Of a stretch of 32,732 nucleotides of DNA, positions 1 through 32,732 are shown one piece after another. Source of the DNA: Bacteroidales bacterium. GTDB taxonomy: Bacteria > Bacteroidota > Bacteroidia > Bacteroidales > GCA-2748055. The notes below the pieces were generated by a model. That model was given only the letters and a program-made list of their open reading frames with translations, searched no databases and was not told the DNA's origin. The stretch covers positions 1-32,732 of the forward strand of contig JAOZUK010000036.1 in NCBI GenBank assembly GCA_029938715.1, given 5' to 3'. The translations under genes were made by a program, and so were the position numbers. Position 1 is the first letter of the stretch, and each line of letters starts with the position of its first letter.

Positions 1-2810
1 TCTTCAAAATCAAATCGGATGTGGCCACCACCTTTACCGTCAAACCCATCTATTCAAACGGAAACGACGGATGGTTGCCAAAGGAGATTCCGGCTGACGG
101 TGAATGGCATATTTACACCTATGAGTTAGTGGCTGACAACTATTCCGGCGGATACCTGAACAAAATCTATCTCTATTTTGATGGTGGAAGTACTGTTATT
201 AATTCAGGACTGGTGCAGTTCGATTTTATTCAAATAGCAGGCTTCTCTATCAAGATCAATAACTTGCAGGCAAACCTGGTGGACTCTTCCACTGTCGATC
301 TCTCCTGGGAGACCAGTGACCCCGAAAATACCGACCACTTTAACATTTACAGAAGCACCGAGATGGAGTTTTCAGCAGAAATGCTCACTAAAATCGGCGA
401 AACTATCGAAACCAATTACCAGGATACCGGTCTGATCAATCACACCACCTATTACTATAAAGTAACTGCCACCGATATGAATGGCAAGGAGCATAGCCCT
501 GCTGAGGTGAGCATCCAGACTTCCAATCCTGGTTCAGTCCCAATAGTGGAGATTGTCAGTGAGAATGCCAATCCTGTGGGGAGCTATGAAAAATATGAGC
601 TGGTGGTGAACCTGCTCGACGCCACTTTTACGAATCCATATAACCCCGAAGAGATCGATCTCTATGCCTGGTTCTATTCACCCGATGGCGATTCAGTGAA
701 GATGAATGGCTTCTATGACAACTACCAGGGGCGTGACCAGTGGAAGATACGCTTTGCCGCCAGGCAGACAGGCTCTTGGGAATACCAGGTTTTCGCAAGC
801 GATGCGGATGGATCAGGAAGTTCTGAAAAACAGACCTTTTCTGTGGTCGAATCCAACAACAAGGGATGGTTGACCATCTCTCCTGATAACTCCAACTATC
901 TGATGCATGACAATGGATCAAGCTTTTACGGAGTCTCTGTCTATTACCCATGGAGTGTTACAGAAAGTGGATTGGATGAATTTGCTGCAGTAGACGGGAA
1001 CTTTTTTGGTTACTGGGATTGCACCTTCGACGGCAGTGGAAATGGCGGGGGAAGGTACCTCCTGGAATCAATGGAATCGGGCGTAGGAAGATACGACCAG
1101 CGAAAGGCTGCCAGGATAGATGAAGTGCTGTCCTGGGCCGAGGCCCGGGATCTGAAAGTGATGCTGGCCATATGGGCACATCCCTACCTGAGAGTTGAAA
1201 ACGTCCCCTGGGATGGCGCAAAATGGTTTGAGAATAATCCCTATAGCAAATTGGTAGATATTGATGACATCTATACCGACAGCCTCGCCCTGTCATTCCA
1301 GGAAAAACATTACCGTTACATGATCGCACGCTGGGGGTACAGCCAGTCCCTGGGAATATGGGAAATCATCAATGAGATGCATGGAACCACGGGTTGGGTT
1401 AGAAAACAGGCGGCTTCTAAAAAATGGGTGGCTGATGTACATGCCTACTTTAAAGAGAATGATCCCTTCCAGCGGCCCACAACCGCCTCTTTTGGTGGCA
1501 GTGAGGGCGCTTCCCATTTCAATGAGACCGACCAGCTGGGAGATATGCCCAATGTCCATTTCTACGAGGAGCATGGATGGCCCACCAGGTACCCGGGTGA
1601 TGTGGTTCGCAGCGGACTGGCCAATATGGTAAGTGAAACAAGGAAACTGAAAAGCAAAGGTGAGAGACCCGCTTTCCTGGGCGAAGCGGGATACACCAGC
1701 ATGCTTGCCGATCATACAACGGAAGCTTACACATGGGAACTGCATAACACCTTTTGGGCCGGGTTGTCGCTTGGTATGGCCTCCACACCCTTCTGGTGGG
1801 AGCTCAATACGAAAGATGTCTTAACTGCCTCACGACTACAGGAGTATCGTAGATTTAATTCATTCGTATCTGATATAGATTTTGCCCACCAGCTCTTCGT
1901 TCCCACAGAGATATGGGTCGAAAACACCGACGGGTATTTCATGGGGGCATCCAACACAGGTTTTGGTTGGATGAGGACTTACGAAAAGGCTCCGGTATCA
2001 GGTGCTCCAATCTATATCTCCCATACTGAACTCACCAATGGCACCTACCTGTTGGAATGGTTCAACACATGGACGGGTGAAACAGTGGATACCGATACAG
2101 CCATCTGTGTGGATGGGATAACGTGGGGCAAGGTTCCGGATGATTTGGATGAACTGGATGTGGCATTCAAAACAGGTAAAGTGGAAGGTGGTGGCTCTGC
2201 CAGTCAGATACATTTGCAACTGGTGAAAACCGATACACTGGTAAAAGCCCAGCAGTCGTGGCTTCCTGACATTGATTCTACCATCTTTAAAATTGTTTGT
2301 TATACGACCGATCATAATGGTTTTCTGGATGTTTCATATTATGGGCCGGTTGACATCTCCATGGAAGGAGAAGGACAACCAGAGCCATTCACACTTGATC
2401 TAGTGGAGGGTGGTGTGGTCTTTGATTTTAACCGGATGGGATCATCCGGGGTCACCATTACTGCTACCATTGAAGGTTTGGGTAGTGCTGTGCTTTATAT
2501 TGAGGGGATTACAGGTGTTGACAATGGACTTACCCAAATCGTAAATGCAAGGGCCGAACTTAAAAACAACTATCCCAACCCCTTTGATCAGGGCACGGTT
2601 ATTGGGTATGCATTGCCAAGTGAAACCCGTGTCAAACTGGCAATCTACAATGCCCAGGGCAAACTGCTGGAGACCCTGGTGGAAGGTCAAAGATCCGCAG
2701 GTCAGCATAGTGTGGAGTGGAACGCAGAAGGCCATCCGGCGGGTCTCTATTTCTACACATTGAGCAGCGACCGGTTCTCATATACCAAACGATGTATGAT
2801 CCTTAAGTAA
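1..2810 (+). CDS. T9SS-secreted DUF5060-type clan GH-A glycoside hydrolase (5' partial)
   Basis: The reading frame is open from the window edge, and the GTG at 21 is probably internal, so the true N-terminus lies upstream. Residues below count from that GTG. A beta-sandwich carbohydrate-binding-like stretch (about 1-75) is followed by an FN3 domain (about 78-170), a DUF5060 beta-sandwich (about 174-280), a TIM-barrel catalytic domain (about 283-660), an Ig-like region, and a T9SS type-A sorting domain (about 850-929, starting NNYPNPF and ending MILK). The catalytic signature is EIINEMHG with probable acid/base E452, and FLGEAGY with probable nucleophile E555, as in GH5-like clan A enzymes. 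Inference: a surface or secreted endo-glycosidase acting first on the polymer. The substrate cannot be read from sequence, but the GH26 neighbour suggests a mannan-type glycan. It lies 15 bases before the sulfatase gene, so the two are probably co-transcribed. Confidence 0.85.
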   Translation, partial: FKIKSDVATTFTVKPIYSNGNDGWLPKEIPADGEWHIYTYELVADNYSGGYLNKIYLYFDGGSTVINSGLVQFDFIQIAGFSIKINNLQANLVDSSTVDLSWETSDPENTDHFNIYRSTEMEFSAEMLTKIGETIETNYQDTGLINHTTYYYKVTATDMNGKEHSPAEVSIQTSNPGSVPIVEIVSENANPVGSYEKYELVVNLLDATFTNPYNPEEIDLYAWFYSPDGDSVKMNGFYDNYQGRDQWKIRFAARQTGSWEYQVFASDADGSGSSEKQTFSVVESNNKGWLTISPDNSNYLMHDNGSSFYGVSVYYPWSVTESGLDEFAAVDGNFFGYWDCTFDGSGNGGGRYLLESMESGVGRYDQRKAARIDEVLSWAEARDLKVMLAIWAHPYLRVENVPWDGAKWFENNPYSKLVDIDDIYTDSLALSFQEKHYRYMIARWGYSQSLGIWEIINEMHGTTGWVRKQAASKKWVADVHAYFKENDPFQRPTTASFGGSEGASHFNETDQLGDMPNVHFYEEHGWPTRYPGDVVRSGLANMVSETRKLKSKGERPAFLGEAGYTSMLADHTTEAYTWELHNTFWAGLSLGMASTPFWWELNTKDVLTASRLQEYRRFNSFVSDIDFAHQLFVPTEIWVENTDGYFMGASNTGFGWMRTYEKAPVSGAPIYISHTELTNGTYLLEWFNTWTGETVDTDTAICVDGITWGKVPDDLDELDVAFKTGKVEGGGSASQIHLQLVKTDTLVKAQQSWLPDIDSTIFKIVCYTTDHNGFLDVSYYGPVDISMEGEGQPEPFTLDLVEGGVVFDFNRMGSSGVTITATIEGLGSAVLYIEGITGVDNGLTQIVNARAELKNNYPNPFDQGTVIGYALPSETRVKLAIYNAQGKLLETLVEGQRSAGQHSVEWNAEGHPAGLYFYTLSSDRFSYTKRCMILK

Positions 2811-2825
2811 CTGATTATCCTCAAT

Positions 2826-4433
2826 ATGGAAAGAATCCCTAAACTAAATAATTGGATATTTATTACCCTTGCCTTTGCCCTGATTTCATGTGGGGGTAAT
2901 GGCTCTTCCGGGAAAGATAATAGTCAGCCCAATGTTCTCTTTATCATTATTGATGATATGAATGTGGATGTTAACTGCTACGGGGGTCCCATCAAAAGTC
3001 CCCACATCGACCAACTCGCTGCAAGTGGCATCAAGTTTAACCATGCCTATGTGCAACAGCCGGTTTGTGCAGCTTCAAGGGCCAGTTTTTTAACGGGTCT
3101 TCGTCCCAATTCAACGGGTGTGGATTACCCATACAGCCATTACTTCCTGGATGAAGTGATGCCCAAACATGGAACCATTTCCAGGTATTTTGCTGGCAGT
3201 GGATACGATGTAAAGCAATTTGGGAAAGTTCATCATGGCATTGAAGATGAAAATCCCACCTTTAAACCCAAAAGTAAAGGACGCTATTATAACGATAGCA
3301 TCAATTTGAGTTTTGAGAACGGGGGCCCCAAACTGCCCTACGAGAAATCTTATGATGGTGACAGTGAGTATGCAGATTTTAAGATTGCAGATTCTGTGGC
3401 AACGGCCATCCTGGCCCATGATCAGTTGTCCGGGCCTTTCTTTTTTGTGGCAGGTTTTAAGAAGCCTCACCTGATTTTTGCAGCTCCGGAGAAGTACTGG
3501 GATATGTATGATCGGACAGAGATCCCACTTCCCGTTCCCCGGAACCTGGCAGAGGGATCCCCTGAATATGCAGTGGACCAGTATTACCTGAATCAGTATG
3601 ACTGGGAGACCAAAGACCCTCAAACTCCCTTTACAGATGTCTATGCAAGGCTGATCAGGCACGCCTACTATGCCAGTTCAAGCTTTGTGGATGCCCAGGT
3701 GGGGCTGGTGTTGGATGCCCTCAGGGAGAGTGGGCTTGAAGAGGAGACCATTGTTCTCTTTGTATCGGATCATGGCTTCCTGATGGGCGAGCATAATTAC
3801 TGGGGCAAGACCAACCTGTTTGAAAAAGGGGTTCAGGTTCCCCTTATTGTATCGTGGAAGGATCACATTGAGGCCGGTATGGAGACAAAAGCGCTGGTGG
3901 AAGCCGTGGACATCTTTCCTACCCTGGTGGATATGGCCGGACTGGAAGTCCCTGGTTATCTGGAAGGAAACAGTTTCAAACCCGTGATTGAGGAACCCTC
4001 GCTCCCATGGAAAAAAGGGGTCCTCAGTCAGCAACCCAGGGGCATGGTTGCCGACCGGGAAGGAATAAGCATGCGGACCGATCGTTACCGGTATACGGAA
4101 TGGATAAACACCTTTACCGGAGAAATCATCGCTCAGGAGTTGTTTGATTATGAAGTGGATCCCACCGAGTCGGTGAACCTTGCTATTTATTCGGAAAATG
4201 CCAAATTGTTGCATGAGCTTTCTACCCAACTCAATACCGGATGGAAATCGCTTCTCCCTGAAGGAGTTACCAATCATTCAACCAATCCACTGGCGCCACC
4301 CAGTTATGCCTGGGGAGGAGAAGGTAAAGGCCGCAGAGCAGCCTGGCACAAGACGTTCGGCGGATATGAAGAAGAAGGCTGGAGAGAGGCCACCGAAAGG
4401 CGGATGTCTTATCAGTCGACTTATGAGAAATAA
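2826..4433 (+). CDS. Lipoprotein sulfatase (S1 family, iduronate-2-sulfatase-like)
   Basis: This 535-residue protein has a full-length arylsulfatase-superfamily layout. It starts with a lipoprotein signal peptide with lipobox LISC (Cys22). The metal-binding DD pair lies at 43-44 in FIIIDDMN. The maturation motif CAASR puts the formylglycine precursor at Cys81 and Arg at 85; it is the C-x-A-S-R variant of CxPSR. A second metal/active-site cluster is VSDHGF (D315, H316) with K328 in GKTNLFEKG. It should hydrolyse sulfate esters on a glycan in the periplasm or at the outer membrane, after conversion of Cys81 by an FGE or anaerobic maturase not seen in this window. The SQQPRG and NLFEKGVQVPL segments recall iduronate-2-sulfatase-like S1 members. 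It lies between two glycoside hydrolase genes, so the target glycan of this locus is probably sulfated. The exact sulfate position is unknown. Confidence 0.92.
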   Translation: MERIPKLNNWIFITLAFALISCGGNGSSGKDNSQPNVLFIIIDDMNVDVNCYGGPIKSPHIDQLAASGIKFNHAYVQQPVCAASRASFLTGLRPNSTGVDYPYSHYFLDEVMPKHGTISRYFAGSGYDVKQFGKVHHGIEDENPTFKPKSKGRYYNDSINLSFENGGPKLPYEKSYDGDSEYADFKIADSVATAILAHDQLSGPFFFVAGFKKPHLIFAAPEKYWDMYDRTEIPLPVPRNLAEGSPEYAVDQYYLNQYDWETKDPQTPFTDVYARLIRHAYYASSSFVDAQVGLVLDALRESGLEEETIVLFVSDHGFLMGEHNYWGKTNLFEKGVQVPLIVSWKDHIEAGMETKALVEAVDIFPTLVDMAGLEVPGYLEGNSFKPVIEEPSLPWKKGVLSQQPRGMVADREGISMRTDRYRYTEWINTFTGEIIAQELFDYEVDPTESVNLAIYSENAKLLHELSTQLNTGWKSLLPEGVTNHSTNPLAPPSYAWGGEGKGRRAAWHKTFGGYEEEGWREATERRMSYQSTYEK

Positions 4434-4469
4434 CGCATATTATATAGATTAATCACTAAGTAACTGATT

Positions 4470-6542
4470 ATGAAACAAGGTGTTAAGGTAATTCTACTAT
4501 CAGCATTCTTTATTGTATTATTCGTTTCAAAAATAAGTGCACAAAATAAACCTGTAAATAGAAATGCCACCCCTGAGGCAAGGGCGTTATTGGAATATTT
4601 GTATTCCATCAGTGGTAAAAAGATCCTGTCGGGTGCTCACAATGGAAGCAGAAACATGGACCAGTGGCACAACTATGTGGAAGAGCTGACCGGGAAGTCT
4701 CCCGCTGTGTGGGGAAGTGATTTTGGTAATTATTACAGGGAAGGGAACCCGGAGGCAATTGTGAAAGAGTCCACCAAAAGGCACAAGGATGGTTATATTG
4801 TCACACTGATGTGGCATACGGGCAGACCCCAGGATGATCCGCCCTTTGAATGGAAGACCAGCACTCAGGGTGAAATGAGCGATCAGGATTGGATTGACCT
4901 GACCACGCCAGGAACAGCCATTCATAACAAATGGATTGAAAGGGTGGACACCATTGCCATCTACCTGAAACAGCTGCAGGACCTGAATATCCCGGTGCTT
5001 TGGAGACCCTACCATGAAATGAATGGCATCTGGTTCTGGTGGGGCGATAAAAAAGGAGAAGATGGGTTTGCCAAGTTGTGGAAGATGATGTACGATCGTT
5101 ATACCAATCACCATCAACTGAATAACCTCATATGGGTATGGAACACCAATACTCCACGTGACAGGGAAAATGACGAAGCCTATGCCTACGAGCTCTATTT
5201 CCCGGGATTGGAGTATGTAGATGTGCTGGCTGCCGACGTGTACCACAACGATTACAGGCAGGAGCATCACGACCAGCTGCTTGAACTGGCAGAAGGCAAG
5301 CTAATCTCTCTGGGTGAAGTGGGAGAGATGCCTACTCCGGAGATTCTGGATAGTCAGCCCATGTGGGCCTGGTTTATGGTATGGAGCAAATGGGTGGAGA
5401 CCCACAATACCCCCCAAAAGGTAAAAGATCTCTATAGCTACCCCAGGACTTTATCACATGGAGAGTTCAAAGTCGAGAATTCAACCATCGACCCACAGGC
5501 CACCAAAGAGACCATCAACCTCTTCAACAACCTGCGGGAGGTGTCCAGGGACCATATCCTATTTGGGCACCAGGATGATCCTGCTTATGGGATCGGATGG
5601 GCCTATGAACCAGGGAAGTCGGATTGTAAAATAACCGCTGGATCATATCCTGCAGTGTATGGCTGGGAGCTGGGGGGGCTGGAACTTGGTCACAAAAAAA
5701 ACCTGGATGATGTTCCCTTCGACACCATGCGTGATTTGATTGTGGAGAGCTACCTGCGGGGCGGGGTCACCACCATCAGCTGGCATGAATACAGTCCGGT
5801 ATCAGGAAAGGACTCATGGGCAGACACCAGAGATACGGTAAATAAAACAGTGGAGTCCATAATCCCGGGGGGGACACACCATAAGGTTTATAAAGAGCAC
5901 CTTGATAAGGTGGCCCACTTTCTGAATTCACTTAAAACAGGCGACGGAACACGGGTTCCTGTTATTTTCAGACCGCTTCACGAAAATACAGGCAGTTGGT
6001 TCTGGTGGGGAGAAAAGCACTGCTCCGAACTGGAGTACAAGGCCCTGTTCCAGTTTACAGTTCAATACCTGAAAGAGGAGCACCAATTGCATCATCTACT
6101 CTACTGCTACTCTCCTTCAGGCGATTTCAATTCGGAGGAGGACTATTTGAAAAGGTATCCTGGTGATGACTATGTGGATATCCTTGGTTTTGATCAATAC
6201 AGGATCAAATCTAACGATAAGAGTGGAGAGGGAGCTGTTTTGCGAATGGGAATACTGGCTGACATGGCAATGGAGAGAAATAAATTGTATGCCTTAACTG
6301 AAACCGGAGATTACGGGCTGAAAACTGAAAACTGGTTTACCCACCACCTCCTCCCCATCATCAATGCCGATGATAAAACCAGGGGAATTACCTATGTCCT
6401 GGTTTGGAGAAATGAAGAACGCCAGGTAGATCACTTTTTTGTTCCTTATAAAGGGCATGAGCAAACCGGAGATTTTAGAAAATTCAGAGATACGGATTTG
6501 ATCCTGTTTGAAGAAGACCTGCCGGCTAACCTCTACCGGTAG
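4470..6542 (+). CDS. Tandem GH26-GH26 protein (putative beta-mannanase)
   Basis: This 690-residue protein has a Sec signal peptide (cleavage near ISA-Q, residue 24) and two complete GH26-like TIM barrels in one chain. Domain 1 (about 30-335) has acid/base E183 in RPYHEMNG followed by FWWG, and probable nucleophile E283 in LGEVGE. Domain 2 (about 345-690) has E505 in RPLHENTGSWFWWG and E611 in LTETGDYG. Spacing between the two acids is 100 and 106 residues, normal for GH26. Known GH26 enzymes are mostly endo-beta-1,4-mannanases or mannobiohydrolases, with some beta-1,3-xylanases. There is no T9SS tail and no lipobox, so it is probably soluble in the periplasm. The two barrels are clearly diverged from each other, so they may differ in specificity or action mode. 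It lies 36 bases after the sulfatase gene and 99 bases before the HTCS gene. Confidence 0.93.
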   Translation: MKQGVKVILLSAFFIVLFVSKISAQNKPVNRNATPEARALLEYLYSISGKKILSGAHNGSRNMDQWHNYVEELTGKSPAVWGSDFGNYYREGNPEAIVKESTKRHKDGYIVTLMWHTGRPQDDPPFEWKTSTQGEMSDQDWIDLTTPGTAIHNKWIERVDTIAIYLKQLQDLNIPVLWRPYHEMNGIWFWWGDKKGEDGFAKLWKMMYDRYTNHHQLNNLIWVWNTNTPRDRENDEAYAYELYFPGLEYVDVLAADVYHNDYRQEHHDQLLELAEGKLISLGEVGEMPTPEILDSQPMWAWFMVWSKWVETHNTPQKVKDLYSYPRTLSHGEFKVENSTIDPQATKETINLFNNLREVSRDHILFGHQDDPAYGIGWAYEPGKSDCKITAGSYPAVYGWELGGLELGHKKNLDDVPFDTMRDLIVESYLRGGVTTISWHEYSPVSGKDSWADTRDTVNKTVESIIPGGTHHKVYKEHLDKVAHFLNSLKTGDGTRVPVIFRPLHENTGSWFWWGEKHCSELEYKALFQFTVQYLKEEHQLHHLLYCYSPSGDFNSEEDYLKRYPGDDYVDILGFDQYRIKSNDKSGEGAVLRMGILADMAMERNKLYALTETGDYGLKTENWFTHHLLPIINADDKTRGITYVLVWRNEERQVDHFFVPYKGHEQTGDFRKFRDTDLILFEEDLPANLYR

Positions 6543-6641
6543 AAACGGCCTGGATGAATCCATTACATGGGATGTGAAGCTGTTTGATCGCGGTAGGGTT
6601 GATAATTCTGCTTATTAAATGTAATTTCAGCGCTTAGCGGG

Positions 6642-9600
6642 ATGAGCAATTTTGTCACAAATAAGCGATTCATCACTCCCTGGATTATAATCCTTGTGGG
6701 TTTTTTGTCACTTTGCAATACATCTTCAGGTCAGGAACCAGACACCTACACCTTGCAGAAGGTGGATGCTTTTGAAGAAATTGCCAATAGGGAAATCACA
6801 TCCATTTTACAGGATAAGGAAGGTTTTCTGTGGATGGGCACCTATTTTGGAATTTTAAAATACGATGGCAATGAAATAGTCAATATTAAACCTAATATCT
6901 ATGATCCAGGCTCCATTCCTGCCCGGAAAATTAAGCGTTTGCTGCAGGTAGGGGACACCATTTGGATAGGTACCATTGAGAAAGGACTTTGCTATTATGA
7001 TTGTGTCCGGGAAACATTTCATACACTTCCCGAGATAACAGCCAGGGGCCCTGGAAGCAATCAGGTAACGGCCTTGACTACAGATGTCCATGGCAATATC
7101 TGGACTGGTACAAGCAAGGGGCTCTATCGTGTAAATCAAGGCGATCCTAAAGATATCTCAGCTATTGAATTTAAACAAGGAGAGGATTACAGAGGTAAGA
7201 ACTGGATCAATGATCTTACATTTGATCAATATAATAATCTCTGGGTGGGTACTTCCAATGGGATCTATTTCATACATCAATCACACCTGAATCGATCGTC
7301 GGGGTTTACAGCCATTCCATTTAAAATGTCAGGCCGGGTTAGTAATAATTCTGAAAATCTGATTACCAGCCTGGCCTGTATACCTGATGGGGACAATGTT
7401 TGTTTGTGGGTAGGGACAAAAAATGGCATTTTTAAGTACAGGATCAATCCACACTCATTGAATAGTTCGATATCAGAGGAGGTCACAGGGAACTATACAA
7501 GTCTAGATGAGATTTACGGATTATTTGAAAATGTGGCTGTTCAAACTCTTTTGCATAATCCGAAAAAAGAGGAATTATGGATTGGGACAAGCGAAAAAGT
7601 AATTCTACTGGATTTAATCTCTCTAAAGATCTCAGGTGATTTCGGTACTGTTTTAAATCAAAATCTGCGTGTCTCGTCCATCTATAAGGATAACAATGAA
7701 TCTGTCTGGATAGGTGCTTTATCAGGTTTACATCGGATCGTCACTGAAAAGAGTTTATTCAATACCATCGGGGAAGTAAATTCCATTGAAGGTACACAGT
7801 ATATCTCCACATTAATCGATCATGGGGATGAATATCTGTGTGGAACACTTAGTAATGGCTTATTTAAGGTTCAAATTCAGGGTGATGGATCGCTGGGGGA
7901 GATGGAACCTGTAACGATGAAGAGCCGGGAGAGAAGTAACATGATTCGGGATATCGTTTGTGGTATCAAGGACAAGAATGGATTTATCTGGCTGGGGACC
8001 AAGGGGAATGGTTTAATAAGCTTCAAATTTGAAAAGGGTACAGTAACAGAATGGAAGCACTATGATCCGGAAAATCCGGAGAATCCATTTCCACAGGATA
8101 TACAGTCCCTTGCTGAACACCCCGATGGATCCATTTTGGTAGGTACTTACAGTCAGTCTATTATTAAGCTTGACCCCCAGAGTGATGCCATGATGAGAAT
8201 TGATAAATTCTCAGTCTCCGGGGAGCACCCGGCAGATTACCCGATCTCAGATATCTTTATTGAATCAGAGAGGGTGTTCTGGGTGGGGACCAGGGGAGGC
8301 GGTCTGTATCGAATCATACTTACCGGTGGAGATACCTTTGAATACCAGGGTTTTTTAAATTCTGAGGGTGATTTAAACAGCCTGTGTGATAACTATATTA
8401 TCGATATTTATCTGGATCATTTTGGAGGTCTGTGGCTGGGCACCGAAGGTGGCCTGAGCTTGTTCAACAGGATAGATAATCAATTCAAGAATTTCTATGA
8501 GATCAATGGACTCTCTGATAACTGTATTCAGGGGGTTATTGAAGATTCAGAGGGTTATCTGTGGGCTACTACGATCAATGGTTTGAACAGGATTAATGTG
8601 AGAGAACTGCTTGACAGTTCTGAACAGGGTGCCATCGATATATTTAATAAGGAGGATGGTTTACCTACCAATTACTTTATACATGGTTCCGCCTTTAAGT
8701 TACATAATAACCTTCTTTTTATGGGCAACCTGAGAGGGGCAACCTATTTTGATCCCACTTCTGTTGAGCCTAAAGATAAAAGTTCGAATCCGGTTATTAA
8801 AGCACTCTTTCTCCAGGAAATAAGGATTAGAACAGGTGAGAGAGTAAATGGCAGGATTTTGCTAAACGGGCGTTTAAGTACTTTAGACTTTCTGGAGCTT
8901 AAAGCGAAAGAAAATAATATTGCTATAGCTTTTTCAGCGCCCAATTTTGAAAATCCGTCCAGGATAAAGTATGAATACAGACTAAAAGGTTACAACGATC
9001 ACTGGACCTCCATCAGTCCTCCTAACCTGAAGGTAAACTATCTGAATTTTCCTGCCGGAGAGTATACATTTGAAGTGAGAGCTTCCAATGCGGATGGTTC
9101 CTGGAATCAAAACCATGCTACACTTCAGATCAAACGATCTTTGCCTTTGTGGAGATCACCATTCGCATATCTTTTCTACGCTCTGATTTTATTAGGAGTA
9201 TTTGTGCTTTTTAGAAAAATGATCATGCAACGTTCCGAATGGTTGAACAAGATCAAACTGGAATCCTATCAGAGTGAGAAGAATGAAGAGTTATTACAGC
9301 ATAAATTGCGCTTTTTCACCAATATTTCTCATGAAATAAAAACACCACTTACTTTAATACTTGGCCCTGTTAAACAGGCACTTAATAGTCATGAAACGTC
9401 AGATCATCTATATGCGCTAAGGCTGGTTCAGCGCAATGCCAATCGCTTGTTGCGATTGACGAATCAATTGCTTGAATTTCGCAAGGTTGAAACAGAGAAT
9501 GTGTCACTGAGTGTATCAATGGAAAACATCGGTGCCCTAACCCGATCCATTGGGGAGGATTGTCATTATTACGCAAATGAGAAGCAGATCAGCCTTGATC

Positions 9601-10853
9601 TGGCATTTGTGGATGAGCAACTGGAGGGTTGCATTGACAGGGATAAGTATGAAAAAATCCTTTTCAACCTGCTTAGCAATGCCATCAAATATACAGGCTC
9701 CAACGGAACCATTCAAGTGAGACTCAATGGTGAATATCAGAGCGATGATGGTGTGAAGTATGCTGTTTGCATTGTTGAGGATACAGGAAGAGGTATTCCC
9801 GAGGATCAGATCAACAGAATATTTGAGCGCTATTACCACGCTGGTCAGAAAAACTCTGGTATTGGTATTGGGCTCGCACTTACCAAAAAGCTGGTTGAAA
9901 TTCACAAGGGAACCATCTCGGTTCAAAGCGTGCTGGGAGAGGGGACAATTTTTCAGGTAAACCTTCCCATTGATCAAAATTTTTTCGATCCTGATGAGCT
10001 TGCTGAAAAGGAGGTAAAGCCCGAATCAGAGAGGTCCTATATTTTTGAAAGTGAACCAGATGATCTTAAGGAGTCTGAAAGTACCCCAATTAATGGCGAG
10101 AAGATATTGATTGTAGAGGATGATCCGGAACTCAGGCAATTTCTGAACCATACCTTTAAAAGAGAGTACGGGGTGTTATCGGCAGAGGATGGGGAAGAGG
10201 GATATAAGCGAGCCTTACATGAAAAACCAGATGTTATTATCGCCGATTTCAGGATGCCAAAACTGAATGGTCTTGAACTGTATAATAAACTGAAGGAGCA
10301 TCATTCAACGGAAAATATCCCGTATATCTTGTTAACTGCCCACCTGGATAAGCAAGTTGAATTGGAGCTTAGTCAGGCCGGAGCTGACCTGATCCTGAAC
10401 AAGCCATTTGATCCGGATCTGCTAAAGATCCAGGTAAAGAATATGCTCAGAAAACATAAGAAGATCAAAACCCACCTTGAGAAAGAAATTCAGATCAATA
10501 AATCTGGTAATACCAGGCATGAGAAAAAGAAGTCTGGTATTTCTGATAAGGTTTTAGCCATCATCGATGAGCATTGCTCCAAAGAAGCATTTAATATTGA
10601 TTTCCTTGCTCAGGAGATGGACATGAGTCGAATCCAGCTCTATCGCTACATAAAGAAACATTTTAAGATGTCGCCCTTTGAATTGATAAGGAAGATAAGG
10701 ATGTCTAAGGTTGCTTCTTCTCTGAGGGAAGGTGATGCGAATATTTCGGAAGTTGCCTATCGGTTTGGATTCAATGATATGAAAAACTTCAGGGAGAGTT
10801 TTAAGAAAGAGTATGGTCAGACGCCCACAGACTATATCAAAGCCAATAAATAG
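6642..10853 (+). CDS. Hybrid two-component system sensor/regulator (HTCS)
   Basis: This 1403-residue one-protein signalling system has an N-terminal signal/anchor, then two seven-bladed-propeller halves made of Reg_prop repeats (recurring WxGT motifs, about 40-720), and a Y_Y_Y domain (about 765-830). One transmembrane helix (about 835-860) is followed by HisKA with phospho-acceptor H897 in NISHEIKTPL, and a HATPase with N box near 1000 and DTGRGI near 1047. A receiver follows with phospho-acceptor D1202 in ADFRMPKLNG, then an AraC-type HTH domain (about 1300-1403, RFGFNDMKNFRESFKKEYG). All key residues are present. HTCS proteins sense oligosaccharides in the periplasm and activate the adjacent polysaccharide-utilisation genes. 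Inference: it responds to a product of the upstream glycosidases and controls the receptor gene downstream and probably the enzyme genes upstream. Confidence 0.97.
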   Translation: MSNFVTNKRFITPWIIILVGFLSLCNTSSGQEPDTYTLQKVDAFEEIANREITSILQDKEGFLWMGTYFGILKYDGNEIVNIKPNIYDPGSIPARKIKRLLQVGDTIWIGTIEKGLCYYDCVRETFHTLPEITARGPGSNQVTALTTDVHGNIWTGTSKGLYRVNQGDPKDISAIEFKQGEDYRGKNWINDLTFDQYNNLWVGTSNGIYFIHQSHLNRSSGFTAIPFKMSGRVSNNSENLITSLACIPDGDNVCLWVGTKNGIFKYRINPHSLNSSISEEVTGNYTSLDEIYGLFENVAVQTLLHNPKKEELWIGTSEKVILLDLISLKISGDFGTVLNQNLRVSSIYKDNNESVWIGALSGLHRIVTEKSLFNTIGEVNSIEGTQYISTLIDHGDEYLCGTLSNGLFKVQIQGDGSLGEMEPVTMKSRERSNMIRDIVCGIKDKNGFIWLGTKGNGLISFKFEKGTVTEWKHYDPENPENPFPQDIQSLAEHPDGSILVGTYSQSIIKLDPQSDAMMRIDKFSVSGEHPADYPISDIFIESERVFWVGTRGGGLYRIILTGGDTFEYQGFLNSEGDLNSLCDNYIIDIYLDHFGGLWLGTEGGLSLFNRIDNQFKNFYEINGLSDNCIQGVIEDSEGYLWATTINGLNRINVRELLDSSEQGAIDIFNKEDGLPTNYFIHGSAFKLHNNLLFMGNLRGATYFDPTSVEPKDKSSNPVIKALFLQEIRIRTGERVNGRILLNGRLSTLDFLELKAKENNIAIAFSAPNFENPSRIKYEYRLKGYNDHWTSISPPNLKVNYLNFPAGEYTFEVRASNADGSWNQNHATLQIKRSLPLWRSPFAYLFYALILLGVFVLFRKMIMQRSEWLNKIKLESYQSEKNEELLQHKLRFFTNISHEIKTPLTLILGPVKQALNSHETSDHLYALRLVQRNANRLLRLTNQLLEFRKVETENVSLSVSMENIGALTRSIGEDCHYYANEKQISLDLAFVDEQLEGCIDRDKYEKILFNLLSNAIKYTGSNGTIQVRLNGEYQSDDGVKYAVCIVEDTGRGIPEDQINRIFERYYHAGQKNSGIGIGLALTKKLVEIHKGTISVQSVLGEGTIFQVNLPIDQNFFDPDELAEKEVKPESERSYIFESEPDDLKESESTPINGEKILIVEDDPELRQFLNHTFKREYGVLSAEDGEEGYKRALHEKPDVIIADFRMPKLNGLELYNKLKEHHSTENIPYILLTAHLDKQVELELSQAGADLILNKPFDPDLLKIQVKNMLRKHKKIKTHLEKEIQINKSGNTRHEKKKSGISDKVLAIIDEHCSKEAFNIDFLAQEMDMSRIQLYRYIKKHFKMSPFELIRKIRMSKVASSLREGDANISEVAYRFGFNDMKNFRESFKKEYGQTPTDYIKANK

Positions 10854-11117
10854 ATAAGGTGCTTTTCATACTGGCGACTTGTTATATTACCCCTCCGTTT
10901 ATGAAAGAAAATGCCCCCTCACCGATCTGTTTCACCTGTCTGTTTGAAATAATCTGTTAGCAATTATGACATAATTTATTGAGATATTGTTGTTGTAATC
11001 CAGAAGGGAAATGGATTGAAGCTTAATAGAATATTAATATTAATTTAATAGATCATTTTGTATTTGAGTCAAAGATTCCATAATTTAGAGATTCGTTATA
11101 AAAGTTAAGACTATTAA

Positions 11118-11144
11118 AACAGACAAATAACCTTTAACAGACAA
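11118..11144 (+). promoter_or_regulatory. Direct repeat AACAGACAA x2, candidate regulator site
   Basis: AACAGACAA occurs exactly at 11118-11126 and at 11136-11144, an 18-base centre-to-centre spacing, in the leader of the receptor gene and just downstream of a gene for an AraC-type HTCS regulator. AraC-family DNA-binding domains often bind such tandem half-sites. That this is the HTCS operator is inference only. Confidence 0.3.
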
Positions 11145-11172
11145 CTACTATTATCAAACCAAAATCTACTCT

Positions 11173-11229
11173 ATGAAGAAAATCTACCCTACAATCCATA
11201 AGATCACGTTGGCACTGGTTTTATATTAA
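11173..11229 (+). pseudogene. Signal-peptide-like ORF relic or leader peptide
   Basis: An ATG opens MKKIYPTIHKITLALVLY and then meets TAA. Reading through the stop in the same frame gives FLASPGIAPGKFSIYT before a second TAA, so the whole stretch resembles a Sec signal peptide (basic start, hydrophobic core, SPGIA cleavage-like end) interrupted by one stop codon. It may be the remains of a decayed exported protein gene or a short leader peptide. Nothing recognisable follows it. Confidence 0.3.
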
Positions 11230-11391
11230 TTTCTAGCCTCTCCCGGAATCGCTCCTGGTAAGTTTTCGATCTACACGTAATTTATTCATTTATACAGACT
11301 GTCCTTCTCTATATGGAGAGGTTAAAAGTGCAGAGGAACAAACTCTGAAATCATATTTCAGAAACCAACTGTATATAAAGAGATATCAACT

Positions 11392-14300
11392 ATGAAATAC
11401 TACAATAGAAGGTTTATCGTAATTGCAACGATTTTTTCACTCTTTACCGGCATGCTATTCGCTTCAGGTACTATTAAGGGTACAGTGGTTGATGCCATAA
11501 CAGGTGATAGATTGCCCGGGGCAAATGTGGTTATTAAGGATATTTTTATTGGAACCGCATCTAACTTAAATGGTGAATTTGTTCTGAATAATGTTCCGGA
11601 TGGCACAAGCGTGATTACAATAAGCTACCTGGGTTATGAGGAGCAGGATATTACGGTTGAGATTTCTGGCGGCGACACAAAAACCATTGAGGTTAAGTTG
11701 CAGGTAATGACCATACAGGGCGAGGAGGCTGTGATTACAGCTCAGGCCTATGGACAGAGAGCTGCCATTAACCAACAGCTGGCAGCCAATACAGTGATCA
11801 ATGTAGTATCTTCTGAAAAAATTGAAGAATTACCTGATGCCAATGCAGCAGAAGCCATTGGAAGATTACCTGGTGTATCCCTGAAAAGGAATTCCGGAGA
11901 GGCCAATCAGGTTGTGATCCGTGGTCTGTCGCCAAAGTATAACAATGTGACCATTGAAGGGATCAAGATGGCTTCCACCAGTGATTTTGACAGAAGTGTG
12001 GATTTAAGTATGATACAGAGTGAATTGCTTGCCGGTATTGAAGTATCAAAATCACTTCGAGCCGATATGGATGCCGATGCTCTTGGGGGAACTGTTAACT
12101 TGAGATTGCTTGAAGCGCCCAACAAAAGGAGGATCGATTTTTCTGGGGAGGGAGGTTATGCAAACCTGGGTAATAATTTTGCAAACTATAAGTTCACCGG
12201 CGGTTTCGCCAACCGCTATTTTGATAAGAAGCTTGGAGTGAGCCTGAAAGCCGCATATGAGCAGAAACAATTGCCATCCCACAGGTTTAGCGGAGGATAT
12301 GAAGGGATATACCAAAACATCCTCACTGTGGACGGTGAGGTGGTGGATACGGTACTGGATACCAGGACGCAAAATGCCACACTGACCGATCAGTCGCAGG
12401 TACGGAAGCGAACCAATGCAAGTTTGATCCTGGATTATAAGAATGATTGGTGGACTTTAAAATTCTTTAACCTTTTCAGTCAAAAAAACGACGATGTGGT
12501 TAGCAGGCAGTTTCGATATATCTTTAATCCACAGGGGACTCCTGCCAACTTTTCCTCCATAGTCAATGCAACCGAATGGAGAACCATGACCCGTACTCAC
12601 ACCTTGCAAAACAGCTTCAGGTTTGGAGCCTCAAAACTGGATGTGGACCTCTCAACTACCTATGCCAAGAGAACACAGGAGGATGAGGGATTCCCATTTA
12701 TTGAAGAAAATGATTATTCTCTGGACCAGAACTGGCTGGTATACAGGCAACCCAAGGAAGCCATTGATTTGGTTGGCGGACCCGATTCTCTGAAAATAGC
12801 AGACAGTTATCTTCAAAGATTCGACAAAGGGGATCTATCACTCATTGATCAAAGCTATGATGTCCGTCTCGATTATGAATTGGACTATGCATTTGGGGCT
12901 GTTACAGGAAAATTGCAATTAGGAGGAAAATACCATCAGCTCACAAGGACCAGTGACGGAACCAGCAGGTTTAGTAGTTTTGAGTGGGGAGGCTCTGTGG
13001 CCCGACGCCAGGCATTTATAGCGCAGTTTCCCTGGGTGAATACCTTTGAGGGTGCGCAGAGAGGAATCAGCGCCGGTAACTTTGTGGATCCAAACTACGA
13101 TCCCGGCAATTTTCTGAATGGCAGGTATGAAACTGCATGGACCGGGGATATAGAGTTGCTCCAGGATCTTCAGAGTCAATGGTATGAAGGACCGGACGAC
13201 ACCAAGTATTATTTTCGTGGTGTGGAGAGTTATCAGAGGGATTATGAAGCCACTGAAAAACTCACTGCCGGTTATATCATGACAGAGATAAACATCGGGA
13301 GCAAACTGATGCTGTTGCCAGGTATAAGGTATGAGCAAAATAAAACAGAGTATTTTGCATATCACATCGTTACCAATGACGGGCAAACCGGGATTGAGCC
13401 AAACCCCGACTCGGTGACCACAGAAAGGTCCAATGCAAAATGGTTCCCTTCATTGAACCTGAAATATAAAATCACTGATTTCCTGAGCATTCAGGGAGCT
13501 GCATACAAAAGTACTTCCAGGCCCAGTTTCCGTCAAATTTCTCCGCTGGTCATTTACCGACATAACAACCAGAGAATTTCTGCTAACAATCCCTGGTTGG
13601 AGCCCTCCACAGCCTGGAACTTCGATCTGGGAGTATCGCTGATGAAATCTAAGATTGGTCTGTTAACGGTATATGGTTTCTACAAGGAGATTGAGGACCT
13701 GGCCTTCACCATGAACAATTATAAGCCCATTAAAAAGGGAGAGATCGTGGGTGGGCCCGATGATCTGGACGATCGCCTTCTGGGAGAAGAGTATTTCATT
13801 GAGTACTATATTGACGACAATCAGGGCTTTATCGATCAGCCCTTTAACAATACTGAAAAGGCCTATGTGAGCGGGGTGGAGCTTTCATGGCAAAGCAGTT
13901 TCTGGTACCTCCCCGGTATACTGAAAGGATTAGTACTGGATATAAACTACACCGTGATGAACACAAAAACCCGTTACCCCTTTTTCCAGCAGGTAATCAT
14001 TGGGGTGGATGATTCAGGTTTTATTCCCAAAAATATTTATGGGCAGGAGTATGTCGTCAGGGATGGACCCATGCAGGACCAGCCTGGTTCCATTCTGAAT
14101 GTTATCCTGGGATGGGATTACAAGGGATTCAGTGCCAGGGTATCTTATCGCTATCAGAGCGAGACCGTGGAAGGTCTGGATACCAGATACACTGTATTCG
14201 ACAGGTATTACGACACCTTCTCACTGGTGGATTTGATGCTGAAGCAACAGATCACAAAGAATATTTCTGTCTATGCCAACCTGACCAACATTAGCAATCA

Positions 14301-14406
14301 CATTGATGATTATTATTTTGGTGAACAGGGTGACAGACCAGCTTTGCCTACCAATAGCCAGTTTTACGGTTTCCGGGCTCAGCTAGGTGTGAGAATTAAG
14401 CTTTAA
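11392..14406 (+). CDS. TonB-dependent outer-membrane receptor (SusD-less)
   Basis: This 1004-residue protein has a Sec signal peptide (cleavage near LFA-S, residue 24) and a CarboxypepD_reg-like beta-sandwich (about 28-105, G-T-V-V-D-A-x-T-G and L-G-Y-E). A TonB-box-like region follows near 110-118, then a plug domain (about 130-240, with LPDANAAEAIGRLPGV and ADALGGTVNL), and an outer-membrane beta-barrel to the C-terminus (QLGVRIKL). The plug signature is typical of the TIGR01782-type receptors seen for carbohydrates in Gammaproteobacteria and Bacteroidota, rather than of classic SusC. No SusD-like lipoprotein gene accompanies it. The next gene 80 bases on encodes a T9SS-exported beta-helix protein. 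Role: energised import of the oligosaccharide released at the surface. The substrate is inferred from context only. Confidence 0.93.
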   Translation: MKYYNRRFIVIATIFSLFTGMLFASGTIKGTVVDAITGDRLPGANVVIKDIFIGTASNLNGEFVLNNVPDGTSVITISYLGYEEQDITVEISGGDTKTIEVKLQVMTIQGEEAVITAQAYGQRAAINQQLAANTVINVVSSEKIEELPDANAAEAIGRLPGVSLKRNSGEANQVVIRGLSPKYNNVTIEGIKMASTSDFDRSVDLSMIQSELLAGIEVSKSLRADMDADALGGTVNLRLLEAPNKRRIDFSGEGGYANLGNNFANYKFTGGFANRYFDKKLGVSLKAAYEQKQLPSHRFSGGYEGIYQNILTVDGEVVDTVLDTRTQNATLTDQSQVRKRTNASLILDYKNDWWTLKFFNLFSQKNDDVVSRQFRYIFNPQGTPANFSSIVNATEWRTMTRTHTLQNSFRFGASKLDVDLSTTYAKRTQEDEGFPFIEENDYSLDQNWLVYRQPKEAIDLVGGPDSLKIADSYLQRFDKGDLSLIDQSYDVRLDYELDYAFGAVTGKLQLGGKYHQLTRTSDGTSRFSSFEWGGSVARRQAFIAQFPWVNTFEGAQRGISAGNFVDPNYDPGNFLNGRYETAWTGDIELLQDLQSQWYEGPDDTKYYFRGVESYQRDYEATEKLTAGYIMTEINIGSKLMLLPGIRYEQNKTEYFAYHIVTNDGQTGIEPNPDSVTTERSNAKWFPSLNLKYKITDFLSIQGAAYKSTSRPSFRQISPLVIYRHNNQRISANNPWLEPSTAWNFDLGVSLMKSKIGLLTVYGFYKEIEDLAFTMNNYKPIKKGEIVGGPDDLDDRLLGEEYFIEYYIDDNQGFIDQPFNNTEKAYVSGVELSWQSSFWYLPGILKGLVLDINYTVMNTKTRYPFFQQVIIGVDDSGFIPKNIYGQEYVVRDGPMQDQPGSILNVILGWDYKGFSARVSYRYQSETVEGLDTRYTVFDRYYDTFSLVDLMLKQQITKNISVYANLTNISNHIDDYYFGEQGDRPALPTNSQFYGFRAQLGVRIKL

Positions 14407-14486
14407 GGGAAGAAGATACATGGAGGAAATATCCATTTACATACATAAGTTTACTATTATTAATTATTAACCAAATCTTTTACAAC

Positions 14487-16307
14487 ATGAAAATGAAAAC
14501 TTTACTTTTTGCATTCGCAAGTTTGCTAATTTCAACAGCTCTCCTTGCTCAGGATCCCATTGTGATTCCTGGAGGAGCCGACAATGGTGGAAAATTGGAG
14601 ACCACTATCAATGGAGATACCACAGCCACCGGAGAGAGAAACAATCCCAACCAGGTCTATGAACTGGAAGCAGGTACTTTCTATCTTCAACACGCAGCCA
14701 TCAACATTAACAACCCTGATGGAACCCTGACCATTCGTGGACAGGAAGGTGCAACTAAGCCTGTTATTCTAAAGCAGCCACTCAATGAGGTTGCCGTTGG
14801 ATCCAACCAGATCCAAAGTAGCCTGGTTCTTCAAAATGTGCAGTATCATAACATGGCTACAGACGGAGTACTGCCCTGGGCCCTCTTCAGTATCAATGGA
14901 GATAACCATACATTGGTGGTTGAAGATGTGTTAATGGAGCACAGTAACGGTATTCTCTTCAATATGAACAATGTAAAGGCCGGTTGTGCAATTCAAATCA
15001 GGAATAGTTATTTCCGTGATATGCAAAACGGCAGCGGCAGCCAGTGGTGGTCTGGTAGAGTAATCCAGTGTAAAGTTCCGGTTGACAACTTTATTTTTGA
15101 GAACAATACCATAACAGGATCAGGTCTGACCATTCTTGGACAGCAGTGCTTGTTTGAGTATGCTGAGATCAACCACAACACCTTTATTAATGGCCGAAAG
15201 TATCCTGCATTGAACCAGTATTGGAAAGAGGTCTATTTTACCAATAACCTGTTTGTAAACTCCAACTGGGTAGGTGAAGACAAGGAGAATGTAGCCACAG
15301 GCGGACAGGATCCTGATGGACTCCTCCATGGAATTTCCGGAGTGGATACCGTTACTACTTCTGTCTGGATGAATCCTAAGTTTCTGACCGAAGATTCAAC
15401 CCTTACATCTGAAATTGATGAAATCTCTGACTATATCTATTATGCTGCCGATAACGTAGCAGTGTCAAGTGCTAGCCTGGATAACTACTACGGAGGAGGA
15501 TTGAGTCCCGACTGGGACGATGCTCCGTCTTCTTACCTTGACTGGGGTGGAATGGGTACAGGACCATGGAAAGTGGTTAGTGTTCCCGGTATATGGGCCA
15601 ATGAGCGGACCACTGCCATGGTGGCAGATTGGGACAACCTCAAAGATGAGAACAACAGCATCTATGAGTATACGACCGAAGAACTTGGTTTTGGAACCGA
15701 GCCATTAACACAGGCCGGAGCTGATATTCTTGCTGTCTGGAATCAGGCCAAGTGGGCTGTTCCGGATATGGCAGCACCTACCGAAGGTTGGGAGGATAAT
15801 GTTCATTTTGGAGATTATGATCCCAACACTATTCCTGGTATCGAAACTGAGGATGGAAGTGGTATTTCAAAAATCTCTGATTTACTTGAGGATTTCTCAT
15901 ACACCATGGATCTTAAATCAAAGAGTGATGGTCTTCGCATTGGAGCCCTGCACTGGAACGACGAAGTATTTGATGCAGCTGCTTCTATGGCCGCTGTCAA
16001 GGCTGCTTACGCATACACAGGTATTGAGGAGAACGTAGTATCCTTATCAGAACTGGAGTTGAGGAACTATCCAAATCCATTTACTGGCACAACTACCATC
16101 GCCTATAAAATGACTAAGGACTCTCACGTGAACCTTTCAGTTTATGATGTATCCGGAAGGATCGTTGAAACGCTGGTAGATGAAGCTCGCACAGCTGGAG
16201 AGCATACAGTTCAGTTTACTCCTGAATTTTCTTCAAGCAGCACCTATTTCATCAAGATTACCACAGATTATCATACAAGTACAAGAAAAATGATGATGCT
16301 TAAGTAA
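14487..16307 (+). CDS. T9SS-secreted right-handed beta-helix protein
   Basis: This 606-residue protein has a Sec signal peptide (cleavage LLA-Q at 21/22). A pectate-lyase-like parallel beta-helix region (about 50-280) shows short repeating strands such as LVLQNVQYHN, IQIRNSYF, FIFENNTIT and AEINHNTFING. A Trp-rich, acidic segment follows (about 290-515), and then a T9SS type-A sorting domain starting NYPNPF at residue 527 and ending in MMMLK. Beta-helix folds of this type occur in polysaccharide lyases, GH28 enzymes and surface glycan-binding proteins. I cannot identify a catalytic triad with confidence. It is the only other gene between the receptor and a strong terminator, so it may provide the surface glycan-binding or cutting role that SusD-like proteins fill elsewhere. 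That is inference. Confidence 0.8.
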   Translation: MKMKTLLFAFASLLISTALLAQDPIVIPGGADNGGKLETTINGDTTATGERNNPNQVYELEAGTFYLQHAAININNPDGTLTIRGQEGATKPVILKQPLNEVAVGSNQIQSSLVLQNVQYHNMATDGVLPWALFSINGDNHTLVVEDVLMEHSNGILFNMNNVKAGCAIQIRNSYFRDMQNGSGSQWWSGRVIQCKVPVDNFIFENNTITGSGLTILGQQCLFEYAEINHNTFINGRKYPALNQYWKEVYFTNNLFVNSNWVGEDKENVATGGQDPDGLLHGISGVDTVTTSVWMNPKFLTEDSTLTSEIDEISDYIYYAADNVAVSSASLDNYYGGGLSPDWDDAPSSYLDWGGMGTGPWKVVSVPGIWANERTTAMVADWDNLKDENNSIYEYTTEELGFGTEPLTQAGADILAVWNQAKWAVPDMAAPTEGWEDNVHFGDYDPNTIPGIETEDGSGISKISDLLEDFSYTMDLKSKSDGLRIGALHWNDEVFDAAASMAAVKAAYAYTGIEENVVSLSELELRNYPNPFTGTTTIAYKMTKDSHVNLSVYDVSGRIVETLVDEARTAGEHTVQFTPEFSSSSTYFIKITTDYHTSTRKMMMLK

Positions 16308-16332
16308 GAGCAAGTATCATAAATAATTAATG

Positions 16333-16366
16333 CTACAGGATGACCCAGGTCATCCTGTAGTTTTTT
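16333..16366 (+). terminator. Rho-independent terminator after the beta-helix gene
   Basis: A perfect 13-base inverted repeat (CTACAGGATGACC, 2-base centre, GGTCATCCTGTAG) is followed directly by six T residues. It ends the receptor/beta-helix transcript and separates it from the DUF362 gene starting 20 bases further on. Confidence 0.92.
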
Positions 16367-16385
16367 AAACCCTAAACCTAAGACG

Positions 16386-18341
16386 ATGCGATTTATTTCC
16401 AGGTTTATAAAGTTTTGCCCAAAGACAGGACGCCCTGTGAAAGCGTTAAAAAAATGGATCGTCCCGGTTTTTAGTATTCTTTCCCTGATATGGATTCTCA
16501 TTCGTGTGGTTCCCAAGCCCCAGCGCGCAGCCTACCCTTGCATGAAAGTGGCCATTCCATTTGCTTCCTCCTTTCTGATTTATCTCACGGGAGTATTAGG
16601 CTCTGTGGTTGTCTTTAAAAAAGCCTTCAGGAAACTGGCAGAAAGCAAATACGTGTTGGCTGGGTTTCTCCTGCTTGCAGGGCTTGGAGTAGGTCTAATA
16701 ACTATGTTGTCCAGCCAAAAGGAGGTCTTAGCCAATGACAATGCTACTTATGACTATGAAGACCCCCTGGGTCCCAATGCTCCCATAGGAGAAGCAAAGG
16801 GAATCCTTCCAGGGCGTGTGGTCTGGGTCCATAATCCGGATGCCACCAACGAAAATTGTCAGTCGGAGGAATACGGTGATGGTTATTTCCTGGATAAGAA
16901 TTGCGACCAGGAACTGGTGGATGAGATGTTGCAGACTGCCATCCTGGAAGTGACCGGGGATGAAACTGAAGAGGGAGCATGGGCCTCCATCTTTGATTAT
17001 TTTAATTCAATGCATGGCAAGGGAGAGGTGGGATATACCGATGGAGAGAAGATCTTTATCAAGGTCAACGCGGTGCATGCATGGAGCACCAATAACGATC
17101 TCTCCATCAAGAACGACAAGAATTATGGCAATGTTGATACCTCGCCCCAGGTCATACTTGCAGTTTTGAGGCAACTGATCCACAAAGCAGGGGTGCCTGA
17201 GGAGGCCATATACATAGGTGATCCCTATACTCAAATTTTTAAACATGTTTATGAGAAACTATCTGCTGAATTTCCGGGGATTCAATATATGTCCAAATCA
17301 GATTCGGAACTTCGCGAAAAACTTCAAATAACAAATACAGACTCAATAAAGTATTCTGATAGAGGTACCGTCCTGGATAAGACTTCCGACGGATTTTTCG
17401 ATTGCCATGTAAATGCCGATTATATCCTGACTGTTCCGGCCATTAAGGGCCACCGTTGGGGCGGAGTCACTTTTTTTGCCAAAAACCATTTTGGATCCAA
17501 CACAGCAGGTGGTGCATCACATCTGCATAAAGGATTACACCGGATATCATATGATGCACCCATTCGTGAAGGATATGGTCTTTACAGGGTATTTGTGGAC
17601 CTGATGTCCTATGAACACCTGGGAGGGAAAACCCTGATATACATTGGAGATCTTCTCTGGGGAACATCTTACGAACATGATCCACCGGCAAGATTTAGGA
17701 GTAAGCCCTTCAATAATGACTGGAGTTCGTCATTACTTGTATCCCTGGATCCAGTGGCTGTATCCTCGGTGGCACTTGACATTCTTCAGGAGGAGTTCCA
17801 GGTGGAAGATTTAACTACCACTCCTCCCAGGTACACCTATGTGAGATTCAGCGGGGTGGATGACTACCTGCATCAGGCAGCATCAAGTGAGTGGTGGCCG
17901 GAAGGTATTGTCTACGATCCTGAAGAGGATGGAACTCCAATTGGAAGCCTGGGTGTTCATGAGCACTGGAACAATCCTGTGGACAAGCAATATACCAGAA
18001 ACCTGGGGACAGGTGAGGGAATTGAACTGGTCTATCGTAAAACCCAACAGGATCATACCTCTGTGGGACCGCAATTCTCAAATGATGTTACTGTTAGATC
18101 TTTCCTTTCAGCTGGGAATTCAATTCTATATCTTGAATTCAATCAGGACTTGCCCGGGCAAACCGACATAGGAATATACAATGTATCGGGTCAACTGATG
18201 CAGAGTTCCACCCTGGAGTCAGTCAGAGCTAATTCTCCAAATCAGATTGAGTTGTGTAAACTCGATCCCGGGTACTATGTGGTGACAGTTCACTCAGGGA
18301 GTAGTAAGGTCCATCTGAGTGAAGCCATGTTGATCAATTAA
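16386..18341 (+). CDS. DUF362-domain membrane protein with T9SS-like C-terminal domain
   Basis: This 651-residue protein has three hydrophobic helices near the N-terminus (about 24-42, 55-77, 89-108), with CP at 11-12. A DUF362 domain follows (about 130-510), with markers including IFIKVN, AIYIGDP, ADYILTVPAIKGHRWGG, FAKNHFGS and SLDPVAVSSVALDIL. The tail (about 565-651) is a beta-sandwich of the T9SS sorting type (DIGIYNVSGQLMQSS, then LDPGYYVVTVHSG) but lacks YPNP and ends EAMLIN. DUF362 proteins are of uncertain function, and some carry Fe-S ferredoxin modules, which this one does not. Multi-pass anchoring and a T9SS tail are hard to reconcile. Either the tail is a plain extracytoplasmic domain, or the helices are not all membrane-inserted. 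Its start lies just after the terminator at 16333-16366, so it probably has its own promoter or depends on read-through. Confidence 0.8.
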   Translation: MRFISRFIKFCPKTGRPVKALKKWIVPVFSILSLIWILIRVVPKPQRAAYPCMKVAIPFASSFLIYLTGVLGSVVVFKKAFRKLAESKYVLAGFLLLAGLGVGLITMLSSQKEVLANDNATYDYEDPLGPNAPIGEAKGILPGRVVWVHNPDATNENCQSEEYGDGYFLDKNCDQELVDEMLQTAILEVTGDETEEGAWASIFDYFNSMHGKGEVGYTDGEKIFIKVNAVHAWSTNNDLSIKNDKNYGNVDTSPQVILAVLRQLIHKAGVPEEAIYIGDPYTQIFKHVYEKLSAEFPGIQYMSKSDSELREKLQITNTDSIKYSDRGTVLDKTSDGFFDCHVNADYILTVPAIKGHRWGGVTFFAKNHFGSNTAGGASHLHKGLHRISYDAPIREGYGLYRVFVDLMSYEHLGGKTLIYIGDLLWGTSYEHDPPARFRSKPFNNDWSSSLLVSLDPVAVSSVALDILQEEFQVEDLTTTPPRYTYVRFSGVDDYLHQAASSEWWPEGIVYDPEEDGTPIGSLGVHEHWNNPVDKQYTRNLGTGEGIELVYRKTQQDHTSVGPQFSNDVTVRSFLSAGNSILYLEFNQDLPGQTDIGIYNVSGQLMQSSTLESVRANSPNQIELCKLDPGYYVVTVHSGSSKVHLSEAMLIN

Positions 18342-18372
18342 GCAGCCTAGGCACGATCTGCTCGAAGGAACC

Positions 18373-21300
18373 CTATTTTACCACCATCTTACCTGTGAAT
18401 ACTCCGTCTCCAGTCAGGATCCTGCAGTAATAGAAACCGCTTTCCAGTCTGGATCCTGATGCATCTTCCACATTCCAGTGAAATAGCTGTTTTCCATTTC
18501 CATAGTGATAATCCCTTATGGTTGTGCAAATAATTCCCCTGTTATCGATTATTTCAATAATAAGATCGCTGCCTTCGTTTAGTATTACTTCAAAGACCGC
18601 GTGGTCTGTGGCAGGATTCGGGTAGATTGAAACTGCACCTGATTGTAGCTTCTCTGCTTGAACAGAGGTATAGGCATTGGCCATCATGGGTGTGGGAGAC
18701 TGAAAACTGGTCCAATTGGCATCGCCATCCACAATTCTGCCCCAGGATAAATTAGGGCTTATAAAAGGATAGTAAATTGAATCGATCAACTCCTCTGTAT
18801 AGTCAAAAACACCAATTGTTTCGCCTGTTTTCGAAATCTTAAATCCCAGGTGCAGGATTCCCTGCTCGGTGGAATTGTCGCCCCATAAAATAAGATAGCT
18901 TCCGGGTGGAATGGTAGTTGAATCGGGGTACTCGGAAGAGATCCTGAAAACGGTTGGATCAGCCAGGCTGTCTGAAAGATATAAGCCACCCACATCAAGA
19001 GGCTCGTCCCCGGAATTATACAATTCGATCCAATCATCATATTCGTTGTACTCATCCTCATAGATTGTCTTATTATTTCCCATGACCTCATTGATCACCA
19101 GATCAGAAACATCAGGAACAACATTAGATTCCCCTGGTGTGGGTGGAATTACCCACCAGTCGCCCGATTCTAAAATACACCCTGACGCTGAGTTTTTATA
19201 TTGTTCGGAGTATGTAACAGAATCTAAGATCGTTAATTCGTCGTAATGAAACAGAAAAATTGCTTCACCCTTTCTGCTCAGTTTAAAATTGGTGTGATTC
19301 AATCCCAGCTCTTTCATATCATCTGCGTACAATACAAAGAAGCCTTCAGGAGGAAGGGTGGTTAGCTCGGGAGAGTGGCTGGGAATCCTGAATTTCCCGG
19401 GATCTCCGATAGTGTCAGTCAGGTATAAACCCCCGATATCAACGGGAAAATCATTTGCATTGTAAAGCTCGATCCAATCGCTGCTCTCCGGATTGGAGTC
19501 TGTACTACTGGTATTGGATGCCATAAATTCATTAATATGAATTCCTGATATTGGAGAATTCTCATTAAAGGACTTATGGGTAGGTCGCAGAAAACTCCAG
19601 CTTCCAACGTTATCTGTCCTGCTATAAGAGAAATTGCTATACTGGTCGGGGAAGCTTACCGAATCGATGAACGTAGTTCCATCCGCCTGCACCAGACCAA
19701 TCTCCTCACCACCTCCATTCAATTTGAAATCCAGATGCAATGCACCTTGCTCTTCCTGATCATCAGCCCAGAGTATAATATAACCCTTGGCAGGAATTGT
19801 GGTTAAGTGAGATTCACAGGTCGGAATCCGGCTTTTTGCAGGATAAGACAAAGAATCAGTAATATACAAGCCACCAAGATCAACGTCGAATTCGTTATCG
19901 TTATATATTTCAATCCAGTCATCATGTTCCCCAAACTGATCTGATGCTGTAGAACCACTCTTCGCCATGACCTCATTGATGTATATATTTTCTATGGTTT
20001 GAACAAAGTTTGGTTCCCCGGGTGAGGCAGTAAGACTCTGAATCAAATCAGATCCATCAGAATACCTTCCCATAGCCATGCCACTTTGGTGCAGGTTATA
20101 AGAGAGGCTGTCGAGGTAACCTTCCCCCAACAGGTAGAGACCGATCTGTTCAGTTTTGCCATCCAACTTAAAGCCCAGGTGCAGAGCACCCTGCTCGGGC
20201 TGGCTATCTGCCCAGAGAATCTTATATCCATAGGGAGGAATCGTGGTAGTGTTACTACCAACAGGTATCTTGTGCTTTAGTGGGTCCTGCAGGCTGTCTG
20301 TTAAATAGAGTCCGCCCAGATCAATGGTATCGGAGGTGGGATTGTAGATTTCGATCCAGTCATCTGCCTCATCAAATTCATCAGTCTGGGTTCCACAATT
20401 CCGGGTCATCCATTCATTGATATATATTTCAAAGGGTTCACCAGGTTCATTCAGGGCCAGGGGAGTGGGTGACATATATTCCCATGATCCTGAATCGGGA
20501 AGCCGACCGTAGGTCAGGTCCGGTTGAAGTTGAGGATAATGAATTGAATCCACATAGTGAAGCTTCTGATCGATTTGCTGTACCAGTGTAACGACCTCTC
20601 CCTCCCTTTTTAATTTAAAACTGCTATGTAAGGGTCCCTGGCGTATATCCTTGTCGCACCAGATGATCAGATAATCATTGGCACGAACTGTTGTTAAGTC
20701 AGCCTGACCGGTGGGAATCCGGAATTTGGTTGCCAGTCCTACACTATCGGACAGGTACCACCCGGCCAGATTTACATCAGTGTCATTGTCATTGTAGATC
20801 TCGATCCAATCTTCAAATTGTCCAAAGTTGTCTGCACCCATTGACTCGTTGGAGGCACACACCTCATTGATATAGACCTTGCTCATGGGTAAGTCTGGTT
20901 TGAAAACCGCCCTGATGGTGGCGTCATTTGAAACATCCAGATAGATGGACTCACTGTCAGAATTAGAGGCCCCTTCCCAGTGGGAAAATGTATAGCCACT
21001 GTGAGGAATGGCAATCAAACGAAGTGGAATATCATCGAAATAGGACCCGGAAAAATTGGCAGGAAGTATTACCTCACTTGCTTTTATATAACCTTCGTCG
21101 GGGTTGTTCACATCAGCAAAGAGGGTGTACATCCCCGATATCCCAAAAAAGTCCCTTACGTGTCCCCGAACTATATTCGGACGTTCCTGAGTAAACTTCG
21201 GGATAATATTTTCGGTGTGATTCTCATAGCTATCTGGGCGGGGTCTGTTCCACCTGCTTATGTGTCTCTCTATCTCTTTGTCTAACTGTCCCTTTATGCT

Positions 21301-23079
21301 ATCATAGATCGGAACCACATTTATTGGATTAAAGGTGGTATTGATAAATCCGGCCATTCTTTGTATGAACTCATCTCTAAACTCATCGCTTTCCAGAAGT
21401 TCGTTGATGAGCCTGCTGGGATTCCCCGTGTTGGTAGCTTCCTCAACAGAATTGTTCGATCTTGGAACCAAATCCCAACCCATATCCGTATCATATAACA
21501 GCCACCTCCATTTACCTCCTTCTACATGCGGTCTCCAATATTTTACATTGTTATTGGGCCAATCTTCATTTTCAAAATAGATCTCAGTCAGAAAGTAATT
21601 CATAAACTCATCCACATCCATCTGGGTTTTTACATACTCGTAATTGGCCTCAATAGATACACTATTCTCTTTAATAAAGTTTATTAGTGCCTCGTAATGT
21701 TCCCCAGATCCATGCACTACTTCCTTGTAGAGCAAATATTTTTCCCTTTCCAGCATATCAATGTCATCACTGTCCAGATTGTAATTCGATGCAGGGTGAT
21801 GCTCATTTATCTTCTCTCTTACATTGAGAATCCCCCAGTATTCCCCATTAAGAAACACATTAGCCGGTTGATAGCCCTGACAATCCACATCAATATTGCC
21901 CATTAGTAAGGTTTGCATAAATCCATCCCGTAGCATGGAATAATAGGCATCACCGCCTGAGTTCCTAAATACGAGAGATTTAAAACTGTCCACCTCCTTT
22001 GAACTAAAGAACTGATAACTCAGGCTATTGTCTCCATATTTATGCCTGGCAATGACAGCTATGGATTTGTAGTCCCAGATTCTTGAACAACCCCCATGAA
22101 TCCTCACACCTGCGACCTGATTAATAACGGACATTCCTTCCTTCGTAAAGTATTCGATATTTGCCGGTCTTTCCCATTCTCTGTTCCAATTCACAGGGTC
22201 CTCCATACATTTACCCGTAACCCCATTGGTTCCTTCCACATAGATGCCTGTTTTATCATCGAAGAAGTGTTTTGCATCTGTTACAATGGAAACAACAGGA
22301 ATTGAGCTGCTGTCATTTAGAATATATGTTTTTGTGGTTACTGGACCGGGTAACATTCCATTTTGATAGAGTCTAGCCCTGATTACACCATTGCTGGTCA
22401 ATTGTATGGGAACTGAATAGTTCAATGAAGAAGGGGTGGGCCATGAACCATCCAGGGTATACCTGATATCTCCATCATTAGATCCTGAGGACAATTCCAA
22501 TAGCTGATTTCCATCATGAAACCCTCCCTCCAAAGAGAATATTACTTCTTCTGATAAAGTGTTATTCTCAATGGCAATTGTATTATTTGGAGCAGCTGGT
22601 GTTGGTGTGTCAAAGTAGGCCCAGTGGTTAGAACCGTCAGGGCTTCTGCCAAATGCTACATCCAGGTATTGGAGCTGAAACCGTACCGAATCCAGCAACT
22701 CTCCTGAAGGAGAGAATAATCCGACCTCTCCGCCGTCCATTTCCAATTGAAATTCGCAGCATGGATCATCCTCAGACTTATCCAGCCAGATGATGGCGAA
22801 GCTGTTGGCATTTATCTGAACATTGGTGATCTCACGGTAGAATGGATTAGATAAGTCAGTAGACAAAAAGTACCCTTCCAGATTAACTGAAGTATTACCC
22901 GAATTATAGATCTCGATCCATTCCCGGTAGTTCCCGGTGGGATCAAGTATGGTAGAGATATTTGATGCCTGAAATTCGTTAATATGGAGCTGTCCCTTAC
23001 CTGGAATAAAACTTAAGGAGATAATCAGGGTAAAGAATATCCTGATGTGGGTTGCTATTCGAGGATTGGAAAATCTCAT
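18373..23079 (-). CDS. Large T9SS surface protein: CotH kinase plus six lamin-tail domains
   Basis: This 1568-residue protein has a Sec signal peptide (to about residue 29) and a lamin-tail domain (LTD, about 31-167, opening LHINEFQASN with DWIEIYN-like REWIEIYNSG). A chitobiase C-terminal-like beta-sandwich follows (about 182-255), then a CotH protein-kinase-like domain (about 265-650) with the active-site-type motif YDTDMGWD (Y529 to D536). One InlB-like repeat (about 655-725) precedes five tandem LTDs starting at residues 734, 884, 1030, 1179 and 1326. A T9SS sorting domain (IYPNPA to KMVVK) closes the protein. CotH-family proteins in Bacillus phosphorylate spore-coat proteins; secreted CotH/LTD proteins in Bacteroidota are uncharacterised. 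It is transcribed towards DUF362 and diverges from the DUF1080 gene. Inference: a surface kinase or adhesin acting on extracellular proteins. Confidence 0.9.
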   Translation of the reverse strand: MRFSNPRIATHIRIFFTLIISLSFIPGKGQLHINEFQASNISTILDPTGNYREWIEIYNSGNTSVNLEGYFLSTDLSNPFYREITNVQINANSFAIIWLDKSEDDPCCEFQLEMDGGEVGLFSPSGELLDSVRFQLQYLDVAFGRSPDGSNHWAYFDTPTPAAPNNTIAIENNTLSEEVIFSLEGGFHDGNQLLELSSGSNDGDIRYTLDGSWPTPSSLNYSVPIQLTSNGVIRARLYQNGMLPGPVTTKTYILNDSSSIPVVSIVTDAKHFFDDKTGIYVEGTNGVTGKCMEDPVNWNREWERPANIEYFTKEGMSVINQVAGVRIHGGCSRIWDYKSIAVIARHKYGDNSLSYQFFSSKEVDSFKSLVFRNSGGDAYYSMLRDGFMQTLLMGNIDVDCQGYQPANVFLNGEYWGILNVREKINEHHPASNYNLDSDDIDMLEREKYLLYKEVVHGSGEHYEALINFIKENSVSIEANYEYVKTQMDVDEFMNYFLTEIYFENEDWPNNNVKYWRPHVEGGKWRWLLYDTDMGWDLVPRSNNSVEEATNTGNPSRLINELLESDEFRDEFIQRMAGFINTTFNPINVVPIYDSIKGQLDKEIERHISRWNRPRPDSYENHTENIIPKFTQERPNIVRGHVRDFFGISGMYTLFADVNNPDEGYIKASEVILPANFSGSYFDDIPLRLIAIPHSGYTFSHWEGASNSDSESIYLDVSNDATIRAVFKPDLPMSKVYINEVCASNESMGADNFGQFEDWIEIYNDNDTDVNLAGWYLSDSVGLATKFRIPTGQADLTTVRANDYLIIWCDKDIRQGPLHSSFKLKREGEVVTLVQQIDQKLHYVDSIHYPQLQPDLTYGRLPDSGSWEYMSPTPLALNEPGEPFEIYINEWMTRNCGTQTDEFDEADDWIEIYNPTSDTIDLGGLYLTDSLQDPLKHKIPVGSNTTTIPPYGYKILWADSQPEQGALHLGFKLDGKTEQIGLYLLGEGYLDSLSYNLHQSGMAMGRYSDGSDLIQSLTASPGEPNFVQTIENIYINEVMAKSGSTASDQFGEHDDWIEIYNDNEFDVDLGGLYITDSLSYPAKSRIPTCESHLTTIPAKGYIILWADDQEEQGALHLDFKLNGGGEEIGLVQADGTTFIDSVSFPDQYSNFSYSRTDNVGSWSFLRPTHKSFNENSPISGIHINEFMASNTSSTDSNPESSDWIELYNANDFPVDIGGLYLTDTIGDPGKFRIPSHSPELTTLPPEGFFVLYADDMKELGLNHTNFKLSRKGEAIFLFHYDELTILDSVTYSEQYKNSASGCILESGDWWVIPPTPGESNVVPDVSDLVINEVMGNNKTIYEDEYNEYDDWIELYNSGDEPLDVGGLYLSDSLADPTVFRISSEYPDSTTIPPGSYLILWGDNSTEQGILHLGFKISKTGETIGVFDYTEELIDSIYYPFISPNLSWGRIVDGDANWTSFQSPTPMMANAYTSVQAEKLQSGAVSIYPNPATDHAVFEVILNEGSDLIIEIIDNRGIICTTIRDYHYGNGKQLFHWNVEDASGSRLESGFYYCRILTGDGVFTGKMVVK
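18670..20880 (-). repeat. Five tandem LTD repeats of about 147 residues (coding)
   Basis: Repeat units open with xxYINEVMxxN followed by DDWIEIYN, GGLYLTDSL, TTIPPxGYxILWADD, EQGxLHLxFKL and YGRxxDGS-like motifs. Starts are at residues 734, 884, 1030, 1179 and 1326 of the CotH protein, giving spacings of 146-150 residues. They look like an expanded internal duplication. Confidence 0.85.
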
Positions 23080-23321
23080 GGCTGAGTGTTTAATCGTTCT
23101 GAATAATAGGAATTATTCACAATTCAATTGCCTGATATTGAACTTATTTGTCGAATGTGTATGCCTGGGAGTATAAATGCTCCCGCTTTCCGGATAAGCT
23201 TTTTTGAGATGCTTTTTGAGAAGTGCTTCCTTTTATCAAGTGATTTAGGAAGTCCATCATACGTTTTGCTTATTTTATCCAGAAATTGTTAATTTAATAG
23301 TGAATTTCAGACCTTCTGATT
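23080..23321. promoter_or_regulatory. Divergent intergenic region between CotH and DUF1080 genes
   Basis: This 242-base AT-rich spacer must hold the promoters of both divergent genes. It contains an inverted repeat at 23167-23184 (GGGAGTA, loop TAAA, TGCTCCC, one G-T pair) and a near-duplicate GCTTTTTTGAGA/GCTTTTTGAGA at 23198-23209 and 23211-23221. No perfect TAnnTTTG element was found, so promoter positions are not assigned. Confidence 0.5.
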
Positions 23322-23960
23322 ATGAGATCCATTTCAATTGTTTTATTCGCACTATTGGTTGTCACCTCCTGCAGTCAAAAAAGAGAATCCCTGTTTAACG
23401 GGGAGAGTCTGGAGGGCTGGACTATTTTTGTGGATGATCCAACTGTTAATCCCGATGAATTCTTTTATGTGAACGATGGGATGATTGAAACAGCAGGGGT
23501 TCCTGCCGGATACCTGAGAACGGTAAAGGAGTATTCGGACTATCATCTGCATATGGAATGGCGTTATCCGGAAGAACCAACAAACAGTGGGGTTTTCCTT
23601 CACACCAGCGGTCCGGATTTAATCTGGGTGGCCCATTATCAGGGCCAGTTAAAATACCAGAATGCGGGTGACTTTATTGTGCATGGGGTAGGAGTGAGTG
23701 CTACGTTAAGGGATACGGTATATGTGTCATCAGAGGAGAAGAAACCGCTTATTCCGAAAATTCATCCCACCAATGAGAAGCCGGCAGGGGAGTGGAACAG
23801 TTATGATATCACCTGTAAGGGAAGCACCATCGAATTAAAAGTCAATGGTGAATTGCAGAATAGAGCCACAGATTGCTCCTTAACTAAAGGAAGTATTGGA
23901 TTGCAGGCTGAAGGATCGAAAATCCAGTTCAGAAATTTATGGATTGAATCCATTAAATAA
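23322..23960 (+). CDS. DUF1080 (3-keto-glycoside hydrolase-like) lipoprotein
   Basis: This 212-residue protein has a lipoprotein signal peptide with lipobox VTSC (Cys17), then a single concanavalin-like beta-sandwich of the DUF1080 family. The family signature LFNGESLEGW is at about 24-33, with FYVNDGMIETAG, HMEWRY and NSGVFLHTSG, and closes with IGLQAEGSKIQFRNLWI. Length matches a single-domain member. DUF1080 members have been described as 3-keto-glucoside or 3-keto-disaccharide hydrolases, and others may only bind glycans. It should sit on a membrane facing the periplasm or outside. A convergent sugar isomerase/epimerase-like gene follows, a pairing that fits 3-keto-sugar metabolism, although no GFO/IDH/MocA oxidoreductase is visible here. 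Confidence 0.88.
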   Translation: MRSISIVLFALLVVTSCSQKRESLFNGESLEGWTIFVDDPTVNPDEFFYVNDGMIETAGVPAGYLRTVKEYSDYHLHMEWRYPEEPTNSGVFLHTSGPDLIWVAHYQGQLKYQNAGDFIVHGVGVSATLRDTVYVSSEEKKPLIPKIHPTNEKPAGEWNSYDITCKGSTIELKVNGELQNRATDCSLTKGSIGLQAEGSKIQFRNLWIESIK

Positions 23961-23973
23961 ATTTTATTGATCT

Positions 23974-24288
23974 TTGGCACACATCTCATCACATCAACCC
24001 GGAATCACTCCGCAGGAATTGAAGGAAGCCATTCCTGAAAGCCTCCTTACAAAAAACGTGCACCTAAGCTGGATTGATAAATCCCCATGCGGAAAGGATC
24101 TTTATACACTCAATGCTAAGATTGAAATCGATGGACAGGTATTGCTCCTAAGTAGCAAAACCAGCGATATGAAGCTAATTGATGATTGGGATATGGTTGA
24201 TTCCAACTATCACACCAATGCCCGGCTGGTGGCCATTGAACGCATCCTAACTGATCCTGCCAATGAGGATATTTTGCTTTCTCTCTAG
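23974..24288 (+). CDS. Small ORF of unknown function without ATG start
   Basis: The frame is open from just after a TGA at 23968 and can start only at TTG 23974, 13 bases after the DUF1080 stop. The first in-frame ATG lies deep inside, giving a product too short to hold the fold. The predicted 104 residues contain PQELKEAIPESLL, a strand-like YTLNAKIEIDGQ, and the helix-like ARLVAIERILTDP. I do not recognise a family. It may be a real co-transcribed small protein with a TTG start or a gene that lost its 5' end. Its TAG stop shares bases with the stop of the opposite-strand isomerase gene through the palindrome CTAG (24285-24288). Confidence 0.45.
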   Translation: MAHISSHQPGITPQELKEAIPESLLTKNVHLSWIDKSPCGKDLYTLNAKIEIDGQVLLLSSKTSDMKLIDDWDMVDSNYHTNARLVAIERILTDPANEDILLSL

Positions 24289-25199
24289 GCCAGAATATCT
24301 GTGGTGAGATTGGAAATACTGGTCTCAAGCGCTTCAAAAGGTTTTCCGTTTCCCTGGTTGTCATCTTCCACGAAATGATATTTCATTCCGGCAACATCCC
24401 CTGCGGCAAGGATTCTTTTGAAATCGATAACACCCTCACCCACTGGGGATATATCGTCTTTGGTGACATCAAAAAAGGGAGCTTCCTTTGTGTACATATC
24501 TTTCAGATGGAATAGCTGGAAGCGGCCGGGATACCTGTTGAACATCTCCACCGGGTCCTGACCGGCCTTGCTTACCCAGAACAGGTCAATTTCCATGGTG
24601 ATCAGATCGGCATCCATCTCCGGCATAAAGATGTCATAGTAGGGGACAATCCCATCTATGTTTTCAAACTCAAAGTTGTGGTTGTGGTAGCCAAACTGGA
24701 TGCCTGCATTTTTCATAATCTTACCGACCTCATTCCAGTCTCCAATCATTTTTTTGTAGGATTCAATGTTGCGGTCCACCTCCTCAACCCAGGGTTGCAC
24801 ACAATATTTTACACCAAGTTCGGCATGTGCCTCTGCCATGATCTTTGCGTTGTCAAGTGTAATACCAGCGGCTTCCACCTGGGTATGACTGCTTAGTACG
24901 GTCATTCCCAGATCATCTACCATCTTTTTGAATTCAGAGGGAGCATACCCGTAAAATTTCCCACCTGAGTAGCTGGCCATCTCTACATATTTATAGCCCA
25001 GATCGGAGACCTTCTTTAAGGAACCAGGTACGTCGGCTCCCATGGCATCCCGAATGGTATATAGTTGCAATCCTACTCCAAAACTTTTTCTGTCAGTTGA
25101 TGTGCACGAATAGAGGCCCATTGAACCTAACGCCATCACTCCCAGAGCACCTGCTGATGTGGTCTTTAAAAATCCTCTTCTGTCTGAGTTAGTTTTCAT
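24285..25199 (-). CDS. Tat-exported sugar phosphate isomerase/epimerase-like lipoprotein
   Basis: This 304-residue protein begins with a twin-arginine signal (RRGFLK at 7-12, hydrophobic stretch, then LYSC with Cys32 as a possible lipobox). A xylose-isomerase-like TIM barrel follows (PF01261 type): GLQLYTIR at 43-50, E73, GYHNHNFEF with H172 and H174, EID at 203-205, HLKD at 231-234, and VEDD at 277-280. These fit the divalent-metal site of the family. Such proteins are common in Bacteroidota and Planctomycetota beside DUF1080 proteins, and probably act on oxidised or keto sugars in the periplasm. The Tat signal implies folding, perhaps with metal, before export. Its gene converges on the DUF1080 gene and is read from the same strand as the large adhesin gene, whose stop lies downstream of no shared terminator that I can see. 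Confidence 0.9.
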   Translation of the reverse strand: MKTNSDRRGFLKTTSAGALGVMALGSMGLYSCTSTDRKSFGVGLQLYTIRDAMGADVPGSLKKVSDLGYKYVEMASYSGGKFYGYAPSEFKKMVDDLGMTVLSSHTQVEAAGITLDNAKIMAEAHAELGVKYCVQPWVEEVDRNIESYKKMIGDWNEVGKIMKNAGIQFGYHNHNFEFENIDGIVPYYDIFMPEMDADLITMEIDLFWVSKAGQDPVEMFNRYPGRFQLFHLKDMYTKEAPFFDVTKDDISPVGEGVIDFKRILAAGDVAGMKYHFVEDDNQGNGKPFEALETSISNLTTDILA

Positions 25200-25244
25200 A
25201 ATTCTGGTGTTTTTCTTATCTCTCCTTATTTAACTCTATTATTA

Positions 25245-28200
25245 TTATCGGGATTTTACCACTTTACTTACTCCCCTGATCTGATCTGACTCTATCCAGC
25301 GGAGGATATAGAGACCACGGCTCAGAGGATCTAAATCCAGCTGGAATACCTGGTATCCTGCCGGCAGGTGTTCCTCGAACACCACCTTCCCGTTTACATC
25401 GATCAGTTCGATTCTTCCCACATGTTCCGATCTGGTACCCAGGTTCACGTATATGTAGCTTTGTGACGGATTTGGGTAGATATTAAAACTGCCCACTTCA
25501 TTCAGAGGTTTCAATATACCTACAGTCTCATCTTTATAGTCCACCGCGGCCTGAAGGATTTTTCCTGTGGTTCGGTCCTGTATAAAAGCTACCACAGCCA
25601 GGTCATTGAGGTCTTCCACATAGGGCTTATAGCTCCATGTATGGGTTCGGTCGTCGATCCTCCCTTTTCGCCAGCTATCTCCCAGCAGTCTTCCAGCCGG
25701 CGACGGCAGCATATCGAGTACCACATTTCTGAATTCGGTATCCCCATTACGTCCCGAATAGGCTGTTACGGCCGTTTCAAATACCACGAGGTAGAGCTGA
25801 ATGTGATTGTCATACCTGTCGGAACTGCAGGTTATCAAAGTATTGGCCTCCAGACCAGTCTCCATCCAATTCACAGAGAGATCGATATCAAATGCAGGTA
25901 ACTCCAGGGTGATCAATCGCAGGTGATCTTCGACGGGCCCTTTACTCAGTGCTGAAAAATCGTACCGGTGAAAGGTATCAGCCCCACCATCAAGTACTGT
26001 AAATGGTATTTTTGGAACACCATAATTAAACGACCTTGTGGATGAGGAGAGTGGGTTGTTCTCATTCATGGGATCCATCGCGCCTATGTCCATGTGGTAT
26101 TGCAGATCAATGACATCTCTTGAATGATTCTTCCCGATTTCATCGATGATATCATCCGCCAATCTGGAGGTGTCACTTGAGTTGGAGGTAAAGTGCTCCA
26201 GAATGGCAATCTTCGTGCGTTCGGCCACCACGACATTGTTAAATGCAAAACCCTGGTTATTCATCCCCTGGACTCCATTGGCTGCAATGGCTACCCTGAA
26301 AGCTACATTTGCTTTTCCTACCACCTGGTCCAGGTCATGAACTGCAGTCACCCAATCGCTATCCGGATTAAATTCATCCAGGCTCCAACCCAAGCTGCTT
26401 CCACCTGGTTTATTTAATATCGGAGTGTCATTATACCACTCTATTCCCGGAGTATTTTCACCCACAGTCTTCCATCCCTCCTCAATTCCATCTCGATACT
26501 GTAATACCGCTCCACTTATTCCCGGAGCAAAACTACGCATGAGATCCATCTGGATCAGAGGTCGTTCCATATCGGTAAAATCGAAGCAGGGACTCTGGAT
26601 CCAGGAGTTCTCCCTGTAAGTAGAAACTCCGGATGGCAACCGGGTATACCATGCATGATCGCCCTCAACCGGAGTATGCCCTGTAAACTCTGGAACACCC
26701 CAGACCCAGCTTTCCACACGATCCTCTGAATGAATGGTCCACTGACCCTCCGAATCATCAAACGTTTCACTGAAACCTTCATGGTCAAGCTGTATGGTTG
26801 GCCTGAGTACAATCTCCCTGGTTAGCTCATCGAAGCAACCTCCTTTATTCAAAGTGTAAAGCCTGACCTGGTAGGCATCGGCTGTTTCAAACGGGAAAGC
26901 CACTGTATCGATGATATTTTTGGAGCCGATCTCACCCAGAAGATCTCCGCTACCGGATCTGAAGGTCCAGATTACGCTATCCAGTGAAGCGAATCCCAGG
27001 GAGGTCCTGTTAATAAATTTCACATCTGATCCAGGGGTGAAGCATTCGTTCAACCATGTGAAGTCTGCCACCGGTTTACTGTCGATTGTGGTTTCAAGGA
27101 GGTAGGAGGTAACACATCCTTCGAAGGTGATTGCCGTAAGGCTGATGCTTTGTTCACCCGGTGCCTGGTAATGATGGGTGGGATTGACCAGGTTGCTCAA
27201 ATTATCCTGACCACTGCCTATATCCCCAAAATCCCAACTCCAGGTTTCTATATATGCTTTCCCAATGGTCTGGTTATCAAAAGATACAATCTCACCTCCT
27301 TCAGGAATACATTCTGTACTCAGTTCAAAATTTACTTCAGGAGCAAACAAGATGTTTACATTCTGTTGTTGGCTGGCTGTACATCCATTTTCTGAGTAAG
27401 AGGTACAGGTGATAGAAATAGTCCCCGGGTCGGCTTCACGCGGATAGAGAGTAAATCCATCAATCAGGTTCCCTGAAATACCCTGACCTTCAAATAACAC
27501 ATCTGCTAAATTTGACTGGAGCTTAAATGGAGCCGCATTCTGACAATATGATTCTTCTGTCAGGTTAAGTATCTGGGGCTGGCTTGCAGATTCAATGGTG
27601 AACGTTTTCCTCAGAAAAAGGATTACCTGGTCAAGATATTGGTATTCTATGGTATAGTTATCGGAGTTTAATAAGGCAGGATCAATGGTTGCAGTATTAT
27701 CCCCGTGATCGGTAAGTCCATCTATTTCCTGAGAATTGGAGTTCAGTAACCTGAATGATCCTGAGGCTTGTGGAACATTCATTACACTGGCTGTAAAAGG
27801 AACATCATTCAAACAAACCGTATGATCGGGTATTAATACAGCCCCTTTAGCCCCCAATACATATACGAGTTTACTGGTAGTACTTATGCAACCATTGGAA
27901 TTCTCATAGGTGTAATAGATGCTATGAGGTGAATCAACAGTGTCTGCAAGGGCAGGATAAAAATATCCTGTTGCACTGACCACACCCGGGCCAGAGAAGA
28001 TTCCTCCCATTACATTGGCTTCCAGCTTAACCGGATCAGCTTCCAAGTTATACCCGGTAGCCAGATTGAGAATCTCCACTTCCGGTCTTTCATTTACCGT
28101 GACCTGGGTATTTCCTGTATTCGTATTTTCCACCCCATTCACATCCCTCACAAGGCTGATCTGGTATGTGGTGGTTTGTTCAGGAGCAACAGTAAGGTTA

Positions 28201-30137
28201 TAATTTGAGGAGGTAATATTCGTGAATGAGGTGGTGGTCGATCCGTCCTGCAAATCAAAACTCCAGGGAGCCCTTCCACTAAGAAGGATACTCACTTCAG
28301 TGTCTTCTCCTTCGCAAATTGGCGGTGTTTCTCCAAACGCTGCTTCTGGTAAATCAGTATAGATCTCCAGACTGTTGGGATCAAGATTTAAATAAGTTTC
28401 ACTCAAATTACCAGCTACATCTACCATCACAAGACCAACCTGAAGTTCCCCCGAAGCCACAGCAGCATCCTCGATTCCAACTAAATAGGATAATTCATAC
28501 AATCCAGTTGAAAGTTCGGTAACGGAAACCCGGGGTGAACTTAATTGCACCTCATTCACCATGGTTCCGGTTCCTGCTGAATACCCTATGCCATCGGCAG
28601 TAACTTGTACCACCACAGTTCCTCCCACACCCACTTCCCGGGAAGGGACTTCCATCTTTACCACCACAGGAGCATGTGCATCAATAGTAAGCTGAGATAT
28701 ATTGGAAATGGTTGAATAGGGGATACCCATATTGCCTGATGGTTTCACCAGGATGATTGAGGCCTCCAATTCTAAGGTGCCGGTCCCCACATCTCTGTCA
28801 CCCTCCTGAACTGTATAGTTGAGCACATAGTTGCCACCGCCCGATTCGGTAAAGGAGATATTGGGCTCACTTGCGGCAATAGCGTTTATATTGGAGAGTG
28901 GATGAATGCTATAATTTAATCCATCTGCACGGATGGTCAGATGAACCACATCTCCAACTTTCTTAGTGCCTCCCTCTACCTCCGCGGAACTAATCACCGG
29001 CAGGCTTGCATCGATCGGATCGCCGTTTTGAATAATCAGGTGGTTGTATGGAGCACTCTGAGCAGATCCATTTGATAGGACTAGATTGGAAACAGGGATA
29101 TCCTGTGAATCTGTAAAACTATTTCCTCCCTGGTTGATTGTGAAGTTTGCCCGGTAGGTGATGGCCGAAATACGCTGAAATCCGTCCAGTACATATCCAC
29201 CTACCGATCCGGAAATGAGGGTGAATGGATTCCCTTCGTCCTCATTCACCGTTATAGTGGCATTAACCACATCTCCGATCTTCACGGATTCATTGGGGAT
29301 TGAAACATTGAGAATTTCCACTGTACTATGGAACATTGCATCAATGGTGTGATCCGACTCCACTCTGGAGAACCGATAACTGGTCACCGGACCCTTACTC
29401 TCCCCATCTACTACCACATCCAATACTTCATATCCTGGATTTGGATGGATGGAAAATGTCATATCATCCCCCTTCTTTACTTCAATATCACCCGAGGGTG
29501 CGATACTCCCTCCAGTACCTGCCGTTGCGGTGATTGTAAATTGCGTTGGAGAAAAGATCGCTGTAATTGTATGGTCAGCTTTTACTTTCGAAAATTTGTA
29601 ATCTTTTATCGCCCCTTTACTCTCCCCATCTACGATTACATCCAATATTTCATAGTCCCTGTCTGCTTTAATGGCAAATTCCGCTTTGCCATCTCTCTTA
29701 ACTTCTATAATTCCTGAAGGTGTAATACTACCCCCAATGCCCGCACTGGCTGTGATGGTAAATCTCTCATCTCTGAAGGTAACTGAAATTGTGTGGTCCG
29801 AATTTACATTGAGAAATGTATAGCTGCTTACTGGCCCTACACTTTCCCCATCCACCTTAACGTCCTCAACTTCTTTCCTCCTGTCCGGATCCATCTCAAA
29901 GGTTATGTTGCTGTTGGCCCAAACAAATACATCACCTTTAGGGGAGATATCCCCCCCCCTGCCATCACTGGCCTTAATGGTATAAAACCACTCATCGGCG
30001 GCGTTTGAGAAGGTGGATTTATCAATGCCTTTTCCAGAGTGGCTGAAAGCATCGCTACAGAAAAACAGGGCCAACAGTATCAGTAACGAAGTCGTTACTC
30101 TGTGACCCGCACGGAATATGTATGACAGGCTCTCCAT
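25245..30137 (-). CDS. Large T9SS adhesin-like protein: InlB-type repeats, Ig/PKD, Omp28-like domain
   Basis: This 1630-residue protein has a Sec signal (to about residue 33) and three InlB B-type repeats of exactly 74 residues (about 52-269, with VDGES at 95, 169 and 243). Several Ig-like or cadherin-like domains follow (about 275-600), then SprB-like modules (PPICEGEDTEVSI, PEQTTTYQI) and two PKD-type domains (SWDFGDIGSG, ADFTWLNECFTPG). A jelly-roll domain (about 1150-1300) precedes an Omp28/thioredoxin-like domain (about 1309-1540, AILEHFTSNSSDT, YGVPKIPFTVLDGG, LAVVAFIQDRTTGKILQA). The protein ends in a T9SS sorting domain (IYPNPSQ to VVKSR). The thioredoxin-like part lacks the CxxC. It is likely displayed on the cell surface, for adhesion or as a scaffold. 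No enzyme activity is evident. The gene is divergent from the repeat-peptide gene at 30426. Confidence 0.85.
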   Translation of the reverse strand: MESLSYIFRAGHRVTTSLLILLALFFCSDAFSHSGKGIDKSTFSNAADEWFYTIKASDGRGGDISPKGDVFVWANSNITFEMDPDRRKEVEDVKVDGESVGPVSSYTFLNVNSDHTISVTFRDERFTITASAGIGGSITPSGIIEVKRDGKAEFAIKADRDYEILDVIVDGESKGAIKDYKFSKVKADHTITAIFSPTQFTITATAGTGGSIAPSGDIEVKKGDDMTFSIHPNPGYEVLDVVVDGESKGPVTSYRFSRVESDHTIDAMFHSTVEILNVSIPNESVKIGDVVNATITVNEDEGNPFTLISGSVGGYVLDGFQRISAITYRANFTINQGGNSFTDSQDIPVSNLVLSNGSAQSAPYNHLIIQNGDPIDASLPVISSAEVEGGTKKVGDVVHLTIRADGLNYSIHPLSNINAIAASEPNISFTESGGGNYVLNYTVQEGDRDVGTGTLELEASIILVKPSGNMGIPYSTISNISQLTIDAHAPVVVKMEVPSREVGVGGTVVVQVTADGIGYSAGTGTMVNEVQLSSPRVSVTELSTGLYELSYLVGIEDAAVASGELQVGLVMVDVAGNLSETYLNLDPNSLEIYTDLPEAAFGETPPICEGEDTEVSILLSGRAPWSFDLQDGSTTTSFTNITSSNYNLTVAPEQTTTYQISLVRDVNGVENTNTGNTQVTVNERPEVEILNLATGYNLEADPVKLEANVMGGIFSGPGVVSATGYFYPALADTVDSPHSIYYTYENSNGCISTTSKLVYVLGAKGAVLIPDHTVCLNDVPFTASVMNVPQASGSFRLLNSNSQEIDGLTDHGDNTATIDPALLNSDNYTIEYQYLDQVILFLRKTFTIESASQPQILNLTEESYCQNAAPFKLQSNLADVLFEGQGISGNLIDGFTLYPREADPGTISITCTSYSENGCTASQQQNVNILFAPEVNFELSTECIPEGGEIVSFDNQTIGKAYIETWSWDFGDIGSGQDNLSNLVNPTHHYQAPGEQSISLTAITFEGCVTSYLLETTIDSKPVADFTWLNECFTPGSDVKFINRTSLGFASLDSVIWTFRSGSGDLLGEIGSKNIIDTVAFPFETADAYQVRLYTLNKGGCFDELTREIVLRPTIQLDHEGFSETFDDSEGQWTIHSEDRVESWVWGVPEFTGHTPVEGDHAWYTRLPSGVSTYRENSWIQSPCFDFTDMERPLIQMDLMRSFAPGISGAVLQYRDGIEEGWKTVGENTPGIEWYNDTPILNKPGGSSLGWSLDEFNPDSDWVTAVHDLDQVVGKANVAFRVAIAANGVQGMNNQGFAFNNVVVAERTKIAILEHFTSNSSDTSRLADDIIDEIGKNHSRDVIDLQYHMDIGAMDPMNENNPLSSSTRSFNYGVPKIPFTVLDGGADTFHRYDFSALSKGPVEDHLRLITLELPAFDIDLSVNWMETGLEANTLITCSSDRYDNHIQLYLVVFETAVTAYSGRNGDTEFRNVVLDMLPSPAGRLLGDSWRKGRIDDRTHTWSYKPYVEDLNDLAVVAFIQDRTTGKILQAAVDYKDETVGILKPLNEVGSFNIYPNPSQSYIYVNLGTRSEHVGRIELIDVNGKVVFEEHLPAGYQVFQLDLDPLSRGLYILRWIESDQIRGVSKVVKSR
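29331..29984 (-). repeat. Three 74-residue InlB-type repeats (coding)
   Basis: Units align as FTITAxAGxGGSIxPSGxIEVKxG, then YEVLDVxVDGESKGxVxxYxFSxVxxDHTIxAxF. The VDGES motifs are exactly 74 residues (222 bases) apart. Repeats 2 and 3 are closest to each other; repeat 1 is more diverged. Confidence 0.85.
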
Positions 30138-30265
30138 GAGGCAAATAGCAAATTAATGAAAAAATTGCGATCAGAACACAAACAGTGGTTCACTTTTGAT
30201 AATCTACCTGTACGGTGTGATGTAACTGCATAAATTCCTTAAGAAATGTTAACATGGAAGGATGT

Positions 30266-30304
30266 ATGTGCGATTTCGTACATGTCTGATGCATAATCGT
30301 TCAT
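30266..30304 (+). promoter_or_regulatory. Candidate upstream activator site for the sigma-54 promoter
   Basis: An imperfect dyad ATGTGCGA-TT-TCGTACAT (7 of 8 paired positions) spans 30266-30283. A second half-site, TCGTTCAT, lies at 30297-30304, 21 bases (two helical turns) from TCGTACAT. The dyad is about 120 bases upstream of the predicted transcription start, where enhancer-binding activators of sigma-54 usually bind. Functional assignment is inference. Confidence 0.35.
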
Positions 30305-30370
30305 ATTTAGCATTTTTATAAAAATGTTAAATAGACTATAAAAGGTACATAAACAGATATATACATAGTT

Positions 30371-30386
30371 TGGCACGTATTGTGCA
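30371..30386 (+). promoter_or_regulatory. Near-consensus sigma-54 (RpoN) promoter
   Basis: TGGCACG-TATT-GTGCA matches the sigma-54 consensus TGGCACG-N4-TTGCA at all but one base (first T of the -12 block is G). The invariant GG (30372-30373) and GC (30384-30385) are separated by the required 10 bases, and the base before TGGCAC is T, a pyrimidine as in the consensus. The predicted start is near 30397, giving a leader of about 30 bases before the ATG at 30426. Confidence 0.6.
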
Positions 30387-30390
30387 CAAT
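30379..30390. promoter_or_regulatory. Perfect 12-base palindrome over the -12 element
   Basis: ATTGTGCACAAT is its own reverse complement and overlaps the -12 block of the putative sigma-54 promoter. It could be a repressor operator or a by-product of the promoter sequence. Confidence 0.35.
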
Positions 30391-30425
30391 TAGTTGCAGA
30401 GTCAAAAAAGTAAAATTAGAGTGTC

Positions 30426-30776
30426 ATGAGAACAACAAAAACATCAACAGGATTAATCAACAGATTAAGTGCATTAGTCATCATCCTGGTTGCATTCACC
30501 ACAATTTCATTTGCAGAGGATATAGTTGAAGATGAACTGATCGTCGAATCATGGATGACTACTCCATTTGAAAACAGTGTGGCTGAGGCTGAACTGGTTC
30601 TTGAAGAGTGGATGACCGCCCCATTTAATAACAGTATGGGTGAAGCTGAACTGGCACTTGAAACCTGGATGGTAACTCCATTTGATAATAGCATATACGA
30701 GGTGGAGCTGGCACTCGAGGACTGGATGATCACACCTTTTGAGGTTGCAGATTGCCATCTGGCCTGCTGCAATTAG
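30426..30776 (+). CDS. Secreted 19-residue-repeat small protein (WM..PF repeats), unknown function
   Basis: This 116-residue protein has a Sec signal peptide (about 1-30, hydrophobic core ALVIILVAFTTISFA). The rest is almost wholly four repeats of exactly 19 residues: 33-51 IVEDELIVESWMTTPFENS, 52-70, 71-89 and 90-108, with Trp at 43, 62, 81 and 100. The shared core is E-L-x-[LV]-E-x-W-M-x-[TA]-P-F-[END]-N-S. The last unit runs into the tail DCHLACCN, which carries three Cys. The mature protein is very acidic. I recognise no characterised family, and similar unannotated small proteins may exist in related Bacteroidota. It has its own sigma-54-like promoter and a strong terminator, so it is a monocistronic, regulated gene. 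Possible roles include a surface or matrix peptide, an envelope-stress product, or a multi-core modified-peptide precursor. None is shown. Confidence 0.85.
   Translation: MRTTKTSTGLINRLSALVIILVAFTTISFAEDIVEDELIVESWMTTPFENSVAEAELVLEEWMTAPFNNSMGEAELALETWMVTPFDNSIYEVELALEDWMITPFEVADCHLACCN
30522..30749 (+). repeat. Four tandem 57-base coding repeats
   Basis: The unit is 57 bases, four copies without indels. Conserved stretches such as TGGATG followed by CCATTT and GAGCTGGCACT recur, while third positions differ, so the array is old enough to have drifted but is held in length. Confidence 0.9.
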
Positions 30777-30811
30777 ACAGGATTTTAGTTTAAACAACCA
30801 TATATAAAGCC

Positions 30812-30843
30812 AAAGCCCTGGGAATTAATTCTCGGGGCTTTTT
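30812..30843 (+). terminator. Rho-independent terminator of the repeat-protein gene (possibly bidirectional)
   Basis: A long hairpin pairs AAAGCCCTGGGAA with TTCTCGGGGCTTT (two G-T pairs), followed by more T residues. It lies 36 bases after the stop and 16 bases from the convergent clpB stop, so it may serve both genes. Confidence 0.85.
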
Positions 30844-30858
30844 AATCATCTGTTTCTT

Positions 30859-32732
30859 TTATGTAATCGTCCTATTTGGTAGGGTAGGTTCATGCCTAAT
30901 AGCTTCAAATTTTATAGTCCCATCTTCTTCATCCACTTTAACATGCATTCCTGGAACCACGCTTCCATTGAGCAGGGCTATGGATAGTCCATCCAGAATC
31001 CTCTTTTGAATCAGTCTCTTCAGCGGCCTGGCACCAAACTGCATGTCATTTCCCTTATCAATCAGGTAACTGATACAATTTTGGGTAAGATCAATGCTAA
31101 TTTCCTGTTTTGATAGAAGGCCTTTTAAGTTGTTGATTTGAATTCGAATGATCCCCTCCAGATGCTCTCTGGTGAGTGGTTTGAACATGACCAATTCATC
31201 GATGCGATTGAGGAATTCGGGACGTACACTGTGTTTCAGTAATTCAAACACCTGACTTTTGGTCTTTTCAATTACCTGCTCCATATTGGATTCGTCCATC
31301 GATTCAAAGTTCTCCCGAATTACATTCGACCCAATATTGGAAGTCATAATGATAATGGTATTCTTAAAGTTGGCGATCCGACCTTTGTTATCGGTGAGCC
31401 TGCCATCTTCCAATACCTGTAGCAGGATATTAAATGTATCCGGGTGGGCTTTTTCAATCTCATCCAGCAGAATCACTGAATAGGGCTTCCTTCGTACTGC
31501 TTCGGTGAGTTGCCCGCCTTCATCATATCCCACATATCCCGGTGGTGCTCCCACCAGCCTGGAGACCGAATGCTTCTCCTGGTATTCGCTCATATCGATG
31601 CGCGTCATCAGTAATTCATCATTGAACAGGTACTCCGCCAGGGCTTTGGCCAATTCGGTTTTACCCACCCCGGTTGTGCCCAGGAAAAGGAAGGAACCTA
31701 CAGGTCTTCGTTCATCGGATAGTCCTGTTCTGCTCCTTCTGATGGAAGAGGCGACGGCCTCAATGGCCTCATCCTGACCTACCACACGGTGATGCAGTTC
31801 TTCTTCGATGTGCAACAATTTTTCCCTGTCGCTTTGAAGCATTCTGGTGACCGGGATGCCAGTCCATTTGGAGACTACTTCTGCAATATCCTCTGATGTG
31901 ATCTCCTCCCTTACCAACCTTTTCCCGCTATTCTCATATTGTTTCAACTGGTCAACGAATTTTACAAGGTTCTCTTCCGCCCGGGGCAGTTGTCCGTACC
32001 GGATCTCTGCCACCCTGCCCAGATCGCTCTCCCTTTCAGCCTTTTCGGCCTGATGTTTAAGCTCTTCGATCTCTAGTTTTGTCTTCTGAATGTCTTTCAC
32101 GACACTCTTTTCACTTTGCCATTGGGCTGACAACTGTTTTTGTTCATCCTCCAACACTGACAACTGCTTGCCAATCTGTTCCACCCTGGCCTTATCCTTT
32201 TCCCTCTTAAAAGCCTCCCTCTCGATCTCCAGTTGCTGGATTTTCCGGTCAAGTGCATCAATGACCTCAGGCTTTGAATTCATCTCCAGCCGGAGATGAG
32301 CTGAAGCTTCATCGATCAGGTCAATGGCTTTATCGGGCAGGAAACGATCATTGATATATCGGATAGAATACTGAACTGCGCTGATGATGGCTTCATCACG
32401 AATCCTGATCTTATGGTAATTTTCGTACTTCTCCTTAATGCCCCGCAAAATGGAGATGGCATCCTCTTCACTGGGTTCATCCACCATAATCTTCTGAAAA
32501 CGTCTCTCCAGCGCTTTGTCCCGTTCAAAGTATTTTTGAAATTCATTTAATGTAGTGGCTCCAATGGCACGCAGATCGCCCCTTGAAAGGGCAGGTTTCA
32601 GGATATTGGCTGCATCCATGGCACCCTCTCCACCACCACCGGCTCCCACCAGGGTGTGGATTTCATCAATAAACAGGATGATGCGTCCATCCGAACCGAT
32701 CACCTCATTGACCACCGACTTAAGGCGCTCTT
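30859..32732 (-). CDS. clpB: ClpB disaggregase, C-terminal part (5' end outside window)
   Basis: About 624 residues are visible, and the frame stays open to the window edge (ERLKSVVNE upstream of the GTG at 32715), so roughly the first 230-240 residues of this normally 860-residue protein are missing. Seen in order are NBD1 Walker B (LFIDEIHTLVGAG), the long coiled-coil middle domain (about 31950-32300), and NBD2 Walker A GTTGVGKT (31657-31680). NBD2 Walker B LLDEIEKAHP, pore motif GYVGYDEGG and the C-terminal small domain (FGARPLKRLIQ) follow. The middle domain distinguishes ClpB from ClpA/ClpC. The Walker A has Thr where most ClpB have Pro, which still fits GxxGxGKT. Role: cytoplasmic ATP-driven protein disaggregation with DnaK. 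Promoter and regulation lie outside the window. Confidence 0.98.
   Translation of the reverse strand, partial: ERLKSVVNEVIGSDGRIILFIDEIHTLVGAGGGGEGAMDAANILKPALSRGDLRAIGATTLNEFQKYFERDKALERRFQKIMVDEPSEEDAISILRGIKEKYENYHKIRIRDEAIISAVQYSIRYINDRFLPDKAIDLIDEASAHLRLEMNSKPEVIDALDRKIQQLEIEREAFKREKDKARVEQIGKQLSVLEDEQKQLSAQWQSEKSVVKDIQKTKLEIEELKHQAEKAERESDLGRVAEIRYGQLPRAEENLVKFVDQLKQYENSGKRLVREEITSEDIAEVVSKWTGIPVTRMLQSDREKLLHIEEELHHRVVGQDEAIEAVASSIRRSRTGLSDERRPVGSFLFLGTTGVGKTELAKALAEYLFNDELLMTRIDMSEYQEKHSVSRLVGAPPGYVGYDEGGQLTEAVRRKPYSVILLDEIEKAHPDTFNILLQVLEDGRLTDNKGRIANFKNTIIIMTSNIGSNVIRENFESMDESNMEQVIEKTKSQVFELLKHSVRPEFLNRIDELVMFKPLTREHLEGIIRIQINNLKGLLSKQEISIDLTQNCISYLIDKGNDMQFGARPLKRLIQKRILDGLSIALLNGSVVPGMHVKVDEEDGTIKFEAIRHEPTLPNRTIT

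Follow-up and report, generated by a model that had tools for sequence, protein, structure and literature searches.

What does a small, secreted, acidic protein made almost entirely of tandem WM..PF units do for a member of the Bacteroidales? A gene in the window (the whole 32,732-nt stretch of DNA that was analysed) raises this question. A first-pass annotation, made from the sequence alone, had taken the units for a repeating structural element or a repeated peptide product. We describe here the gene, the protein family to which it belongs, which we call ExWM (its genes are referred to as WM genes), the control region that it shares with exporter genes, and the function that these may indicate.

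The gene and its product

Features of the gene are collected in Table 1. The Trp-Met pairs of the product (W43-M44, W62-M63, W81-M82, and W100-M101) are each followed by xxPF, and the mature part contains 21 Asp/Glu and no Lys/Arg. Tryptophans at 43, 62, 81, and 100, steps of 19 residues without an indel, and the DCHLACCN end were all confirmed as first described. The wording "four exact repeats" holds for the 19-residue period; the units themselves are not identical, and the fourth stops after PFE.

Table 1. Features of the WM gene and its control region (window coordinates)
Feature	Position	Strand	Basis or remark
Double-dyad upstream activating site (predicted), TGTGCGATTTCGTACA-tgt-CTGATGCATAATCGTTCA	30267..30303	+	36.5 bits, leave-one-out
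Sigma54-type -24/-12 promoter, TTTGGCACGTATTGTGCA	30369..30386	+	Upstream sequence read; pattern counts
ExWM repeat protein CDS, 116 aa	30426..30776	+	Stop included; open reading frame listing and homologues
Sec-type signal peptide, about 30 aa	30426..30515	+	Cleavage site by eye; helix 7-31 in the model
Repeat unit 1, LIVESWMTTPFENSVAEAE	30537..30593	+	
Repeat unit 2, LVLEEWMTAPFNNSMGEAE	30594..30650	+	
Repeat unit 3, LALETWMVTPFDNSIYEVE	30651..30707	+	
Repeat unit 4, cut short, LALEDWMITPFE	30708..30743	+	
Tail DCHLACCN	30750..30773	+	Not conserved across the ExWM family
Terminator-like hairpin, then T-run	30812..30843	+	-18.9 kcal/mol, z -3.76; nothing listed here by a simple consensus terminator scan

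Tandem Repeats Finder reported a period of 57 bp for the gene (2.4 copies, 75% match). Differences among four 57-bp stretches, the fourth of which takes in tail sequence, numbered 40, 33, and 67 at codon positions 1, 2, and 3 (114 codon comparisons), with a surplus at position 3, as expected of a coding repeat. Since the same genome encodes two paralogues (E values, 2e-11 and 2e-5) and matches were obtained in 21 of the 41 genomes searched, the source genome counted, the repeat is not due to chance. A 118-aa frame on the opposite strand was set aside as a by-product, because the forward frame is the one kept by relatives.

The gene looks like a one-gene unit, with a divergent neighbor upstream and a convergent gene for a protein with ClpB domains downstream. 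The divergent gene (25245-30137), with which it has a 288-bp intergenic region in common, encodes a 1,630-aa protein with PKD domains, a T9SS sorting domain at its tail, and a weak match to InlB-like repeats.

The ExWM family and its distribution

Members were defined as small proteins with an N-terminal signal peptide (judged by eye) and at least two ExWM units, of which the window protein has four. Profile A1 was built from 24 members and profile A3 from 21 more diverse ones. A1 detected the protein family in 24 of the 28 genomes that represent the source genome's own taxonomic family (6/6 genera) and in 21 of 295 genomes sampled from the order Bacteroidales; with A3, matches, some of them partial, were obtained in 44 of 393 genomes sampled from the order, spread over 15 families. 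Over a sample of the class that included members of the order, A1 matched 2 of 395 genomes, namely the source genome and a false positive, in which the signal peptide of an OmpH/Skp-like protein (named by eye) was hit. The loci of 20 relatives all lie in assemblies of uncultured Bacteroidota, Bacteroidia, or Bacteroidales.

Database searches with the window protein gave best E values of 0.045 (Pfam), 0.0035 (NCBIfam, 16.9 bits against a cut-off of 198), and 0.039 (PHROG) and no match in PADLOC. Other members reached 0.0034 in PHROG (L002) and 0.0072 in Pfam (1 of 21) and touched three different NCBIfam families, one member each, none convincingly. The PDB held no ExWM match at an E value of 1 or below, and titles and first abstract lines of the open-licence literature made no mention of the family. 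The first-pass annotation's profile check, once run, thus found homologues with a conserved repeat and no convincing match to a characterised family, and its view of a secreted acidic repeat protein outside named families was upheld. The ExWM family is undescribed in the libraries searched; what is new is the protein family, and the control logic set out below is of a known kind.

Copy number, tails, and neighbors had been named as traits to tabulate. Each member carries repeated units (two to eight); neither tail nor neighbors proved constant. Within the source genome's family, a WM copy often lies between an rsmI-like gene (named by eye) and dnaB (DnaB was confirmed at one locus), which is a housekeeping context. 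Across the order, the neighbors vary, one further family keeping the rsmI-like/dnaB place (L332). Constant neighbors as functional partners were therefore rejected. At four loci (L062, L065, L068, and L069), WM genes stand in tandem between the rsmI-like and dnaB genes, most with their own promoter, and the copy number of neighbors differs. A radical SAM/lipoprotein pair of the TIGR04133/TIGR04134 type is convergent to the WM paralogue on G000:C917; the radical SAM protein (L002, 1806-3125) scored above the TIGR04133 cut-off, and its partner scored below that of TIGR04134. The pair is not a constant neighbor, and we regard its proximity as incidental.

A conserved short motif on a variable chain

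Conservation was measured on 80 distinct members collected by script (start present, enough upstream sequence, at least two [EQ]xWM), and all WM pairs beyond residue 35 were counted to reduce the bias of the [EQ]xWM rule. Glutamate stands at -2 in 353 of 366 WM pairs, and methionine directly follows ExW in 353 of 364 cases. Position -8 is Glu or Asp and position -3 Ile, Leu, or Val in 86% each (356 units), giving the form [DE]xx[LI]x[ILV]ExWM, after which an aromatic residue is frequent. The arrays are acidic (median net charge, -16; 79 of 80 negative).

Other traits of the window protein did not extend to the family. Spacing between units is mostly 18 or 19 residues (114 steps), otherwise mainly 16 to 30, and sometimes longer, so 19 is not a fixed length. 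PF is a mark of near relatives; many others have an aromatic pair slightly farther on. The C-terminal Cys cluster, once suggested to be a separate functional part, has few counterparts: at least two Cys were found in 3 of 80 tails, the window protein's among them.

A folded repeat, such as a beta-solenoid, would account for the exact 19-residue spacing of the window protein. The variable linkers of its relatives argue against such a fold, as do the lack of a PDB match noted above and, with little weight given their low confidence, two AlphaFold2 models (pTM, 0.26 and 0.20), which are unfolded except for the signal peptide and short turns at WM. We consider a folded repeat highly improbable, and because linker length varies, the fixed-length structural unit initially proposed is unsupported. 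An invariant short motif on a predicted disordered acidic chain with variable linkers instead suggests a linear binding motif present in many copies. We also looked for use of the motif in single copy by scanning four genomes with its codon pattern (41 matches; reversed-pattern controls, 1 to 7 per genome). The non-array matches that were read belonged to unrelated proteins or short frames, and the idea was dropped.

A sigma54-type promoter and a double dyad

More informative than the repeat itself is the region upstream of the WM genes, whose control signature could not be seen in the first-pass annotation. The sigma54 consensus is TGGCAC-N5-TTGCA, from which TTTGGCACGTATTGTGCA departs at one position. 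The strict pattern occurs at 13 sites in the source genome (G000) and at 6 in G016, against 1 and 0 for a reversed-pattern control. Within 150 nt upstream, TGGCAYRN5TG precedes 43 of 57 distinct WM genes, compared with 2 of 313 neighboring genes, and 37 of the 43 sites lie 32 to 50 nt before the start codon. The two control genes with the motif encode proteins that are alike, and the L060 copy matches Pfam HSP90. In the wider set, the motif was present before 53 of 80 WM genes. RpoN (PF04552) was detected in the source genome and in 67 of 70 genomes.

When T or C was allowed at one position, each genome yielded 9 to 18 sites, part of which must be chance, since the reversed control gave 0 to 5. 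At 27 of 85 pattern sites, including 7 of the 13 strict sites of the source genome, an open reading frame of at least 70 aa was not called downstream. The targets include groES (Cpn10), a gene reported as sigma54 dependent in Bacteroides thetaiotaomicron in excerpts of PMC12316311, and this coincidence supports the sigma54 reading of the element. Its promoter sequence thus supports sigma54 dependence of the window WM gene.

A double dyad emerged when the upstream sequences were aligned, TGTNCGN4CGNACA followed by about CTGTNNCNNNNNCGTTCA, roughly 100 bp upstream of the -24 box. A matrix trained on 21 copies, mostly from the source genome's family, gave control genes a mean score of -19.1 (SD, 6.9; 309 genes). 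Scores above 12 bits were obtained for 48 of 80 WM genes (leave-one-out) versus 1 of 309 control genes; a first, strict expression had matched 26 of 80. Dyad and sigma54 site stood in register (plain pattern, larger loci only) before 41 of 74 WM genes versus 2 of 605 other genes. The genomes are related and some members are near-copies, so these counts of WM genes are not independent. Both in-register genes outside the family head an operon of an ABC ATPase and a MacB_PCD/FtsX permease that adjoins a WM gene; one was found in each of two congeneric genomes. A third congeneric genome shares this gene order and has a dyad, with the sigma54 site unmatched before the called start, so that WM and MacB-like genes are adjacent in three genomes of one genus.

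Control of groES through the WM dyad was rejected, as the dyad was absent at 3 of 3 tested sites (at three other groES sites, the upstream sequence was too short). Another activator for groES is therefore likely. These three loci (L122, L131, and L176, in G000, G016, and G003) have a strong sigma54-type site, and a sigma54-activator domain lies about 3 kb upstream of groES on the same contig in each. The dyad was also absent in 4 of 4 tested copies of a common lipoprotein gene with a sigma54 site.

These results bear on one alternative, that ExWM proteins are general periplasmic chaperones or aggregation buffers whose expression is induced under envelope stress, as with Spy and CpxP, and which serve no dedicated partner. 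Their small size, export, acidity, and predicted disorder would suit that role, as would a promoter of the type found at groES and HSP90 genes. Against this, an almost invariant ExWM seems more than a general chaperone needs, and the tested groES sites are not part of the dyad-bearing set. Spy and CpxP are small exported proteins under an envelope two-component switch, with helical cradles and LTxxQ motifs. WM proteins resemble them in size and export and, by that general description, in the type of switch; unlike them, they belong to no Pfam family above cut-off and are predicted to be disordered, and in the models helix is limited to the signal peptide and short turns. We hold the chaperone explanation to be doubtful.

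Several other sigma54-type sites were recorded. At L130, L121, L162, L169, L170, and L172 (G000, G016, G003, G019, G043, and G024, respectively), such a site is followed by about 90 nt of conserved sequence, with no ORF directly behind the site, that closes with a terminator-like hairpin and a T-run. This is a candidate small RNA; five loci searched gave no Rfam match at gathering score. Another conserved stretch without an ORF lies behind a sigma54-type site at L137, L180, L178, and L220 (in G000, G003, G019, and G024); it ends in a GGGG..CCCC hairpin and T-run and had WM-type dyad scores of 14.0, 19.7, and 0.6 bits in three scored copies, and three loci searched gave no Rfam match at gathering score. 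It is a candidate small RNA of the WM regulon. A lipoprotein of about 480 to 500 aa with YDD(V/I)YY near its N terminus has a sigma54-type site in several genomes (L123, L133, L168, L214, and L237; no Pfam match for the L123 copy), and a secreted protein family of about 160 aa has sigma54-type sites, with a dyad in some (L134, L179, L181, and L209; no Pfam match for the L134 copy).

Exporter genes and a response regulator

The sigma54-pattern sites of six genomes were read for further targets. By plain pattern, a single dyad lies at -100 before an HlyD-TolC operon (4 of 4 loci examined), at -91 before an ABC ATPase gene (5/5), and at -90/-91 before an FtsX permease gene (3/3). The double-site matrix scored these lower than WM genes (HlyD, 9 to 19; ABC ATPase, 17 to 22; FtsX, below 0). 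Genes for some small secreted proteins and for a LytS-type kinase have weaker dyads upstream. The dyad-bearing exporter genes encode HlyD_3, OEP, ABC_tran, MacB_PCD, and FtsX domains, as in MacAB-TolC and other MacB/FtsX-type exporters. Unlike the components of MacAB-TolC, WM proteins are not exporter parts, and to call them cargo or ligand is a guess.

The HlyD-TolC operon is divergent from a gene for a Response_reg/Sigma54_activat/HTH_8 regulator, which is followed by a histidine kinase. With the copy at L356:6107-7480 as reference, the regulator was found (E value, ≤1e-140; paralogous regulators exist) in 27 of 38 WM-bearing genomes, the search having covered 38 of the 44, and the best match had at least 63% identity in each. 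It was also found in 9 of 32 genomes in which A1 or A3 (for some, A1 alone) found no WM gene, only two of the nine exceeding 60%.

Regulator status was known for the genomes of 49 of the 80 WM genes. The site scored above 0 before 27 of 32 WM genes where the regulator was found and before 0 of 17 where no match reached the threshold (Fisher's exact test, 4e-9); outside the source genome's family, the counts were 16/21 versus 0/17 (1e-6). These P values are overstated, because the genomes share ancestry and three families (f22, f55, and f72) account for those lacking the regulator. The plain dyad pattern gave 28/32 versus 0/17, and the sigma54 motif alone gave 25/32 versus 2/17. Five of the 32 WM genes in regulator-bearing genomes had no site; four further members of the source genome's family without a site (L062, L064, L079, and L095) lie outside this comparison. 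WM genes thus carry a dyad like that at the regulator's own locus, and the site accompanies the regulator. From this pattern, the regulator very probably controls WM genes through the dyad, its predicted binding site, and the sigma54 promoter.

In f22, f55, and f72, the WM genes of genomes without the regulator (L331, L343, L106, L098, L327, L346, and others) had neither the dyad (absent in 17/17) nor, in 15 of 17, the sigma54 site. Retention of site-less WM genes in these families means that the protein can function independently of the regulon.

A -24/-12 promoter, paired dyads about 100 bp above it, and a receiver-AAA-Fis activator are features of sigma54 regulons with Fis-type activators. 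Sigma54 regulons are treated in PMC12316311 and PMC3162934 (the available text of the latter has no word beginning with "bacteroid"). The arrangement here differs from those known in that a main target is an undescribed exported motif-array protein.

Possible function

Several functions can be considered. ExWM proteins might be multi-copy precursors that leave the cytoplasm by Sec, are cleaved to peptides the size of one repeat, and are then expelled through the Mac-type exporter under the same control. Such a precursor would consist of near-copies of one unit in tandem, the dyads are common to WM, HlyD-TolC, and MacB/FtsX genes, and excerpts of PMC5985334 describe how MacB picks up a Sec-exported peptide in the periplasm and passes it out via TolC. 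Inspection revealed no conserved cleavage site between units, linkers vary widely in length and sequence, and the loci read contained no constant neighbor that could be a dedicated maturase for a RiPP or other peptide precursor. We judge this origin of the array unlikely. The yeast alpha-factor is a multi-copy peptide precursor; WM proteins have the same order of a signal peptide and then repeated units, and differ from it in the missing processing site.

A decoy function is also conceivable, in which an anionic protein at the cell surface would soak up cationic antimicrobial peptides and complement efflux. The negative charge of nearly all arrays fits this function, as do the dyads common to WM and Mac-type exporter genes; moreover, COG0577, an ABC-type antimicrobial-peptide permease, is enriched in predicted sigma54 regulons of Bacteroidia according to excerpts of PMC12316311. 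Charge alone needs no invariant ExWM, and a surface location is only supposed, which makes the decoy quite unlikely in our estimate.

We tentatively prefer, with slightly less than even confidence, an inducible exported array of motifs that works with Mac-type exporters and has one specific partner. The near-invariance of ExWM is what favors one specific partner. The scheme builds on what is present in the sequences (the family, its motif, the promoter with its dyad, the sharing of that dyad with exporter genes, and its agreement with the presence of the regulator); from these we infer that the regulator binds, that envelope stress is the inducer, that the array binds multivalently, and which partner it has.

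In this scheme, the window WM gene would be transcribed as a single unit from the sigma54 promoter, activated by the Response_reg/Sigma54_activat/HTH_8 regulator bound some 100 bp upstream at the double dyad. Mac-type exporters composed of an HlyD adaptor, a TolC-type channel, an ABC ATPase, and a MacB/FtsX permease would be controlled by this regulator as well, or by closely related paralogues that recognize a similar site, so that WM proteins and exporters would rise together, with envelope stress as the presumed trigger. The product would cross the inner membrane by means of its signal peptide and stay largely unfolded, and its two to eight acidic linear motifs would make multiple simultaneous contacts with one specific partner in the envelope. 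This partner would most likely be the co-expressed Mac-type exporter or something handled by it. The Sec-exported disordered array may be a cargo of the exporter, a ligand of it, or a scavenger of what it removes. The first of these, a two-step cargo that goes by Sec to the periplasm and then through the sigma54-controlled Mac-type exporters, is rather unlikely in our view. If it were true, the ExWM units would each serve as a tag for export or for a receptor, and environmental Bacteroidales would release multi-copy secreted signals or peptides under envelope stress.

Significance

For an undescribed protein family, a definition (ExWM) and a distribution are thereby available, along with a promoter and a likely activator. 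All of these can be tested, and the agreement of site and regulator across families makes the link from regulator to gene testable in one strain. A two-component/sigma54 switch in Bacteroidales may command both Mac-type exporters and a dedicated exported motif array; if so, the ExWM proteins would offer an entry point to the role of Mac-type exporters in this order.
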